Below are positions 1-64,000 of a stretch of 64,000 bases of DNA, piece by piece (the first letter of the stretch is position 1; each line of letters opens with the position of its first letter). The stretch is from contig NZ_BSDE01000001.1 of assembly GCF_030268085.1 (NCBI RefSeq), positions 1,178,001 to 1,242,000 on the forward strand. Reading direction: 5' to 3'. The stretch is from Geothrix limicola. GTDB lineage: Bacteria > Acidobacteriota > Holophagae > Holophagales > Holophagaceae. The notes beneath the pieces were generated by a model. That model was not told where the DNA came from. It saw nothing but the letters and a program-made list of their open reading frames with translations, and did not search any database. Position numbers and translations under genes: made by a program.

Positions 1-329
1 CGGGCGCCCGTGCGCCTGGCCAATCCGAGCATGTTGATGGAGCCATGCACGCAGGTCTTGATGGTCTCGACCGGATCCTTCTGATAGTGCACCGGCGAGG
101 CGGGGCAGGCCAGGTTGTAGACCTCGTCAGCCTCCAGGTGGATCGGCACCATGACGTCGTGACGGATGACCTCGAAGTAGGGGCTCTTCATCAGAGGCAG
201 GACATTTTCCTTCGACCCGGTGAAGAAGTTATCCAGGCACATGACTTCGTGCCCCTTGGACAACAGTCGCTCACAGAGATGTGAGCCCAGGAAACCTGCG
301 CCGCCGGTGACCAAAATGCGTTTTGACAT
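1..329 (-). CDS. UDP-glucuronate decarboxylase (UXS), 3' part missing
   Basis: The gene starts at ATG 329 and runs off the left edge, so only about 109 N-terminal residues are visible. It opens with a Rossmann nucleotide-binding loop, GGAGFLGS, at residues 9-16, followed by a CLDNFFTG segment and an [11 protein letters not shown] block. Both are characteristic of the UDP-glucuronate decarboxylase branch of extended short-chain dehydrogenases. The family converts UDP-glucuronate to UDP-xylose in the cytoplasm for surface glycans. The catalytic YxxxK lies outside the window, so activity cannot be confirmed. It is the first of three minus-strand genes, with two glycosyltransferases upstream, which supports a role in polysaccharide precursor supply. 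Confidence 0.85.
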
Positions 330-359
330 GCCTGCTCCAAGCGTGTGGGACGGCCCATT

Positions 360-1703
360 CTAAAGAGGGTTTTTTGTCCGCCAGGTGATACCACTGGCTG
401 CGGATTCGTTTCCCGGAACAACCCAGGACGTCGCATCAGCCTCAGCCAGCCCCGGAAGGCCCAGAATCCCAGGGCCATTCAGAAGGCCCGCGACCGGCAA
501 GGTCGCGATGGTTTCGATGCCGTAGGCCAGGTAGGCCGCCAGCGGCCCCTGCCCTACGACGGCGACCGGGCCGCCGGGATGCTGCCGGTGGAAGGGGGCC
601 AACAGGCTGCACATGATCGTGGCCGGGTAGCGCTTGAGGGCCTGGTCCGTCGGCGGGAGCCCGCGCAGGACCCAGCGCAGGGACTGTGTCCAATCCTGGC
701 TGAGACTGGACGCGTCCCCGGCTTCGGAACGGGGTCGAAGGGATCTTTCGTGGGATTCAAGGGGTTCCGAAAGCTCTCGAACCGGGAGACCCAGGAGCAT
801 GCCCGGCCGCTTGGCCCGGAATCCCCGCGGACGGCGCCCGAGGGACTCGCAGGCGAGCGCCAGCCAGAACGATGCGGGGCCGGTGCCATCGATCCAGATG
901 GGCGCATCTGCGGCGGTGGATGCCAAGAGGGTCGAGGCGAGCATGCGAGCCTGGGCAAAGGCGCGTTTCACATGCCGATGAATACCCGGAAGCGTGCCTT
1001 CGAAAGGATCCGGCAGCTGGGGGTTCCTGGCCCGGTAGACCTTGACCACACTGCTGTAAATGGCCTGGGCGACGGCCTGCATCCCCAGGGATTCCGCCCG
1101 GGAACCGCCGTGGCATCGGTACTCCACCAGGGCCTTGGCCACGTGAATGCGGGGGCCCAGACCGTCAGCCTTCAGGGCGAAGTAGACGTCGTCGGCCAGG
1201 TCATCCGCGCTGAACCCTCCCACCGCTCCGGCCAGTTTGGTCGTGGCGGCGAAGGGCGCACCGAGGGAATCCCACGAAAAAAGCCGGGGCAGGGAAAAGA
1301 CCGGTGGACGCTTGCGGTACTTGCGGCCCCCGCCCTGATCGTCGATGCCGAACTGATCGCAGTAGGCCAGGGCCATTGGGTGCCGGTTGAGGGCCTCCCG
1401 GAAAGCCGAAACATAGTTGGGCAGCAACCGGTTGTCCGTATGGATGTAGCTGAAGTGTTCCCCCACGGCCATCCGAAGCATCTCGTTCAGACAGGTTCCC
1501 GGATCCATCCGCTTGGGTTCATGAATGAAGTGAATGCGTGGATCCGTGTACTCCGCCATGACTTGCGGTGTGGTATCGGAACTGTTGTCGAGGATCCACA
1601 GTTCCCAGTCGGGATCATCCTGGGCCAGGACCGAGTCCACCGCCTCCTTGATGAAATGCGCCTGGTTGTAGGAGGGCATAAGCAGAAGAAAGGGCATCAT
1701 CAT
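360..1703 (-). CDS. family 2 glycosyltransferase with extra C-terminal domain
   Basis: 447 residues. The first ~230 form a GT-A fold. MPSYNQAHFIKEAVDSVL is the typical GT2 opening, LDNSSDD-like residues follow, and TDNRLLP supplies the DxD-like metal site. It probably adds a sugar to a lipid-linked or surface glycan in the cytoplasm. The remaining ~190 residues are not part of a normal GT2. They contain two glycine-rich, nucleotide-binding-like stretches (IDGTGPAS near residue 270 and VAVVGQGPLAAYLA near 400), suggesting a fused Rossmann-like module of unknown use. The gene lies 2 bp after the stop of the upstream glycosyltransferase, so the two are surely cotranscribed. The start could be any of three consecutive ATG codons. 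Confidence 0.8.
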   Translation of the reverse strand: MMMPFLLLMPSYNQAHFIKEAVDSVLAQDDPDWELWILDNSSDTTPQVMAEYTDPRIHFIHEPKRMDPGTCLNEMLRMAVGEHFSYIHTDNRLLPNYVSAFREALNRHPMALAYCDQFGIDDQGGGRKYRKRPPVFSLPRLFSWDSLGAPFAATTKLAGAVGGFSADDLADDVYFALKADGLGPRIHVAKALVEYRCHGGSRAESLGMQAVAQAIYSSVVKVYRARNPQLPDPFEGTLPGIHRHVKRAFAQARMLASTLLASTAADAPIWIDGTGPASFWLALACESLGRRPRGFRAKRPGMLLGLPVRELSEPLESHERSLRPRSEAGDASSLSQDWTQSLRWVLRGLPPTDQALKRYPATIMCSLLAPFHRQHPGGPVAVVGQGPLAAYLAYGIETIATLPVAGLLNGPGILGLPGLAEADATSWVVPGNESAASGITWRTKNPL

Positions 1704-1705
1704 TC

Positions 1706-2938
1706 CTATCGATGTCCGGAAACCCGGTCGAGCACGTCTTCATAAAGTGCGCGATAGGCCTCAGATGTTTTCGCCCAGGTGCGTTGCGAGATTCTCAGGT
1801 AGGCTCGGGCGGCCAGTTCCGCGGCGAAAGCCCCATCCTGCCAGAGCTTCTGGAGTGCCGTCGCCATATCGGCCGGATCCAAAGGATCGAACAGGAGCCC
1901 GGTGTCCCCCACCGCTTCCGGAATGCCGCAGATGCTGGCCGCAGCCAGGGGTTTCTGGAAGGCCATGGCCTCCAGCACGGGGATGCCGGGACCCCCCTCG
2001 AACAAGGTCGGCACCACCACCAGCGTGGAGGCCACGTAGAGCGCGCGCACTTCGGCTTCCGTGCGAAGCCCAAGCCAATGGATCTGATCCCCCAGGCCCA
2101 GCTCAGCCGCCCGCTTCAAGAGCTCCGCGTGGTGTTCGTTCTGATGGCCACAGCACGCCAGGGGAAGGATCACGCCCTTCGATTTCAGGTGAGCGAGCGC
2201 CTCGAAGAGCCGCGCATGGTTCTTGTGCGCCCAGGTTTGGGCGGGATAGAAGGCGAACCGTTCCGGCAGGCCAAGACCTCTGGCGCACTCGGATGCCATC
2301 ACGGGGCTGGGGGCCTGGCCAAGGTCCCAGGTGGGCGCCAGCGGGATGGCGTGCACCTTGTCGGGAGAGATCGGAAGGTGCGCCAAAATATCCCGCCGAG
2401 TCCACTCGTCGGCCACGCAAACGGCCGCGGCGGCATGAGCGGATTCGAGAAACCGGCGGCGTCGTTTGGCCAGTTCCTGCGGCGAGAAAAATTCCGGAAA
2501 GTGCTCGTGCTGGATATCAGCCAGATTCATCACGTAGGGCAAGTTCCAGTGTTTCGGCGGCCGCGGATGGATCACCTGGGTGGGCACGTGAACGATGGTG
2601 CCTTCACGCCACGAGGCCGGAAACCTGAAGGCTTTCTGAAAGGGGCGAGCGGCCTGTACCAGGAATGTTCGCCGGGCACTCGGCACCTCAAAGGCCTGTT
2701 CGATGGCCCACCCGGCGCCCCACTTGCTGCAACCGGAGGCGTCCAAGGTTTCGAAATCGCCTTTCAAAGGGAAGTGCTGTTCCCAGGTGTCATGGGCGGT
2801 GGCCACCAGCGTGCGAAGTGAAGGATCGGCGCCTTCCGGCACATGCTCGGCCAAACACTGAGCCAGACGGGCCGCGCCCCCGACTCGTGCCGGGTCCATG
2901 GAAATGAAGTTGAAAATCAGGCGTTTCAGTCTAGGCAT
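1706..2938 (-). CDS. GT-B glycosyltransferase (family 1/4)
   Basis: 410 residues from ATG 2938. This start is preferred over an in-frame ATG at 2962 because GTGGGGA lies just upstream of it. The C-terminal half has the GT4 signature: FAFYPAQTWAHKNHARLFEAL, then HWLGLRTEAEVRALYVAS, and the donor-site E-x7-E block FEGGPGIPVLEAMAF, followed by CGIPEAVGDTGLLFDP. The family transfers a sugar from a nucleotide donor to a growing polysaccharide at the inner face of the membrane. It forms an operon with the downstream GT2 and the UDP-glucuronate decarboxylase. The acceptor and the sugar cannot be told from sequence. Confidence 0.85.
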   Translation of the reverse strand: MPRLKRLIFNFISMDPARVGGAARLAQCLAEHVPEGADPSLRTLVATAHDTWEQHFPLKGDFETLDASGCSKWGAGWAIEQAFEVPSARRTFLVQAARPFQKAFRFPASWREGTIVHVPTQVIHPRPPKHWNLPYVMNLADIQHEHFPEFFSPQELAKRRRRFLESAHAAAAVCVADEWTRRDILAHLPISPDKVHAIPLAPTWDLGQAPSPVMASECARGLGLPERFAFYPAQTWAHKNHARLFEALAHLKSKGVILPLACCGHQNEHHAELLKRAAELGLGDQIHWLGLRTEAEVRALYVASTLVVVPTLFEGGPGIPVLEAMAFQKPLAAASICGIPEAVGDTGLLFDPLDPADMATALQKLWQDGAFAAELAARAYLRISQRTWAKTSEAYRALYEDVLDRVSGHR

Positions 2939-3087
2939 GGTCCCCACGTGGCACGGAGGCATCCCGTGAATTCAGGAGAGGGTTGTCGCAGAGAAGGAGC
3001 ATCCCGGCCCGCAACAAGCCACCCGTACCAGGCAACAGGAAGGTTCTTAATTGATGATATCCTGACAGGAATCCCCGAGGAGGCTTC

Positions 3088-4134
3088 TTGTCACAGCAGG
3101 TCGCACTGATCACTGGCATCACGGGCCAGGACGGTAGCTATCTGGCAGAATTCCTGCTCAGCAAAGGCTACGACGTGCACGGAGTGGTTCGCCGTGCCTC
3201 CAATTTCAACACAGAACGCATCGATCACATCTATGTCGACCCCCATCAGAAGGGCTGCCTCCACCTTCATTACGGCGACCTGACCGACTCCGGTGCCCTC
3301 AGAAACATGCTTGAGGAAGTCCGCCCGACGGAGATCTACAACCTCGGCGCCCAGAGCCATGTCCGCGTGAGCTTCGATCAGCCCGAGTACACGGTGGATG
3401 TCGTGGGCATGGGCGTCATCCGGCTGCTTGAGGCCGTGCGGGGCCACCAGAAGCACAACGACCGCCAGATCAGGCTCTACCAGGCCGGCAGTTCCGAAAT
3501 GTTCGGCTCGGCCAAGCCGCGCCAACATGAGCTGACCCGCTTCGAGCCCCGCAGCCCCTATGCCTGCGCCAAGGCCTACGCCCACTATCAGGTCGTGAAC
3601 CACCGCGAAAGCTACGGGCTCTTTGCCACCAATGGCATCCTCTTCAATCATGAGAGTCCCCGCCGGGGCGAGACCTTCGTGACGCGCAAGATCACCCGCG
3701 CCGCCACCCGCATCAAGATGGGGCTGCAGGACAAGGTCTACCTCGGAAACCTGGATGCCAAGCGGGATTGGGGCTTTGCCGGGGACTACGTCGAAGCCAT
3801 GTGGCTGATGCTCCAGCAGGACCAGCCGGATGACTACGTCATCGCCACGGGCACGAGCATCTCCATCCGCGACTTTCTCAAGCTGGTGTTCGAGCAACTG
3901 GACCTGGACTGGGAGAAGCACGTGGAGATCGATCCCCGCTACTTCCGCCCCGCCGAGGTGGATCATCTCGAGGGCGACCCGAGCAAAGCCTCGCGCCTCA
4001 TGGGCTGGCAGCCGAAAACCTCCATCACCGAGCTGGCCAAGATGATGGTGGATTCCGACCTGCGCCTGGCGGAAAAGGAGCTGGTGCTCAAACACGCCGG
4101 CCATGAGGATGCACCCCGGGGCGGCTACCGCTGA
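3088..4134 (+). CDS. gmd: GDP-mannose 4,6-dehydratase
   Basis: 348 residues from TTG 3088, chosen because a strong GAGGAGG lies 5 bases upstream and the protein then begins exactly where the family does. [15 protein letters not shown] is the NADP-binding loop, [16 protein letters not shown] the substrate loop, and [13 protein letters not shown] carries the catalytic Tyr-x3-Lys. The [16 protein letters not shown] block is diagnostic for GDP-mannose dehydratase. It makes GDP-4-keto-6-deoxymannose, the precursor of GDP-fucose, GDP-rhamnose and related sugars. It heads a plus-strand operon ending in GDP-fucose synthase, so fucose is the likely product. It is divergent from the glycosyltransferases. 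Confidence 0.95.
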
Positions 4135-4144
4135 GGACACGCCT

Positions 4145-4855
4145 ATGCTCAGAAAGCTATTCCGGCGCTGGTCTTCCAAGACCAAGGGTTCGTCCTCCAT
4201 CGAGGCCATCATCCCGCCCGAAATCAAGGACGATGCCTTCTACACGGCCATCCTCGATCTCGCTTCCAAGGTCGAAGCCCGACACATCCTGGAAATCGGA
4301 TCGTCTTCGGGACGCGGCAGCACGGAGGCTTTCGCCCTGGGCATCGCGCGCAATCCGAGTCGACCGCACCTGCATTGCATGGAGATCTCCAAGACGCGCT
4401 TCGCGGCCTTGAAGGCGCACTACGCCGGCAATCCCCAGGTCTTCGTCTACAACGCCTCCTCCGTGCCCGCCTCTGAACTGCCGACGGCCGAACAGGTGTC
4501 CGACTTCTACCGAACCCACCCGACGAAATTGAACGAGTACCCCCTCGAGCAGGTGCTCTCCTGGCTGGAGGCTGATCGGACGTACATGGGCGCCTCGCCC
4601 CTTCCGGACGGCATCCGGCACATCCTGGCGGAAACAGGGGTGGATCATTTTGATGTCGTGCTGATCGACGGCTCCGAATTCACGGGGGAACCGGAACTGG
4701 ACCTTGTCTACGGGGCCCGCTGGATTCTTCTCGACGATGTCAATGCCCACAAGAATTTCATGAACCACCGCCGACTGAGCGGGGACCCGAGCTATAGGCT
4801 CGTGGAAGAAGACTGGGGCATTCGCCACGGGTACGCCATTTTTGAACGGACATGA
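4145..4855 (+). CDS. SAM-dependent methyltransferase-like protein
   Basis: 236 residues from ATG 4145, which has GAGG 8 bases upstream. ILEIGSSSGRGST near residue 47 is methyltransferase motif I. HCMEISKTRF matches the acidic motif II position, and FDVVLIDGSEFTGEPELDL with WILLDDVN resembles the motif IV region of the small class I methyltransferases found in glycan clusters. The acceptor is unknown. It sits between gmd and fcl and shares an ATGA overlap with fcl, so it is probably translated with them and may modify the deoxysugar or the glycan. It could also be a non-catalytic relative. The family assignment is moderate and the specific reaction is not supported. Confidence 0.6.
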   Translation: MLRKLFRRWSSKTKGSSSIEAIIPPEIKDDAFYTAILDLASKVEARHILEIGSSSGRGSTEAFALGIARNPSRPHLHCMEISKTRFAALKAHYAGNPQVFVYNASSVPASELPTAEQVSDFYRTHPTKLNEYPLEQVLSWLEADRTYMGASPLPDGIRHILAETGVDHFDVVLIDGSEFTGEPELDLVYGARWILLDDVNAHKNFMNHRRLSGDPSYRLVEEDWGIRHGYAIFERT

Positions 4856-5811
4856 ACACCATGCATCCCATCTCCTTTTCTCTCGCGGACAAGCGCATCT
4901 GGGTCACCGGCGGACACGGGTTCCTGGGCAGGCAGGTCGTGACCGAACTCGAGCGCCGCGGGGCGCACGTGCTCGCGACCCGCAGCTCCGAGGTGGACCT
5001 GATGGATCCGAGCGCCGCGCAACGATTCATCCGGGAGCAGCGACCCAACGGGGTGATCCACCTCGCCGCGCGGGTGGGCGGCATCGGCGCCAATCGCGCC
5101 CATCCGGGCTCCTTCTTTTTCGCCAACGCCGTCATGGGCATCCACCTCATCGAGGCTTGCCGGCTGGAGCAGATCGAAAAACTCGCCGTCCTGGGAACGG
5201 TCTGCGCCTATCCCAAGTTCTGCCCCGTTCCCTTCCACGAGGACGACCTCTGGAACGGCTACCCCGAAGAGACCAACGCGCCCTACGGGGTGGCGAAGAA
5301 GGCCCTGCTCGTCCAGATGCAGGCCTACAAACAGGAATACGGCACTCGGGGCATCTTCCTCATCCCCGTGAACCTCTACGGCCCGGGCGATCACCTGGAC
5401 CTTGAGACCAACCACGTGATCCCGGCGCTTATCCGGAAATTCCTCGAAGCCAAGGCCCAGAGCCTGCCCTCCGTCGAACTCTGGGGCACGGGCAGCCCCA
5501 GTCGGGAATTCCTCCACGTCGAAGACGCGGCCCGCGGCATCTGCGACGGCATGGAGAAATACGAAGGCGTGGACCCGGTCAACCTCGGCACCGGCGAAGA
5601 GATCACGATCCGGGATCTGGCAACATTGATCCAGGATCTGGTCGGATACACGGGCGAGCTGCGGTTCAATCCCGCCTATCCCGATGGACAGCCCCGGCGT
5701 CAGCTGGACACCTCCAGGGCCAAGGATCGGTTCGGCTGGGAGGCCCGTCTGTCCCTCCGGGAAGGGCTCGCGCAAACCGTGACCTGGATGCGCGGCGCGC
5801 TCAACCAGTAG
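4852..5811 (+). CDS. fcl: GDP-L-fucose synthase
   Basis: 319 residues. ATG 4852 overlaps the previous stop by four bases (ATGA). It has the Rossmann loop GGHGFLGRQVV, the AARVGGIGANRAHPGSFFFAN block, YPKFCPVPFHEDDLWNGYPEETNAPYG and the catalytic YGVAKKALL (Tyr-x3-Lys). These together define the GDP-4-keto-6-deoxymannose epimerase/reductase. It completes GDP-L-fucose synthesis begun by gmd two genes upstream. The length matches the family (about 310-320). Its stop faces the convergent GT9 gene 11 bp away, with no hairpin between them. Confidence 0.93.
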   Translation: MNTMHPISFSLADKRIWVTGGHGFLGRQVVTELERRGAHVLATRSSEVDLMDPSAAQRFIREQRPNGVIHLAARVGGIGANRAHPGSFFFANAVMGIHLIEACRLEQIEKLAVLGTVCAYPKFCPVPFHEDDLWNGYPEETNAPYGVAKKALLVQMQAYKQEYGTRGIFLIPVNLYGPGDHLDLETNHVIPALIRKFLEAKAQSLPSVELWGTGSPSREFLHVEDAARGICDGMEKYEGVDPVNLGTGEEITIRDLATLIQDLVGYTGELRFNPAYPDGQPRRQLDTSRAKDRFGWEARLSLREGLAQTVTWMRGALNQ

Positions 5812-5822
5812 TTGAGTGCACC

Positions 5823-6833
5823 CTAGGTGTTCGCCGCCTTGGGCAGAAAGGCCTCCAGGGCCTTGATGAGCAGCGCGGGGTCGATGGACTCCATGCACGG
5901 ATGCCCGGGAACCGGGCATCCCAGGCGAAGGCAGCCCAGGCAATCCAGAGGCTCGTGTTGAAGGATCTGGACCCGGGGACCCCTGGGCGCCGTGAGGCTG
6001 GGGCGCGTGGGGCCGAACACGACGATCAACGAGGTGTGGCTCGCCGCGGCGAGGTGGGACAGGCCTGAATCGTTGCCCACCAGCACAGCCGCCTGGGAGA
6101 CGAGGGCCGAGGACACGGCCAGACTCGTCTTCCCGCAGAGGTCAGGGGTGTCGGGGAAAACGGCGCGGATCGCTTCGGCCTGCGCCATATCCTCGGCGGC
6201 GTTCCCTCCCAGCAGCACGTGCGGAATCCCCTCGGCCCTCAGCCAGGCCATGACCTCCAACCAGATATGGGTCCCCAGGCGCTTCACGGCCGCGGCGGAG
6301 CTCAGACCAATGCCGACGTAGGCTCCCTCCAATCCGAGGCCCTGACGCAGCCGGAAAGCCTCAGCCATGGCCTCTTCCCGCGGTACGAAGGGCCTGGCGT
6401 TCCCGTAGTCGAGGTTGGGGAAGGCGAGGCCGACCGCATCCTTGTATCGCTCGATCTGGTGATCCTCCCGCCCCTTGAAAGGGACCGAATGCGTCGCCAG
6501 AAAACGCCCCCCGCTCTCGCTCCACCCCACCCGGATGGGCGTGCGCGCCAGGGCACCCGCCAGCAGCCCCCGCGTGCTGCGAGGCAGATTGATGAGCCCC
6601 CCGGCCCGATGCCTTCGAAGCAAGCCCGCCATCTCAAAAGCCCCGGGCTTGGCACCGTCCGGTACCGTGGCCGTCACGGCGTTGCTGCCCTCGAACAGAT
6701 CCATCAACTGGGGCGGGCCCCAGGCCACCAGGGGCTTCCCCTTCTCCAGAAGGGGCGCCACCGCTTGATGGATCATGAGGCCATCCCCGATGAAGCGAGG
6801 CATGCGGATCCAAAGTGCACCTTCAGGAATCAT
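5823..6833 (-). CDS. family 9 glycosyltransferase (heptosyltransferase-like)
   Basis: 336 residues from ATG 6833. GTG at 6836 or 6845 are in-frame alternatives, and the GAGG at 6846-6849 could serve any of them. The opening ALWIRMPRFIGDGLMIHQAVAPLL is the GT9 N-terminus. VGIGLSSAAAVKRLGTHIWLEVM and LVGNDSGLSHLAAASHTSLIVVFGPTRP form the ADP-heptose-type donor site. Family members add heptose or related sugars to the lipopolysaccharide core. A cysteine-rich end (CLGCLRLGCPVPGHPCMES) is common in GT9 proteins. It ends convergent with fcl and closes the polysaccharide block. The exact sugar is unknown. Confidence 0.85.
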   Translation of the reverse strand: MIPEGALWIRMPRFIGDGLMIHQAVAPLLEKGKPLVAWGPPQLMDLFEGSNAVTATVPDGAKPGAFEMAGLLRRHRAGGLINLPRSTRGLLAGALARTPIRVGWSESGGRFLATHSVPFKGREDHQIERYKDAVGLAFPNLDYGNARPFVPREEAMAEAFRLRQGLGLEGAYVGIGLSSAAAVKRLGTHIWLEVMAWLRAEGIPHVLLGGNAAEDMAQAEAIRAVFPDTPDLCGKTSLAVSSALVSQAAVLVGNDSGLSHLAAASHTSLIVVFGPTRPSLTAPRGPRVQILQHEPLDCLGCLRLGCPVPGHPCMESIDPALLIKALEAFLPKAANT

Positions 6834-6948
6834 CACGGGGCGCACCTCGGCTTGACCTCACTCACTCCACCACCTCCAAAGGTCATTGTGCCCGAAGCGC
6901 CGTTTCAACACGGACACGAGCCGCTAGCATGGACCTTCCGGAGGTTCC

Positions 6949-8730
6949 ATGCGCCGCCTGCTCTGCCTTCTGACCCTGCCCCTGTCCGCCCAGGCGGTTC
7001 ATTTCACGGTCCGCGAAGCCATCCAGGCCGAATGGTCGCGGCAGCCGCCGACCTTCACCGAAGCCCAAAAACAGGCCCTCTCCGAGCGCGACCGGGCCCG
7101 TCTGGACCTGACCCTCCGGCGCATCGGCGCGCCGGGCGCACCGGTCCTGCTGCCCGCGGAGCTGGAGAAGCCGACGGCGGAGATCTGGGAGGCCAAGGCC
7201 AAGGAAGCCCGTACGCCCCAGGAACGCTTCACGGCGCTGTTCTTCCTGAATCGCATGAAAAGCCCCAAGGCCCTCATGGCGCTCGATGGGCTTAGGCCAG
7301 AGGATGCGGCCACCTGGCCCAGACATCTGCACCTCGAAGCCGCCCTCGCCACCGCGCGCTTGAATGGCGGCGAGATCTCCCCTGCCCTGCAAGCCTTTCT
7401 CGAGGCGCGACAGAAGGCCGGCAAAGTCGATCCCGTCCGTGCCCAGGCCGCGCGGCTGCGCCTCGTGATGGCGGGGAAGGAGAAAGAGCTGCTGTCGCCG
7501 GTGGAAGCGACGCCCGGAAGCCTGCTGGCCATGATGGACGCCTGGAACCGGAGCCCCTGGGCCCAACGGCGGGACCTGGCCCTCGGAGCCTTCCGCACAC
7601 TCTCGCCGGACTCGGAAGCCTGGCCCCGCCTGGGCCTCCGCCCGCCCACCTCAGCCACCCTCGATCAGGCCCGCGCGGGCGTCCTGTCCCGGCTGGCGGA
7701 AGGCGTGCCCACCTCGGCGCCTGCGGAAGCCTTTCAGATCGGCAGTGATCCCTGGTCCAGCGCTTCTCAGCCCCTCGCCCAGTGGTACGGATTCCAGGCC
7801 CTGGCGAAATTCCAGGCGCCGCTGCCCGCCCTCCAGGCCGCGCTTCAGCAGCAACCGTTCTTCGGCGCCACGAGCCCCATGATGCTTGGCAACCTGCTTC
7901 CCGCGCTGCGGCAGCAGGCTCCCAAACAGGCGGACGAGCTGAGGTCACGCCTGCTTTCCGGTTCCGATGCCCTTGCCCGCGCCGCGGCCATCGAGGATCT
8001 GCCCGCCCCGCCAACGGATCTCGACGCGCTCACGCAACGCACCTGGAAGGACACCCAGTTCGAATCCCAGCAGACCCTCATCCAGAGCTACGCACGTTGG
8101 AAGATGACGCCCGACGAACAAAAGGCCCAGCTGCGTCCCTGGCTCCAGCACCCGGATTGGACCTGCCGCTACGAGGCCTACCTGGCCCTGCAGAAGCTGG
8201 ACCCCGCGACACCCTGGCCCGGCGCGCCGAAACCCACGGCCATCGATCGGGCCATCCTGAAGGAAGCCACCCGTCTCGCCGAGCGCGGCCGTCCCATCCG
8301 CCTTCGCATCACCTTCAGCGGTGCGCGCGCCGTGACGCTACGCCTCGATCCCACCGTGGCCCCCATGAACGTGGCCAACCTGGTGCTGCTGGCGCGCAAG
8401 GGCTACTTCAACGGGCGCCTGGTGCCCCGCGTGGTGCCGGACTTCACGGTGCAGATGGGATCGCCCTGCGACACCATGGATGGCGGACCCGGCTACACCG
8501 TGCGCTGCGAGAATTCGCTGACCTGGTACGGGCCCGGCAGCGTGGGCATGGCCCTGGCCGGCAAGGATACGGGCGGTTCTCAGTTCTTCATCCTCACCAA
8601 CGCCTCGCCCCACCTCACGGGCAAGTACACGCGCATGGGCGAGGTGGAGAACCCCGACCAAGCTCTCAGGGTCCTCGATGAGATCGAACTCGGCGCCAGG
8701 ATCCAGTCGATCCAGGTCATCGAACCGTGA
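6949..8730 (+). CDS. secreted cyclophilin-type prolyl isomerase with long helical N-terminal region
   Basis: 593 residues from ATG 6949, with GGAGG 5 bases upstream. MRRLLCLLTLPLSAQA looks like a signal peptide, so the protein is probably periplasmic. Residues ~20-430 are rich in Ala, Leu and Gln and read as helical repeats of HEAT or TPR type, without a clear consensus. Residues ~435-593 are a cyclophilin domain: RVVPDFTVQMGSP, GGSQFFILTN and HLTGKYTRMGEV match the active-site strands, including the Arg and the QFFI segment. It would speed proline isomerisation during envelope protein folding, with the N-terminal region as a client- or partner-binding arm. The next reading frame starts within its stop codon. 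Confidence 0.82.
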   Translation: MRRLLCLLTLPLSAQAVHFTVREAIQAEWSRQPPTFTEAQKQALSERDRARLDLTLRRIGAPGAPVLLPAELEKPTAEIWEAKAKEARTPQERFTALFFLNRMKSPKALMALDGLRPEDAATWPRHLHLEAALATARLNGGEISPALQAFLEARQKAGKVDPVRAQAARLRLVMAGKEKELLSPVEATPGSLLAMMDAWNRSPWAQRRDLALGAFRTLSPDSEAWPRLGLRPPTSATLDQARAGVLSRLAEGVPTSAPAEAFQIGSDPWSSASQPLAQWYGFQALAKFQAPLPALQAALQQQPFFGATSPMMLGNLLPALRQQAPKQADELRSRLLSGSDALARAAAIEDLPAPPTDLDALTQRTWKDTQFESQQTLIQSYARWKMTPDEQKAQLRPWLQHPDWTCRYEAYLALQKLDPATPWPGAPKPTAIDRAILKEATRLAERGRPIRLRITFSGARAVTLRLDPTVAPMNVANLVLLARKGYFNGRLVPRVVPDFTVQMGSPCDTMDGGPGYTVRCENSLTWYGPGSVGMALAGKDTGGSQFFILTNASPHLTGKYTRMGEVENPDQALRVLDEIELGARIQSIQVIEP

Positions 8731-8856
8731 TGGAACCGCGAAAGACGCGAAACGCCCTTCGGGCGCGCGAAATGAAGGAGAGACGAGAGACCTCGATCGC
8801 AGCCGGATCGAGACCAGTCTTGTTTCGCGCTCATTCGCGCCTTTCGCGGTTTCCAT
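8730..8856. repeat. imperfect palindromic repeat, GCGAAA type
   Basis: Left arm 8730-8754 and right arm 8823-8856 are inverted copies: ATGGAACCGCGAAAGACGCG against ATGGAAACCGCGAAAGGCGC when the right arm is reverse-complemented. Between them lie smaller hairpins, CGCCC-TTC-GGGCG at 8753-8765 and CTCGATC/GATCGAG near 8791-8811. The composition (GCGAAA, GCGCGAAA units) differs from the flanking genes and resembles dispersed intergenic repeats. It begins within the stop codon of the cyclophilin gene and extends into the start region of the next gene. Confidence 0.6.
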
Positions 8857-10148
8857 TACTTTTCTTCCTGCTGGGCGCTTCGGCCTTTGCCCAGGCGCCC
8901 ATGCTGCAGGACGGGGCCACGACCCTGCGCCAGGCCCGCCTTGATTGGACACTGGGGCAGACGCCACTCGGCCCCTCCTCCATGCCTTCCTTCGAAGTTG
9001 GATGGGGCGGCGCCGGTGCCGAGGGCCCCTACGCGCCGTTGATGAACGCCGAGGGGCTGGGCCATGGCACGCGGGGTTGGGGCCTGGGCCTACAGGGCCG
9101 CTATGTCCGCGAGGGCTGGTCCTTCTCCACGACCTTCCTGGCCCTGCGCGATCAGGGGCGGACCACGGGGATCCTGCAGCGGGCCGCCCTCGCCTACCAG
9201 ACCGAATCGGGCTGGCGCGCGGCCCTGGAGCAGGCGCCCTTCGCCTGGGGCGCGGGCCTCAACGGCGGGGACCTGATGGGGGACTCGGCACGAGCCTTCC
9301 CTCGGATCTCTCTCTCGACCCCGGAAGCCGAGCTTCCTCTGGGACGCTGGCAGGCCGTAGCCTTCGCGGGCCGGCTGGAGCGCAACCCGCCGATCCCCGA
9401 ATGGATCTCCGATCGACCCTCGAGGCTGGAGGCCGAGTCCCAGGGGCTCGGTCTCCAGCACCCCGTCCTGTGGGGCGGCCTCCTGCGTGCAGCGTTTGGG
9501 GCCCTGGTGCAGGCCAACGTCGGCGTGGTGTCGATGCGCGGAGGCCAGGACGCCCTGGGCCACGCGGCTCCCGAGACCAATGCGCGCACGGAATCCCTGG
9601 CCGAACTGCGGGTGCGCATTCCCCCGCTGGCGCGATGGCTGCAGGCCCGCGGAGCCTCCGTGTACATCAGCCGAAGCGCTGCGCCGGAGGACCGCTCCAT
9701 CACCCTGGCCCCTGCCCGCGACCTGGGTGGCTTGCATCTGGTCTGGGAGGGCTGGGACCTCGGATTGGAATACGCGGGCGGCGCGGCTCAAACGGGGCCC
9801 AAGACCTTCCTCCAGCCCGCCTGCCTCGCGGGCTTCTCGAGCCGCGGCGACGCCCTTGGACCGGCCTTCGGGCGCGAGGTGCTCACCCGCACGGTGGAGC
9901 TGGGGCTGCCCCTCTTCCTCGAGGGCCGCGGGCGATTCAAGGCCGTGCGCGGCACCGCCGCTCAGGATTCACCTCTGGGCCCAGCCTTCTGGTGCCTCCA
10001 GGCCGAGGCCCAGTGGCGCACCCCCACGGGACGATTCGGCGCCTCGCTCGCCTCCCTGCGCCAGGAGTTTCCCCTTTCTTCCGCGTCCGGGGCCCCCGCC
10101 CGCTGGGGCTGGAGCTTCGGCGTGTTCCAGGCTTTCCGGGTGTTCTGA
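8820..10148 (+). CDS. outer-membrane beta-barrel, Wzi/capsule-assembly-like
   Basis: The reading frame is open from GTG 8727, but the first ~31 codons are the palindromic repeat. A TTG at 8820 would give MFRAHSRLSRFPLLFFLLGASAFAQ, a good signal peptide, so this start is preferred; no convincing ribosome site is seen for either. The mature ~420 residues show alternating aromatic and Gly-rich strands (GTRGWGLGLQGRYV, GWRAALEQAPFAWGAGLNGGDLMGD, FRVF at the C-terminus). The terminal Phe is typical of outer-membrane barrels. The EQAPFAWGAGLNGG block recalls the Wzi capsule-assembly family. This would fit the polysaccharide genes nearby, but the family call is only moderate. Confidence 0.55.
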   Translation: MFRAHSRLSRFPLLFFLLGASAFAQAPMLQDGATTLRQARLDWTLGQTPLGPSSMPSFEVGWGGAGAEGPYAPLMNAEGLGHGTRGWGLGLQGRYVREGWSFSTTFLALRDQGRTTGILQRAALAYQTESGWRAALEQAPFAWGAGLNGGDLMGDSARAFPRISLSTPEAELPLGRWQAVAFAGRLERNPPIPEWISDRPSRLEAESQGLGLQHPVLWGGLLRAAFGALVQANVGVVSMRGGQDALGHAAPETNARTESLAELRVRIPPLARWLQARGASVYISRSAAPEDRSITLAPARDLGGLHLVWEGWDLGLEYAGGAAQTGPKTFLQPACLAGFSSRGDALGPAFGREVLTRTVELGLPLFLEGRGRFKAVRGTAAQDSPLGPAFWCLQAEAQWRTPTGRFGASLASLRQEFPLSSASGAPARWGWSFGVFQAFRVF

Positions 10149-10196
10149 ACCGAAGGCTCCGCCTGCGCTATCCTGAAGGCCCCACACGAGGTCCGA

Positions 10197-10859
10197 ATGG
10201 CGCTGTCCCGTGATCAACTCGTCCGCCGTGCCGCGCAGGAACTGCGCGACGGCTACTACGTGAACCTGGGTATCGGCATCCCGACCCTCATCGCCAACGA
10301 GATCCCCGCGGGGATGGAAGTCATCCTGCAGAGCGAGAATGGCCTGCTGGGCATCGGCCCCTTCCCCACGGCCGAGGAGGTCGACGCCGACCTCATCAAT
10401 GCCGGCAAGCAGACCGTCACCACCGCCCCCGGCGCCAGCTTCTTCAGCAGCGCCGACAGCTTCGGCATGATCCGCGGCGGCAAGATCGATCTCTCCATCC
10501 TCGGCGCCATGCAGGTGGACATGGAGGGCAACCTCGCGAACTGGATGATCCCCGGCAAGATGGTCAAGGGCATGGGCGGCGCCATGGACCTCGTCGCCGC
10601 CGCGAAGCGCGTGGTGGTGGTCATGGAGCACACCAACAAGAACGGCGAGTTCAAGATCCTGCGCAAGTGCGACCTGCCTCTCACGGGCCAACGATGCGTG
10701 CACCGCATCATCACGGATCTGGCCGTGATCGACGTCGTGCCGGGCCGCGAAGGCCTGCGCCTGGTGGAAGTGGCCCCGGGCGTGAGCCGCGAGGAGGTGC
10801 AGGCCAAGACGGAGCCGCCTCTCGTGATGGACCGGGTGATCGAGATGACGGGGCTTTGA
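10197..10859 (+). CDS. 3-oxoacid CoA-transferase, subunit B
   Basis: 220 residues from ATG 10197, preceded by GAGG. It has the subunit-B opening [20 protein letters not shown] and the [12 protein letters not shown] motif whose Glu forms the covalent acyl-CoA intermediate in this family. [28 protein letters not shown] and [19 protein letters not shown] follow. The family moves CoA between succinyl-CoA and acetoacetate or a similar oxoacid. Subunit A normally lies directly upstream in the same operon. Here the upstream neighbour is the outer-membrane protein, so the A subunit must be elsewhere or missing. Substrate choice cannot be read from sequence. Confidence 0.9.
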
Positions 10860-10866
10860 AACCGTG

Positions 10867-11217
10867 ATGCCGATCCGCCTGCTGTTCGCGTCTTCTCTGC
10901 TTCTGATCCTGGGGTGCAAGGATATGATCACCGCCCCCGCCAAACCCGAGCCCTTCGTGCCCGTCCTGAGCCTCCGCCCCGTGGCCGTCAAGCTGGGCAG
11001 GGGCGCCACCCAGGCCTTCCAGGCCGAGATCAACTACCTGGAAGGCGTGCGCTACCTCCGGCAACCCGTGGCCTGGCGCGTGATGGAAACCGGAGGCGGC
11101 ACCATCACCGCCGCGGGCCTCTACACGGCGCCTGATACGCCCGGCACCTACCACGTGCAGGTGCGTCGCGACGATTTCCCTGAGGTCACGGCCCTGGCCA
11201 CGGTCGTGGTGAAGTGA
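10867..11217 (+). CDS. small lipoprotein with Ig-like domain
   Basis: 116 residues from ATG 10867 (GTG 10864 is an in-frame alternative). The signal ends in a lipobox, L-I-L-G-C near residue 18, so it should be lipid-anchored in the envelope. The rest is one ~80-residue beta-rich domain: VAVKLGRGATQAFQAEI, VAWRVMETGGGTITAAGLYTAP, GTYHVQVR. The GGGTI..AGLYTAP..PGTYHV pattern is that of bacterial Ig-like (Big-type) domains. No enzymatic function is suggested. The stop overlaps the pyrD start by one base (TGATG). Confidence 0.65.
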   Translation: MPIRLLFASSLLLILGCKDMITAPAKPEPFVPVLSLRPVAVKLGRGATQAFQAEINYLEGVRYLRQPVAWRVMETGGGTITAAGLYTAPDTPGTYHVQVRRDDFPEVTALATVVVK

Positions 11218-12251
11218 TGGATCTCTACGGCGCCCTTCGCCCGCTCCTCTTCCGCCTCGATCCCGAAACCGCCCACAACCTGGCCTTCTGGCTGGGTGCG
11301 CGCGCCTGCGCTTGGCCCAGGTGGCCTGAGCCCGAGCATCCGTCCGCGCTGCGCCGGAGTGCGTTGGGCCTGGACTTCCCCAGCCCGCTGGGCCTCGCCG
11401 CGGGCCTGGACAAGGGCGCCACCCTGCTGCCGGTGTGGAAATACCTGGGCTTCGGCCACGTGGAGATCGGCACCGTCACGCCCCGGCCCCAACCCGGCAA
11501 TCCCAAACCGCGCCTCTTCCGGTTTCCCGAAGCGGGCCTGATCCTCAACCGCATGGGCTTCAACAGCGAAGGCGCCGAAGTCGTGGCGGCCCGACTGCGT
11601 CATCGTCCCACCGGCCTCGTCGTGGGCGGCAACCTGGGCAAGAACAAGGAGACCCCCGAGGCCCAGGCCCTGGATGACTACCGCGCGGCCTACCGCCTCA
11701 TCGCACCCGAGGTGGACTACATCGCCCTGAACGTGAGCAGCCCCAACACGCCGGGACTGCGCAACCTCCAGGCTCCCGAGGCCCTGAAGCCCCTGCTGGC
11801 GGGCATGCTGGAGCTCCGAAAAGAGATGGGCCTGGAGCGCCAGCCTCTCCTGCTGAAGCTCGCGCCGGATCTGGCGGAGGAGGATCTCGACGCCATCGTG
11901 GACGTGGCCGTGGCCGCGGGCATCTCCGGCCTCATCGCCACCAACACCACCCTCGACCGCAGCGTCGTGGACGAGCCCCTGCGCGCCCTGGTCGAATCCA
12001 AGGGCGCGGGCGGTCTCAGCGGCGCGCCGCTCAAGGCCAAGGCCCGCCAGGTGCGCCAGCGCATCCTCACCGCGCTTCGCGGCCGCCTGCCCCTGGTCGC
12101 CTGCGGGGGGCTGGGTTCCGCCCAGGACGTGCAAGGCGCGCTGGAGGACGGCGCGGCCCTGGCCCAGATCTACAGCGCCCTGATCTTCGAAGGCCCCAAC
12201 CTGGTGGACCGCATCCACCGGGGCCTGGCTTCCAACCCATCCTCCCATTAG
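11217..12251 (+). CDS. pyrD: dihydroorotate dehydrogenase (quinone), class 2
   Basis: 344 residues from ATG 11217. LDPETAHNLAFWLG is the N-terminal membrane-association helix of class 2 enzymes. SPLGLAAGLDKGATLLPVWKYLGFGHVEIGTVTPRPQPGNPKPR is the conserved FMN/substrate segment, NRMGFNSEGAEVV follows, and ALNVSSPNTPGLRNLQ holds the catalytic Ser. LVACGGLGSAQDVQGALEDGAALAQIYSALIFEGP is the phosphate-binding end. It oxidises dihydroorotate to orotate in pyrimidine synthesis and passes electrons to the quinone pool, which in this organism is probably menaquinone (see mqnE). Confidence 0.96.
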   Translation: MDLYGALRPLLFRLDPETAHNLAFWLGARACAWPRWPEPEHPSALRRSALGLDFPSPLGLAAGLDKGATLLPVWKYLGFGHVEIGTVTPRPQPGNPKPRLFRFPEAGLILNRMGFNSEGAEVVAARLRHRPTGLVVGGNLGKNKETPEAQALDDYRAAYRLIAPEVDYIALNVSSPNTPGLRNLQAPEALKPLLAGMLELRKEMGLERQPLLLKLAPDLAEEDLDAIVDVAVAAGISGLIATNTTLDRSVVDEPLRALVESKGAGGLSGAPLKAKARQVRQRILTALRGRLPLVACGGLGSAQDVQGALEDGAALAQIYSALIFEGPNLVDRIHRGLASNPSSH

Positions 12252-12278
12252 CCCCGTGACGGCCATGCGAGACCTCTC

Positions 12279-14072
12279 ATGAACCCAGGGCAGACGAGAG
12301 GCTCCATCCTCGAACATCCGCGCGTGGCCCTGGCGGCCGCGGTCGGCCTCGCGTGCGCCATGGGCCTGGGCGCCCAGTACGGACTTGCCGGGACTACCCG
12401 GAACCTCGTCCTCCTCGTGGGTCTCCTGACGCTCTCCTGCCTGGCGATGGCGGCTTCCCTCCGGCGCGCCAGGCGCGGTGGATCCGAGACCCTGGGGTGG
12501 AGGATCCTCTCGCTGTCGCTGTTCATCAACATCCTGATCCAGGCGGCGCGGATTCCCGTATTTCTTGGACATTCGCTGTCGAATATCCTCCTGAACGGCT
12601 CCATCGTCCTGCAGGTGCTCGGCTCGCTGCTTCTCGCCGGGCCGCTGCTCAGCTGGCGCCTGGCACCGGCCACGGGCTCCGACCGCATCCGCCACGGACT
12701 GGACGGACTCCTCTTCGCCCTCGCCACCTTCTTCATCCTCTGGGGCCTCGTGCTGGGGCCGTTCTTCCTCAACCCGCACTTCCCCCTCCTCGAACGCCTC
12801 ATCTGGCTGGCCACCTTCCTGGTCTATGACCTCCTACTGGGATTGACGGTCTTCTTCGGCGTCACCAGGACCATCCGCCTGCGGGGACCCCTGGGCTGGC
12901 TGGCGGCGGCTTTCCTGCTGGCGGGCCTGCACAATTTCAAATGGCTGCTGGACGTGCTTTCCGGCAACCCGGTCTTCCACTTCCCCGCCGGGCCCCTGGT
13001 CTACGCCATTCCGCTGGCCTACCTGGGAGCGGCCCTGTCCCGGCGTCCCGTCGGGCCCACGGCCCTTCCCGATGAACCGACGCGCGCCCTCCACCTGCTG
13101 CCCTACGTTCCCGTCCTGGGCGCCACGGGGCTGGGCGTCTGGCTGCTGGCGACGGATCCCGGCACCGGCCACCGCATCATCCTCGTCTGGCTGGCCCTCG
13201 GCCTCGTCGTCCTGCTGCTGATCCGGCAGTACCTCGCGCTCCGCGATTTTTCCGTGCTCTCCCAGCAGCTCGAATCCCGGGTGGCGGAGCGCACCCAGGC
13301 CCTCGAAGACGCCCAGAGCATCCTGCTGCGGATCGAGCGCATGAACTCGATGGCCACCCTGGGAGCTGGCCTCGCCCACGACATGAACAACCTGCTGGGC
13401 GCGATCCAGAACCGCGCCGAGCTCGTGATCATGGATCTGGACGAAGGCAAGGTGCCCAACCGGGCGGACATCCTGCGCGTCCAGGAGGCCACGCAGCGCG
13501 CCGGCGCCCTCAGCAGTCGACTCATGACCCTGGGCCGCCAGGATTCCGAGCCGCCCCGCGCCATGGACCTGGGGGTGGAGCTCAAGGCCATCCTCCCGCT
13601 GCTCCAGGTGCTGGTGCGGAAGAACCAGACCCTCCGCATGGATCCCGTCGACGGGCCCATGCCCTTCCTCGGAACCCGGGGCATGCTGGAGCAGATTCTC
13701 GTGAATCTGGTGGGCAATGCCCGCGACGCCATGCCCGCGGGAGGCACCATCCGCCTCCGCGCCCGGGCCCCGAAGGGCGCCGAGGCGTCGGGGCCCCTGC
13801 TCGAAATCGAGGACACGGGCACCGGTATCCCGGAACACCTGCTGGGCCAGATCTTCCAGCCCTTCTTCACCACCAAGTCCTCGGGCACGGGGACCGGTCT
13901 CGGCCTCGCCTCGGTGAGATCCCTGCTGGTGGCGGCCGGGGGATCCATTGATTTCACCACCCAGGTCGGCAAGGGCACCGTGTTTCAGATCCGCCTGCCC
14001 GGCCCGCCCAACGAGTCAGAGGGGGCCATCGAGGCTCCGGATCAGGTTCCGGCGGCCCTGCCCGTCTCCTGA
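12279..14072 (+). CDS. membrane sensor histidine kinase
   Basis: 597 residues. The first ~330 contain about eight hydrophobic segments with very short loops, an integral membrane sensing region of unknown ligand. A short coiled coil (SQQLESRVAERTQALEDAQS) leads into the kinase. The H-box is AGLAHDMNNLLGAIQNRAEL, a variant with His-Asp-Met-Asn as in the NtrB/HWE-like groups. The N-box is LVNLVGNARDAMPAGG, G1 DTGTGIPEHLLG, the F-box FQPFFTTKSSGTGTGLGLASV. So all catalytic parts are present. No response regulator is adjacent, making it an orphan kinase. It follows pyrD by 27 bp. Confidence 0.9.
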   Translation: MNPGQTRGSILEHPRVALAAAVGLACAMGLGAQYGLAGTTRNLVLLVGLLTLSCLAMAASLRRARRGGSETLGWRILSLSLFINILIQAARIPVFLGHSLSNILLNGSIVLQVLGSLLLAGPLLSWRLAPATGSDRIRHGLDGLLFALATFFILWGLVLGPFFLNPHFPLLERLIWLATFLVYDLLLGLTVFFGVTRTIRLRGPLGWLAAAFLLAGLHNFKWLLDVLSGNPVFHFPAGPLVYAIPLAYLGAALSRRPVGPTALPDEPTRALHLLPYVPVLGATGLGVWLLATDPGTGHRIILVWLALGLVVLLLIRQYLALRDFSVLSQQLESRVAERTQALEDAQSILLRIERMNSMATLGAGLAHDMNNLLGAIQNRAELVIMDLDEGKVPNRADILRVQEATQRAGALSSRLMTLGRQDSEPPRAMDLGVELKAILPLLQVLVRKNQTLRMDPVDGPMPFLGTRGMLEQILVNLVGNARDAMPAGGTIRLRARAPKGAEASGPLLEIEDTGTGIPEHLLGQIFQPFFTTKSSGTGTGLGLASVRSLLVAAGGSIDFTTQVGKGTVFQIRLPGPPNESEGAIEAPDQVPAALPVS

Positions 14073-14140
14073 GCGGCCTCCTCCGAATCGCGCCTCGGAG
14101 CCCCTCGGCGGCGGCGTTACACTGGAGGGCCGAGGTATCG

Positions 14141-15268
14141 ATGTTGTCACTGCAATCGAGGATCCGCGACCCCCGCCTGCTGCCCCTGGCAGAGAAGGTG
14201 CTGCGCGGAGAACGCCTGAGCTTCGAAGACGGTCTGCTGCTCTACGAGACGCCCGATCTCACAGGCGTGGGCGCCATGGCCCACCATGTGCGGCTTTCGA
14301 AGCACGGCCGGGCGGCCTACTACGTGGTGAGCCGCCGCCTCTCCTACACCAATGTCTGCTACACCCACTGCCAGTTCTGCGCCTTCCAGGCCAAGCCCGG
14401 CGATCCCCGGGCCTACGCGCTCTCCGCCGAGCAGATCATCGCCGAGCTGGAGAAGCCCGAGAACGCGGGCGTCCGCGAGCTGCACATGACCTCGGGCCAC
14501 AACCCCAAGCTGAAGATCGACTACTTCGAGGATCTGTTCACCAAGATCAAGGCGCGCTTCCCGTCCATCCACCTCAAGGTCTTCACCATGATCGAGATGG
14601 ACTACTACGCGCGGATCTCGGGCCTGTCGACGGATGCCTTCCTGGACCGCTGCATGGCCGCGGGCCTGGAGAGCTGCCCCGGCGGCGGCGCCGAGATCTT
14701 TGACGAGGAGCTCCGCGAAAAGATCTGCATCGGCAAGAAGGACGCCCAGGTCTGGCTCGACACGGCCGAACTCTGCCACCGCAAGGGCCTGCCCACCAAC
14801 TGCACGATGCTCTACGGCCACATCGAAGAACCGAAGCACCGGGTGGACCACCTGCTGCGCCTGCGCGACCTGCAGGACCGCTCCCTGGCGGCGGGCTATA
14901 CGGGCTTCCTCGCCTTCATCCCGCTGGCCTACCAGAACGAGGACAACGAGCTGAGCGCCACTCACGTGATCCACGAGACCACGGGCACCCAGGATCTGCG
15001 CGAGATCGCCGTGGCCCGGCTGCTGCTCGACAACATCCCGCACATCAAGGCCTACTGGGTGATGATCTCTCCGGGCCTCGCCCAGGCGGGCCTCAGCTAC
15101 GGCGCCGACGATCTGGACGGCACGGTCATCGCCGAAGAGATCGCCCACCTCGCCGGCGCCAAGAGCCCCCAGGGGCTGCAGCAGGGCGAGCTGATGCGCC
15201 TCATCCAGGACGCCGGTTTCGAGGCCCTGGAACGCGACAATCTCTACAACACCTACGCGGCTGTCTAG
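14141..15268 (+). CDS. mqnE: aminofutalosine synthase (radical SAM)
   Basis: 375 residues from ATG 14141, with GAGGT upstream. NVCYTHCQFCAF carries the radical-SAM Cys-x3-Cys-x2-Cys cluster. HMTSGHNPKLKIDYFEDL, LESCPGGGAEIFDEELREKI and TNCTMLYGHIEEPKHRVDHLLRLR, then FIPLAYQNEDNEL and LLLDNIPHIKAYWVMI, match MqnE better than its relative MqnC. MqnE joins the enolpyruvyl group of 3-(1-carboxyvinyloxy)benzoate to SAM-derived adenosyl, giving aminofutalosine. This shows that the cell makes menaquinone by the futalosine route. No other mqn genes are in the window. Its stop overlaps the convergent phospholipase-like gene. Confidence 0.92.
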   Translation: MLSLQSRIRDPRLLPLAEKVLRGERLSFEDGLLLYETPDLTGVGAMAHHVRLSKHGRAAYYVVSRRLSYTNVCYTHCQFCAFQAKPGDPRAYALSAEQIIAELEKPENAGVRELHMTSGHNPKLKIDYFEDLFTKIKARFPSIHLKVFTMIEMDYYARISGLSTDAFLDRCMAAGLESCPGGGAEIFDEELREKICIGKKDAQVWLDTAELCHRKGLPTNCTMLYGHIEEPKHRVDHLLRLRDLQDRSLAAGYTGFLAFIPLAYQNEDNELSATHVIHETTGTQDLREIAVARLLLDNIPHIKAYWVMISPGLAQAGLSYGADDLDGTVIAEEIAHLAGAKSPQGLQQGELMRLIQDAGFEALERDNLYNTYAAV

Positions 15269-16467
15269 TCGACCTTCCGTTTCTCGTAGGTTTTCGCCGG
15301 ATCCAGCGCGAACGCGTAGCGGCTGCCCCAGAGGCGGTCGAAGATGCCCGTGGCCTGGGCGGCCAGGGGCGAATCCCTGAACAGGAGTTCGACGTTGCGG
15401 GAGTCGTCGAAGTAGCTCTCCTCCCAGTTGCTCGTGCCCACGGACAGGTGGGTGCCGTCCACCACCAGGTACTTGCTGTGGACCGTGCGCGAGAAGGGGA
15501 TGTGGCCCTCCTTCGCCTCGGGGATGGAGACCACCTTCACTTCGAGGTTCGGGATCAGGGTGAGGGATTTCAGGTGGGGCAGCGCTCGGCTGCCCAGGGT
15601 CCAGTCCGAGACCATCAGCCGCACCTTCACGCCCCGCACGGCGGCGGCACGCAGGGCGTTGTCCAGCCTGGGCCAGAAGCGGTCCTGGCCCGCCACGGGC
15701 GAATAGGTCAGCAGCTGCACGCGTACGCTCTGCTTGGCCTGGTCCAGCAGATCCACCAGGGCCTCGATGGCGGGGCGGATGTCTTTGGGCGTGAGGAAGG
15801 GCGGGCTCGCCACCAGCTCCACCTGCGACCGGGCGGACATGGGCGGCTGCGCGGGCAGGTCCGGCAGCTTGCGCCCTTCGGCGAAGGCCCAGTCGATGGC
15901 GAAGAGCCGTTCAAGCCGCGAGGTGATGACCGGTTCGGTCGTGCGCACACCCAGTTCGTGGATGTGTTCAAGGGCCCGCCAATCGAAGTTCTGGCTGCCG
16001 ACGTAGGCCTCCTTCCCGTCCACCACGAAATACTTGGCGTGGAGGATGCCCTTGGAGACGCCCGCCAGATCGAAGCTTCGAACTTCGGTGCCGGGGATTC
16101 GCTTGATGCGCGCCACCGAGGCGGGGTCCTGATCCAGCATCTTGGATGACAGCAGGAACCGGATCTTCACGCCCCGGGCTCCGGCCTTTTCCAGCTCCAC
16201 CAGCACGGGCTCCAGGGCGCTGCCGGGCCGGTTGGTGACGTAGAACTCGGCGGCATCCACGCTCAGCTTCGCGCTGCGGATCATCTCCACCCACGCGTCC
16301 TTGGCGAAGGCCAGCGCGGGATCAGCGAGCTCCGTTTCGGCGGGAATGGACTGCACCAACTGAGTACGTGTCGCCTGTTCCCGGGGTCCGGCCTGCGCTT
16401 GCGCCGGCCTGGGGGCGCCGAGCATCAGGCCGGCGAGTGTCATCAAAAGCGTGGCACGGGCGCGCAT
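15265..16467 (-). CDS. secreted phospholipase-D-like protein
   Basis: 400 residues from ATG 16467, chosen because TAGGAGGG sits 5 bases upstream and a signal peptide (MRARATLLMTLAGLMLGAPRPAQA) follows. The frame stays open further upstream only because of the structured element there. Two HKD motifs mark the phospholipase D superfamily: HAKYFVVDGKEAYVGSQNFD near residue 190 and HSKYLVVDGTHLSVGTSNWE near 330. Each has His-x-Lys-x4-Asp. Both half-sites are intact, so phosphodiesterase or transphosphatidylase activity in the periplasm or outside is likely. The substrate (lipid or nucleic acid) is unknown. It is convergent with mqnE; no partner genes are evident. Confidence 0.85.
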   Translation of the reverse strand: MRARATLLMTLAGLMLGAPRPAQAQAGPREQATRTQLVQSIPAETELADPALAFAKDAWVEMIRSAKLSVDAAEFYVTNRPGSALEPVLVELEKAGARGVKIRFLLSSKMLDQDPASVARIKRIPGTEVRSFDLAGVSKGILHAKYFVVDGKEAYVGSQNFDWRALEHIHELGVRTTEPVITSRLERLFAIDWAFAEGRKLPDLPAQPPMSARSQVELVASPPFLTPKDIRPAIEALVDLLDQAKQSVRVQLLTYSPVAGQDRFWPRLDNALRAAAVRGVKVRLMVSDWTLGSRALPHLKSLTLIPNLEVKVVSIPEAKEGHIPFSRTVHSKYLVVDGTHLSVGTSNWEESYFDDSRNVELLFRDSPLAAQATGIFDRLWGSRYAFALDPAKTYEKRKVD

Positions 16468-16481
16468 GGCATCCCTCCTAA

Positions 16482-16751
16482 GAGTGCCTAACAAAACTCC
16501 CACGCGGTCGCGCGAGGGACGCCGGGCGAGCGAGGCGAGGAACGCGAGTCGAAGCGTAGCGGGTACTACGCGCGACGAGCGTGACGACGCATCGCGACGC
16601 CCGCCGGCCCTCGCCAGGAGGGATGAAGCCAGGCAGGCGCCCCGCGGCGTCAGCGCCCTTGAACAACGAACCACGTTGCCCTGCGGGCCCTTCCTTGCGG
16701 TGCATCCTGTCTGGCTTCATCGCGGCCTCGTCGGAGTATTGTTAGGCACTC
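16482..16751. repeat. 270-bp three-way-junction palindrome with attC-like outer boxes
   Basis: The outer stem pairs 16482-16511 with 16722-16751; the terminal GAGTGCCTAACAA is perfect and the rest has about four mismatches. Inside lie two long imperfect hairpins. Hairpin 1 is 16512-16614 with its tip GCGTAG-CGGGTA-CTACGC at 16554-16571. Hairpin 2 is 16621-16721, its base GATGAAGCCAGGCAGG against CCTGTCTGGCTTCATC and its tip CAACG-AACCA-CGTTG at 16664-16678. The ends read GCCTAAC (16486-16492) and GTTAGGC (16741-16747), the outer core boxes of integron attC sites, but the element is longer than usual attC sites and no integrase is present. It could be a structured RNA, an attC-like site or a dispersed repeat. 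Confidence 0.6.
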
Positions 16752-16804
16752 AAAGACGAGGATACCCCGTTGACCGAGCGCTCGCTCCCTGCTGATCTGA
16801 TGGC

Positions 16805-17365
16805 ATGGAGACCAAAGCCGAGTTCCGAGCCCACCTGAAGAAGCGCCGGGACGCGCTGCACGCGGAGGCCCGCCAGGGTTGGTCCCGGGCCATCTGCGAG
16901 CACCTCGGGCAGTTCTGCCGCGCGCACCGGTTCACCCGCATCGGCGCCTTCTGGCCCATCGGTTCGGAGATCGATCTGCGCCCAGCGGTCACGGATCATC
17001 CGGACTGGCTCTGGTTCTTCCCGCGGGTGATCTCCACGGAACCGCCACGGCTCGCCTGGGGCACCGAACCCCTGGAGAAGGGCCCATGGGGCCTCATGGA
17101 GCCCGCCCTGGCCCAGCATTTCCTCCCGCCCGTGCAGGTGCTGCTGGTGCCGGGCCTGGCCTTCGACGGAAACGGGTACCGCATCGGCTACGGCGGCGGG
17201 TTCTACGACGCGCTGCTGGCCAAGCTGTCGGAAGACACGCTCACCGTGGGCGTGGGCTTCGAATCGCAGATGGAGCTGCCTGTGCCCGTGGATCCTCATG
17301 ACTGGCCCGTTTCCGCCCTGCTCAGCGAACGGGGCCTCCGCCGCCTGGATACGGAGACGGACTAG
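16805..17365 (+). CDS. 5-formyltetrahydrofolate cyclo-ligase
   Basis: 186 residues from ATG 16805. RAHLKKRRDAL is the family N-terminal basic helix. RIGAFWPIGSEIDLRP and the phosphate-binding LLVPGLAFDGNGYRIGYGGGFYDALLAK are the diagnostic blocks, with the GYGGGFYD motif binding ATP and folate. The enzyme converts 5-formyl-THF to 5,10-methenyl-THF in an ATP-dependent step, returning stored folate to the one-carbon pool. It lies 53 bp beyond the three-way-junction element. In gammaproteobacteria the corresponding gene (ygfA/fau) follows the 6S RNA gene, which is why that element deserves testing as an RNA. Its stop overlaps the next, convergent gene by four bases. Confidence 0.93.
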   Translation: METKAEFRAHLKKRRDALHAEARQGWSRAICEHLGQFCRAHRFTRIGAFWPIGSEIDLRPAVTDHPDWLWFFPRVISTEPPRLAWGTEPLEKGPWGLMEPALAQHFLPPVQVLLVPGLAFDGNGYRIGYGGGFYDALLAKLSEDTLTVGVGFESQMELPVPVDPHDWPVSALLSERGLRRLDTETD

Positions 17366-18087
17366 AACTTCCCGCGGAGCCCGAGGTAGTACTGGCTGCC
17401 CTGTTCGCCCCTGAAGGTCCGTCCGCCGCTGCCCACCACTTGGAGGTGGGCGATCAGCTGGCCTTCGAAGCCGAGGTTCCAGGCCGTGGTGGCCCGGGCG
17501 CCAAGGCTGGTGGCGCCTTGATGATAGATCTCCGCGCCCAGGGAGTAGCCCTCGCCCAGTTCCCGCTGGAGCTGCCAGCCGCAGGTCGCGTAGTCGCGGT
17601 TGTTGGACCCCGGATTGCGCATCCAGCCCCCGCCGCCGAAGGTGGTCCACTTGCCGAAGGCCTTCTGCAGCCACACGGGCAGGAACACCCGCACGTGGCC
17701 CGAACCCAGGCCGTCTTCCGCCCGGCCCGTGGGGGCCTGGATCTGCGGATAGACGGCGATCTGCGGCAGGAGGTCGGATTCGTGCACGAAGCGGTACTTG
17801 AACCCCACCTGGAGATCGCCGAAGCCGCGGTGCTGCAGGCCATCGTCACCGTGGCCGTAGGCCATGGGGACCTGGAACTGGATCTGGGCATCCTCGAAGG
17901 GACCGTAGTTGGCCTCCATGGCCGGGGCCAGGCCGGAACGGACGCCTCCGAGGGTCTGGCCCTGGGCGAAGAGGTAGACCTCCCAGTGGTGGAGATCCAC
18001 CGGTTCGGGGTCATCCGTGAGGTAGGGAGGGCCCGCCAGAAGCGCGGTGCAAGCCAAGCCGAGTGCCGCTGTCGTCAATCGTTTCAT
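17362..18087 (-). CDS. predicted outer-membrane beta-barrel protein
   Basis: 241 residues from ATG 18087, which overlaps the upstream stop by one base (TGATG). MKRLTTAALGLACTALLAGPP is a signal peptide. The remainder shows regularly spaced strands with alternating hydrophobic residues (HHWEVYLFAQGQT, IQFQVPMAYGHGD, LQVGFKYRFVHESDLLPQIAVYPQIQAPTGR) and ends in Phe, as outer-membrane barrels do. The pattern fits the family of small transporter-like or MetA-type barrels. Substrate is unknown. It is cotranscribed with the beta-propeller protein upstream, which suggests a common task in the envelope. Confidence 0.6.
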   Translation of the reverse strand: MKRLTTAALGLACTALLAGPPYLTDDPEPVDLHHWEVYLFAQGQTLGGVRSGLAPAMEANYGPFEDAQIQFQVPMAYGHGDDGLQHRGFGDLQVGFKYRFVHESDLLPQIAVYPQIQAPTGRAEDGLGSGHVRVFLPVWLQKAFGKWTTFGGGGWMRNPGSNNRDYATCGWQLQRELGEGYSLGAEIYHQGATSLGARATTAWNLGFEGQLIAHLQVVGSGGRTFRGEQGSQYYLGLRGKF

Positions 18088-19103
18088 CAATGGACTTCAC
18101 CCACCTCGATCACCTGGAAGCTGCCTTCCACCATCGCGGGCCGCGTGCCGGGCTTGGCCTCCTTGGGCACGGGCGCGAATTCCGCCGTGGGCAGGTAGAG
18201 GCGGTGGGTGCGGGGATTGTCCACGATGGTGCGGGCGCCGCGGCGGGTGGGAACGCTGGACGCCTCGAAGCGGCCGGAGGCTGCCGGGCGGATGACGGTA
18301 ACGGTGCCGTCTCCGCCATTGCTCGCATAGGCGCAGCCCGTGCCCGGATCGAAGGCGATGCCGTCTGTGCCCGAACCGATGGGCACGGTGGCCAGCACCT
18401 TCCCGGAGCCCGCGTCCACCACGGCCGCCAGATGGTTGCTGCCCACGGCATAGAGACGGTTGTGGGCCAGGTCGATGGCGAGGCCGCTGGGTTCTTCCAG
18501 GGGTTTGATGGACCAGGCGGCTTCCACCTTGAGGGAGCGGGCGTTGAGCGCGAGGATCTCCGAGGTGTCCTCGTTGTTCACGTAGACCCGGCCCTTCTCG
18601 TCGCACACGGCGAATTCGGGTTTGCCGCCCATGGGGACCGTGCCCACGACTTCGGACGTGAGGGCATCGATCACCGTGGCGTTCTTTCCGCGTCCATTGA
18701 AGGTGAACACCCGCTTGGTGATGGGCTCGAAGAGGATGGCGTCGGGGTTCCCGCCCGTGGTCTTCACGACCTTCACGACCTCGAGCGTCGAGAGTTTGAA
18801 GATGGTGACCGTGTCCGCCTGGCCGTTGCTCGTCCAGCCGCGATCCAGTTCGCGCGAGAAGGCCACGCCGTGGACGCCCGCCGTGCCCGGAAGGTCGCCC
18901 TTAAGGTGGCCGTCCAGATCCAGCACCATCACGTGAGTGGACCGGGGCACGTAGAGCCGCCCGCCTTCGGGATCGAGGCTCACGTAGTCCCAGCGCCCTT
19001 CGCCCCCCACCTTGAAGGTGCGCAGCACGGCCGGATCACCCGCGAGCGCGGCGATGGGCGCGGCGAGCAGAAGGGAAAGCGTGATGGAGGTGAAGCGAGG
19101 CAT
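18087..19103 (-). CDS. secreted YncE-like beta-propeller protein
   Basis: 338 residues with an N-terminal signal peptide (MPRFTSITLSLLLAAPIAALA). It contains about seven repeats of ~42 residues of the YVTN/YncE type, for example SLDPEGGRLYVPRSTHVMVLDL, FEPITKRVFTFNGRGKNATVIDA and FDPGTGCAYASNGGDGTVTVI. This fold is a seven-bladed propeller used for binding, seldom for catalysis. It should be periplasmic. The start is preceded by GAGGAGG. Translational coupling to the downstream barrel protein suggests that the two act together. No specific ligand can be inferred. Confidence 0.75.
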   Translation of the reverse strand: MPRFTSITLSLLLAAPIAALAGDPAVLRTFKVGGEGRWDYVSLDPEGGRLYVPRSTHVMVLDLDGHLKGDLPGTAGVHGVAFSRELDRGWTSNGQADTVTIFKLSTLEVVKVVKTTGGNPDAILFEPITKRVFTFNGRGKNATVIDALTSEVVGTVPMGGKPEFAVCDEKGRVYVNNEDTSEILALNARSLKVEAAWSIKPLEEPSGLAIDLAHNRLYAVGSNHLAAVVDAGSGKVLATVPIGSGTDGIAFDPGTGCAYASNGGDGTVTVIRPAASGRFEASSVPTRRGARTIVDNPRTHRLYLPTAEFAPVPKEAKPGTRPAMVEGSFQVIEVGEVH

Positions 19104-19182
19104 GGGCCCTCCTCAGATAAGGCGAAACGGCCAACCCCCTATCGCAACATGGGGCCTGAGATCCGTCCAACCTTCCTTCCGG

Positions 19183-21285
19183 CTAGCCCAGCTTCAGGAT
19201 GCTCGAACCATCCGCGTAGCCTTCGGTCGGCGTTTCGCGCATCTTCTGGAGCACCTGCACCAGGGCCCGGATGCGTTCCACCATGTCGCCGATCTTGGCG
19301 AGCTTCACCTCTTCGGGATACTTCCGCTGCAGCATCTCCACCTGCATGGAGATGATCGCCAGCGGATTGTTGATCTCGTGCTTCAGCGTCCCGGCCATCT
19401 GGCGGAAGGAATCCAGCCTCTCGGCCGCGAGGGCCCGCTGCTGCAGCTCGGTGTGGCCCCGCAGCACCTGCAGGCGGTGGTGGAGCGCCTCCCAGCGGAA
19501 ACCCTCGGTCAGCCAGTCCGTGGCGCCCGCCTCGATGAGCTGGGGCGTTTCATCCTCCGTGCAGCGCACCACCAGGATGGGCGTGGTGGCGAAGGAGGGA
19601 TGATGACGATACGCCCAGATGCAGCCCTTCAGATCGCGGACGCCGCGGGCGTCCACCACCAGGAAACGAAATTTGGGCAGGGGCGGAGGGGGCGGATCCT
19701 GCTCCAGGGGATGCAGCCAGAGGTTCCCCGCCTCGGCCACGGTCTGGAAGAGGCCCAGCAGGTTCAGTTCCTCGCTGACCAGACCCAGCAGGGGCCGCGG
19801 AGGCTCCTCAGGCATGGCATCGGGCCCATCCGGGAAGAAGAGATCCAGGGCCTGATCGGCCCAGTGCCAGCGCACGCCGGCATCCTGCAGCACCCGCTGG
19901 GTCCAGGGATCCGGCGCGGGTCCCTGCAGTCCCGTGGGCAGGCTCAGGCGCAGCACGCGGGTGCCCCGCTCCTGGTCCCAGCGCGTGGTGACGACGGTGC
20001 CTTCGGCCAGCTGCATGAGCACGGGCTCCACCAGACCGGCCAGGGCCACCACCAGCGGGCCGCCGGACATCCAGATCGAGGCGGTCGGAGGTTCTGAAAA
20101 CCTGATCTGCGCCTTGCGGAACTTCAGCAACGAATCCCAGCGGCGGGCCAGATCCTCCTGCAGGGCGAGGATCGGGAGGGGATGGCCCGCCATGGGCGCA
20201 TCCTCCAGCTGCTCCTCGCGGCTGCCGTGATCGAGCAGGGTCATCAGCTGCTCGAGCTGGGACCGGATGGCGGCGCCGGAGACATCCGGCAGCTCGGTAG
20301 CCCAGCTGTTCACCCGCCTCAGCGGGGCCGCCATGGCGGCGAGCAGCTGGCCATGGCGATCGGCCGCGCGCTGGCACTCGGTGCGCAGCCGCAGCAGCTC
20401 GCCCTGCTGTTCGGCCTGGCTCAGCACCCGCTGATTGAGCATGGCCTGGCGAAGCGCCATGGAGCCCAGGCGGACGAAGGCCTGGAAGATGGCCAGGTCG
20501 AAGCGGCTGAAGGGACGCCCCTCCGATTCCCGGTCCAGGTAGAGCGCCCCGTGGATCTCGCCCTCGTCGGTGATGGGCGCGCAGAGCAGGGATCCGCGGT
20601 GCAGCTCAACCAGGCTCACGCCGCCGAAGCGGGGATCCGCCAGAGGCTGGTTGGAGAGCACGGCGGTGCGCTCCTGCGCCACGTAGTCCAGCACGGTCCG
20701 GGAGAGGCCGATGCCTTCCTGCACGTCGCCCACGCGGTGGGCGGTGCGCCATCCGCCCTCCTTCTGCTTGAGGACGAGAAAACCGCGATCGCCGTGCAAC
20801 AGGCGAAGGGATTCCTCCAGCAGCCCCTTCACCATGGCCTCGGAATCCACCTGGGCCAGGAGCTTCTCGGTGGAGCGCTGCATCAGCTCGATGCCGCGGA
20901 TCAGCACCATGGCTTGGGCCGGTTCGGGCCTCACTTCCTGGAACAGATCCCCCACCCTTTCGGCGAAGGTGACCCCATCCAGCCCCGGAAACCCTTCGGT
21001 GAAGGTCAGCTTCCAGTCGCCCATCACGAGTTCGTCCCCGTCCTGCAGGGCGTTGCCCTGGTGCGGGTTGAGGGGCACGCCGTTGAGGAGGGTTCCGTTG
21101 GCGGAGTTCAGGTCCCGCACCCACCAGATGGCGCCGATGCGGTCGATGCTCGCATGTACCCTGGAAAGCTGGGCCATGCCCGGATGGGAGACCGAGCAGG
21201 TCAGCGGATCCCGGCCGACCTGGCACGCCTCGTGAACGGCATGCCGAGCAAGCTGATTCCCCTCCTGCCAGGAAAGGTAGGGCAT
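19183..21285 (-). CDS. FHA-GAF-pseudoreceiver protein ending in an H-box
   Basis: 700 residues from ATG 21285 (GGAGG five bases upstream). Residues ~5-100 are an FHA domain (VGRDP, SRVHASI, LNSANGTLLNG), which binds phosphothreonine. Residues ~130-285 are a GAF domain. Then ~150 residues look like a degenerate kinase core without N, G1 or G2 boxes. Residues ~490-610 resemble a receiver (FRFLVVDARGV, ATTPILVVRCTEDE, EAGATDWLTEG) but lack the paired N-terminal acids. The last ~70 residues hold an intact H-box (TLKHEINNPLAIISMQ), with no ATPase domain after it. This is not a normal kinase; a scaffold or phosphotransfer protein is more likely. No clear partner is adjacent. Confidence 0.75.
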   Translation of the reverse strand: MPYLSWQEGNQLARHAVHEACQVGRDPLTCSVSHPGMAQLSRVHASIDRIGAIWWVRDLNSANGTLLNGVPLNPHQGNALQDGDELVMGDWKLTFTEGFPGLDGVTFAERVGDLFQEVRPEPAQAMVLIRGIELMQRSTEKLLAQVDSEAMVKGLLEESLRLLHGDRGFLVLKQKEGGWRTAHRVGDVQEGIGLSRTVLDYVAQERTAVLSNQPLADPRFGGVSLVELHRGSLLCAPITDEGEIHGALYLDRESEGRPFSRFDLAIFQAFVRLGSMALRQAMLNQRVLSQAEQQGELLRLRTECQRAADRHGQLLAAMAAPLRRVNSWATELPDVSGAAIRSQLEQLMTLLDHGSREEQLEDAPMAGHPLPILALQEDLARRWDSLLKFRKAQIRFSEPPTASIWMSGGPLVVALAGLVEPVLMQLAEGTVVTTRWDQERGTRVLRLSLPTGLQGPAPDPWTQRVLQDAGVRWHWADQALDLFFPDGPDAMPEEPPRPLLGLVSEELNLLGLFQTVAEAGNLWLHPLEQDPPPPPLPKFRFLVVDARGVRDLKGCIWAYRHHPSFATTPILVVRCTEDETPQLIEAGATDWLTEGFRWEALHHRLQVLRGHTELQQRALAAERLDSFRQMAGTLKHEINNPLAIISMQVEMLQRKYPEEVKLAKIGDMVERIRALVQVLQKMRETPTEGYADGSSILKLG

Positions 21286-21330
21286 CGGACCTCCACCCAC
21301 TTTCTTCGGCGGAAGTGGGCCGTTCCTGAA

Positions 21331-21627
21331 TTAGGGCAAAACGAACCGGGTGTCGTGGGTGCGGCTGGGGCGGAAGAACAGCATGGTGTGGCCGATGGTC
21401 CAGACATGCTGAAGGCCCGGCACCGCCGTGCAAAGCGCCTTGGCGGCCGTCTCCTCGTCCTCGAAGCTGTTGGGATTGATCTTGACCTTCACAAGTTCGA
21501 GGCTGTCCACCATCACATCGAGTTCCGCGGCCTGGGCCGGCGTCACGCCGCCCTTCCCCACATGCATGACGGGCTTGAGCTTGTGGGCCTGGGCCTTGAG
21601 GTATTGGCGCTGTTTCGAGGTGAGCAT
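21331..21627 (-). CDS. yhbY: YhbY/CRM-domain RNA-binding protein
   Basis: 98 residues, the normal family length. The single CRM domain is complete: LTSKQRQYLKAQAHKLKPVMHVGKGGVT with its GKGG RNA-binding loop, then LVKVKINPNSFED, and TIGHTMLFFRPS at the end. The family associates with pre-50S ribosomal subunits and assists late assembly of the large subunit. It is a single gene, 45 bp upstream of the FHA-GAF gene on the same strand and divergent from the M64 peptidase. Confidence 0.92.
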   Translation of the reverse strand: MLTSKQRQYLKAQAHKLKPVMHVGKGGVTPAQAAELDVMVDSLELVKVKINPNSFEDEETAAKALCTAVPGLQHVWTIGHTMLFFRPSRTHDTRFVLP

Positions 21628-21673
21628 CGGAACTCCAGATGGATCAGTCTATCGTGGAAGCCGAGGTGTCCCC

Positions 21674-23056
21674 ATGCTGCGTCAGCTCCTCCTATCCCTC
21701 GCCACCCTCGCCTGCCTGGCGGCGCCGCCCCGCACCCTGCGGGTGGACTACGGCCACACGGGCGATGCCAATGCGGAGCACTTCGGGGTGGACCGCGTGG
21801 TACTCGAACCCCTGCCCTGGCCCGGCGACCTCAGCAAGGCCGTGGACACCAGCAACCTCGGGAAGTACTGCTTCGAAGTCTCGGACCGGGCCACCGGCAA
21901 GCTGCTCTACTCCCGCGGCTTCGCGAGCATCTACGGCGAATGGGAAACGACGGACGAGGCCAAGACCCAGAGCCGCTCCTTTTCCGAGTCCCTGCGCTTC
22001 CCCCAGCCGGACGTGCCCGTGCGCATCCAGCTCAAGAAGCGCGATGCCCAGAACGCCTTCAAGACGCTTTGGAGCTTCGAGCTCGATCCCAAGGATCCCC
22101 TCATCGAGCAGGCGCCGGCCCCCGAGGCGGGCGGCCTCATCGCCCTGCAGAAGAGCGGCGATCCGGCGGACAAGGTGGACTTCCTCATCCTGGGCGACGG
22201 CTACACCGCCGCCGAGCGCGGCAAGTTCGAACAGCAGGCCCGCAAGGTGATGGAACTGCTCTTCCAGCAGACGCCCTTCAAGGAGCACCGCAAGGATTTC
22301 AACGTGTGGGCCCTCTGCCCGCCCTCTCGGGAAAGCGGCATCTCCCGGCCTTCCACGGGCGTCCACAAGCGCACGCCCCTTGGCACCACGTACGATGCCT
22401 TCGGCAGCGAGCGCTACGTGCTCACCTTCGACAACCGCGTGTGGCGCGACATCGCAGCCCAGGCTCCCTATGAATTCGTGGAGATCCTCACCAACTCCGA
22501 GACCTACGGCGGGGGCGGCATCCACAACCTCTACAGCACGGCTTCCGCGGGCAACAGCACCATCGGCTACCTCTTCGTCCACGAGTTCGGCCATCACTTC
22601 GCCGGATTGGCGGATGAGTACTACACCTCCGATGTGGCCGTCACCAACAACGCCGCCCGGCCCGAGCCCTGGGAACCCAACGCCACCGTGGATCCGCTGC
22701 ACCCCAAGTGGGGCAGCCTGCTGACGCCCGGCGTGCCCCTCCCCACGCCGTGGAAGAAGGATGCCTTCGAGACCCACAGCCATGATTACCAGAAGGAGCG
22801 CCGCGCCATCCGCGCCGCCAACAAGCCCGAATCGGAGATGGACGCCCTCTTCGCCAAAGAGAAGGTCTTCGAGATGGACCTGCTGGGCAAGGACACACAC
22901 GCAGGCAAAGTGGGCGCTTTTGAAGGTGCCAACTACGAGGCCAAGGGCTACTTCCGCAGCCAGGAAGACTGCCTCATGTTCACGCGCGACGATGTGGGCT
23001 TCTGCGCGGCCTGCCGGGCCGCCATCGAAAAGGTGATCCGGCAGTACGCGAAGTAG
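21674..23056 (+). CDS. secreted M64 (IgA-peptidase-type) metallopeptidase
   Basis: 460 residues from ATG 21674; MLRQLLLSLATLACLAA is a short signal peptide. The catalytic zinc motif is FVHEFGHHFAGLADEYYT (His-Glu-x-x-His with the extended Asp-Glu) near residue 300. FLILGDGYTAAERGKFEQQARKVMELLFQQTPFKEHRKDFNVWAL is the conserved M64 core. The N-terminal ~140 residues correspond to the M64 N-terminal domain. Near the end, DDVGFCAACRAAIEKVI has a Cys pair. The family name comes from a Clostridium IgA protease, but environmental members have unknown substrates. It converges on the DUF418 gene. Confidence 0.88.
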   Translation: MLRQLLLSLATLACLAAPPRTLRVDYGHTGDANAEHFGVDRVVLEPLPWPGDLSKAVDTSNLGKYCFEVSDRATGKLLYSRGFASIYGEWETTDEAKTQSRSFSESLRFPQPDVPVRIQLKKRDAQNAFKTLWSFELDPKDPLIEQAPAPEAGGLIALQKSGDPADKVDFLILGDGYTAAERGKFEQQARKVMELLFQQTPFKEHRKDFNVWALCPPSRESGISRPSTGVHKRTPLGTTYDAFGSERYVLTFDNRVWRDIAAQAPYEFVEILTNSETYGGGGIHNLYSTASAGNSTIGYLFVHEFGHHFAGLADEYYTSDVAVTNNAARPEPWEPNATVDPLHPKWGSLLTPGVPLPTPWKKDAFETHSHDYQKERRAIRAANKPESEMDALFAKEKVFEMDLLGKDTHAGKVGAFEGANYEAKGYFRSQEDCLMFTRDDVGFCAACRAAIEKVIRQYAK

Positions 23057-23063
23057 ATCCGAT

Positions 23064-24815
23064 TCAGGGGGCCGGCAGTTCCGCGGCCCTCAGGGACCCA
23101 TCACCTTCCGGGCGGTCCAGCCGCATGGCGGGGAGCTTCCAGTAAGTGATGGCCCGCCACAGCCATTCCATGGGCCCGTAGCAGAACTTGCCGAGCCACC
23201 AGTGCGAGAAGGCCACCTGCACCGCGTAGACGACGAAGACGTAGAGCGCCTGGCGGGCGCGGCCCATGCCCCAGTGGCCCAATCCGTAGCCGAAGAAGAT
23301 GAACGAGGTGATGAGCGACTGCATCAGGTAGTTGGTGAGGGCCATGCGGCCCACCGGCGCCAGGATCTTGATCTTCGAGAAGGCCGTGTCGCTGTGCACC
23401 ATCAGCACGATGACGCTCACATAACCCAGGCAGGCGGGCAGGTTGCCCATCATCAGCAGGCCCGTGGCCACCTGGAAACCATCCTTGGGGTCCCCCGGAA
23501 TGTGGTAGGTGGCGATGGCCGTGCTCGCCAGGCCCAAGCCCACCCCGATGGGCAGGGCGATCCAGGCCAGTTTCCGGAAGAGGGGCAGGTGTTCCCGCGG
23601 GTTCGTCATCACACCGGACCGCACGAACCAGGTGCCCAGCAGGAACATGCCGATGAGCACGGTGGCGAAGCCCGCCTCGTTCGGAGCGTGCTCGGCGAAC
23701 TGCTTGGCCCGGAACGCGAGGACCTCCCGGTAGGTGCCCTTCGACAGAACGCGCGTCTCGGTCTGGATCTCCTGGCGGTAGGTCTGGATCCGCTTGGCGC
23801 GTTCGACTTCCTCCGCCATGAGCTTTTCCGCTTCGGTCTTGGTGGCCTTCTTGTCCGCAGGCGCGGTCGTGGGGGCCTGGGCCGGAGGCTGGGCCTGCAC
23901 CTGCGCCTGGGCCTGGGCCCGGTAGGCCGCGCCCGGATCGGGCATCAGCAGCTGCACCACGCCGAAGGTCGTCATCACCACGAAGGGAAGCAGGTAGAGG
24001 GCCACGGCCAGACGGCGCGCCCGCGGCTCGAGGGGCTGATGGAACCTGGCGGACAGGAAGCCGAGGGTCAGGATGAGCACGCTCACGACGGTCATGGGGA
24101 TCCGAGGCTCCTTCGGTCCGTGCGGGAGCGCCCAAAGCAGCGCCGCGATCAGGGCTGCCAACGTGCCGATCACCAGGACCACGAAGGAGAACACGGGCAG
24201 GCTGCGCCCAAAGAGGCCCATGCGCTTTTCGCCGCGCAGGTAGAGGGCCACCACGCCCACGTAGGCCAGGCTGCCGGCCAGGCCCCAGAGCGGCTTCATG
24301 TGCGGCACGAAGCCCAGGCCCACCAGCCCGACGAGGGCGACGAGGACCCATTTCCACTTTCCGTACAGCAGGATGACGAGCGCCAGGGCCCCCACGGCGT
24401 AGCTGAAGAGGATGTCCCCGCTCCAGAGGACGATGTAGTGCAAGGCCCCGAAGGCCGCCAGCGCGAGGATGCGGCGCAGGTAGGGACGGAGGAAGTTCCG
24501 CCCGGCGCGTTCGGCACGCGTCAGCATCACGGCGAAACCCATGCCGAAGAGCAGGGAGAACATCGTCCAGAATTTGCCTTGGACGAACACGTAGACGAGC
24601 CGGCTGGCCCACCAGTTCACACCGCTCAACCCGGTAGGGAGGCCGATCTGCATCTCGGCCGAGGAACGGTTGAACCATTCGATGTTCATCAGGAAGATGC
24701 CGACGAGGGCGAACCCGCGGATCACGTCCAGGGCCTGGATGCGCTCCTCCTCTCGCACCGGGATGAACGCTTCGGCCTGGGGGGAGGATAGGTTCGGGTC
24801 CATAGGAATATCCAT
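23064..24815 (-). CDS. DUF418 membrane protein
   Basis: 583 residues. RIQALDVIRGFALVGIFLMNIEWF is the start of the YeiB/DUF418 family, and GRMALTNYLMQSLITSFIFFGYGLGHWG with FSHWWLGKFCYGPMEWLWRAITYWK is its C-terminal half. About ten transmembrane segments are visible. Between them, around residues 290-365, lies a soluble insert rich in Ala-Gln then charged residues (QAQAQVQAQPPAQAP, EAEKLMAEEVERAKR). The family is related to acyltransferase-like membrane proteins; its function is undefined. ATG 24815 or 24803 could be the start; neither has a good ribosome site. Expression is probably independent of the acylase gene 96 bp upstream. Confidence 0.85.
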   Translation of the reverse strand: MDIPMDPNLSSPQAEAFIPVREEERIQALDVIRGFALVGIFLMNIEWFNRSSAEMQIGLPTGLSGVNWWASRLVYVFVQGKFWTMFSLLFGMGFAVMLTRAERAGRNFLRPYLRRILALAAFGALHYIVLWSGDILFSYAVGALALVILLYGKWKWVLVALVGLVGLGFVPHMKPLWGLAGSLAYVGVVALYLRGEKRMGLFGRSLPVFSFVVLVIGTLAALIAALLWALPHGPKEPRIPMTVVSVLILTLGFLSARFHQPLEPRARRLAVALYLLPFVVMTTFGVVQLLMPDPGAAYRAQAQAQVQAQPPAQAPTTAPADKKATKTEAEKLMAEEVERAKRIQTYRQEIQTETRVLSKGTYREVLAFRAKQFAEHAPNEAGFATVLIGMFLLGTWFVRSGVMTNPREHLPLFRKLAWIALPIGVGLGLASTAIATYHIPGDPKDGFQVATGLLMMGNLPACLGYVSVIVLMVHSDTAFSKIKILAPVGRMALTNYLMQSLITSFIFFGYGLGHWGMGRARQALYVFVVYAVQVAFSHWWLGKFCYGPMEWLWRAITYWKLPAMRLDRPEGDGSLRAAELPAP

Positions 24816-24911
24816 AGATGTATTGAATGGATGCTCGTCATTCTCTCACGACGAGAGTCGGGTGCCTGCCTGCTTGAGGATGTCGGTTCTACGCATGATC
24901 GCCGGATTCGT

Positions 24912-27302
24912 TTAAGGCTTCCTGGCGGAACCCGTCCCTTTCGGTTCGATCCAGATGATCCGTTCCGTGGCCTGCTCCACCGCCTTCCGGCTGTAGAGGA
25001 GGGGGAAGTACTGGCTCCTGGACCAGGACTCCAGCAGATCCCGGTAGTGGGGATCAGCCGGATCGCCGGACTGGCCGGGCGCGTTGCTGGCCGTGGAATT
25101 GTCCCAGGCCCCCACATCCATCACGAGCCTCACCGAGGCGCCCGCCGTCAGATCGAAGGTGCCGTTCCGGAACGAGGCCCGGCCCACGGTCTCGTGACTA
25201 CCCCCGACCGGCAGGGTCTCCGGATTCAGGCGGCGCTGGCGGACCGCATCCACGCGATCCGCCAGGGGGTGGACCAGGTGGATCCGGTGGAGCTGTCCCC
25301 AGGTCCAGGCCCCCATGTTGCCGCCCAGGCGACCCTCGAGTTCCTTCACGGCCCCGGCCAGGCTGGCCAGGAGGAGGTCGCGCCGGGCCGCCAGGGGATC
25401 CCGCCCGAGCCGGGCATCCGGGCGCTCCATCAGGCCCACGATGCGGCTCAGATCCCCGTCGCCAGCCAGCCCCCGGGCGCGCTCGGGCAGAACCTTGGCC
25501 ACCACGGCTGGGCGCAGGTACTTGTGCAGCCACACCTCGAAGATCGCCGCGGCGGCGGAATCCGCCTCCACGCGACCATCCCAGGCCTTGAGCCGCTGGA
25601 CCGCCTCGGACACGCGATCCCGCGCCTGGCCCGGCACCGGGTCGAGCAGGGCCACCAGGCGCCGGGCTGGCAGGCTGAGGTGATCGTTCTGAAGCGACTG
25701 CAGGTCCTGGATCGAGACCTTCCGAGAGGCGGACAGCACCTCGCGGATGCGCTGCATCCGGAAGGGATCCCCCCACTCGAAGGCCGGTCGGCGCTCCTGG
25801 GCGGGGTAATCCGAGGGCAGGTTCATCTCGTTGGCGGACCCCAGCCAGCCCTCGGCGGGATTGAACCAGCGGGGCAGCCGATCGCCGTGCTGCCATCCCT
25901 CCCACTCATAGCGGCCATCGCCGGGCACGGGCAGGAGCCCATCCCAGGCGCTCCGCTTCGGGAAGAGGCCACTGGGCGCGAGCCCGATGTTGCCCTTTGT
26001 GTCGGCGTACATGTAATTGAGCCCGGGCAGGCCGTGCTGCCGCATGGCTTCCAGGAAGGGCTTCCAGCCATCGGCCCGCATGTAGCGTAGGCTGGAGAGG
26101 TAGGGCACCATGCCGGGCTCCAGCCAGGCCGCGCGGAGGGCGTAGGCCCGACGATGGTCGGGATCCTCGTAGAGTACGGGCCCGTGCCGCGTGAACTTCA
26201 ACTGGGCCACCCTGGGCCCCTGGCCACGCACGGAGATCGGCTCCGAGAGCACCCGGAAGGCCTCCCAGCCCGATCCGTAGCGATACTGATTCGGATCTCC
26301 CGGTTTGGTCTCGTAGACGTAGAGGTCCTCCTGATCCAGGGGACAGTAGGTGAGACCCACGGCGATGTGCCGGTTGTGCCCGAGCGACAGGCCCGGCATG
26401 GCCGGTTCGCCCGCGCCGATGACGTCCATCCCGGGGGCCACCAGGTGGGCCAGGTAGCGGAGGGAGGGCACCTGGTATTCGCGATGGGGATCGTTGGCGA
26501 GGATGGGCCGGCCCGTGGCGCTGCGGGCTCCCGAAACCGCGAAGGTGTTGCTGGCGGTGCGTGGCAGGGCCAGGGCCGCATCCACCAGATCCGTCTGCGC
26601 GATCATCCGGCCGGGTGCGGGAAAGAGAGGATCCGCCTTGGCCAGGATGTAGGCCCTCAGCACCTCGCTGGGGATGGAGCAGGGATCCAGTCCCTTGGGC
26701 AGCATCGGCTCCCAGGTGGGTTCCAGGCGCTTGCGGAAGGCCTCGGCCTCCTTCCCACCCAGGCAGATCATCTGGGCCCGGGCGACCTCCTGGGGTAGGT
26801 TGCCGAAAAGTCCGTGGGATCGTACGCGCACCACCTCCTCGGGGGCCCAATAGGCGGGCCGCGTGTGCAGGATCTGGAACTCCTCGGGCAGCGGCGCCTT
26901 GCCGCTGAGCACCAGGCCCACATAGGCGTTGATGCCCGCGACGAAAGCCTTCACCGTCGCCTGGGTTTCGGGGCCGTAGGCCTGCCACTCCGCGTCCAGA
27001 CTGCCGCGGTAGAGGAAGAGCCGGCTGGCTCGATCCTGCTCCAGACAGTCGGGCCCCAGATCCTGGGACAGCAGGCCCAGTCCGCGTTTCCGCCAGAGGT
27101 CGATCTGCCAGAGCCGGTCCCGCGCCGCGTTGAACCCCTGGGCGAAGAAGGCGTCCTCCCTGCGCTTCGCGTAGATGTGCGGCACGCCCCAACGGTCGAT
27201 CCGCAGTTCCACCGGCGCCTGCAGTCCCGCCACGCGATGGCGCGTAACGGGCGGCTGCGCGCTCAGACCACAGGCCAGAAGCAGACAGAGCCATCTTGTC
27301 AT
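24912..27302 (-). CDS. penicillin-acylase-family N-terminal nucleophile hydrolase
   Basis: 796 residues from ATG 27302 (GGAAGGA upstream). A signal peptide (MTRWLCLLLACGLSAQ) precedes the alpha chain, which opens with VELRIDRWGVPHIYAKRREDAFFAQGFNAARDRLWQIDL. The beta-chain start is at TASNTFAVSGARSATGRPILANDPHREYQVP, near residue 230. The Ser of SNTF would be exposed by self-cleavage and act as nucleophile. SNTF replaces the commoner SNAW, as in several acylase subgroups. The family cleaves amide bonds in beta-lactams, acyl-homoserine lactones or related amides in the periplasm. Which of these applies is unknown. Confidence 0.9.
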   Translation of the reverse strand: MTRWLCLLLACGLSAQPPVTRHRVAGLQAPVELRIDRWGVPHIYAKRREDAFFAQGFNAARDRLWQIDLWRKRGLGLLSQDLGPDCLEQDRASRLFLYRGSLDAEWQAYGPETQATVKAFVAGINAYVGLVLSGKAPLPEEFQILHTRPAYWAPEEVVRVRSHGLFGNLPQEVARAQMICLGGKEAEAFRKRLEPTWEPMLPKGLDPCSIPSEVLRAYILAKADPLFPAPGRMIAQTDLVDAALALPRTASNTFAVSGARSATGRPILANDPHREYQVPSLRYLAHLVAPGMDVIGAGEPAMPGLSLGHNRHIAVGLTYCPLDQEDLYVYETKPGDPNQYRYGSGWEAFRVLSEPISVRGQGPRVAQLKFTRHGPVLYEDPDHRRAYALRAAWLEPGMVPYLSSLRYMRADGWKPFLEAMRQHGLPGLNYMYADTKGNIGLAPSGLFPKRSAWDGLLPVPGDGRYEWEGWQHGDRLPRWFNPAEGWLGSANEMNLPSDYPAQERRPAFEWGDPFRMQRIREVLSASRKVSIQDLQSLQNDHLSLPARRLVALLDPVPGQARDRVSEAVQRLKAWDGRVEADSAAAAIFEVWLHKYLRPAVVAKVLPERARGLAGDGDLSRIVGLMERPDARLGRDPLAARRDLLLASLAGAVKELEGRLGGNMGAWTWGQLHRIHLVHPLADRVDAVRQRRLNPETLPVGGSHETVGRASFRNGTFDLTAGASVRLVMDVGAWDNSTASNAPGQSGDPADPHYRDLLESWSRSQYFPLLYSRKAVEQATERIIWIEPKGTGSARKP

Positions 27303-27391
27303 GGGGATCCTTCCAGGCGGGTTGTCTGATTATCCAGGATCCACTGAACCGCGTGCATGAGACCCAAGCGGCCTCAGACTGGTTCGCCGCT

Positions 27392-30300
27392 TCAGGCTTC
27401 GCACCCAGGCAGGTCGATCGTGAACGTGGCCCCTGCCCCGGCCACGCTCTCCACCCAAATCCTCCCTCCGCATGCCTCCACCATCTGCTTGGCGATGGAC
27501 AGCCCGAGCCCCACCGATGGCTCGCCTCCCGTAGGCTGGGCGCTGAGTTTCGAGAAGCGCCTGAAGAGCTGCGTCTGGTCGGCTTCAGTCAGCCCGGGCC
27601 CCTGGTCCTGGACGGCCACCCTGACACGGCCTTCGGCTCCCCAGACGCGGATCGTGACCGTGGTTCCGAAGGGAGAGAACTTGATGGCGTTGGAGAAGAG
27701 GTTGTCGAGGACGGACGCGATGAATTTGGGATCCGCGAAACCCCAGACCTCCTCGGAGGTCTGCACCGTCTCCAGCCTTATCCGCTTGGCCTGGGCCTTG
27801 GGTTCGTGCCGTTGCCGGAGATGCTCCACGAGCCCCGTGATGCTGAAGCGGCCCGGCTCCGTCGCGATGCCATCGGAATCCAAGGCGGAGATGTCGAGAA
27901 ACCGCCCGATCAGGCTTTCCATGTCCGCGCTTTCACGGGCGATGCGCTGCGCCCGCAGACGGACCTGCTCGAGGTCCTCCTCCTCTTCGAGGAGCTGGGT
28001 GGCCAACATGATGCTGGTGAGGGGGTTCCTCAGGTCATGAACCACCATGGCCAGGAACTGGTTCTTCTGCTGATGGAGATCCAGGAGCTGAGCATTCACC
28101 CGCATGAGTTCGCCGGCCTGGGAGGCCAGCAGACGTTCCCGGTCGCGCAGGGCCTCGGTCGCCAAATCGATGCGGCGTTGAAGGGCCAGGTTGCGGTTCT
28201 GGAGCCATCTCGTGCGCAACCTTACCCCCGCCGCCAGGATCAAGCCGGCGACCCCTAGAAACAGGAGGCGGGCCCATCCCTTGCGGTACCAAGGCGGCAG
28301 CACCCTGAAGGCATACCCTTGCTCGGGGCTCACCCGACCGTAGACGTCCCGTCCCCGGACCCTGAAGCAGTAATCCCCCCCCGGCAGGTTGGTGTACTCC
28401 TTCTGGGCCTCGGGAGTCCAGGCGGACCACTCCCGGTCGTATCCGTCGAGGTGGACCTGGTACTGGCTGGAGGCCTCAACGTCGAAAGTCGGAAGCGCGA
28501 ACTCGAACCTGAGGGCGCCCTTCATGAAGGGAAGGACGGGCCCTTCCCCCGCCTTCATCGGAAGGGGGCCCTCGCCACCGAAGATCAGGGTCCCTTCTTT
28601 GGACACGCGCCGGATCAGCACGCGCTCCGGGCTGACGGAAGTGTTGTTCAGGGCGGGATCATAGCGGATCACGCCCGAGGGCCCTCCGAACCAGACCGCC
28701 CCGGAGGGCTCCGCCTGGATGACCTCGATGGGCGTTTCGGCGAAACGACGGTAGGGCGCCGCTTCCCAGCGGAAGGTGCCCTCGGGGCCGGGCACCGCCA
28801 CTCCGGCCTCATGGACCTCGCCGACTTCATCCCGGGTATCCAGCCAGATCCGGCCTGCCTGATCTGGTTCCAAGGCGTTGATGGCCCTCGGCCCCTCAGG
28901 GAAGAGGGCCGCAAAGCGGGGCTCCACGACGAAGCACTTCCTGGCTTCATCGAACCTCAGCACACCGGATTGGGTGGCGGCCAGGATGGCGCCCTGCCAC
29001 AGGAGAACGCGCAACTGCATGGGCATGGAAAGCCCGTGGTCGGCCGGAAACCGCTCGACCAGGGGCGCCGGGCCCGAAGCCCCTCCCTTCCAGCCCGCAG
29101 GGAAGGTGACTCGGAGAGCCCCTGCTGGAGAGCCTGTTCCGAGCCAGAGCCGCCCCTGGCCATCCTCCGTCATGGAATAGATGTCATCTCCCACGCCGGG
29201 GATCCCCCCGAGGTCGCGCCAGATGGCTGAACCCGGCGGGTGGTCCACCAGGACCAGCCCTCCCTGCATGCCGATGAAAATGTGGGAGGGATTCGATCTG
29301 GACCGCAGGAAGGCAAGCGCCGAGTTGCTTGAGGGCCGTACGGGAAGGGCCCGCCGGTCCCGGATCTCGAAGACCCCCTGGGAACAGGCGAAGAGCAGGC
29401 GGTCTTCCAGCGGGAGGAAGGCCAGGCACTGGGTGCTGACGCCTTCGAGCGCTTCGAAGCGGGGCCGGGGATCGCCAGGTTTCGCCGGCCCCTGCACGAA
29501 GGCGCCCTGCCCCGTGCCCACGTACATCCGTCCCTTGAAGCGCTGGATGGCCCAGGCCGTACCCGTCAACCCACAACGCTCGTCGAAGGAGGAGAACGGA
29601 GACGGCCACTCGATCCGCGAAATGCCGCTGTCCAGGGCCAGCCACAATCCCGAGTCCCGGTCAGGGCAAAGGGCCTTCACGTTGTCACTCTGGAGGCCGC
29701 TCCTTCGATCGAGGATGCCCTGGGGGCGACCTTCCGCATCGAGTAGCACCACCCCACCCTTGATGGTTGCCAGGGCCAGGGTCCCGTTCTCCAGCCGCCT
29801 CCCACCGTAGATCCCCTGGGTCATCAGGTAGGATTCGGCGGAGGTTCGGAAAGGACGCAGCCCTCCTGGATCCAGCTGCCACAGCCCGATGCGGCGGCTC
29901 CCCACCAGGATGCCCTCCCCGGCCGCACTGGGCGATCCACTCAGGGGAAGCATCGTGAAAATGCTTTCCTTCGCGAAACGCTCTCCTCCGGGCACCAGGA
30001 CGAGGCCGCGACCCGTCCATTCCTGCAGGCCCACGTCCCGCTGCCGGACGAAGATCCGGTCACCCACCACGAAGGCCATGTGGAAGGAGGTGGAGGCTTT
30101 CACGACTCGAACCTGATCCCCCTTCAGGAGGAACAGGAATTCTCTCGATTGGAAGAAAGTGCCGCGGGAGGTGTGTCCGGTGGTCCAGATATCCGAAAAG
30201 GTCCGCGCCTCCTCGGGGAGCTTCTCTTTCAAGGAAACAAATTCGCTTTCACCATGGATACCGGCACCGAGAAAACCAATTTCCCCCACGGCGCCGACGT

Positions 30301-30613
30301 AGACCCGGCCCGATTCGTCCATCCCCAGGGAGCGGACCACCGTGCGCAGAGGGGTGGGAATCAGCCTCCAGCGAACCCCGTCATAGGCCAGGACGCCCCG
30401 GTTGTTTCCGACATACACGACGCCCCTCGGATCCTGGAGCACCGCCCAATTCTGGGCATCCGCACCATAGGCTCTGGGCGAATAGTTGCGGATGGAGGGG
30501 TAGCCGACATCCATGGATCCCGGGGCCGGGCGCGGATCGGGGGCCCCACCCCGCAGCCCGGCAGCCCCCAGGACAAGGAGCCACTGCAGCAGGAGAAGGA
30601 GGAGTCGCTTCAT
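27392..30613 (-). CDS. propeller-type sensor histidine kinase (Reg_prop, Y_Y_Y, HisKA)
   Basis: 1073 residues. A signal peptide leads into ~650 residues of two-component-regulator propeller repeats (for example GQGRLWLGTGSPAGAL, SGAVWFGGPSGVIRYD). A Y_Y_Y domain follows (DGYDREWSAWTPEAQKEYTNLPGGDYCFRVRGRD), then one membrane helix (LLFLGVAGLILAAGVRL) and a coiled coil. The kinase core is complete: H-box MVVHDLRNPLTSIMLATQLLEEE, N-box LFSNAIKFSPFG, G1 DQGPGLTEAD and G2 VGLGLSIAKQMVEACGG. It lacks the receiver and AraC domains of the Bacteroides hybrid forms. In those, the periplasmic part senses polysaccharide fragments. No regulator lies adjacent. Confidence 0.9.
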   Translation of the reverse strand: MKRLLLLLLQWLLVLGAAGLRGGAPDPRPAPGSMDVGYPSIRNYSPRAYGADAQNWAVLQDPRGVVYVGNNRGVLAYDGVRWRLIPTPLRTVVRSLGMDESGRVYVGAVGEIGFLGAGIHGESEFVSLKEKLPEEARTFSDIWTTGHTSRGTFFQSREFLFLLKGDQVRVVKASTSFHMAFVVGDRIFVRQRDVGLQEWTGRGLVLVPGGERFAKESIFTMLPLSGSPSAAGEGILVGSRRIGLWQLDPGGLRPFRTSAESYLMTQGIYGGRRLENGTLALATIKGGVVLLDAEGRPQGILDRRSGLQSDNVKALCPDRDSGLWLALDSGISRIEWPSPFSSFDERCGLTGTAWAIQRFKGRMYVGTGQGAFVQGPAKPGDPRPRFEALEGVSTQCLAFLPLEDRLLFACSQGVFEIRDRRALPVRPSSNSALAFLRSRSNPSHIFIGMQGGLVLVDHPPGSAIWRDLGGIPGVGDDIYSMTEDGQGRLWLGTGSPAGALRVTFPAGWKGGASGPAPLVERFPADHGLSMPMQLRVLLWQGAILAATQSGVLRFDEARKCFVVEPRFAALFPEGPRAINALEPDQAGRIWLDTRDEVGEVHEAGVAVPGPEGTFRWEAAPYRRFAETPIEVIQAEPSGAVWFGGPSGVIRYDPALNNTSVSPERVLIRRVSKEGTLIFGGEGPLPMKAGEGPVLPFMKGALRFEFALPTFDVEASSQYQVHLDGYDREWSAWTPEAQKEYTNLPGGDYCFRVRGRDVYGRVSPEQGYAFRVLPPWYRKGWARLLFLGVAGLILAAGVRLRTRWLQNRNLALQRRIDLATEALRDRERLLASQAGELMRVNAQLLDLHQQKNQFLAMVVHDLRNPLTSIMLATQLLEEEEDLEQVRLRAQRIARESADMESLIGRFLDISALDSDGIATEPGRFSITGLVEHLRQRHEPKAQAKRIRLETVQTSEEVWGFADPKFIASVLDNLFSNAIKFSPFGTTVTIRVWGAEGRVRVAVQDQGPGLTEADQTQLFRRFSKLSAQPTGGEPSVGLGLSIAKQMVEACGGRIWVESVAGAGATFTIDLPGCEA

Positions 30614-30681
30614 GAACTCGCCGGGATACCCTACCCATCGGCCCGAAGCTCCGGTTTCTGGAATTTGCCGATGAAGTGAGG

Positions 30682-32721
30682 TCAGGCCCCCGGCCCGGTC
30701 GCGGGCACGCCGCTGACGTCCAGCAGGCGTTCGCGCCGAGCGCGCAGGATGCGATCGCGGAGTTCCGCCGCGTCCTCGAATTTCATCTGGGAGGCCAGCT
30801 CCTTCATGCGCTTCTCGAGCTTGGCGACCTCGCGCTCGAAGTGCTTCTCCTCCAGGTAAAGCAGCGGTTCCTCGGCGGCCTGCTCCTCCTTCGTGACGTT
30901 GATGAACTCCCGGGCCAGGGCCTCGCCCATCACGTCGTCCAGATTGCGCTTCACGGTCTCGGGCGTGATGCCGTGCGCCGCGTTGTGGGCCAGCTGCTTC
31001 TGACGGCGCCGTTCGGTTTCGCCGATGGCCTGCTTCATGGAACCGGTCATGACGTCCGCGTAGAGGATGGCCCGGCCATTCACGTGGCGCGCCGCGCGGC
31101 CGATGGTCTGGATGAGGCTGCGGGTGTTGCGGAGGAAGCCCTCCTTGTCCGCGTCGAGGATGGCCACCAGGCTCACTTCGGGAAGGTCGAGCCCCTCGCG
31201 CAGCAGGTTGATGCCCACGAGCACGTCGAAGACGCCGCGGCGCAGGTTCTTCAACAGCTCCACCCGCTCCAGCGTATCGATCTCGCTGTGCAGGTACTCG
31301 GCCTTGATGCCCAGCTCCTGGTAGTAGGCCGTGAGCTGTTCCGCCAGTTTCTTCGTCAGCACGGTCACCAGCACCCGTTCGTTGCGGGCCACGGTCTTGC
31401 GGATCTCCTCCAGCAGGTCGTCCACCTGGGAGCCCACGGGACGCACTTCCACGACGGGATCAACGAGGCCCGTGGGACGCACCACCTGCTCGACGAAGGC
31501 GCCGCCGCTCTGCTGCAGTTCGTAGTCGCCGGGGGTGGCGGAGACGAACACCACTTGTTTCACGCGGCTCTCAAATTCTTCGAATTTGAGAGGTCGGTTA
31601 TCGAGGGCAGAGGGAAGGCGGAAGCCGTAGTCCACCAGCGTGGTCTTGCGGGCGCGGTCGCCGTTGTACATGCCGTGGAGCTGGCCCGTGGCCACGTGGC
31701 TTTCGTCCATAAAGACGATGAAATCCTCGGGGAAATAATCCAGCAGCGTGTGGGGCGGCTGGCCGGGCTGGCGGCCGTCCAGGAAGCGGCTGTAGTTCTC
31801 GATGCCGCTGCAGTGGCCCATCTCCTTCATCATCTCCACGTCGTAGATGACGCGCTGATGGAGCCGCTGCAGCTCGACGATCTTGCCCGCGGCGCGGAAC
31901 TCGTTCTCCCGCGCCTCCAGTTCCTCCTTGATGTCGCGGATGGCGGTCTTGAGCTTGTCTTCGGGCGTCACGTAGTGCGTCTTCGGCCAGATGGTGAGCT
32001 GGTCCAGCTTCTCGATGACGACGCCGCGCAGGGGATCAATCTTCGACAGCCGCTCCACCTCGTCGCCCCACAGCTCGATGCGGTAGGCCACGTCCTCGTA
32101 GGCCGGATAGACCTCCACCACGTCGCCGCGCACGCGGAAGATGCCCGGTTCGAAGCTGAGGTGGTTGCGCTGGTACTGGATGGCCACGAGGTCGCGCAGC
32201 AGCATGGCGCGGTCGATGGTCTGGCCCGTCTGCAGGTTCACGGACAGGTTCAGGTACGAGCTCGGATCACCCAGGCCGTAGATGCAGCTCACGGAGGCCA
32301 CCACGATGGTGTCGCGCCGCTCCAGCAGGCAGCGTGTGGCGCTGAGGCGCAGCTTCTCGAGTTCCTCGTTGACCTTGGCATCCTTGTCGATGAACAGGTC
32401 CCGCTCGGGCACGTAGGCCTCGGGCTGGTAGTAGTCGTAGTAGCTGACGAAGTACTCGACGGCGTTCTCCGGGAAGAACTGCTTGAACTCGCTGAAGAGC
32501 TGGGCGGCCAGCGTCTTGTTGGGCGCGAAGATGAGCGCGGGCCGGCCCGCCCGCGCGATGGTGCTGGCCATCGTGTAGGTCTTGCCGGAGCCCGTCACGC
32601 CCAGCAGGGTCTGGCAGCGGTCGCCGCGCTGAAGCCCCTCCACCAGCTGCGTGATGGCCTCGGGCTGATCCCCGGCCGGCGAATAGGGTGCGTGAAGGTT
32701 GAAGGGGATCGCTTTGGCCAT
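30682..32721 (-). CDS. uvrB: excinuclease ABC subunit B
   Basis: 679 residues from ATG 32721, where the protein starts as the family does ([23 protein letters not shown]). [13 protein letters not shown] is the Walker A site and [23 protein letters not shown] the Walker B/helicase II region. The beta-hairpin that clamps DNA is in [58 protein letters not shown] is the C-terminal helicase block. The UVR domain that binds UvrC is at the end ([24 protein letters not shown]). UvrB verifies DNA damage in nucleotide-excision repair. It follows the desaturase gene on the same strand. Confidence 0.97.
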
Positions 32722-32787
32722 GGATGAAAAGCAAACCACCAAGGCTCCCCGATGGGAAGGAGCGATTTCGCCTTTCCTTCGCCAGAG

Positions 32788-33939
32788 TCAGGCGCAACCC
32801 AGGCCGCGAACCTGCATCCGTGCGGCCTTCCAGGCCATCCAGGCCTCCCGGAGTTCCCGTCGGCAGCGGGCCCGATCCGCCTTCCATTCGCCCCGCTGCT
32901 TCTTCCAGGCCTCGCCCCTCGCCAGCCCCTTCGCCTTCCATTCCGCTTTCCGAACCTCCCAGGCATCCCGCCGAACCTGGAGGGCCACCAGGGCCTCGTC
33001 CATGCGTCCTTTGGCCGCGCTGAGACGCTCCCTCAGTCCTTCCACGAGGTTGGGCTTGGCCGACGCCAGGACCGCTGCCAGGCGTTTGGCCTCCATGGCC
33101 AGGCGGGCACGGCGGATCACCGTATCGGGCACCCGCCTCAGTCCCCGCGCGAGCCCCAGTCCGGCGAGGGAGAAAATGATCCACTTGCCCGGATCCCATT
33201 GGTACCAGTTCACGGCGTTGCGATAGTCCCACTGCCACATGTGGTGGAAGTTGTGATAGCCCTCGCCAAAGGTGAGCGGTGCGAGGAATCCGTTGTCCCG
33301 GGAACTGTTGGCGTCGGAATAGGGTTGGCTACCCCAGACATGCGCCGCGGAATTGATCAGGAAGGTGCTGTGATGGGTCAGCACGATGCGCAGCAGCAAG
33401 CCGATCGTCGCCTGCCCCCACAGGTTGCCCGTCATCAGGCCGACATACACCGGGATGAGGGCGACCGCCGCGCCGATCCAGAAGTGGTAGCGGTGCTGCC
33501 ATCGGACCAGCGGATCCTTCTGCAGGTCCTCGACGCCTTCCATGGGCCGGACCTCGCCCTCCATCACCCAGAGCCAGTGGGCGTACCAGAACCCCCTTGA
33601 AATGGCGTAGGGGTCCCGCGTCGGATCGTCCACGAAGCGGTGATGCTGCCGATGATCGCTGCACCACCACAGGGCCGAGTTCTCGAAGGCGGCCGCACCG
33701 AACAGGAGAATGGCCAGCCGGAGGGGCCACGCGGCCTGGAAAGACCGGTGGCTGAAGAGCCGGTGGTAGCCGATGGTCACCGAAAGGCCGATCAGGACGA
33801 ACATCAGGACGAACATCCCGACCTCGCTCCAGCGCAGGCCCTGGAGGACCAGCTTGAGGGGCACGAGCAGCACGGCTAGCAGCAACGTCCCCTCGAGGAA
33901 GAGGGTGTTCAAGACAGAGCGGTGTGCCTGAGTGGCCAT
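32788..33939 (-). CDS. acyl-CoA/acyl-lipid desaturase with basic helical tail
   Basis: 383 residues. The three histidine boxes of delta-9 desaturases are present: HRLFSHRS, HRQHHRF and HNFHHMW, with hydrophobic segments between them. They bind the di-iron centre that inserts a double bond into saturated acyl chains at the membrane, using oxygen. The catalytic part ends near residue 275. The last ~110 residues are a Lys/Arg/Trp/Ala-rich helix (RRDAWEVRKAEWKAKGLARG) not found in standard desaturases. It lies between fabF and uvrB on the same strand, fitting a lipid-synthesis neighbourhood. Electron donors are not encoded nearby. Confidence 0.9.
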   Translation of the reverse strand: MATQAHRSVLNTLFLEGTLLLAVLLVPLKLVLQGLRWSEVGMFVLMFVLIGLSVTIGYHRLFSHRSFQAAWPLRLAILLFGAAAFENSALWWCSDHRQHHRFVDDPTRDPYAISRGFWYAHWLWVMEGEVRPMEGVEDLQKDPLVRWQHRYHFWIGAAVALIPVYVGLMTGNLWGQATIGLLLRIVLTHHSTFLINSAAHVWGSQPYSDANSSRDNGFLAPLTFGEGYHNFHHMWQWDYRNAVNWYQWDPGKWIIFSLAGLGLARGLRRVPDTVIRRARLAMEAKRLAAVLASAKPNLVEGLRERLSAAKGRMDEALVALQVRRDAWEVRKAEWKAKGLARGEAWKKQRGEWKADRARCRRELREAWMAWKAARMQVRGLGCA

Positions 33940-34005
33940 GAGAAACCCGAGGCAGAAACCAACGCCTCAGGAATCAATATAGGCTTTTGGGATGGACGGG
34001 TAAGG

Positions 34006-35259
34006 TCAGACCTTGCGCAGCACCAGGCAGCCGTTAGTGCCCCCGAAACCGAAGCCGTTGTTCATGGCGTATTCGGCATCGAAGGCGCCCGCGGCGTTGG
34101 CCGTCACGTCGATGTCGCACTCGGGATCCTGGTTGTCCACGTTGATGGTGGGGGGGATCTTCCCGGTCTTCACCGCCATGGCCGTGATGATCGTCTCCAG
34201 GCCGCCGGCGGCGCCCAGCAGGTGCCCGTGCATGGACTTGGAACTGCTCACCTTGATGCGGTTCGCGTGGTCGCCGAAGACCTTGCGGATGGCCATGCAC
34301 TCCAGCTTGTCACCCACGGGCGTGCTGGTACCGTGCATGTTCACGTAGCCCACCTGCTCGGGTGCGATGTCCGCATCCTTCAGCGCCGCGCGCATGACGC
34401 GCTGGCCGCCCTCGCCCTCCGGCGCGGGCGTGGTGATGTGATTGGCGTCGCCGCTCATGCCGTAGCCCGCCACTTCGGCGTAGATCTTCGCGCCGCGGGC
34501 CTTGGCCAGTTCATATTCCTCGAGGATGACGATGCCCGCGCCTTCGGCCATGACGAAGCCGTCGCGGTCCACGTCGAAGGGACGCGAGGCGCGCTCGGGC
34601 TCGTCGTTGCGGGTGCTGAGGGCGCGCATGGCCGCGAAGCCGCCCACACCCAGCTGATTGATCACGGAGTCGCTGCCGCCCGCCATCATGCGGTCGGCAT
34701 ATCCGAAAGCGATGAGCCGCGCGGCATCGCCGATGGCGTGGGCGCCCGTGGCGCAGGCCGTGGCCACCGCGCTGTTCGGCCCCTGCAGGCCGTACTTGAT
34801 GCTGGCCTGCCCGCTGGCCAGGTTCACGATCAGGCTGGGGATGAAGAAGGGGCTCGTGCGGCGGGGGCCGCGGTAGCCGTTGGCCTCATCCCAGATGGTG
34901 CTGAGTCCGCCGATGCCGCTGCCGATGTAGGTGCCGAAGACCTCGCGCTCGGCCTTGCTGAGCTCGACCTTATCGAAACCCGCATCCACCCAAGCCTCGT
35001 GGGCGGCGCCCAGAGCGTAGTGGATGAAGATGTCCATCTTCTTCTGTTCCTTCTTGTCGATGAACAGGTCCGGGTTGAAGCCCTTCACCTGCCCCGCGAT
35101 CTTGCAGGCGAAGTCGGTGACGTCGAACCGATCGATGGTGCTGATGCCGCTCTTGCCGGCCAGCAGGTTGTTCCAGGTTTCGGGCACGGTAAGACCGCAG
35201 GGGTTGACGCTCCCCATGCCGGTGATGACGACGCGGCGGCGTTGGACGGTCCTGGTCAT
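34006..35259 (-). CDS. fabF: beta-ketoacyl-ACP synthase II
   Basis: 417 residues from ATG 35259; GAGGTGA lies just upstream, so the longer open frame is not used. RRRVVITGMGSVNPCGLTVPETWNNLLAGKSGI is the family opening. The nucleophile Cys is in NSAVATACATGAHAIGDAARLI, and the two catalytic His are in YVNMHGTSTPVGDKLE and SKSMHGHLLGAAGGLETI. NNGFGFGGTNGCLVLRK closes the fold. It elongates acyl-ACP in fatty-acid synthesis. acpP lies directly upstream with a terminator-like hairpin between them, which probably lowers fabF transcription relative to acpP. Confidence 0.96.
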   Translation of the reverse strand: MTRTVQRRRVVITGMGSVNPCGLTVPETWNNLLAGKSGISTIDRFDVTDFACKIAGQVKGFNPDLFIDKKEQKKMDIFIHYALGAAHEAWVDAGFDKVELSKAEREVFGTYIGSGIGGLSTIWDEANGYRGPRRTSPFFIPSLIVNLASGQASIKYGLQGPNSAVATACATGAHAIGDAARLIAFGYADRMMAGGSDSVINQLGVGGFAAMRALSTRNDEPERASRPFDVDRDGFVMAEGAGIVILEEYELAKARGAKIYAEVAGYGMSGDANHITTPAPEGEGGQRVMRAALKDADIAPEQVGYVNMHGTSTPVGDKLECMAIRKVFGDHANRIKVSSSKSMHGHLLGAAGGLETIITAMAVKTGKIPPTINVDNQDPECDIDVTANAAGAFDAEYAMNNGFGFGGTNGCLVLRKV

Positions 35260-35280
35260 GGATTCACCTCGGTGGAATCG

Positions 35281-35325
35281 GAAAAACAAACGTGCCGCAG
35301 GGCCATGGGGGGCGCTGCGGCACGT
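35281..35325 (-). terminator. terminator-like attenuator between acpP and fabF
   Basis: Read on the minus strand, an 11-bp perfect stem (ACGTGCCGCAG at 35290-35300 against CTGCGGCACGT at 35315-35325, loop of 14) is followed by the T-rich TTTGTTTTTC. This is a textbook intrinsic terminator shape. It begins 15 bp after the acpP stop and ends about 20 bp before the fabF start. No separate fabF promoter is evident in the small gap, so partial read-through would set the acpP:fabF ratio. Confidence 0.75.
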
Positions 35326-35340
35326 CAATACGCGTAAGGA

Positions 35341-35580
35341 TCAGGCCTTCGCGTGCTTCTCGATGTAGGCAATCGCATCGCCCACGGTGCGGATCTTCTC
35401 CTGCTCGCTCTCGGGGATCTCGAGGCTGAAGGCCTCTTCGATCGCCATGATGATCTCGACGGTGTCGAGGCTGTCGGCACCGAGATCGTCCACGAAGTGG
35501 CTGGACTCAGAGATGGAATCTTCGGGCTTGGCCAGCTGCTCAGCAATGATCGCAATGACCTTCTTACGCACATCAGCCAT
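35341..35580 (-). CDS. acpP: acyl carrier protein
   Basis: 79 residues from ATG 35580, with GGAGGAG upstream. The acidic four-helix carrier fold is complete. The phosphopantetheine attachment Ser is in DDLGADSLDTVEIIMAIEEAF. It carries acyl chains for FabF and the other fatty-acid synthase enzymes in the cytoplasm. It is divergent from the Xer recombinase and is first in an operon with fabF. The abundant protein would benefit from the terminator-like hairpin that follows it. Confidence 0.97.
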   Translation of the reverse strand: MADVRKKVIAIIAEQLAKPEDSISESSHFVDDLGADSLDTVEIIMAIEEAFSLEIPESEQEKIRTVGDAIAYIEKHAKA

Positions 35581-35715
35581 CGGGGGCTCCTCCAAACGAA
35601 CCTGGAAACCCTACCACACCCGGGTCCGATTTTCCAAACTCCGGGTAAAGCAGGCCTCCCAAGCTGCGGAGAACAGACGGATTGCGCTGCCGCGACAGGC
35701 GTGCAGGATGGAGCC

Positions 35716-36651
35716 ATGCCCCACCCCAAGACCCTCGAAGAACCCGAGCACGGCTGGCCTCTCGGCTGGGGCGCGAGCCTGAGGGAATTCCGCACCCACC
35801 TCGCGGTCGAGCGCGGCCTTTCCGCCAACACCTCGTCGGGCTACATCTCCGACCTGAATCATCTCGCGGCCTGGGCCTGCGATCAGGACATCCCAGCGGA
35901 AGGGCTCACCCGCGATCACCTCACGCACTTCATCGTGTCGCAGCAGGCGGCCGGAAAGGCGCCGCGCAGCCTCGCGCGGATGAGTTCCAGCCTGCGCGCC
36001 TTCCTCACCTTCCTCCGGATGGAAGGCGGAGGCGGCGCGGGCCCCGAGGCCGTGGTGAAACCGCCCAGGCCGCCGCGCATCCTGCCCCGCACGCTGAGCG
36101 AAACCCACGTCGAGGCCCTGCTCGGCGCCCCGGACACCGCCACGCCGCTGGGTGTGCGGGATCGTGCCTGGCTCGAATTGATCTACGCTTCGGGCCTGCG
36201 CGTCTCCGAACTGGCGGGCCTCCCGGCCCTTTCGGTCTTCCTCGACGAGGGCTTTCTCAAGGTGACCGGCAAGGGCCGGAAGGAACGTCTCATCCCCTTC
36301 GGCGAAAGCGCCGAGCACTGGGTCCGCGCCTGGCTTGCGCTGCGCCCGGGCTTCAAGCCCAAGGGCGGCGAACTCTTCGTGGGACAGCGCGGGGAGGGTC
36401 TCACGCGCCAGCACCTCTGGCGGCTGTTGAAGGGCTACGCCCGCGCGGCAGGACTGCGCGCCGAAGCGATCAGCCCCCACGTGCTGCGGCACGCGTTCGC
36501 CACACACCTCCTGGACCACGGCGCCGACCTGCGCGCTGTCCAGGCCATGCTCGGCCACGCCGACATCAGCACGACCCAGATCTACACCCACGTCCATCAG
36601 GCGCGGCTCCGCGCCCTCTACGACCAGATGCATCCGCGGAGCGGCGGCTGA
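35716..36651 (+). CDS. tyrosine recombinase, XerC/XerD type
   Basis: 311 residues from ATG 35716 (GGATGGAG upstream). The N-terminal SAM-like core-binding domain (LREFRTHLAVERGLSANTSSGYISDLNHL) is followed by the catalytic domain. The catalytic set is complete: Arg in SGLRVSELAGL, Lys in GKGRKERLIPFG, His-Leu-x-Arg-His as HVLRHAFATHLLDHG, His in LGHADISTTQIYTHV and the nucleophile Tyr in QIYTH. Length and motifs fit the chromosome-dimer-resolving Xer enzymes that act at dif. It does not show the extra insert of integron integrases. Whether it is XerC or XerD is not settled, and no dif site was found in the window. Confidence 0.9.
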   Translation: MPHPKTLEEPEHGWPLGWGASLREFRTHLAVERGLSANTSSGYISDLNHLAAWACDQDIPAEGLTRDHLTHFIVSQQAAGKAPRSLARMSSSLRAFLTFLRMEGGGGAGPEAVVKPPRPPRILPRTLSETHVEALLGAPDTATPLGVRDRAWLELIYASGLRVSELAGLPALSVFLDEGFLKVTGKGRKERLIPFGESAEHWVRAWLALRPGFKPKGGELFVGQRGEGLTRQHLWRLLKGYARAAGLRAEAISPHVLRHAFATHLLDHGADLRAVQAMLGHADISTTQIYTHVHQARLRALYDQMHPRSGG

Positions 36652-36738
36652 GCGGGCTTTGGATCAAGGGCCCGTCTGAATTGTGCGATGGACCATCACC
36701 GCGGAATGGGTGGATGATGGGCCAGGAGCCCTACACAC

Positions 36739-37746
36739 ATGGCCGTGACCAAGACCCCCCGGAAGAAGCCTGTGACCCCCGCCGTCGAAGCGGAGAAGCC
36801 TGCGTCGAAGGCCAAGGCCGCGCCGGCCAAGAAGGCCGCACCGAAGAAGGCCGAGGCAGTGGAACCCAAGACCAAGGCCGCGCCAAAGACTCAGGCCAAG
36901 ACGAAGGCCGTCAAATCGGCGGAGGTTCCTCCGATTGCAGAGGTGGCCCCAGCGGCCCCTGCTCCTGTTACCGCCATGCCTGCACCGAAACCCGCCGAGC
37001 GGAAAGCCGGTGCGGGATCCGCTCTGCCGCCCCTCGCTGAAGCCATCCTTGCCGCCATTCGCGAAGGCCGCGCCGTCGAGTTCATCTTTTCGGATTCCGA
37101 GGCCAACGCGCCCCGCACCTTCGAGCCGCGCCACCTCACCTTCGACGCCCTCAGCCAGGCCTGGTTCGTCTGGGGCTGGGACCGCCGCTACAACGCGGAA
37201 CGGCACCATCGCGTGGACCTGCTCGCCGAAGTGAATGCCGTGGAAGGCGTGGGTCGCGCCGCCCAGGGCCCCTACCCCGATGGCACGCCCGCCAATCAGA
37301 TCGGCGGCTGGCTGGGCGGCGAACCCATCGCGGTGAAGGCGAGCCTCCTCAAGCAGTGGGTCTTCGCCGTGAAGCAGGCGCCCCCGGCCTTCCCGAACTT
37401 CAAACTGGAGGAGCAGGGCGACGGCCAGGCCCTGGTCTCGTTCACGGCCACCGACCTGCGTGCCATCGCGCGCTGGGTCATGCAGTTCGGGGACGGCATC
37501 CAGGCACTGGAACCCGCGCGCCTGGTGGATCGCATCAAGCAGGTGGGCGCCGTGTGGGCGGGACGGGAACGGCAGGCCGCCGCCCCCAGCCCCATGCCCA
37601 AGCCCGCTCCCCGGCCGGAGCCCGCGCCCGAGTCTCGGCGCCAGGACGTGCGCCCTCCCCGCGAGAACCGCCCCGAACGGGAGCGTGAGGAAGCTCCCAA
37701 GGGCAAACCCGGAAAAGTCGAAGTCATCCGCTTCGACCGCCTCTGA
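36739..37746 (+). CDS. WYL-domain protein with histone-H1-like N-terminal tail
   Basis: 335 residues. Residues 1-~95 are almost only Lys, Ala, Pro and Thr (KTPRKKPVTPAVEAEKPASK, KAAPKKAEAVEPKTKAAPKT), like the disordered tail of bacterial histone-H1 analogues, and could bind DNA non-specifically. From ~100 a WYL domain appears: RTFEPRHLTFDALSQAWFVWGWDRRYNAERHHRVDLLAEV. The WYL C-terminal extension follows (RWVMQFGDGIQALEPARLVDRI), then a Pro/Arg-rich charged tail. WYL domains sense ligands, often nucleic acids, and usually follow an HTH. Here the HTH is missing. It is monocistronic, convergent with the peptide-binding protein. Confidence 0.75.
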   Translation: MAVTKTPRKKPVTPAVEAEKPASKAKAAPAKKAAPKKAEAVEPKTKAAPKTQAKTKAVKSAEVPPIAEVAPAAPAPVTAMPAPKPAERKAGAGSALPPLAEAILAAIREGRAVEFIFSDSEANAPRTFEPRHLTFDALSQAWFVWGWDRRYNAERHHRVDLLAEVNAVEGVGRAAQGPYPDGTPANQIGGWLGGEPIAVKASLLKQWVFAVKQAPPAFPNFKLEEQGDGQALVSFTATDLRAIARWVMQFGDGIQALEPARLVDRIKQVGAVWAGRERQAAAPSPMPKPAPRPEPAPESRRQDVRPPRENRPEREREEAPKGKPGKVEVIRFDRL

Positions 37747-37752
37747 TCGATT

Positions 37753-39321
37753 TCAGGGGTTGAGCCGCCAGCCGCGCCGTCCCGGCCAGAACCCATAGCT
37801 CTGGCCGAGGCGATTGAAATCGACACCCTGCAGACGCCGGTGGATCAGCACCCTCGCCTGCATGTAGTCGATCGGAATGATCGGTTTGTCGCGATAGATC
37901 AAGGCGGAGATCTGAAGGTAGATCCGCTTGCGGGCCGCCTGATCGAGGGTATGCCGGCCGGCGTCGAAGAGGCGGTCCATCTCCGGATTCAGGTAGCTGC
38001 TCACGTTGGCCTTCGTCAGGTAGCCCTCCCGCGTGAACAGGGGGCTGTCCACATCCGGGTCCAGGGCCAGGAACCAGCCGTAGCTCCAGATGTCTCCCAC
38101 GTGATCCGACGCCTTGGCGGAGACGTCTGGAAACGAAACCGTCCGGACCTCGATCTTCACCCCGGCCTTGGCCGCCTGGATGGCCAGCAGCTTGGCCACG
38201 CTCTGGTTGGTCGAAGGCGCCGGCTCGTAGGCCACCAGGCTCAGGGACCTCCCCTTGGCGTCGCGGCGGATCCCGTCGGGCCCCAGCTTCCATCCGGCGG
38301 AATCCAGGATCGCGATGGCCCGACTCACCTGGGGGAGCGCGCGCGGCTCGGGGTCGTAGGCCCAGCTTTCCGGCGGCCAGAAGCTGGTGGCGAGGCGGGT
38401 GGGGAAGAACCTCTGGGCGCGGGCCATGTCCTTCCACGGCACCAGCTCGGAGATGGCCTGCCGCAGGGCCAGGTCCCCCAGCAAACTGCGCTTCGGATCA
38501 CAGTTCAGGAAGAAGGCTTCGAAGGAGGCCAGGGGCACCGACACGGCCCGCACCGTTCCCGCGCCCTGCGCCCCCTTGTGCACCAGGTAGTAGCGCAGTC
38601 CGCCCACCCGGGTGAAGTGGAGCCGCTCCTTCTCAAATTCGGGAACGACCGAGGTGCCGGCCGGGGGAACCACCAGCTCGAAGGAGAAAGCGCTGCCCGG
38701 GTGCGCGCCGCGATAGCCCGGCCAGCGCTCCATCAGCGCGTGGGTCGTGGATCCGACGCCGACGATGCGGTACGGACCGGACCCCACGGGGCGGAAATTC
38801 ACCGGGTCTTCCATCGGCTTGGCACCCACCTGGTAGTGGTGCCGGGGAACCGGGATGAAGTTGTAGAGGTCCGACAACAGGGTGCCGCGGGGCCTGCGGA
38901 GCTTGATCCTGACGGTGAGAGGGCCTTCCGCCGTCAGGTTGTCGAAGCTGACCAGACCTCCCGCCGTGTCTGCGATCTGCCGGACCCGGGGCAGCCGGAG
39001 GGCGTTCCAGGTGAAGACAAGGTCTTCGGCTTCGATGGGACTTCCGTCGTGCCAGGTCATACCCGGCCGCAGCTTCAACACCACCTCCCGGCCACCCTGG
39101 AGGATGGTCCAGGATTCCAGCAGCTGCGGAATGAAATCGCCCTTAGCGTCCAGGGTCACCAGGCGATCGAAAAGCAGGTCCACCGCTTCGCTATCCGTGT
39201 CCTGGGACAGAAGCAGGGGATTCAGGGTGGTCCACTCCCCCATGCCCACCCGAATCCGGTCCTCAGCCGCCCAGGATCCCGAGATCAGGGTGAAGGAGAG
39301 GAGAAGGGCGCGCCAGGACAT
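37753..39321 (-). CDS. solute-binding protein, family 5 (peptide type)
   Basis: 522 residues with a signal peptide (MSWRALLLSFTLISGSWA). TTLNPLLLSQDTDSEAVDLLFDRLVTLDAKGDFIPQLLESW and LRPGMTWHDGSPIEAEDLVFTWNAL are the family signature. NFRPVGSGPYRIVGV and LDPDVDSPLFTREGYLTKANVSSYLNPEMDRL follow the fold to the end. It would bind peptides or similar solutes in the periplasm for an ABC importer. No permease or ATPase gene is near, so it is an orphan receptor or works with a transporter encoded elsewhere. There is no lipobox. Confidence 0.88.
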   Translation of the reverse strand: MSWRALLLSFTLISGSWAAEDRIRVGMGEWTTLNPLLLSQDTDSEAVDLLFDRLVTLDAKGDFIPQLLESWTILQGGREVVLKLRPGMTWHDGSPIEAEDLVFTWNALRLPRVRQIADTAGGLVSFDNLTAEGPLTVRIKLRRPRGTLLSDLYNFIPVPRHHYQVGAKPMEDPVNFRPVGSGPYRIVGVGSTTHALMERWPGYRGAHPGSAFSFELVVPPAGTSVVPEFEKERLHFTRVGGLRYYLVHKGAQGAGTVRAVSVPLASFEAFFLNCDPKRSLLGDLALRQAISELVPWKDMARAQRFFPTRLATSFWPPESWAYDPEPRALPQVSRAIAILDSAGWKLGPDGIRRDAKGRSLSLVAYEPAPSTNQSVAKLLAIQAAKAGVKIEVRTVSFPDVSAKASDHVGDIWSYGWFLALDPDVDSPLFTREGYLTKANVSSYLNPEMDRLFDAGRHTLDQAARKRIYLQISALIYRDKPIIPIDYMQARVLIHRRLQGVDFNRLGQSYGFWPGRRGWRLNP

Positions 39322-39364
39322 GGTGCTCCCTTCATCGGCAGGCCCGGGGCCCGCCTGAGTACCG

Positions 39365-39958
39365 TCAGAAGTCCTGGGCCTTGGCGGCCGACTCCACCAG
39401 CCTCACCAGGGCCTCCGCCATGCGTTCGCCTTCCCGCGGCGGCGTCTCCACCACCGAACCTTCCAGCTTGTGGCGCCCGCCGGGCCCTGTGCTGAAGAGG
39501 TAGAAAGTCGGCACGCGGGCCACCACCTGGGGCGCGCAGCCCTTGGGCCAGAGCGCCGCATCCAGGGCCTTGTCGTGGTTGACCCCCAGGTAGTGCACCT
39601 CGATGAAGGGGTTGGGCTCCGCATCGAGAGCCATCAGCTCAGGCAGCTGGCGGTGACTGTCGCCGCACCAGGAGCCGAACACGGCCACCAGCGTGAACGG
39701 CCGTTTCACGGCCTTCCATCGCGCCCGCAGCCCGGGAGCCAGCCGTATCTTGGCCAGGTTGTCTCGAAAGACGGCGCGGTGGGCCAGGATGGCCTCGGCC
39801 GTCGCCGAACCCAACAACAAAGGGTGTCTTTCCGAAGCCGGGGCTGAAGGTTCCATGGGGAGCTTTCGAGAGGAAGCAGGCGAACCAGCCGGGGTTCCCT
39901 GGGCCAGCAGGGTCGCGATGCCGAAGACATGAAGGAGGGCCTGCATGGAGATCTCCAT
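39365..39958 (-). CDS. secreted thioredoxin-like protein (CGDS active site)
   Basis: 197 residues from ATG 39958, or 193 from the in-frame ATG at 39946. The N-terminus is a signal-like segment (MQALLHVFGIATLLAQG). The thioredoxin fold is seen in FTLVAVFGSWCGDSHRQLPELMAL, then FIEVHYLGVNHDKALD and RVPTFYLFSTGPGGRHKLEG with the cis-Pro (VPT). The active site is Cys-Gly-Asp-Ser, so the resolving Cys of CxxC is missing. Such single-Cys forms bind or relay thiols and cannot act as ordinary disulphide reductases. Its start codon lies inside an 18-bp perfect palindrome. No partner is evident. Confidence 0.72.
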   Translation of the reverse strand: MEISMQALLHVFGIATLLAQGTPAGSPASSRKLPMEPSAPASERHPLLLGSATAEAILAHRAVFRDNLAKIRLAPGLRARWKAVKRPFTLVAVFGSWCGDSHRQLPELMALDAEPNPFIEVHYLGVNHDKALDAALWPKGCAPQVVARVPTFYLFSTGPGGRHKLEGSVVETPPREGERMAEALVRLVESAAKAQDF

Positions 39959-39960
39959 GC
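39943..39960. promoter_or_regulatory. 18-bp perfect palindrome over a start codon
   Basis: GCATGGAGA/TCTCCATGC is a perfect 18-bp palindrome, including both in-frame ATG codons of the thioredoxin-like gene. It could be an operator or a translation-blocking hairpin. It may also be chance. No second copy was noticed in the window. Confidence 0.3.
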
Positions 39961-40037
39961 CAGAGTCTAGGGTCGGTTTCCCGTTGGCGGTACCTCAGGT
40001 TCGCGCATCGAGGACCCCAGCCCCGATCCAGGGAGCG

Positions 40038-40457
40038 CTACCTATCTTTCGGCAGGCCTGCGCCCGACCTCCCCGCCGCAGCGTGAGCCTTCATCTGGGC
40101 CTTGCCCGCCTTCCACCGCGCGGTGTGCTCGGGGGCCATGGTCCTGGCCCATTCCAGGGACCATCCGCCGAAAGGTTCGAGGAGCTGGTAGAGCTCCCGC
40201 CCCAGGTCGGTCAGCAGGTAGCCCTCCCCCTCGTGCACGACGAGACGCGCCTCCCGCAGATCCTTCAGCCGACTGTTCAGGATGGCCGGAGAGATGGATT
40301 CGCAGGCGGCCTGGAGCGCGCGGAACGTGGCCGGTCCCCGGCTGAGTTGCCAGAGAATGCCCATGGCCCACCGCCTTCCCAGAAGGTCGAAGAGGGCCAT
40401 GATCGGCGCTCCCGACTGGGACCCACGAACGGGTTGACCTGGAATGGGAATGGACAT
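40038..40457 (-). CDS. HxlR-family transcriptional regulator
   Basis: 139 residues, the family length. The winged helix matches HxlR: FDLLGRRWAMGILWQLSRGPATFRALQAACESISPAILNSRLKDLREARLVVHEGEGYLLTDLGRELYQLLEPFGGWSLEWA. These regulators often answer to electrophiles or oxidants through a Cys; here one is in the recognition region (ACESIS). It lies downstream of a tautomerase gene on the same strand, 107 bp away. An AT-rich dyad upstream of that gene is a candidate operator. The C-terminal extension is Ala- and Lys-rich. Confidence 0.88.
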   Translation of the reverse strand: MSIPIPGQPVRGSQSGAPIMALFDLLGRRWAMGILWQLSRGPATFRALQAACESISPAILNSRLKDLREARLVVHEGEGYLLTDLGRELYQLLEPFGGWSLEWARTMAPEHTARWKAGKAQMKAHAAAGRSGAGLPKDR

Positions 40458-40564
40458 GAAGGCTCAGGAAGGGATGGGATCCGGGGCGGGCTCGGCAGCC
40501 GCGGCTGCGGCGCGGCCAGATTGAATCTAGCAGCGCCGCAGGATCGAAGGAACGACGGGGCCGA

Positions 40565-40765
40565 TCAGGCGGGCTGGGCGGCCCGCAGTTCCTTCAAGGT
40601 GCGCCCCCCGCTGCCGATGGCCTCATCGGACAGTTCATTCACCAGGACGATGAACGAAGCTTCCGGAAGCCGGGTGGCCTCGGCAGCTGAGCGCGTGAGG
40701 GCCGTGATCAGGGATTTCTTCACCTCGCTGGAGGTGGATTGCATGGCGATGGTGATGACGGGCAT
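40565..40765 (-). CDS. 4-oxalocrotonate-tautomerase-family protein
   Basis: 66 residues from ATG 40765, with GGAGAG upstream; this start puts Pro directly after Met, and Pro-1 is the catalytic base of the family. The rest (ITIAMQSTSSEVKKSLITALTRSAAEATRLPEASFIVLVNELSDEAIGSGG) fits the short beta-alpha-beta monomer that assembles into hexamers. The family tautomerises enol/keto acids in aromatic degradation or acts on other small substrates. The substrate is unknown. Its neighbour is an HxlR regulator, a common pairing for electrophile or aromatic responses. Confidence 0.8.
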   Translation of the reverse strand: MPVITIAMQSTSSEVKKSLITALTRSAAEATRLPEASFIVLVNELSDEAIGSGGRTLKELRAAQPA

Positions 40766-40843
40766 GGTTCTCTCCGGGTTGGAACGCCGCATTCCGCTGG
40801 CTGGCCGGGCCGGTGGAAGGGCGAGGGTGGATCAGATCAGCGC

Positions 40844-40878
40844 GCTTCAAAATAAATAGCAGCTATGAATTCTGAAGC
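40844..40878. promoter_or_regulatory. 35-bp AT-rich dyad, candidate operator
   Basis: The sequence is symmetric about A-40861: 14 of 17 positions in each arm pair, with ATAGC-A-GCTAT at the centre and GCTTCA/TGAAGC at the ends. It is much more AT-rich than the surroundings. It lies 79-113 bp upstream of the tautomerase start and about 160 bp upstream of the Rrf2 gene. An HxlR dimer site is a reasonable guess, because the HxlR gene is next in the tautomerase operon. Confidence 0.4.
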
Positions 40879-40989
40879 AAGCCTTTCGAGCGATTTTTTT
40901 GGTCCGAATGGCAGGATTGCCCGCTGGTTCCGGACTGCGCGGATCGCGGAGCGCCAAGGTTTGAATGCCATCCCAGGCCCTCTCATAAA

Positions 40990-41019
40990 CTTGACTCATT
41001 CACTCAAGAATACTAGGAT
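40990..41019 (+). promoter_or_regulatory. possible promoter with overlapping inverted repeat, Rrf2 gene
   Basis: TTGACT (40991-40996) is separated by 17 bp from TAGGAT (41014-41019), a passable sigma-70 pair. The -35 box lies in the inverted repeat CTTGACTCA/TCACTCAAG, 40990-41008 (7 of 9 positions pair). Binding by the Rrf2 protein itself would give autoregulation. This assignment argues for the GTG start at 41039 over ATG 41019. Confidence 0.35.
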
Positions 41020-41038
41020 GGAATCTGGAGAACCATCT

Positions 41039-41545
41039 GTGAAGATCTCGGCCCGAGGCAGGTACAGCATGCAGGCCCTGTTCGACCTGGCCCACCACAG
41101 CCACGGCCAGCCGGTCCCCCTGCACGTCATCGCCGAGCGTCAGAAGCTCTCCCTGCCCTTCCTCGAACAGATCTTCAACAAGCTCAAGAAGGCCGGTGTC
41201 GTCGCCAGCGTGCGAGGGCCCAAGGGCGGCTACATCCTCACGCGGCCCTGCAACCAGGTAAGCGTGGGTGAGGTGCTGCGCCTCACGGACAGCAGCTTCT
41301 ACGCCGTGGCCAAGGAAGATCCCAAGACCGCCAACAAGGTCCTGATGGCCGACGAGCGCATGAGCCGCCTGCTCTGGAACCGGCTCTCCGACCACATCTC
41401 CGCGTTCATGGAGAAGGTAACCTTCGCCGACCTCTGCTCCGAGACCGGCAGCAACAGCTGCCCCGACTGCACCTGCCCCGAGTACGTGAAGGATGTCCAA
41501 GGACAGCTGGTACGGGGCGAGCGCAAAGCCTGCGGCCTCGTGTGA
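41039..41545 (+). CDS. Rrf2-family regulator with C-terminal Cys cluster
   Basis: 168 residues from GTG 41039 (TGGAGA upstream); ATG 41019 is in frame but overlaps a possible -10 box. The Rrf2 winged helix is typical: ISARGRYSMQALFDLAHHSHGQPVPLHVIAERQKLSLPFLEQIFNKLKKAGVVASVRGPKGGYIL. The family binds Fe-S clusters through three Cys. Here the Cys are further along and more numerous: DLCSETGSNSCPDCTCPEY and a last AC. It shares a GTGA overlap with ttcA, so regulator and Fe-S tRNA-thiolase are translated together. Sensing Fe-S or thiol state is likely but unproved. Confidence 0.85.
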   Translation: MKISARGRYSMQALFDLAHHSHGQPVPLHVIAERQKLSLPFLEQIFNKLKKAGVVASVRGPKGGYILTRPCNQVSVGEVLRLTDSSFYAVAKEDPKTANKVLMADERMSRLLWNRLSDHISAFMEKVTFADLCSETGSNSCPDCTCPEYVKDVQGQLVRGERKACGLV

Positions 41546-42393
41546 GCAATCCCTGCGCCCTGCCCAGCCTGGCCCTGCCGCCCAGCGAGGCTGATCTCGC
41601 GACCCTGCCCAAGCTTGAACGCAGGATCGCCCGGCGCGTGGGCGAGACCAATGCCGCCTACAAGCTCGTGGAAGCGGGCGACCGCATCCTTGTAGCCGTG
41701 AGCGGCGGCAAGGATTCCTGGGCCCTGCTGGACGTGCTGGAGCGCCTGCGCAAGCGCGCGCCGGTGAGCTTTCAGGTCGAAGCCGTCACGGTGGATCCGG
41801 GCTTCCCCCAGTTCAACCCCGATCCCATCGCCGAAGTCTGCGAGCGGATGGGCGTACCCCATCACATCATCCCCGCCCCCATCGACAAAATGGTGCGCAC
41901 CAAGCCCGAAGAGCTGCCCTGCATCATCTGCTCGCGGCTGCGGCGCGGCGTGCTCTACTCCTTCGCCAAGCAGCACGGCTACACCAAGATCGCCCTGGGA
42001 CACCACCTAGACGATCTCATCGAGACCCTGCTCATCAACCTGTTCTTCGAAGGCCGCCTCAGCACCATGCCCCTGCGTCTGGTGAGCGACGACGGCGCCA
42101 ACACCGTCATCCGCCCCCTGGGCACCTGCGAAGAAAAGGATCTGCAGCGCTACGCCTGGCTGCGCGGATTTCCCATCGTGCCTTGCGGCTGCCCGCTCTG
42201 CGGCTGCTCCAGCCTGGAAAGCCGGCGCAAGCAGGTGAAGGAGATGATCGCCTCGATGGAAACGAGCATCCCCCGCCTGAAGGCCTCCATGCTCGGCGCC
42301 ATGGGCAACGTGAAGCTGAGCCACCTGCTGGATCTGAACCTCGGTGCCCTCAGCGCCAAGGGCGTGGACGAGGCCGTGGAGCGACTAGGCTGA
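41542..42393 (+). CDS. ttcA: tRNA 2-thiocytidine biosynthesis protein TtcA
   Basis: 283 residues. GTG 41542 overlaps the upstream stop (GTGA). The PP-loop ATP site is VAVSGGKDSWALLDVLE. Two Cys motifs follow, LPCIICSRLRRG and PCGCPLCGC, which hold the 4Fe-4S cluster, and ALGHHLDDLIETLLINLFFEGRL is the second family block. TtcA thiolates cytidine-32 of certain tRNAs, taking sulphur from a cysteine desulfurase. Its coupling to an Rrf2 regulator suggests Fe-S-dependent control. The gene ends 14 bp before a palindromic repeat. Confidence 0.9.
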   Translation: MSNPCALPSLALPPSEADLATLPKLERRIARRVGETNAAYKLVEAGDRILVAVSGGKDSWALLDVLERLRKRAPVSFQVEAVTVDPGFPQFNPDPIAEVCERMGVPHHIIPAPIDKMVRTKPEELPCIICSRLRRGVLYSFAKQHGYTKIALGHHLDDLIETLLINLFFEGRLSTMPLRLVSDDGANTVIRPLGTCEEKDLQRYAWLRGFPIVPCGCPLCGCSSLESRRKQVKEMIASMETSIPRLKASMLGAMGNVKLSHLLDLNLGALSAKGVDEAVERLG

Positions 42394-42406
42394 GCTGATT
42401 CAGGCC

Positions 42407-42530
42407 AAGGAATTGGAAGGAAGCGGAGGAGAGCGGAGTGGCGGAGGAAAGCTGAGAAAAGAGAAACTTCCATTTCAGTTCTCCGCTTTCCTCAGCGCCT
42501 CCGCTCTCCTCCGCTTATCTCATTCCTTTT
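42407..42530. repeat. palindromic repeat, GCGGAGGA family, copy 1
   Basis: The left arm (42407-42456) has AAGGAATTGG, then GAAGCGGAGGAGAGCGGAG and GGCGGAGGAAAGCTGAG. The right arm (42475-42530) is the inverted near-copy, CTCCGCTTTCCTCAGCGCC then CTCCGCTCTCCTCCGCTT and CATTCCTTT. It can fold into a hairpin of about 50 bp and fills the gap between ttcA and rlmI, whose stop codon shares its last bases. Copy 2 is at 53994. Confidence 0.8.
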
Positions 42531-43719
42531 ATGACAGGCTCAGCCACAGCCCCTTGAGGTAGAAGCCCTCGGGATGGTTCAGGGCGTAGGGATGGTCCGA
42601 AGGCTGCCCTAGGTGCGCCAGCACACGGGCCTCGCGGCCGGCTTCGAGCAGGGCGGTCCACACGGCTTCCTGGAAGCGCATGCGGTCCAGGTGCTGGCTG
42701 CAGGAGAAGCACCAGAGCATGCCGCCGGGCGCCGTGGCGCGGGCGCCCAGCCGGAAGACGTCCTTGTAGGCCTTGAAGGCCTTGTCCACATCCTTGCGCT
42801 GCTTGGCGAAGGCCGGCGGATCCACGATGACGCGGTCCCAGCCCATGGGCTCCAGCTGCCGCATGAGCTCGAAGGCGTCGCCCTCCATGCGCAGGTGCAT
42901 GGCCGGATCCAGTCCGTTGGCGGCCCAGTCGCGCTCGGCGTGATCCAGGGCCTGGGCGCTGATGTCCAGCGTGGCCACTTCCACGGCACCGCCGAGCCCG
43001 GCGTGGATGCTGAAGCCGCCGGTATATCCGAAGGTGTTCAGCACGCGGCAGCCTTCGGCGTGGGCGCCCACCTGCATTCGGTGGGCCCGCTGATCCAGGA
43101 AGAAGCCCGTCTTCTGGCCCCGCAGGAGATCCACGCTGAGCCGCGCGGCGCCTTCATGGATCGTGACGGGTCCGCCGAGGCTGCCCTTCAGCAGGCGGTT
43201 CACCGGGTCCAGGCCCTCTTCGCGGCGACCGGACTGGCTGCGCTCGACGAAGGCCGTGATGCCTTCGCGCTTGCCGATCTCGAAGAGGATGGGCCACCAG
43301 ACCTCGCGCAGAGCCTCCAGTCCCGCCGTGCCCACCTGCAACACCAGGGCCTGAGCGTAGCGATCGACCACCAGGCCCGGCAGGCCGTCCCCTTCGCCGA
43401 AGATCCAGCGGCAGCCGCCCTCGGGCAGCCAGAGGCCCAACTGCTTGCGCAGGGCCAGGGCCGATTCGAAACGCGCGCGGAAGAAGGCCTCGTCCAGCGG
43501 CGCGTCCTCGAAGCGGAAGACCCGCGCCGCCAGCGGATTCGCGGGGCTCGCCGTGCCCACGCCCATCACCTGGCCCGAATCATCGGCCAGGCGCACGAGA
43601 TGCACGTCCGCCGGCTTGGCCAACGCCCCCGAATACACCCAGGGGTGGCGCTTCGAAATCAGCGCCTCCTTCCCCGGTTTCAGGCGGAGCAACGGGTAGG
43701 GCCAGCGTGGGGTGTTCAT
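42529..43719 (-). CDS. RlmI-type rRNA (cytosine-C5) methyltransferase
   Basis: 396 residues from ATG 43719, where the PUA domain begins as in the family (LLRLKPGKEALISKRHPWVYSGAL). The middle domain contains WIFGEGDGLPGLVVDRYAQALVLQ. The Rossmann methyltransferase part has DLLRGQKTGFFLDQRAHRMQV, then VLNTFGYTGGFSIHA (SAM site), WDRVIVDPPAFAKQR (motif IV) and LWCFSCSQHLD with the catalytic-type Cys. Escherichia coli RlmI methylates C1962 of 23S rRNA; this protein may do the same or act on another rRNA cytosine. It is divergent from the phosphodiesterase, with only 30 bp between starts. Confidence 0.87.
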   Translation of the reverse strand: MNTPRWPYPLLRLKPGKEALISKRHPWVYSGALAKPADVHLVRLADDSGQVMGVGTASPANPLAARVFRFEDAPLDEAFFRARFESALALRKQLGLWLPEGGCRWIFGEGDGLPGLVVDRYAQALVLQVGTAGLEALREVWWPILFEIGKREGITAFVERSQSGRREEGLDPVNRLLKGSLGGPVTIHEGAARLSVDLLRGQKTGFFLDQRAHRMQVGAHAEGCRVLNTFGYTGGFSIHAGLGGAVEVATLDISAQALDHAERDWAANGLDPAMHLRMEGDAFELMRQLEPMGWDRVIVDPPAFAKQRKDVDKAFKAYKDVFRLGARATAPGGMLWCFSCSQHLDRMRFQEAVWTALLEAGREARVLAHLGQPSDHPYALNHPEGFYLKGLWLSLS

Positions 43720-43749
43720 GCGTCCAGGGTAGCTTGTTACCCTTCTGAC

Positions 43750-44889
43750 ATGCGCTTTCCAACCGTCTTCGCGGTCGCTTTTTCCGTCGCCCTCCAAGCC
43801 GCGCCCCCGGTGCTGGTGCTGAGCGCCGATGGCCTGGGCGCGGACCAGTTCACCGCACGCACCATGCCCAGGCTCTGGGCCCTGTCCGAGCAGGGGCGCC
43901 GGGGCGAGGGGCTGCCGCCCTTCCCCGCCACCACCTTCAACGGCCACGTGACCATGGCCACGGGCTGCTGGCCCGAACACCACGGCGTGGTGGCCAACGC
44001 CTACCTGGACCCCGCCACCAAGGCCCTGGTGCCGGTGGCCTCCCGCGCCGAGGACCTGCAGCGCGAGCCCCTCTGGGTGGCCGCCACCCGCGGTGGCGTG
44101 CGCACGGCCGTCTTCCAGTGGGTGGGCGCCACGGGCCCATGGGAGGGCGTGAGCCCCTGGCGCCTGGAAGTTTTCCGCCTGGGGCGGCCCGATTCGGAAG
44201 CCCTGGCCTTCAGCGAAACGGCGCTCAAGGACGGCGCAGGCCTCGTCATGACCTACCTTTCCGGTACCGACGAAGAGGGGCATCTGCAGGGCCCGCGCAG
44301 CGCCGAGACCGAATCGAAACTGAGACACATGGACGACGAACTGGCCCCCTGGCTCGAGCGCATGCTCACGGCGCATCCGGGTCTGCGCGTCGTGATTGCC
44401 GCGGACCACGGCATGGCCCCCATGCGCCGCCGCATCCACCTCCCCTCCCTGGTGGACGGCATCCCCTGCGAGCTCATCACCCATGGTGGCAGCGCCTTCA
44501 TCTACCTCCGGCATCCCGAGGATGCCACCAAGGCCCTAGATCGCCTGCGGCAGGCGGGGCTCAAGGCCTGGCGAAGGGAGAACGTCCCGACGCGCTACCA
44601 CCTGGCGGCCAACGCCCGGGTCGGGGACCTGGTGGTGCTGGCCCCCGAAGGACAGTGGCTGTCCAAGGCCCGGTCCAGCCGCGAGGAGGCGGACGAGCAC
44701 CACGGCCGCCGCGGTGCCCACGCCTACGCCTCCGAGACCGCCAGCATGCACACCTGGCTCATCGTGCTGGGCGCGGGCCAGGGCCCCCTTGGCCCGGTGC
44801 CGCTGTGGGACCTGGCGCCCACCGTGGCCTCCTGGCTGGACATCTGGTGGGCCCAGGCCCCGGACGGCAGGCCCCTGCCCCTGAAGTGA
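43750..44889 (+). CDS. secreted alkaline-phosphatase-superfamily phosphodiesterase
   Basis: 379 residues from ATG 43750, with a signal peptide (MRFPTVFAVAFSVALQAAP). VLVLSADGLGADQFTARTMPRLWAL gives the first metal Asp. FPATTFNGHVTMATGCWPEHHGVVAN carries the nucleophile Thr and matches nucleotide pyrophosphatase/phosphodiesterases. TYLSGTDEEGH, VVIAADHGMAPM and the later HAYASE supply the remaining metal ligands. Two zinc ions should bind. It probably hydrolyses phosphodiesters in the periplasm; the natural substrate is unknown. It converges on the transporter gene. Confidence 0.87.
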   Translation: MRFPTVFAVAFSVALQAAPPVLVLSADGLGADQFTARTMPRLWALSEQGRRGEGLPPFPATTFNGHVTMATGCWPEHHGVVANAYLDPATKALVPVASRAEDLQREPLWVAATRGGVRTAVFQWVGATGPWEGVSPWRLEVFRLGRPDSEALAFSETALKDGAGLVMTYLSGTDEEGHLQGPRSAETESKLRHMDDELAPWLERMLTAHPGLRVVIAADHGMAPMRRRIHLPSLVDGIPCELITHGGSAFIYLRHPEDATKALDRLRQAGLKAWRRENVPTRYHLAANARVGDLVVLAPEGQWLSKARSSREEADEHHGRRGAHAYASETASMHTWLIVLGAGQGPLGPVPLWDLAPTVASWLDIWWAQAPDGRPLPLK

Positions 44890-44902
44890 ACCCCGCGGAA
44901 CC

Positions 44903-46585
44903 TTAGCGGATCAGCGCCAGCAGCACCTGGGCGAGCACGATCTTGAGGATGGTGGCCAGGGGATAGACCGTGGCGAAACCCACGTTGGGCAGCTCGTTGC
45001 CCGTGTGGTGGTTGGCGTAGCCCAGCACCACGGGCTGGGTGTGGGTGCCCGCCACGATGCCGAACATGACGTTGAGCGGGATGCGGAAGACCTTGTAGCC
45101 CAGCAGCATCGTCAGGGAGTCGGCCACGAGGCAGATGAGGAAGGCCGAGCCCAGGAAGAGGGGCAGCACCGAGGCATCCTTGGACACGATGGCGCGGAAG
45201 CCCTCGCCGGAAATCACACCGATGCCCGCCGCGAACAGCACGAGGCCGAACTGGCGGATGGTGTGGTTGGCGCTGTAGGGGAAGTTCCAGACCAGGGGGC
45301 CGATCCGGTGGAAGCGGCCGAGGATCAGCGCCACGGCCAGCGGACCGCCCGCGAAGCCCAGCTTGAAGACCATGCCGTGGCCCAGCGGAATGGGCACCTG
45401 GCCGAGGGCGAGCCCCGCCGCCAGTCCCATGGCGAAGGTGAGGAAGCTCACCTCGCTGAGGTCGCGGTAGCTGTCGCCGAAGAACTCCTCGATGGCCGCA
45501 ATGTTGTCGCGCCGCGTGGTGACGCGCACGCGGTCGCCCAGCTCCAGCACCGTGTCGCCGTCCGGCACGAACCACAGGTCGCCCCGCCGCACCCGCGTGA
45601 TGATGGCCTGGTACTTGTTCATCAGGTCCAGCTTGCTCAGGGGCACGCCGACCACATCCCGATTGGAGACGAACACCCGCGTCGCATCGAGGGCGCTCAT
45701 GTCCCGGTCCAGCTCCACATGGCTGCGTTCGCCGATGCGCGCCACTACGCTGGCCAGATCCTCCGGGGATCCGACCACGGTCACCAGGTCATCCAGCTGC
45801 AGGCGGAAATCCGGCCCCGGCAGCAGCAGCTCGGCCTTGCGCAACACACGGCCGAACACCACCTGGGAACGCCCCACGGCGCGCAGTTCGCGCTTGCTGA
45901 ACGATTCGGCCTCAGGCTGGGTCACCCGGACCGTCCACACCTCCAGTTTTTGATGACCCGCGTGGTAATCCTTCAGGCCGTCGGCCTCCTCCCGCAGGTT
46001 CACCCGGAACACCTTCGGGCTGAGGAGCAGGATCAGCATGGGCACCAGCACGCCGATGGGATAGGCGATGGCCGAGGCCACGGTGGGCTGGGCCAGCTCT
46101 ACGGGATTGGCGCCCATGGTCTTCACGCGCTCGATGACACCCGCCAGGGCCGGCATGTTCGTGAAGCTGCCCGTGAGCAGGCCCGCGGCGTAGCGGGCGT
46201 TGAAGCCGAGGACCTTGGCCAGCAGCACCACGAAGGCCGTGGAGGTGAGCATCACGAGGAAGACCACGGCGTTCTTCTTCATGCCCTCGCGGCTGAAGGC
46301 CGCCCAGAAACTCTGGGCGATGGAAAGCCCCATGGCGTAGACGAACACCGCCAGGCCCAGCTCGTAGACGAGTTTCATCTCCTTCGAGATGTCCTTCTTG
46401 AGACCCGGATCCAGGCCCGGCGCCATGACCAGCGCGCCCAGGGCGATGCCCGCAAAGAGGATGCTGGCGATGCCGAAGGAAGCGCCCGCCACGCGGATCT
46501 TGCTGATGGGGTAGCCCAGCGCCACCACGGCGAACAGCATCAGCAGTGGGTTGTGCGCGAAGAAGAAGAGAACCTGCTCGATCAT
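44903..46585 (-). CDS. AAE-family (YidE/YbjL-type) membrane transporter with RCK_C domains
   Basis: 560 residues. Two membrane halves of about five segments each flank two cytoplasmic TrkA-C (RCK_C) domains near residues 205-380 (RVTQPEAESFSKRELRAVGRSQVVFGRVLRKAELLLPGPDFRLQLDDLVTVVG; NKYQAIITRVRRGDLWFVPDGDTVLELGDRVRVTT). GLLTGSFTNMPALAGVI and GIVAGTHTQPVVLGYANHHTGNELPNVGFATVYPLATILKIVLAQVL are the paired transport signatures. The founding member exchanges aspartate for alanine; YidE and YbjL ligands are not established. The domain layout is normal and nothing suggests a partner gene. Confidence 0.88.
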   Translation of the reverse strand: MIEQVLFFFAHNPLLMLFAVVALGYPISKIRVAGASFGIASILFAGIALGALVMAPGLDPGLKKDISKEMKLVYELGLAVFVYAMGLSIAQSFWAAFSREGMKKNAVVFLVMLTSTAFVVLLAKVLGFNARYAAGLLTGSFTNMPALAGVIERVKTMGANPVELAQPTVASAIAYPIGVLVPMLILLLSPKVFRVNLREEADGLKDYHAGHQKLEVWTVRVTQPEAESFSKRELRAVGRSQVVFGRVLRKAELLLPGPDFRLQLDDLVTVVGSPEDLASVVARIGERSHVELDRDMSALDATRVFVSNRDVVGVPLSKLDLMNKYQAIITRVRRGDLWFVPDGDTVLELGDRVRVTTRRDNIAAIEEFFGDSYRDLSEVSFLTFAMGLAAGLALGQVPIPLGHGMVFKLGFAGGPLAVALILGRFHRIGPLVWNFPYSANHTIRQFGLVLFAAGIGVISGEGFRAIVSKDASVLPLFLGSAFLICLVADSLTMLLGYKVFRIPLNVMFGIVAGTHTQPVVLGYANHHTGNELPNVGFATVYPLATILKIVLAQVLLALIR

Positions 46586-46619
46586 GCTCGCTCCGAGTCG
46601 GGATGGAATCTCACCCGCA

Positions 46620-47654
46620 TCAGGTCAACCGTTTGAGGGCCGTCAGGAGGGTTTCCACCTCATCGGCTCGGGCATCGGGAAGCATTGAGAATCGGAGCAC
46701 CGATCGCGCATCCTCCGGACTGTAGCCCAGGGACATGATGGCGTGGCTGGGTTTCACGGAGCCGCTGTGGCACGCGCTGCCGGTGCTCACCGCGAGGCCC
46801 GCAATGTCCAGGGAGGCATGAAGCGCTTCGCCATTCCTGCCTTTGAAGAGAACACAGCTGGTATTGGGCAGGCGCTCCGAACCCCGCCCGATGATCTCGA
46901 TGTCGCGGTTCCAGGCCGTGATCTCGGCTTCGAAGGAATCGCGTAGCGCGGCCAGGGACGCGTTCATGGCCCGGCGCTCCGGCACGTGCCGCGCGGCCGC
47001 CGCCAAGCCCAGGATGGCCGGCAGATCCTCGGTCCCGCCCCGCCGCCGCCGCTCCTGCGGGCCTTCCATCAGCGCTTCCCAGGGCAGGCCCGGCCGCATC
47101 CACAGCAGGGCCGAGCCCCGGGGCCCGCCCATCTTGTGGCCGCTGAACACGGCCGCGTCGCAGTCCGAAAGGTCCACGTCCACCTTGCCCCAGGCCTGGG
47201 CGCAATCCTTGATGCGGACGGCATCCAGCACGGTGGGCATGCCATAGATCAGGCCCGTTTCGTTGTTGGCCGCCATCTGCACCACCGTCCCGCATTCCGC
47301 GGGAACCGCAGGCAGCCAGCTCACCCGGGACCACTCCTGAAGCGGATTCAGGCAGGCGCTGTGCTCGCCGGGAAACACCGCGGCGGGCCGGTCACCCAGG
47401 GCCGGCTCCAGCCCCCTGATGAGCAGGTGCAAAGCCTCCGTGGCACTGGCGCAGAAGATCAACTCGCCCGGCGTCACGCACAGGCCAGCCGCGATCTCGC
47501 GGCGCGCCTCCTCCAGGCGGAACCGCGCCCGCTGACCCTCCCGGTGGGTGCTCGTGGGATTGGCCCAGTCCTCCGCCATGGCCCGCCGCACGGCTTCCAC
47601 CGCCTCCGGATGGGGCGGCACCGAGGCGTTGGCATCGAAGTAGAGGCGTGGCAT
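46620..47654 (-). CDS. cysteine desulfurase / class V aminotransferase
   Basis: 344 residues from ATG 47654, where YFDANASVPPHPEAVEAV starts the fold. The PLP Lys is in DAAVFSGHKMGGPRGSALLW. MAANNETGLIYGMP is the Asn-Asn-Glu-Thr motif, and the mobile loop Cys is in AVSTGSACHSGSVKPSHAI. All of these are NifS/IscS hallmarks. It releases sulphur from cysteine for Fe-S clusters or thiolated tRNA, and could serve TtcA, which lies 4 kb away. The family also includes selenocysteine lyases. It is divergent from the 5'-nucleotidase, with 22 bp between starts. Confidence 0.88.
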   Translation of the reverse strand: MPRLYFDANASVPPHPEAVEAVRRAMAEDWANPTSTHREGQRARFRLEEARREIAAGLCVTPGELIFCASATEALHLLIRGLEPALGDRPAAVFPGEHSACLNPLQEWSRVSWLPAVPAECGTVVQMAANNETGLIYGMPTVLDAVRIKDCAQAWGKVDVDLSDCDAAVFSGHKMGGPRGSALLWMRPGLPWEALMEGPQERRRRGGTEDLPAILGLAAAARHVPERRAMNASLAALRDSFEAEITAWNRDIEIIGRGSERLPNTSCVLFKGRNGEALHASLDIAGLAVSTGSACHSGSVKPSHAIMSLGYSPEDARSVLRFSMLPDARADEVETLLTALKRLT

Positions 47655-47676
47655 GAGAACAATGTACCCTGAGCCC

Positions 47677-48603
47677 ATGTCCAAATCCCTGGAAGGCAAG
47701 CTCGTCGTCGCCATCTCCTCCCGGGCGCTCTTCGATTTCGAGGAAGAGAACAAGGTCTTCGAGGATTCGGATGACCGCGCCTACATGGACCTCCAGCTCT
47801 CCCGCCTGGACGTGCCCGCCAAGCCCGGCGTGGCCTACCCGCTCGTGAAGAAGCTCCTCGCCTTCAACACGGAGACGGACAACCGTGTGGCCGTGGTGAT
47901 CCTCTCCCGCAACGATCCCGTGAGCGGACTGCGCGTGTTCCGCAGCGCCCAGGAGGCCAACCTCCAACTGGAGCGCGGGGTCTTCACCCGGGGGCGCAAC
48001 CCCTATCCCTACCTCACCTCGCTGGGTGCGAACCTGTTCCTCTCCGCCAAGGAAGAGGATGTGCGGGCCGCCCTCAACGCGGGCTTCGCGGCGGCGCGGG
48101 TCTACCCCGACAGCGCCGTGGCCGCGGATCGGCATCCGGACGAGATCCGCATCGCCTTCGACGGTGATGCCGTGCTGTTCAGCGACGAGGCCGAGCGCAT
48201 CTACGCCGCCCGTGGGCTGGAGGCCTTCCAGGCCCACGAGATCGAACGGGCCGCCATCCCCCTGCCTCCGGGCCCCTTCAAGCCCCTGCTCGAAGCGCTG
48301 AAACCCCTGCAGGCTCAGCCCGCGGGCGCGCCCATGCGCGTGCGCACCGCGCTCGTCACCGCCCGCAGCGCCCCGGCCCACGAGCGCGCCATCCGCACCC
48401 TCATGGCCTGGAACATCCAGGTGGACGAGGCCATGTTCCTCGGCGGCCTTGAGAAGGCCGATTTCCTGCGGGAGTTCGAACCTGACTTCTTCTTCGACGA
48501 TCAGACCGGTTACTGCGACACCGCCGCCCGCGTGGGCCCCACGGGCCACGTGGTGAGCGGCGTGAAGAACGAGGTCGGAGGGCCGCGCCCAAGCGATCGG
48601 TAA
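47677..48603 (+). CDS. cytosolic 5'-nucleotidase (NT5C1-type)
   Basis: 308 residues from ATG 47677. LVVAISSRALFDFEEENKVFE and YPLVKKLLAFNTETDNRVAVVILSRNDPVSGLRVF open the family. AFDGDAVLFSDEAERIY is the acidic metal-binding motif, and RTALVTARSAPAHERAIRTLMAWNIQVDEAMFLGGLEKADFL plus FFFDDQ complete it. Eukaryotic relatives dephosphorylate AMP and other nucleoside monophosphates in the cytosol, and the bacterial members are presumed to do the same. It is in a divergent pair with the cysteine desulfurase, and is followed by two strong hairpins before ftcD. Confidence 0.88.
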   Translation: MSKSLEGKLVVAISSRALFDFEEENKVFEDSDDRAYMDLQLSRLDVPAKPGVAYPLVKKLLAFNTETDNRVAVVILSRNDPVSGLRVFRSAQEANLQLERGVFTRGRNPYPYLTSLGANLFLSAKEEDVRAALNAGFAAARVYPDSAVAADRHPDEIRIAFDGDAVLFSDEAERIYAARGLEAFQAHEIERAAIPLPPGPFKPLLEALKPLQAQPAGAPMRVRTALVTARSAPAHERAIRTLMAWNIQVDEAMFLGGLEKADFLREFEPDFFFDDQTGYCDTAARVGPTGHVVSGVKNEVGGPRPSDR

Positions 48604-48608
48604 GGCTC

Positions 48609-48625
48609 GGAACGCATCGCGTTCC
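48609..48625. terminator. hairpin after the 5'-nucleotidase gene
   Basis: GGAACGC-ATC-GCGTTCC is a perfect 7-bp stem with a 3-base loop, extendable by a C-G pair. It starts 5 bp after the stop of the 5'-nucleotidase gene. No T-run follows, so intrinsic termination is uncertain. Confidence 0.45.
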
Positions 48626-48664
48626 GGGACGGGAAAAGACTTCCGTTAACAGATTGTCAACCTT

Positions 48665-48701
48665 CTCCAAAACCGGACCGCTTTGCGGCCCGGTTTTGGA
48701 G
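48665..48701. terminator. 17-bp hairpin upstream of ftcD
   Basis: CTCCAAAACCGG pairs perfectly with CCGGTTTTGGAG. One mismatch and four more pairs reach the TTT loop at 48682-48684. The stem ends 43 bp before the ftcD start. There is no T-tract after it on either strand, so it may be a bidirectional transcription barrier or an RNA leader structure in place of a standard terminator. Confidence 0.5.
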
Positions 48702-48744
48702 TGCGGACCCACGCCATGGCTAGACTTGAACAAACGGAGGAACC

Positions 48745-50592
48745 ATGTCCCGGAAGCTGGTGGAGTGCGTGCCGAACATCTCGGAAGGCCGGGATGCCGC
48801 GAAGATCAAGCAGGTGACCGATGCCATCGCCGCGGTGCCGGGCGTGCAGCTGCTGGATGTCGATCCCGGGGCGGACACCAACCGCACGGTCATCACCTTC
48901 GTGGGAGAGCCCGAGGCCGTGCTGGAGGGCGCCTTCACCTGCATCCGAGAAGCCGCCAAGGTCATCGACATGAGCCAGCACCACGGCGCCCATCCCCGCA
49001 TGGGGGCCACGGACGTGGTGCCCTTCGTGCCCGTGGAAGGCGTGTCCATGGAGGATTGCGCCGAGCTGGCCCGCCGCCTCGGCGGTCGCGTGGCCCGCGA
49101 ACTGGGCATTCCCGTCTACCTGTACGAAGCCGCCGCCTCGCGCCCCGAGCGCCGCAACCTGGCCGAAGTGCGCCGCGGCGAGTACGAAGGGCTCAAGAAG
49201 AAGCTACAGGACCCCCAGTGGCAGGCGGATTTCACGGCCGCCTACAACGCCCAGGCCGGCGCCACCATCATCGGTGCCCGCGAATTCCTCGTGGCCTACA
49301 ACGTCACGCTGAATTCCGGCGACAAGGCCCACGCCACCGACATCGCCTTCGAGCTGCGCGAGAAGGGCCGCGTGGCCCGCCGAGGCCGCATCAAGCCCTA
49401 CTACCAGACCGGCGAGCTGATCTTCTACGCCGAAGGGTCCTTCCCCTGCGGCAACTGTGATTTCACCGGCGCGACCTTCCAGGAGACCGTGGACCACTGC
49501 GCGAAGGCGCACGGCTACGACCTGCCGGCCCTCATGCGCCTGAACGATGTGGATCCCGCGAACCCCGTGGGCCAGAAGGTGCGCCGCCGGGGCCTCTACG
49601 ACCACTGCAAGGCCATCGGCTGGTACGTCGACACCTACCGTCGCGCCCAGATCAGCATCAACCTCACGGACTACAAGAAGACGGCGCCTCACACGGTGCT
49701 GGAAGAAGCCCGTCGCCTCGCATCCGAACGAGGATTGGTCGTCACGGGCAGCGAGATCGTGGGCCTGGTGCCCTTCCAGTGCCTGCTGGCCTCGGGCCGC
49801 CACTACCTGAAGGCCATGGGCAAGTCCACGGGCGTGCCCACCTCGGACATCCTGCAGACCGCCGTGTTCTCCATGGGCCTCGATGACGTCTCGCCCTTCG
49901 AGACCGAAAAGAAGGTGCTGGGCCTGCCCACGTATGATCCCAAATCCCTCGTCTCCATGCAGGTGCACGCCTTCACGGACGAGGTCAGCCGCGACACGCC
50001 GGCTCCCGGCGGCGGCTCCATCGCGGCCCTGGCGGGCAGCCTGGGCGCGGCCCTGGCCAGCATGGTGGCCAACCTGGCCCAGGGCGGCGCCGACGCAGAG
50101 AAGGATGCCAAGCTCATCGCCGTGGCCGAGAAGGCCCAGGTGCTCAAGGACCGGCTGATGATCGCCGTGGACGCTGACACCAACGCCTTCAATGCCTTCA
50201 TGGACGCGCGCCGCCTGCCCGACGCCACGCCCGAGCAGAAGGCCGCGCGCCAGGACGCCATGCAGGCAGGCCTGAAGGTGGCCATCGACGTGCCCCTCGA
50301 CACGGCCAAGACCAGCCTCGCAGCCCTGGAACTGGCCGGTGAGGCCTCCAGGCTCGGCAAGGTGGCCTCCATCACCGATGCGGCCGTGGGCGCCCAGATG
50401 GCCTACGCGGGCGTGCGCGGCGGCGTGTGGAACGTCGTCATCAACCTCAAGGACATCACCGATCCCACCTACGTGACCGACATGCAGGCTCAGTGCTCCG
50501 CCCTGCTCGCGCAGGCCGCCGAGAAGCTCGCGGAGATCACCGCCTACGTGGATCAGAAGCTGCTGGATCGGCTGAACAAGGCCAAGAAGTAG
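48745..50592 (+). CDS. ftcD: bifunctional glutamate formimidoyltransferase / formimino-THF cyclodeaminase
   Basis: 615 residues from ATG 48745, with GGAGG upstream. Residues 1-~400 form the transferase: LVECVPNISEGRD, then SQHHGAHPRMGATDVVPFVPV with the catalytic His, and KAIGWYVDTYRRAQISINLTDY. From ~415 the all-helical cyclodeaminase follows (FTDEVSRDTPAPGGGSIAALAGSLGAALASMVANLAQ). It transfers the formimino group from histidine breakdown to THF and releases ammonia, yielding methenyl-THF. A Cys/His-rich insert (C235, C238, H251, C252, H256) looks like a zinc site within the transferase half. No other histidine-degradation genes are in the window. Confidence 0.93.
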   Translation: MSRKLVECVPNISEGRDAAKIKQVTDAIAAVPGVQLLDVDPGADTNRTVITFVGEPEAVLEGAFTCIREAAKVIDMSQHHGAHPRMGATDVVPFVPVEGVSMEDCAELARRLGGRVARELGIPVYLYEAAASRPERRNLAEVRRGEYEGLKKKLQDPQWQADFTAAYNAQAGATIIGAREFLVAYNVTLNSGDKAHATDIAFELREKGRVARRGRIKPYYQTGELIFYAEGSFPCGNCDFTGATFQETVDHCAKAHGYDLPALMRLNDVDPANPVGQKVRRRGLYDHCKAIGWYVDTYRRAQISINLTDYKKTAPHTVLEEARRLASERGLVVTGSEIVGLVPFQCLLASGRHYLKAMGKSTGVPTSDILQTAVFSMGLDDVSPFETEKKVLGLPTYDPKSLVSMQVHAFTDEVSRDTPAPGGGSIAALAGSLGAALASMVANLAQGGADAEKDAKLIAVAEKAQVLKDRLMIAVDADTNAFNAFMDARRLPDATPEQKAARQDAMQAGLKVAIDVPLDTAKTSLAALELAGEASRLGKVASITDAAVGAQMAYAGVRGGVWNVVINLKDITDPTYVTDMQAQCSALLAQAAEKLAEITAYVDQKLLDRLNKAKK

Positions 50593-50595
50593 CGC

Positions 50596-51273
50596 CTACT
50601 CGGCCATCCAGAAGAACAGCGCCGTCATGCGCTTGGTCGCGAGGTCGTGGCCGAAGTAGCCCGTGGCGGAATGGACCAGGTCGGCGCGGTAGAGCAGCAG
50701 GCGATTGAAGGCGTTGGGAATGGACAGCTCCGGGTGCCAGGCCTGGAGCGGCAGGCCCGTCACGCCGAGGGCTTCCCGCAGGTTGGCGTGAGGCGGCGGA
50801 CAGAGGTTTCCGCCCAGGACGCCGTTGGGGTAGCGCAGGCGGTAGAAGGTGGTGCCCGAGCCCCCGGGCGGCCGGGGCGTGAGGTAGATCACGGCCGCGT
50901 AGCGGCAGAGGCTGCGTGAGTCCGTATGCGGGCGCGGACCCGATTCTTTGGCCCCGACTACCTGCACCACGTTGTGATTGAGGTAGGCGCCATCCGGGGC
51001 CGTCTCGGACCAGAGACGCCGGGCGCCCGTCAGTTCCCGGACCTTGGCCTCGAGGGGCTCCAGCTCCTCGGGCCCCAGGGCATTCCGTGAGCGAATGCCT
51101 GGCCAGGTTTCGCGGGTATGGGGAAAGCCCAGCTCCCACTCATCCAGATCCCGGAATCGCGCCGCTACGGCTTCTGCATCCGGCAGGATGCCGTCCACCA
51201 CCCAGTAGTCGCGCCCCTCGAGGGGTTGGCGGTACGGCAGGCTCGGCGGTCGCCGGGGGCCAGGCTGGGACAT
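50596..51273 (-). CDS. DUF6445-like 2-oxoglutarate/Fe(II) oxygenase
   Basis: 225 residues from ATG 51273 (GGAG upstream). The jelly-roll core is visible: NHNVVQVVGAKESGPRPHTDSRSLCRYAAVIYLTPRPPGGSGTTFYRL, where His-x-Asp would bind iron, and NRLLLYRADLVHSATGYFGHDLATKRMTALFFWM, with the distal His and a Lys/Arg pair for 2-oxoglutarate. The overall order fits the DUF6445 family of presumed oxygenases, often met in pathways modifying amino acids or peptides. The substrate is unknown. It ends 3 bp beyond the convergent ftcD stop, and is a single gene. Confidence 0.65.
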   Translation of the reverse strand: MSQPGPRRPPSLPYRQPLEGRDYWVVDGILPDAEAVAARFRDLDEWELGFPHTRETWPGIRSRNALGPEELEPLEAKVRELTGARRLWSETAPDGAYLNHNVVQVVGAKESGPRPHTDSRSLCRYAAVIYLTPRPPGGSGTTFYRLRYPNGVLGGNLCPPPHANLREALGVTGLPLQAWHPELSIPNAFNRLLLYRADLVHSATGYFGHDLATKRMTALFFWMAE

Positions 51274-51505
51274 GCGGGATCTCCGGAGGAAACGACCAGC
51301 GTACACCGGGCCTCAGGGCCCCGGAATTCCCGTTTCCCGCAGAAATGGGGGATCGCGATTGTCGACCTCCAAGGTCCGAATGGAACCCGCATGTCCCTTA
51401 AAAAGAACCTCCTTGAAGGTTCTATGTCTGCTATTCAACTCCGCGGGGGTTTTCGCCGAAGGGTCGCTGTTCAACTTCGTTATTTTTTGCAAAGGGTGAT
51501 CTCCC
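51274..51505. other. 232-bp intergenic region before the chemoreceptor
   Basis: This divergent gap contains a small hairpin, AGAACCT-CCTTGA-AGGTTCT at 51404-51423, and a GC-rich inverted repeat near 51307-51325. The stretch 51475-51495 is T-rich. A match to the c-di-GMP-I riboswitch, common before such genes in related bacteria, was looked for and not seen. Promoters could not be assigned. Confidence 0.4.
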
Positions 51506-53041
51506 GTGAAAAGCAAAGGATTGGCCCTGAAATTTTTTCTGCCTGTGTCCGTGGCACTGGCGGCGCTCCTGGCCATCGTCATCTGGGGGCTGAGCGCCTA
51601 CCAGACCTCGCAGGCCGAGAAGGCCTTCGAGGAGCACCTCACGTCTCTGGCGGTGGCCTCGCGCTCCATGTTCCATGCGGATGCCGAGGAATACTGCCGC
51701 ACCCGGGGCATGGTGTTCCACCGCGTGGTGAACGGCCGCTACTCGCAGGATCCCGCCGCCGAGGCCTTCGAACGCCAGAGCCAGGGCCAGTTCGGGAACA
51801 ACCCCACCCTTGAGCATTGGGTCGGCCGCTACACCGCATCGAACGGGGAACCCCAGATCTACGTCCTCAGCCCCGGACGCCTGAAGGATTCCTGCCTCCA
51901 GTGCCACGGTGCCTTCGGCGTCGAAGTCTTCAAAGGCCACCAGACCGGCGAGCTGGTGGCTTCCTTCGGCGTCTCCATGTCCACGGCGGAGCTGTACCGC
52001 ACCCAGCGGAACATCCGCATCCTTTCGGTGCTCGGCGGCGTGGCCCTGCTGATCATCATCAGCGTGATCATCACGCGCCGCGTGAAATCGTCCATTTTGA
52101 CGCCGCTGGATCACCTCTCCGATGCCATCGGCCAGGTGGCGACCGGCGACATGACCGTCAAGGCCCTGGTGGAAAGCGAAGACGAGATCGGGCACCTGGC
52201 CGACACCTTCAACCGCATGGTCTCCGATCTCAACCACGCACTGGGCAGCATGGGACAGGCCTCCGAACAGGTGGCGTCCGGCAGCACCGAACTGGCCGCC
52301 AGTGCCGAACAGATGAACCGCACGGTGCAGGAGACGGCCCGGGTCGGCGAAGAGCTGCGCCAGGCCGGCCGCGAGGTGCTCGCCGCGCTACGCAACCTCG
52401 ATGCGAACGTCGAATCCATGGCCAGCCATTCCAAGCAGACAGGCGCCAAGGCCGACGAGGCCGTGCAGGACACGGACCGCGGGGCCGAAACCGGCCGGGG
52501 CACGGCCCACGGCATGGAAGCCATCCAGGAAGCCACGTCGCGCATCGTGCAGGCGGTGAAGGTGATCCAGGGTCTCGCGCGGCAGACCAACCTGCTCTCG
52601 CTCAACGCCGCCATCGAAGCCGCCAAGGCCGGGGCCCAGGGCAAGGGCTTCGCTGTGGTGGCCGAGGAAGTCCGCATCCTGGCCGAACGCAGCGGGCAGA
52701 GCGCCAAGGAGATCGAGGAGACCATCCACGCCATGCAGGATGCGGTGTCCGAAGGGGCCTCCAGCGTGGACGTGACCCTCCACCACCTCGAGGCGATTCG
52801 CGATCGGATCTCCCAGGTGTCGGGCAGCATCCACGAGATCGGAACCCTCAGCCAGGGCCAGGCCCGGACCAGCCAGGACGTGGGCCGCCTGATGAACCAG
52901 ACCGCCTCGCGGCTGGATCAGAACGCCACCGCCACCCACCAGCTGGCGGCCACCGTGCACGAGGTCGCCAAGACTTCGGAAGAGCTGTCCCGGGTGGCCG
53001 AGATCCTCAAGGAGACCGTGCAGCGGTTCAGGCTGCGATAA
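51506..53041 (+). CDS. methyl-accepting chemotaxis protein with periplasmic haem-c domain
   Basis: 511 residues from GTG 51506 (AAGGGTGAT upstream). The first membrane helix spans ~10-30. The periplasmic domain (DUF3365/Tll0287-like) has one haem-c site, C130-x-x-C133-H134 (SCLQCHG), so haem can be attached covalently. The second helix is ~172-190, then a HAMP domain ([20 protein letters not shown]). The signalling domain has the conserved tip ([36 protein letters not shown]). It should couple redox potential or a small gas to the CheA kinase. No chemotaxis genes are adjacent, and there is no CheR-binding pentapeptide at the C-terminus. Confidence 0.92.
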
Positions 53042-53045
53042 TCCC

Positions 53046-53072
53046 GGGTCCGCCGATGTTTCCGGCGGACCC
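53046..53072. terminator. 10-bp perfect hairpin after the chemoreceptor gene
   Basis: GGGTCCGCCG (53046-53055) pairs with CGGCGGACCC (53063-53072) around a 7-base loop. It starts 4 bp after the chemoreceptor stop and ends 10 bp before the pseudouridine synthase start. No T-run follows. It probably ends the first transcript or limits read-through. Confidence 0.5.
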
Positions 53073-53082
53073 AGGATCCTCC

Positions 53083-54030
53083 ATGCCTCTGCCGAACGGC
53101 GGATATCCCCACTCGGACCAGATCGGCGCCGCGGAGTCGGGCCGGACCGTGCTCGCCCACCTGAGCGCCAAGTATCCCCTCGCCTCCGAGGCGGCCTGGT
53201 CGGCCCGCATCGACTCCGGCGAAGTGACCCTCGATGACCGGCTCGCCAGACGGGAGGATCTGCTGCGCGCCGGCCAGCGGCTCGTCTGGAACCGTCCGCC
53301 CTGGATCGAACCGGAAGTCCCCCTCGCCACGGCCATTCTGTACGAGGATGCCGACCTGCTGGCCGTGGCCAAACCCAGCGGCCTGCCCACCCTGCCCGGC
53401 GGCGGCGAATTCCAGGAGCACACGCTGCTCGCCCTCGTGCGCCGCCGCCATCCCGAGGCCAGCCCCATGCATCGCCTGGGCCGCGGCACCTCGGGCATCG
53501 TGTTGTTCGCCCCCACGGTCGACGCGCGCAAGCCGCTCCAGGCGATCTTCCAGCAGGGCGCCACCCGCAAGGTCTACCGGGCCCTCTGCGGCGGAAGTCC
53601 CCCGTTCGACACCCTGGACATCGCCGCCCCCATCGGAGAGGTGCCCTACGCCCCCCTGGGCCACCTTCACGCGGCCTGCCCTGCGGGCCGCCCATCCCAG
53701 AGCCGTGTGACCGTGCTGGAGCGCCGCACGGAGGCCACCCTGGTGGACGTGGAGATCTTCACGGGCCGCCCCCATCAGATCCGCGTCCACATGGCCTGGG
53801 CCGGCCACCCGTTGGTGGGCGATCCGCTCTATGGTCCCGGTGGCATCCCCCTGCCCGGTACCACCGCCCTGCCCGGCGACCTGGGCTACCTGCTGCATGC
53901 CCACCGGCTGGAGTTCGAGCATCCCCGAACCCGGGAATGGATTCGCCTCAGCTGCCAACCGCCACCGGAGCTTCGAATCCTTGGGAGAAGCGAAAGGAAT
54001 TCCGAAAGCGGAGGAGAACGGAGGGGCTGA
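53083..54030 (+). CDS. RluA-family pseudouridine synthase
   Basis: 315 residues from ATG 53083, chosen because it lies after the hairpin and has AGGAT upstream; ATG 53056 is in the hairpin. An S4-like N-terminal part is followed by ILYEDADLLAVAKPSGLPTLPGG. The catalytic Asp normally lies in HRLDRxTSG, but here that segment reads MHRLGRGTSGIVLFAP, with Gly at the Asp position. GRPHQIRVHMAWAGHPLVGDPLYGPG closes the domain. The family isomerises uridines in rRNA or tRNA, but the missing Asp makes activity doubtful. The last ~11 codons and the stop derive from a palindromic repeat. Confidence 0.8.
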   Translation: MPLPNGGYPHSDQIGAAESGRTVLAHLSAKYPLASEAAWSARIDSGEVTLDDRLARREDLLRAGQRLVWNRPPWIEPEVPLATAILYEDADLLAVAKPSGLPTLPGGGEFQEHTLLALVRRRHPEASPMHRLGRGTSGIVLFAPTVDARKPLQAIFQQGATRKVYRALCGGSPPFDTLDIAAPIGEVPYAPLGHLHAACPAGRPSQSRVTVLERRTEATLVDVEIFTGRPHQIRVHMAWAGHPLVGDPLYGPGGIPLPGTTALPGDLGYLLHAHRLEFEHPRTREWIRLSCQPPPELRILGRSERNSESGGERRG

Positions 54031-54115
54031 GGAAAGCGGAGCCAAGAAAAGCGGCAAGCCGCGGTTCCTCCGCTCTCCTCCGCACCTCAGCTGTCCTCCG
54101 CTTCAAGAATTCCTT
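53994..54115. repeat. palindromic repeat, GCGGAGGA family, copy 2
   Basis: The left arm begins AAGGAATTCCGAAAGCGGAG at 53994 and includes GGGGCTGAGGAAAGCGGAG. The right arm ends at 54115 and, reverse-complemented, reads AAGGAATTCTTGAAGCGGAG, continuing with GGAGGAGAGCGGAG. An inner GCGGC-AA-GCCGC hairpin lies near 54051-54062. It is about 120 bp, like copy 1 at 42407. The left arm overlaps the 3' end of the pseudouridine synthase gene. Confidence 0.8.
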
Positions 54116-54141
54116 GCCCAACACAGAAGGTGCAGGATCAC

Positions 54142-55773
54142 TCAGTTGTGCACGCCGGGCGCTTCGTGGCCCGTGCGTTCGACGTATTCGGCGTAGCTGC
54201 CCTGGAATTTCAGGGGTTCGGCGTGGTCTTCGGGGGCCAGCTCCAGCACGCGGTTCGCGAGGCCGCGCAGGAAGGCGCGGTCGTGGGACACGAAGAGCAT
54301 GGTGCCTTCGAAATCCTTCAGCGCATCGATGAGCATTTCCTTGGTGGCCAGGTCCAGGTGGTTGGTGGGCTCGTCCAGCACGAGGAAGTTGGGGGGATCG
54401 AAGAGCATGCGTGCCATGACGAGACGGGATTTCTCGCCGCCGGACAGCGCGCGGATCCGCTTGTCCACGTCATCGCCGGAGAACTGGAAGGCGCCGAGCA
54501 GGTTGCGCAGCACGCCCAGGCCCTCCATGGGGAAGTCCTGCTGCATCTGCTCGATGACCGTCAGTTCGGGATCCAGCAGATCCAGGGCCTGCTGGGAGAA
54601 GTAGCCCAGCTTGAGGCTGGCGCCCAGTTTCACGGTGCCCGCATCCGGCGTGACGGCGCCCGAGACCATCTTCAGCAGCGTCGACTTGCCGGCGCCGTTC
54701 TTGCCCATGACGCACCAGCGCTCGCCGCGACGGATGTGGAAGGCGAACTGGTCGTAAAGCTTGCGCGCGCCGTAGGCCTTGCAAAGCCCCTCGGCCATGA
54801 GCACGTCGTCGCCGGAGCGGCCGGGAATGCGGAAATCCCACTTCACCACACGGCGCTTGCGGGGTGGTTCGATGCGCTCGATCTTGTCCAGCGCCTTCAC
54901 GCGGCTCTGCACCTGGGCGGCCTTGGCGGCGTGGGCGGAAAAGCGTTCGATGAAGCGCTGCTCCTTGGCCAGCTTGGCCTGCTGGCGGGCGTAGGCGGCC
55001 TCCTGGTTGGCCTCTCGCTGCTCGCGCTCCTTCACGTAGAAATCGTAGTTGCCCGAGTACGTGACGATGTCGCCGCCGTCGATCTCCAGCACCTTGGTCA
55101 CCACGCGGTTCATGAAGTCGCGGTCGTGGCTCGTCATCAGCAGCGTGGCGGGCACGCCCTTGAGGAAGTTCTCCAGCCAGAGGATGGATTCGATGTCCAG
55201 GTGGTTGGTGGGTTCGTCCATGAGCAGCACATCGAAGTTGCCGAGCAGCACCTTGGCCATGGACACGCGCATCTTCCAGCCGCCCGACAGCGCGCCCACG
55301 TCGCCATCGATCTGCGTGTCCTCGAAGCCGAGGCCGTGCAGGCAGGCCCGCGCCTTGGCTTCCAGCTCGTAGCCGCCCAGGTGCTGGTACTCCTCCTGGA
55401 CGTGGCCGAAGCGCTCCAGGATCTGCTCCAGTTCGTCGCCGCGATCCGGATCGGACATGGCGTGCTCCAGATCCATCAGCTCGTGGTGCAGGTCCCCCAG
55501 GCGCCCGCTGCCAGCGATGGCCTCGTCCAGCACGGGCCGGCCCGACATCTCATCCACCTCCTGGCGGAAGTAGCCCAGGGTGAGCTTCTTGGGCAAGGTG
55601 ACCGAACCATCGTCGGGAGATTCCTCGCCCATGATCATGCGGAAGAGCGTGGATTTGCCGGCGCCGTTGGGGCCCACCAGGCCCACCTTTTCGCCGGGAT
55701 TCAGCTGGAAATCCGCGTCGATGAACAGGATCTGCTTGCCGTACTGCTTGCTGACGTTCGAGAACGAGATCAT
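54142..55773 (-). CDS. ABC-F family ATPase
   Basis: 543 residues. Two complete ABC modules lie in one chain with no membrane part. Walker A sites are GPNGAGKSTLF near residue 35 and GKNGAGKSTLL near 350. Signatures are LSGGWKMRVSMAKVLL and LSGGEKSRLVMARMLF, each followed by MDEPTNHLD or LDEPTNHLD. The charged linker with coiled coil lies between (EREQREANQEAAYARQQAKLAKEQRF). ABC-F proteins bind the ribosomal E site and relieve stalls or protect against antibiotics. The housekeeping members EttA, Uup and YbiT are close in size. Which of them this matches is not clear. Confidence 0.9.
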   Translation of the reverse strand: MISFSNVSKQYGKQILFIDADFQLNPGEKVGLVGPNGAGKSTLFRMIMGEESPDDGSVTLPKKLTLGYFRQEVDEMSGRPVLDEAIAGSGRLGDLHHELMDLEHAMSDPDRGDELEQILERFGHVQEEYQHLGGYELEAKARACLHGLGFEDTQIDGDVGALSGGWKMRVSMAKVLLGNFDVLLMDEPTNHLDIESILWLENFLKGVPATLLMTSHDRDFMNRVVTKVLEIDGGDIVTYSGNYDFYVKEREQREANQEAAYARQQAKLAKEQRFIERFSAHAAKAAQVQSRVKALDKIERIEPPRKRRVVKWDFRIPGRSGDDVLMAEGLCKAYGARKLYDQFAFHIRRGERWCVMGKNGAGKSTLLKMVSGAVTPDAGTVKLGASLKLGYFSQQALDLLDPELTVIEQMQQDFPMEGLGVLRNLLGAFQFSGDDVDKRIRALSGGEKSRLVMARMLFDPPNFLVLDEPTNHLDLATKEMLIDALKDFEGTMLFVSHDRAFLRGLANRVLELAPEDHAEPLKFQGSYAEYVERTGHEAPGVHN

Positions 55774-55938
55774 GGGAATCCGATGCGCGGCCGATGCGCG
55801 GATTGGGTCGCCCGGCGTGCATGGGCGGCGGAAGATTCAGAGACAGGGGATCGAGGTCGCGGAAAGCAGGATCCTCAAGCCTACGGACCTTCAGAGTACC
55901 ACAGGCACCCTGCTCGCTGTTTCGCGCCCTTTTCCTTC

Positions 55939-57786
55939 TCAGCCCTGGCTTTCCGTCCTCGGGCCGTGCATGAGCTCGACCACGGCCTGGTTCAGCCGCA
56001 GGCGGGTCTCGTGGCGCTCGAAGGCGCGGGTGAGGTAGCGGGCCCGGACCTCCATGCCACTGGCGCCGGGAATCACCTGGACGCCCGGCACCGCCGAGAA
56101 GGCCTTCACCTTGTAGCGGGCCGCGGTCTGCTGCCACTCCGCCTCGGCGAGCTTCGCGTTGCTTTCGGTCTGCTGCTCCACGATCTTCTGGATCCCATCG
56201 ATGACCACGTAGGGATCCTGCCCGGCGGGGACGGCGACGTTGAGTTCGTCCCACATCCACTTGCCCGAGGTCGAGAAATTGAAGAAATGCCCCTCGATGG
56301 CGAAGTTGTTCACGAAGGCCACGCGGCGTCCCGTGGGATGCCCCGCGTCGCTCCAGCTGCCCGTCTCCAGGATCACGGTGCGCAGCAGGCCGATCTCGAC
56401 CACCTCGCCGCCCACGCCGCGGATCTCCACCCAGTCGCCCAGTCGGATACCGTTCTTCCCCATGAGGATGAACCAGCCAAAGAAGGCCACGATGAAATCC
56501 TTCAGGGCCACGGTGAGGCCCGCGCCCGCGAGGCCGAAGACCGTGGTGGCCTGGGCCGGCATGCCCACGATGAGGAAGCCGATGACGAGCACCGCGACGA
56601 CGCGGATGATCACTTTCAGCACCGAGGTCGAGGCCCCGGCCGAGGCCCGTTCCGCCGAGGCCGAGCGGTGGCGCATCCAATCGATGAGCAGGCCGAAGAG
56701 CGCGGCGGCGAGCATCACGCCGAGAATGCTGAGCCCCTGCGCCAGCAGCTTGTGCAGGGCCACGTTGCGGTAGCCGTCCGCAAGCACCAGCCAGGCCCCG
56801 TAGGTCTCCGTGAGCCCTTGCTGATCCTGGATCCGCTTGGCCATGGTGGCCAGGCGGCGCTGCACATCGCCGAACTGCTTGAGAGAAGACACGGCGGCCT
56901 TCGCCTCGTCGCGGGCCAGCCCGTGGCTTGAGGCCCCCTTCATCAGGGAGCTGGCCGTGTGGCGGGCCGCCTCACGGTCATCCTTCTCCTTCTTGGCCTG
57001 GGCTTCGACGTCGGCCCGGCGCTTGGCCATGGCCTGTTCCTTCGCCTGGGCCTCGGCCTGGGCCTGTTCCAGGCGGACGATCTTGTCCCGCTGGGTCCGC
57101 CATTCCAACAGGCGCCCGATGAGGCTGCCGGGTTGGAAGGCGCTGGGCGGCTTGACGGTGGCCATGATCTGGGAGGATTCCCGGTCCGCGGCCTCGTGGG
57201 CTTCCTTCAGGCGCCGGATCCGGGCCTGGGGATCCCCGCCGGCCTGGGCCAGGTCGTTGGAGGCCGTCTCCAGCTCGTCCTTGTCCAGCTCCAGCTGGGC
57301 CTTGGTGATGTCGATCTGGTCTTCCAGCGCATCCTTCTTGGATTCCGGCGCCGAGGCAAGCTGTCGCGTGAGCCGGGCGACCTGCTGCTCCCCTTCCTCC
57401 ACGGCGGCCTGGGCCTTGGCCTTGGCCTGGGTCAGTTCCTGCAGTTCCGGAGTCTTCGGCACGGCCGCCGTGGCCGCGGTTCGGAGGGCGTAGGAAAAGG
57501 CCAGATCCACGGAATGGTTGCCCAGACGCTCGGCCTGGAGGGCCAGCTGCTTCTCCTCGAAGGTGGTGGCCAGGGGCACGAGGCTGCGCGCCGTGAGGAG
57601 GGGCGACTGGTCCACCAGGCGCTGCTCCTTCACCGGCGCAGCGCGGTGCAGGCCACGCTTGGGCTGCGCGGGAGCCTCCTGACCCGGAGGCGGCGCCGGA
57701 GCCTCCCGCGTCCACATCAAGCCGGCCGTGGCGCCGGCGGTCAAGGCCAACAGGATGGCGACAGGGACCCAGGACCGTGCGTGCAT
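55939..57786 (-). CDS. MscS-family mechanosensitive channel with long N-terminal coiled coil
   Basis: 615 residues from ATG 57786 (in-frame TTG 57798 is less likely). One N-terminal hydrophobic segment is followed by ~270 residues of Gln/Ala/Lys-rich coiled coil, probably periplasmic. The C-terminal half has three further helices and the MscS core: VFGLAGAGLTVALKDFIVAFFGWFILMGKNGIRLGDWVEIRGVGGEVVEIGLLRTVILE is the pore helix and beta domain. It would open under membrane tension to release solutes on osmotic downshift. The coiled coil recalls the larger MscK/MscM types. The gene is followed, in the other direction, by the ABC-F gene. Confidence 0.85.
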   Translation of the reverse strand: MHARSWVPVAILLALTAGATAGLMWTREAPAPPPGQEAPAQPKRGLHRAAPVKEQRLVDQSPLLTARSLVPLATTFEEKQLALQAERLGNHSVDLAFSYALRTAATAAVPKTPELQELTQAKAKAQAAVEEGEQQVARLTRQLASAPESKKDALEDQIDITKAQLELDKDELETASNDLAQAGGDPQARIRRLKEAHEAADRESSQIMATVKPPSAFQPGSLIGRLLEWRTQRDKIVRLEQAQAEAQAKEQAMAKRRADVEAQAKKEKDDREAARHTASSLMKGASSHGLARDEAKAAVSSLKQFGDVQRRLATMAKRIQDQQGLTETYGAWLVLADGYRNVALHKLLAQGLSILGVMLAAALFGLLIDWMRHRSASAERASAGASTSVLKVIIRVVAVLVIGFLIVGMPAQATTVFGLAGAGLTVALKDFIVAFFGWFILMGKNGIRLGDWVEIRGVGGEVVEIGLLRTVILETGSWSDAGHPTGRRVAFVNNFAIEGHFFNFSTSGKWMWDELNVAVPAGQDPYVVIDGIQKIVEQQTESNAKLAEAEWQQTAARYKVKAFSAVPGVQVIPGASGMEVRARYLTRAFERHETRLRLNQAVVELMHGPRTESQG

Positions 57787-57821
57787 GCCACCAGACAACC
57801 ACGAATGGACCCGGAACGCAA

Positions 57822-57848
57822 AAGCCCCGGGGGTGACCCCCGGGGCTT
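57822..57848 (-). terminator. intrinsic terminator of the Cys-rich peptide gene
   Basis: Twelve perfect pairs, AAGCCCCGGGGG with CCCCCGGGGCTT, close on a TGA loop. On the minus strand the stem runs into TTTTGC, a short T-run. It lies 24 bp after the stop of the Cys-rich peptide gene and before the start of mscS. Confidence 0.8.
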
Positions 57849-57872
57849 GGAATGGCGATCAGACCCTGTGGA

Positions 57873-58079
57873 TCAGCCCTTCTTGGGCTCGGCCTTCTTC
57901 TCGTCCTTCTTCTCGTCCTTCTTCTTGCAGCAATCAGGGCACTCTTTGCAGGACTTCTTGTTCTTCTCGCAGCAGGCCATGCCGCAGGCGGCCTTCTTCG
58001 GCTCGGCCTTCTTCTCCTCGGCGGCAAAGGCCACCAGGGCGAAGGAACTCACAAGGGCGAGCGCCAGGAACTTCTTCAT
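57873..58079 (-). CDS. small exported Cys/Lys-rich protein
   Basis: 68 residues from ATG 58079, with GGAGG 6 bases upstream. The signal peptide MKKFLALALVSSFALVAFA precedes a mature peptide of about 48 residues. That part has seven Cys in CGMACCEKNKKSCKECPDCC, flanked by Lys/Glu/Asp repeats (EEKKAEPKK, KKDEKKDEKKAEPKKG). The pattern suggests metal binding or a redox buffer in the periplasm. No recognised family was matched. It has its own terminator and lies between proline dehydrogenase and mscS. Confidence 0.75.
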   Translation of the reverse strand: MKKFLALALVSSFALVAFAAEEKKAEPKKAACGMACCEKNKKSCKECPDCCKKKDEKKDEKKAEPKKG

Positions 58080-58171
58080 GGAAACCTCCGAAGGGTGGGA
58101 CACGATCCCACGCAAGCACCATACCTCTGAGCCGCGGCTTTACCAATGGCAAACCCGGGGCAAAACCGGTC

Positions 58172-59068
58172 TCAGTGGCCGAACATGTTCTTCATCACCA
58201 TGAGGGCCATGGCGGGGTTGGCGGCCAGACGGCGTTTGAGATAGTGCACGGCGTACTTCCAGTCCTCCGCGAAGGGGACGTAGAGGCGCATGACCTGGCC
58301 GCGCTTGACGATCTCCTGCTGGAGTTCTTGGCGCGGCACGCCCAGCAGCATCTGGAATTCGTAGGCGCTCCTCGATACGCCCTTCCCGTCCAGGTAGGCG
58401 ATGCAGCGCCGCACCAGCGGCTCGTCGTGGGTGGCGATCTCGGGATAGTGGCCGTGGTCCAGAAGCAGCTGCACGTACTCGAAGAGCTTGTCCTTCATGT
58501 CCGGCTTCTCCTGCAGCGCCACCTCGGCGGGCTCGCGGTAGATGCCGATGCAGATGCGCACCTTGCAGGGCTTGCTGTGCAGGTTCCTGATGTCTTCCGC
58601 CGTGCGGAACAGGCGGCTCTGCAGCACGATGCCGAAGTTGTCGAACTCGTCTCGGATGGCCTTGAACATGCGCAGGGTCACGTCCGTGAAGTGCCGATCT
58701 TCCATATCCAGGGTGATGTGCATCTTGTGGGCCGCGGCGGCGGACACGATGCGGCGCAGGTTCTCCTGGCAGTAGGCTTCGCTCTCGTTGATGCCCAGCG
58801 AGGTGGGCTTGAGGCTGATGCTGGCGTGGGGGCGGTCCTTCAGGGCCTCAACCATGCGCAGGTAGATCTGCACCGTGGCTTCCACGTCCTCCCGGCTGAA
58901 GACTTCTTCGGCCAGCAGATCTACGGTGGAGTAGAGGCCGAATTTGGTCTGGATCTCGTCGGCCTTGGACACCCCCGCCGAGATGCCCTTGCCCGCGATG
59001 TAGGGGGAGGCGAAAGTCCGGACCAGGGGGCCCGGCATGAGGTCGATGATCGCGCGCTTCAAATCCAC
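58172..59068 (-). CDS. proline dehydrogenase
   Basis: 298 residues from GTG 59068, which has GGGAGG 6 bases upstream. The TIM-barrel FAD enzyme is recognised from YIAGKGISAGVSKADEIQ, then ISLKPTSLGI, LDMEDRHFTDVTLRMF, ICIGIYREPAEVALQ, ATHDEPLV and the C-terminal FAEDWKYAVHYLKRRLAANP, with the paired Arg that bind proline carboxylate. It oxidises proline to pyrroline-5-carboxylate and feeds electrons to quinone. It is the monofunctional form. The P5C dehydrogenase is not adjacent; an aldehyde-dehydrogenase-like gene 2 kb away lacks its catalytic residues. Confidence 0.9.
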   Translation of the reverse strand: MDLKRAIIDLMPGPLVRTFASPYIAGKGISAGVSKADEIQTKFGLYSTVDLLAEEVFSREDVEATVQIYLRMVEALKDRPHASISLKPTSLGINESEAYCQENLRRIVSAAAAHKMHITLDMEDRHFTDVTLRMFKAIRDEFDNFGIVLQSRLFRTAEDIRNLHSKPCKVRICIGIYREPAEVALQEKPDMKDKLFEYVQLLLDHGHYPEIATHDEPLVRRCIAYLDGKGVSRSAYEFQMLLGVPRQELQQEIVKRGQVMRLYVPFAEDWKYAVHYLKRRLAANPAMALMVMKNMFGH

Positions 59069-59195
59069 GGTGTTCCTCCCGTCGTTCCTGCGTTTTCCGA
59101 CCCATTCCAAAAAGTTTGGGCGGTCTATCAAATATACCGGTTCCACTCCCGCGCCAGCCCTCGGGAGTGGAGAGTTGTGACGCGGGACCCGAAAC

Positions 59196-59222
59196 AAAAA
59201 GCCCGCAGTTTTCCTCTGCGGG
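59196..59222 (-). terminator. second of two tandem terminators after tRNA-Lys
   Basis: CCCGCAG (59202-59208) pairs with CTGCGGG (59216-59222), seven pairs with a 7-base loop. On the minus strand it ends in CTTTTTG. The stem repeats that of the terminator 24 bp before it, which suggests a local duplication. Confidence 0.75.
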
Positions 59223-59231
59223 AATCAAATC

Positions 59232-59261
59232 AAAAAGCCCGCAGATTTTCATCTGCGGGCT
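59232..59261 (-). terminator. first of two tandem terminators after tRNA-Lys
   Basis: AGCCCGCAGAT (59236-59246) pairs perfectly with ATCTGCGGGCT (59251-59261) around TTTC. On the minus strand it is followed by TTTTTG. It lies 7 bp beyond the CCA end of the tRNA and should stop its transcript before the proline dehydrogenase gene. Confidence 0.85.
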
Positions 59262-59267
59262 CCGTGG

Positions 59268-59344
59268 TGGTGGTCCCTCCCGGACTCGAACCGGGGACCC
59301 TCTGATTAAGAGTCAGATGCTCTAACCAGCTGAGCTAAGGGACC
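59268..59344 (-). tRNA. tRNA-Lys (anticodon CUU)
   Basis: On the minus strand the gene starts GGTCCCTTAGCTCAGC and folds into a full cloverleaf. The acceptor stem pairs GGTCCC with GGGACC. The anticodon stem is TCTGA/TCAGA with loop CTCTTAA, so the anticodon is CTT and reads AAG lysine codons. The T arm is CCCGGTTCGAGTCCGGG. The discriminator is A and the CCA is encoded (59268-59270). It is followed by two tandem terminators. Confidence 0.95.
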
Positions 59345-59404
59345 ACGAGAAGAAAAGATTACCAGAGACGGCAAGGAACGCAAGAGCTAGTTCTGCACCC
59401 CTTC

Positions 59405-60394
59405 TCAGAGGGCCGGCATCTTCATGGCGTCCCGCACGTCCGCCATGGTTTCCGCGGCCACGGCACGGGCCCGGGCGCTGCCGTCCCGCAGGACGTCCTG
59501 CAGGTCCTCGGGGCGGGCCAGGTGGCCTTCGATCTTTTCCCGCACGGGCTCGATGCGCCGGATCATGGCCTCGGCCACCCGCTTCTTGCAGTCGAAACAG
59601 CCAATGCCGGCACGGCGGCACTCGGTGTTCACCATCTGCACGGTAGCGTCGTCGCTGAACAGCTTGTGGAACTCGAAGACCGGGCAGATGTCGGGGTTGC
59701 CGGGGTCCGTCTTGCGCAGGCGGGCGGGATCGGAGGCCATCTGGCGGGTGCACTTCTCCAGGATCTCGGCGTTGGTGTCCCGCAGGTAGATGCAGTTGCC
59801 GTAGCTCTTGGACATCTTCCGGCCATCGAGCCCGGGCACCTTCGGCGTCTTCGTGAGCACGGCCTCGGGCTCGGGGAAGACCTCCCGCTGGTAGATGTAG
59901 TTGAAGCGCCGCACCACCTCGCGGGCCAGTTCGAGGTGGAAGAGCTGGTCCTCACCCACGGGCACGCGGTTGGCCCTGTAGACGATGATGTCCGCCGTCT
60001 GCAGCAGGGGGTAGCCGAGAAAGCCGTAGCTGCCCAGGTCCGCCACGGCGTTCTGCAGCTTCTCCTTGTAGGTGGGCACACGTTCCAGCCAAGACAATGG
60101 CGTCATCATCGAAAGCAGCAGGTGCAGCTCAGCGTGCTCCTTCACGAGGCTCTGCACGAAGATGGTGGCCTGCTTCGGATCAAGGCCTGCGGCCAGGTAG
60201 GTGGCCGTCAGCTCCTGGGTCGCGGGCCAGATCTCCTCGACGCTTTCGTACTTCGAGGTCAGCGCGTGCCAGTCCGCGATCATGTAGAAGGCCTGGCCCT
60301 GCCCCTGCAGGCGTGTGAAGTTGTCGAGCGCCCCCACGAGATGGCCGATGTGCTGCGAGCCCGAAGGCTGGATGCCGGAAAGAACGCGGTGCAT
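59405..60394 (-). CDS. trpS: tryptophanyl-tRNA synthetase
   Basis: 329 residues, the normal length for the bacterial enzyme. Class I signatures are intact: SGIQPSGSQHIGHLVGAL with the HIGH motif, and DGRKMSKSYGN. The Trp site includes TADIIVYRANRVPVGEDQLFHLELAREVVRRFN. A Cys-containing loop (CRRAGIGCFDCKKR) near the C-terminus is seen in several bacterial TrpS proteins. It charges tRNA-Trp. Its start lies 3 bp from the stop of the M50 protease gene upstream, so the two are cotranscribed. Confidence 0.96.
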   Translation of the reverse strand: MHRVLSGIQPSGSQHIGHLVGALDNFTRLQGQGQAFYMIADWHALTSKYESVEEIWPATQELTATYLAAGLDPKQATIFVQSLVKEHAELHLLLSMMTPLSWLERVPTYKEKLQNAVADLGSYGFLGYPLLQTADIIVYRANRVPVGEDQLFHLELAREVVRRFNYIYQREVFPEPEAVLTKTPKVPGLDGRKMSKSYGNCIYLRDTNAEILEKCTRQMASDPARLRKTDPGNPDICPVFEFHKLFSDDATVQMVNTECRRAGIGCFDCKKRVAEAMIRRIEPVREKIEGHLARPEDLQDVLRDGSARARAVAAETMADVRDAMKMPAL

Positions 60395-60397
60395 GAA

Positions 60398-61147
60398 TCA
60401 GACTCCAAAAACGAAGCGGGCAATCAGAACGAGAACCATTTTGACCACGAAGAAGACCGGACTGAGAAGGTAGCCCAGCACGCCGGTTAGGGCGAGAACG
60501 ATGAGTACGCCACCCATCCAGGGCTGAATTCGGTCGAACTTTGGGAGCCAGCGCCAGGGCAGCATGCCCCGGAGGATGCCCGCACCGTCCAGGGGTCCCA
60601 TGGGCAGAAGATTGAACAGGGCGAGTGCGATGTTGATGATGACCAAACGGCCACACAGCGCGACCGCCAGAGTCGTCGTCGCTCCCAGCTCAAGGGATTG
60701 GAGGGCCTCGACCCTTCCCATGAAGACGGCGTGAAGGAAAAGCGGGGCTTGGAGCGAGGCTGTGGGGGCGACAACCCTGACCAGGATCAGGAGGATGCCG
60801 GTGAAGAGCACAGCCAGAATCAGATTCGAAGTCGGTCCAGCCGCCGCCACCAGCGCGTATCCGCCCCGCTGGCTGAAGCGCCGGGTGAGGTTGCGTGGAT
60901 CCACGGGCACGGGCTTGGCCCAACCGATGAACGGGAAGCCCGTGGCCAGGCCCAGGAGGGGAAAAACGAAGGTGCCCAGCGGATCCATGTGGACCAGGGG
61001 GTTCAGGGTCATGCGCCCCAGCCGCGCCGCCGTGTCGTCCTCCAGCCAGTGGGCCATGGTGGCGTGGCTGGCCTCGTGGACGCTGAGGCTGAAGAGCAGG
61101 GCCACATAGCTGACGAGAATGGTGGGGATGGAGATGCTGTCGAACAC
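60398..61147 (-). CDS. M50 site-2-protease-family membrane metalloprotease
   Basis: 249 residues from GTG 61147, with GGAG upstream; the frame further upstream has no family match. The zinc motif is SVHEASHATMAH (H24-E25-x-x-H28) in the first membrane helix. NLLPMGPLDGAGILRGML in a later helix holds the third ligand (Asp of LDG). About six membrane segments are present. GPTSNLILAVLFTG is the family GpxxN block. It lacks PDZ or CBS domains, like the small site-2 proteases next to trpS or scpA in other bacteria. It would cut membrane-spanning proteins. Confidence 0.88.
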   Translation of the reverse strand: MFDSISIPTILVSYVALLFSLSVHEASHATMAHWLEDDTAARLGRMTLNPLVHMDPLGTFVFPLLGLATGFPFIGWAKPVPVDPRNLTRRFSQRGGYALVAAAGPTSNLILAVLFTGILLILVRVVAPTASLQAPLFLHAVFMGRVEALQSLELGATTTLAVALCGRLVIINIALALFNLLPMGPLDGAGILRGMLPWRWLPKFDRIQPWMGGVLIVLALTGVLGYLLSPVFFVVKMVLVLIARFVFGV

Positions 61148-61299
61148 CCGGACTCCGGCAAGGCTCCAGTGTACAGGCGGAACCGGCGCCCATGGCCCCC
61201 GACCATTCGCCCCTGGGCTCCGGATGCCGGCCCCGGGGACAGTCTGAGGTCCCAAAGTCCGGGGCGGTTATGCTTATCCATTCGTATTTGGAGCCCGGC

Positions 61300-62865
61300 A
61301 TGTATGTCAAAGCCAACTCGCCCCATGCCCTCAGCGCGGGGAAGAGTGTCATCGGATTCAACGTCATCAACGGCAAGGAAGTCGAGGGCGATCTGTCTTT
61401 GATCCAGGCCAAGTCGGCGGTGGATCACCGGGACCTGGTGGGCATGTTCCCGGACAGCGGCGAGAAGGACGTGGCCCGGGCTGCCAAGGCCGCCGCGGAC
61501 GCCTTCCGCGGCTGGTCCAGCACACCGCTCCAGACGCGTGAAGCGGTGCTGCAGGGCACGGCGGAGGTGCTTGCCGCCCGCCGCGACATCTTCGCGCGCA
61601 TCATCACCCGCGAGGTCGGACTGACGCCCCGTGAGGCCGCGGCCGAAATCCAGCAGACCCTCGAGGTGTGCGCGTTCTTCCTCGGCGAAGCCAACGCGGA
61701 TCAGGCCCAGGCCTACCCCTCCGGCGCCATCATCCGGCGGCGCCCCGCCGGCGTCTGCGGCATCCTGGCCACCGGCACGTCCCCCCTGCTCGCCCCCGCG
61801 CGGAAGATCATCCCCGCCCTCCTCGCCGGCAGCACCGTCGTGTGGAAACCCAGCGACAACGCGCCGACCACGGCCTACCTGTTCCTGCGCGCCATGATGG
61901 AAGCGGGCCTTCCACCGGGCGTCGTCAACACCGTCAACGGCCGCGGCCGCGCGGGCTGCGGCAAGCACTTCCTCGCGGGCCTCGACAAGGGACACTTCCA
62001 GGCCTTCAGCTTCGCGGGTTCCCTGGACCTGGGCCGCACCGTGGGCGAGATGTGCGGCCGCAACCTGATCCTGCCCAGCCTGGATCTGGCGGGCAAGGGC
62101 GCCATGCTGGTGATGCCCGATGCGGACCTCCAGCAGGCCGCCGCGGATGCCATCGAGGCCGCCTTCGGCCAGGCAGGCCAGCGCCTGATCGGCCTCGCCA
62201 ACCTCCTCGTGCACGAGGCCTGCGCGCCCGCCTTCAAGCAGATCCTGATGGACCGCGTTTCCCGCCTGGATGTGGGCAACCCGATGACGGATCCCGACGT
62301 GGCCTACGGCCCCATGATCAACGCCCGCGCGGCCACCGCCTTCCGCGAACACTGGGAGAAGGGCCTCGCCGCCGGCGCCGCGCTGCTTTCCGGGGGCGAC
62401 CAGTGGACCGAGGCCAACCGCACGTCCCACGTCAAAGGGCACATCGGCCACGGCGTCTACATGCAGCCCTGCGTCTGGGAGGGCGTGACTCCCGACATGG
62501 GCCTCTTCCGCAACCACGTCTCGGGCCCCGCCCTGAGTCTCTCCACCGTCCAGACCTTCGACGAGGCCATGGCCTTCGCGGAAGCGGCCTGCGGCCCCAC
62601 GCTCAGCCTCTACACCCAGGACCACGCCCTCATCGCGCGCTTCCAGCGCGAGAACCGCGCGGACATCGCCACCATCAACGCCACGGCCGTGGATTCCGCG
62701 GCCCTGCATCCCTTCGCGGGCCATGGCACCGCTTCGGGATGCCGCTCGGCCCTGGACGGCTTCATCCGCTGGCAGGCCTCGAACGCGCCCGGTAATGACG
62801 CGCCGGATGCCGCAGCCACCCTGGCTCCTGCCGCGACCATTCACACCGATTGGGACAGCCTTTAA
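61300..62865 (+). CDS. aldehyde-dehydrogenase fold lacking both catalytic residues
   Basis: 521 residues from ATG 61300, chosen because TTTGGAGC lies 7 bases upstream; ATG 61270 has none. The NAD-binding and core regions are well kept: RRRPAGVCGILATGTSPLLAPARKIIPALLAGSTVVWKPSDNAPTTA and GLPPGVVNTVNGRG. At the general-base position (LELGGK in active enzymes) stands LDLAGK, with Asp262. At the nucleophile position (GQRC) stands GQRL, with Leu296. The spacing of 34 residues equals the usual Glu-Cys spacing, so the alignment is secure. Normal dehydrogenase activity is therefore unlikely. It abuts a sensor kinase gene on the same strand and may work with it. Confidence 0.8.
   Translation: MYVKANSPHALSAGKSVIGFNVINGKEVEGDLSLIQAKSAVDHRDLVGMFPDSGEKDVARAAKAAADAFRGWSSTPLQTREAVLQGTAEVLAARRDIFARIITREVGLTPREAAAEIQQTLEVCAFFLGEANADQAQAYPSGAIIRRRPAGVCGILATGTSPLLAPARKIIPALLAGSTVVWKPSDNAPTTAYLFLRAMMEAGLPPGVVNTVNGRGRAGCGKHFLAGLDKGHFQAFSFAGSLDLGRTVGEMCGRNLILPSLDLAGKGAMLVMPDADLQQAAADAIEAAFGQAGQRLIGLANLLVHEACAPAFKQILMDRVSRLDVGNPMTDPDVAYGPMINARAATAFREHWEKGLAAGAALLSGGDQWTEANRTSHVKGHIGHGVYMQPCVWEGVTPDMGLFRNHVSGPALSLSTVQTFDEAMAFAEAACGPTLSLYTQDHALIARFQRENRADIATINATAVDSAALHPFAGHGTASGCRSALDGFIRWQASNAPGNDAPDAAATLAPAATIHTDWDSL

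Positions 62866-64000
<1,135 letters not shown>

Follow-up and report, generated by a model that had tools for sequence, protein, structure and literature searches.

What is the strongly folded sequence that lies between two divergent genes of Geothrix limicola, one for a PLD-like protein and the other for 5-formyltetrahydrofolate cyclo-ligase, and why is its fold kept? The window that we analyzed is a stretch of 64,000 nucleotides of contig NZ_BSDE01000001.1, and the initial annotation of this DNA had proposed three readings of the element: a structured RNA, a mobile recombination site related to the attC sites of integrons, or a dispersed repeat. Comparison of the sequence with its relatives indicates that it is an IS5-type MITE, a non-autonomous DNA transposon that belongs to a new family and is ordinary in kind (probability around 0.92). 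This assignment is made because the ends, the target and a cognate insertion sequence (IS) agree; mobilization would occur in trans.

Fold and boundaries of the element

A terminal stem around two imperfect hairpins of about 100 nucleotides had been described from the sequence, and the folding energies bear this out on both strands, with z values of about −8 (Table 1). The plus strand (16472–16761) folds with an MFE of −171 kcal/mol (z = −8.2) and the minus strand with an MFE of −180 kcal/mol (z = −8.65). None of the shuffled sequences reached the MFE of either strand, the energy of the element being about 8 standard deviations below that of the shuffles. The element carries no transposase gene, and it was correctly noted that no gene explains it, its reading frames being open through composition alone. 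Its length falls within the range of 50 to 500 bp of MITEs. The outer 7-mers GCCTAAC and GTTAGGC, which had drawn attention to attC sites, are indeed present but sit within the longer ends GAGTGCCTAACAAAAC and GTATTGTTAGGCACTC. The first 16 bp of the left terminal inverted repeat represent the commonest end type in the family. The folded element begins and ends exactly where the target-site duplications and the empty sites of the family place the limits of the mobile unit, and 2 bp separate its left end from AGGAGG, the Shine-Dalgarno-like motif of the PLD-like gene.

Table 1. Coordinates of the folded element, its parts and its neighbors (positions in the window).
Feature	Position	Strand	Remarks
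Whole putative mobile element with three-way-junction core	16482..16751 (270 bp)		Based on copies, TNA duplications and empty sites
Left terminal inverted repeat GAGTGCCTAACAAAACT	16482..16498	+	Matches the ends of the 869-bp IS in L304 and the IS relic of the same genome
Right terminal inverted repeat	16735..16751	-	Complementary to the left repeat with 1 mismatch
Hairpin 1 of the core	16512..16614		Imperfect; conserved tandem G-A mismatches
Hairpin 2 of the core	16622..16721		Apical part best conserved across genera
Left target flank TAA	16479..16481		Adjoins AGGAGG (Shine-Dalgarno-like motif of the PLD gene); family target CTNAG
Right target flank AAA	16752..16754		Imperfect duplicate of TAA in the window copy
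PLD-like protein (PF13091)	15265..16467	-	Neighboring gene
5-formyltetrahydrofolate cyclo-ligase (PF01812)	16805..17365	+	Neighboring gene

Dispersal, target duplication and cognate insertion sequences

The genome itself contains four full copies, namely the window copy and three others at 84–93% identity, together with shorter remnants. The search of related genomes that had been recommended revealed copies scattered at unrelated loci in 44 of the 47 Geothrix genomes, often with 10 to 25 matches per genome (BLAST pieces, which are not always full copies). At the family level, matches were found in 54 of 77 genomes and in 6 of 11 genera. The hosts recovered by a pattern scan were Geothrix, other Holophagaceae and a few less precisely labelled MAGs; beyond the Holophagaceae there was almost no match among 396 genomes of the phylum, and no record in the phage and plasmid collections matched the element.

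The flanks of 152 unique copies with recognizable ends read C-T-N-A on the left and T-N-A-G on the right, which corresponds to a target CTNAG with TNA duplicated. Among the 124 copies with GAG/CTC ends, 33 had identical 3-bp flanks as compared to 14.6 expected (p<5e-5; none of 20,000 permutations gave as many as 33). Duplication lengths of 2, 4, 5, 6 and 8 bp showed no excess of identical flanks. Empty sites were searched by joining both flanks without the element and matching the junction to orthologous sites in other species. This yielded an empty site at L213 for the copy at L168, with 94% identity over the junction, and further ones at L250 and L017 for the copy at L053. The element is thus multicopy and polymorphic for presence at orthologous sites, as is characteristic of MITEs. 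The imperfect flank duplication of the window copy (TAA/AAA) counts against the assignment.

Within the IS5 family, one subgroup (IS1031) typically combines GAG ends with a TNA duplication of 3 bp. A sister species of the same genus carries at L304 (1423–2291) an IS of 869 bp whose ends are GAACGGCTAACAAAACC and GAGTGCCTAACAATACT and whose two flanks both read TTA. The two frames of this IS have hits to PF13340, PF01609 and the NCBI IS5 model NF033580. In the genome under study, a 78-bp relic (G000:C2) shows 90% identity to the 3′ end of the L304 IS and encodes IHQVFLSLGCILICWYALGW followed by a stop, as far as the terminal GAGTGCCTAACAAAAC. A genome of another genus (G065) harbors a related IS in several copies, with the ends GAAGTGGTGACAAAACC and TTA/TTA flanks. 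The element therefore shares its terminal inverted repeats with an autonomous IS of the IS5 family (the L304 IS and the relic), and its TNA duplication agrees with the TTA/TTA flanks of the L304 IS, two traits expected of an IS5-family MITE. These matches emerged through distant copies with other ends; the inverted repeats that flank PF01609 genes had at first seemed unrelated. The scattered copies, target duplications, empty sites and cognate IS together confirm the third of the initial readings, a dispersed repeat, and sharpen it into a transposon derivative.

We propose that the element depends on an IS5-family transposase acting in trans, which would bind to the paired ends, cut out or copy the unit and then link it to a staggered cut of 3 bp. 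Most host genomes, that of the window among them, now lack the transposase gene or retain a relict of it, and the window copy is therefore probably an immobile remnant of past activity. The genomes with the most element copies yielded no intact cognate IS, and the presence of PF01609 did not predict the number of element copies (p = 0.63–0.88).

Other observations concern the mobile elements of these genomes. The complete genome G065:C1, from another genus of the family, has undergone an IS expansion with about 46 IS5-type transposase matches, and the element search gave no copy there. A candidate autonomous element (L144, 343–1389) was rejected, its left end being a chance match. An origin as a REP/RAYT-type repeat was likewise rejected: Y1_Tnp was detected in only 5 of the 47 genomes of the genus, and in the genome under study only as a fragment.

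Maintenance of the paired core

A MITE needs its ends only, and mobilization in trans alone consequently does not explain why the core is so strongly conserved from genus to genus. Covariation, which had been recommended as a check on a functional structure, proved to be strong both among near copies and across genera. In 81 near copies, 94.1% of the cells were paired and double changes occurred in 56 of 104 pairs, with 463 doubly changed cells versus 135 in shuffles. In 19 copies spanning genera, 96.7% were paired, double changes occurred in 59 of 88 pairs, and the covariation score was 0.442 versus 0.138. The departures from Watson-Crick pairing bear on the level at which this constraint acts. 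An RNA should tolerate and favor G-U on its own strand, yet G-T and A-C departures were equal (161 versus 161; 29 versus 25) without RNA-strand bias; the pairing thus looks to be constrained at the DNA level and not in RNA, with the caveat that such a bias could be masked if some copies were transcribed from one strand and some from the other. The DNA might form a hairpin or a cruciform during replication or transposition. Alternatively or additionally, one arm might be corrected from the other by template switching.

The latter route would, in its extreme form, dispense with selection: mutations would be copied from arm to arm, and the core of the MITE would otherwise be a neutral passenger. 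The ends, which are less conserved than the core and yet remain paired, fit this explanation, as do the missing strand bias and the changes that arose in situ on both sides in orthologous copies (L053/L179, L083/L067). Template switching should, however, also correct the mismatched internal loops, and most of these, including the tandem G-A pairs, persist at 90–98%; the non-canonical loops (tandem G-A, C-C) have almost never been turned into Watson-Crick pairs. Furthermore, unpaired core positions are slightly better conserved (0.92) than paired ones (0.90), and the apex of hairpin 2 is conserved across genera with a mean identity of 0.91, as compared to 0.64 for the ends. Neutral template switching possibly accounts for the pairing of the arms but not for the persistent mismatches or the conserved apex, and we regard it as an unlikely explanation of the core, though one of some weight.

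The same conserved features, namely the strong covariation, the preserved non-canonical internal loops (tandem G-A, C-C) and the nearly invariant apex of hairpin 2, also speak for a structured RNA with a function, whether similar to 6S or of another type, kept by selection on the fold of its transcript. We consider this highly improbable. Besides the equal departures described above, Rfam gave no match at the gathering score and the sole match at a relaxed threshold was due to chance; the element copies are scattered and differ in number from species to species, and shared flanks can enclose the core in either orientation. The initial annotation had raised 6S RNA in view of the ygfA homologue nearby, a suggestion that finds no support, since RF00013 matched neither in the window nor in the genome and the copies do not occupy a single locus before that gene.

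A further reading, scarcely credible, takes the element for an attC site of the chromosomal integron of the host, either oversized or solitary, whose folded strand the integron integrase would recognize. The host does possess such an integrase (G000:C4:18756-19700, 464 bits), along with about 31 attC sites that have GCCTAAC/GTTAGGC as outer boxes; like attC, the element conserves structure more than sequence; and among genomes at least 90% complete, the presence of the integrase goes with more element copies (p = 0.007, shared ancestry uncontrolled), a correlation that probably reflects shared ancestry and is given no weight here. However, a covariance model built from 33 attC sites of the host genus found 31 matches in the host array and no element at E≤1. 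The consensus RYYYAAC/GTTRRRY was fitted by only 62 of 124 copies, the window copy among them. The boxes are set in by 4 bp from the element boundaries, which carry 3-bp duplications, whereas attC inserts without target duplication. The terminal stem has no extrahelical bases near the boxes, no copy was located within the five integron regions that we read, and some genomes without a full integrase are rich in copies, such as G033 with 21. The attC membership suggested by the boxes accordingly finds no support. The integron locus of the host extends over G000:C4:1-19703 (L322), and an integron integrase scored above the NCBI cut-off in 29 of the 47 genomes of the genus.

Exchange of ends and comparison with known systems

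Within the genus, copies of the MITE vary at end positions 4 to 9 and yet their ends stay complementary. The end types are split over the core tree (weakly supported) and do not form single groups, and distant copies have wholly different ends that are still paired. Three related cores (L334:336-605, L335:353-626 and L336:317-590) carry the ends GGAGCCTGTCCAAGTAA, which are identical over 17 of 17 bp to those of an IS1182-family IS in L265 (about 99–1636); in two of the three the flanks are TA within CTAG, as in the L265 IS. The copy in L338 has ends resembling those of a multicopy IS5-type element. Related cores are thus associated with ends of the IS5 type GAG..C.TAACAAAAC, of the IS1182-family type GGAGCCTGTCCAAGTAA and of another IS5 type, GTCTGTTTTCAAATTC, at near-constant total length, and one core type was seen with ends from at least three distinct ISs, one of which belongs to the IS1182 family. 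The core might therefore be mobilizable by several transposases, since related cores carry ends of the IS1182 family and of a second IS5 group. Tentatively, a core selected for its DNA fold may ride several unrelated transposases and swap both ends in step, parasitizing ISs in turn, although we would give this somewhat less than an even chance. Other related elements (the second hit in L033, L153:1261-1531, L337:337-593, L332:336-597 and L333:338-599) have ends resembling GGGGCTGGAACGGAATAAGC or GGGGCTGGAAGGGAATTATC, for which no cognate IS was found.

The interior of the unit is also rearranged. In several site groups, orthologous copies are set apart by the presence or absence of entire hairpins (42 or 136 bp), and the core is inverted between unchanged arms in two orthologous pairs, L053/L179 and L105/L106. 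In the latter (L105:801-1110 and L106:801-1109, from two species), the reverse-complemented cores are 0.989 identical and the ends are the same. Identical ends are common to copies of 50 to 466 bp. Elements of 230 to 466 bp in L103, L108, L109, L112 and L117 have gained or lost hairpin modules, for instance an insert of about 42 nucleotides, TCTCGGTATCGCC...GGCGATACGCGAGA.

MITEs are usually seen as passive deletion derivatives in which nothing but the ends of a single parent IS is left. In this family it is the ends that turn over, and the three-way-junction core persists across several genera and about 25–30% divergence, with covariation that is strictly Watson-Crick. This provides a testable case in which a DNA fold, and not sequence or RNA, would be what a mobile element keeps, and in which one core could switch transposases. 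Hundreds of unexplained hairpin repeats in Holophagaceae gain an annotation.

Several known systems share part of these properties. The Tn3-derived TIMEs are likewise non-autonomous and form mosaics, but they have Tn3-family ends and duplications of 5–6 bp, and the portions of the source available to us describe no conserved folded core (PMC4133298). The attC sites of the same genome have in common with the element the outer 7-mers and an imperfect hairpin; they differ in measuring 124 or 66 bp, in forming a cassette array beside intI and in having no target duplication. To our knowledge, there is no sequence relation between the element and the ERIC and YPAL repeats of enterobacteria. These repeats, of 127 and 168 bp, resemble it as dispersed mobile palindromes with target duplications (3–26 bp for YPAL) and a strong predicted fold, whereas the Geothrix element is 270 bp long, duplicates TNA and has an identified cognate IS (PMC2229807). 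The closest likeness in kind is to prokaryotic MITEs including those of the IS5 family, which are short and dispersed, lack a transposase gene, share inverted repeats with an IS, generate a short target duplication and form stem-loops (PMC10969869), all traits found in the Geothrix element. Unlike MITEs in general, its core is multi-branched, covaries across genera and is joined to the ends of several IS families.
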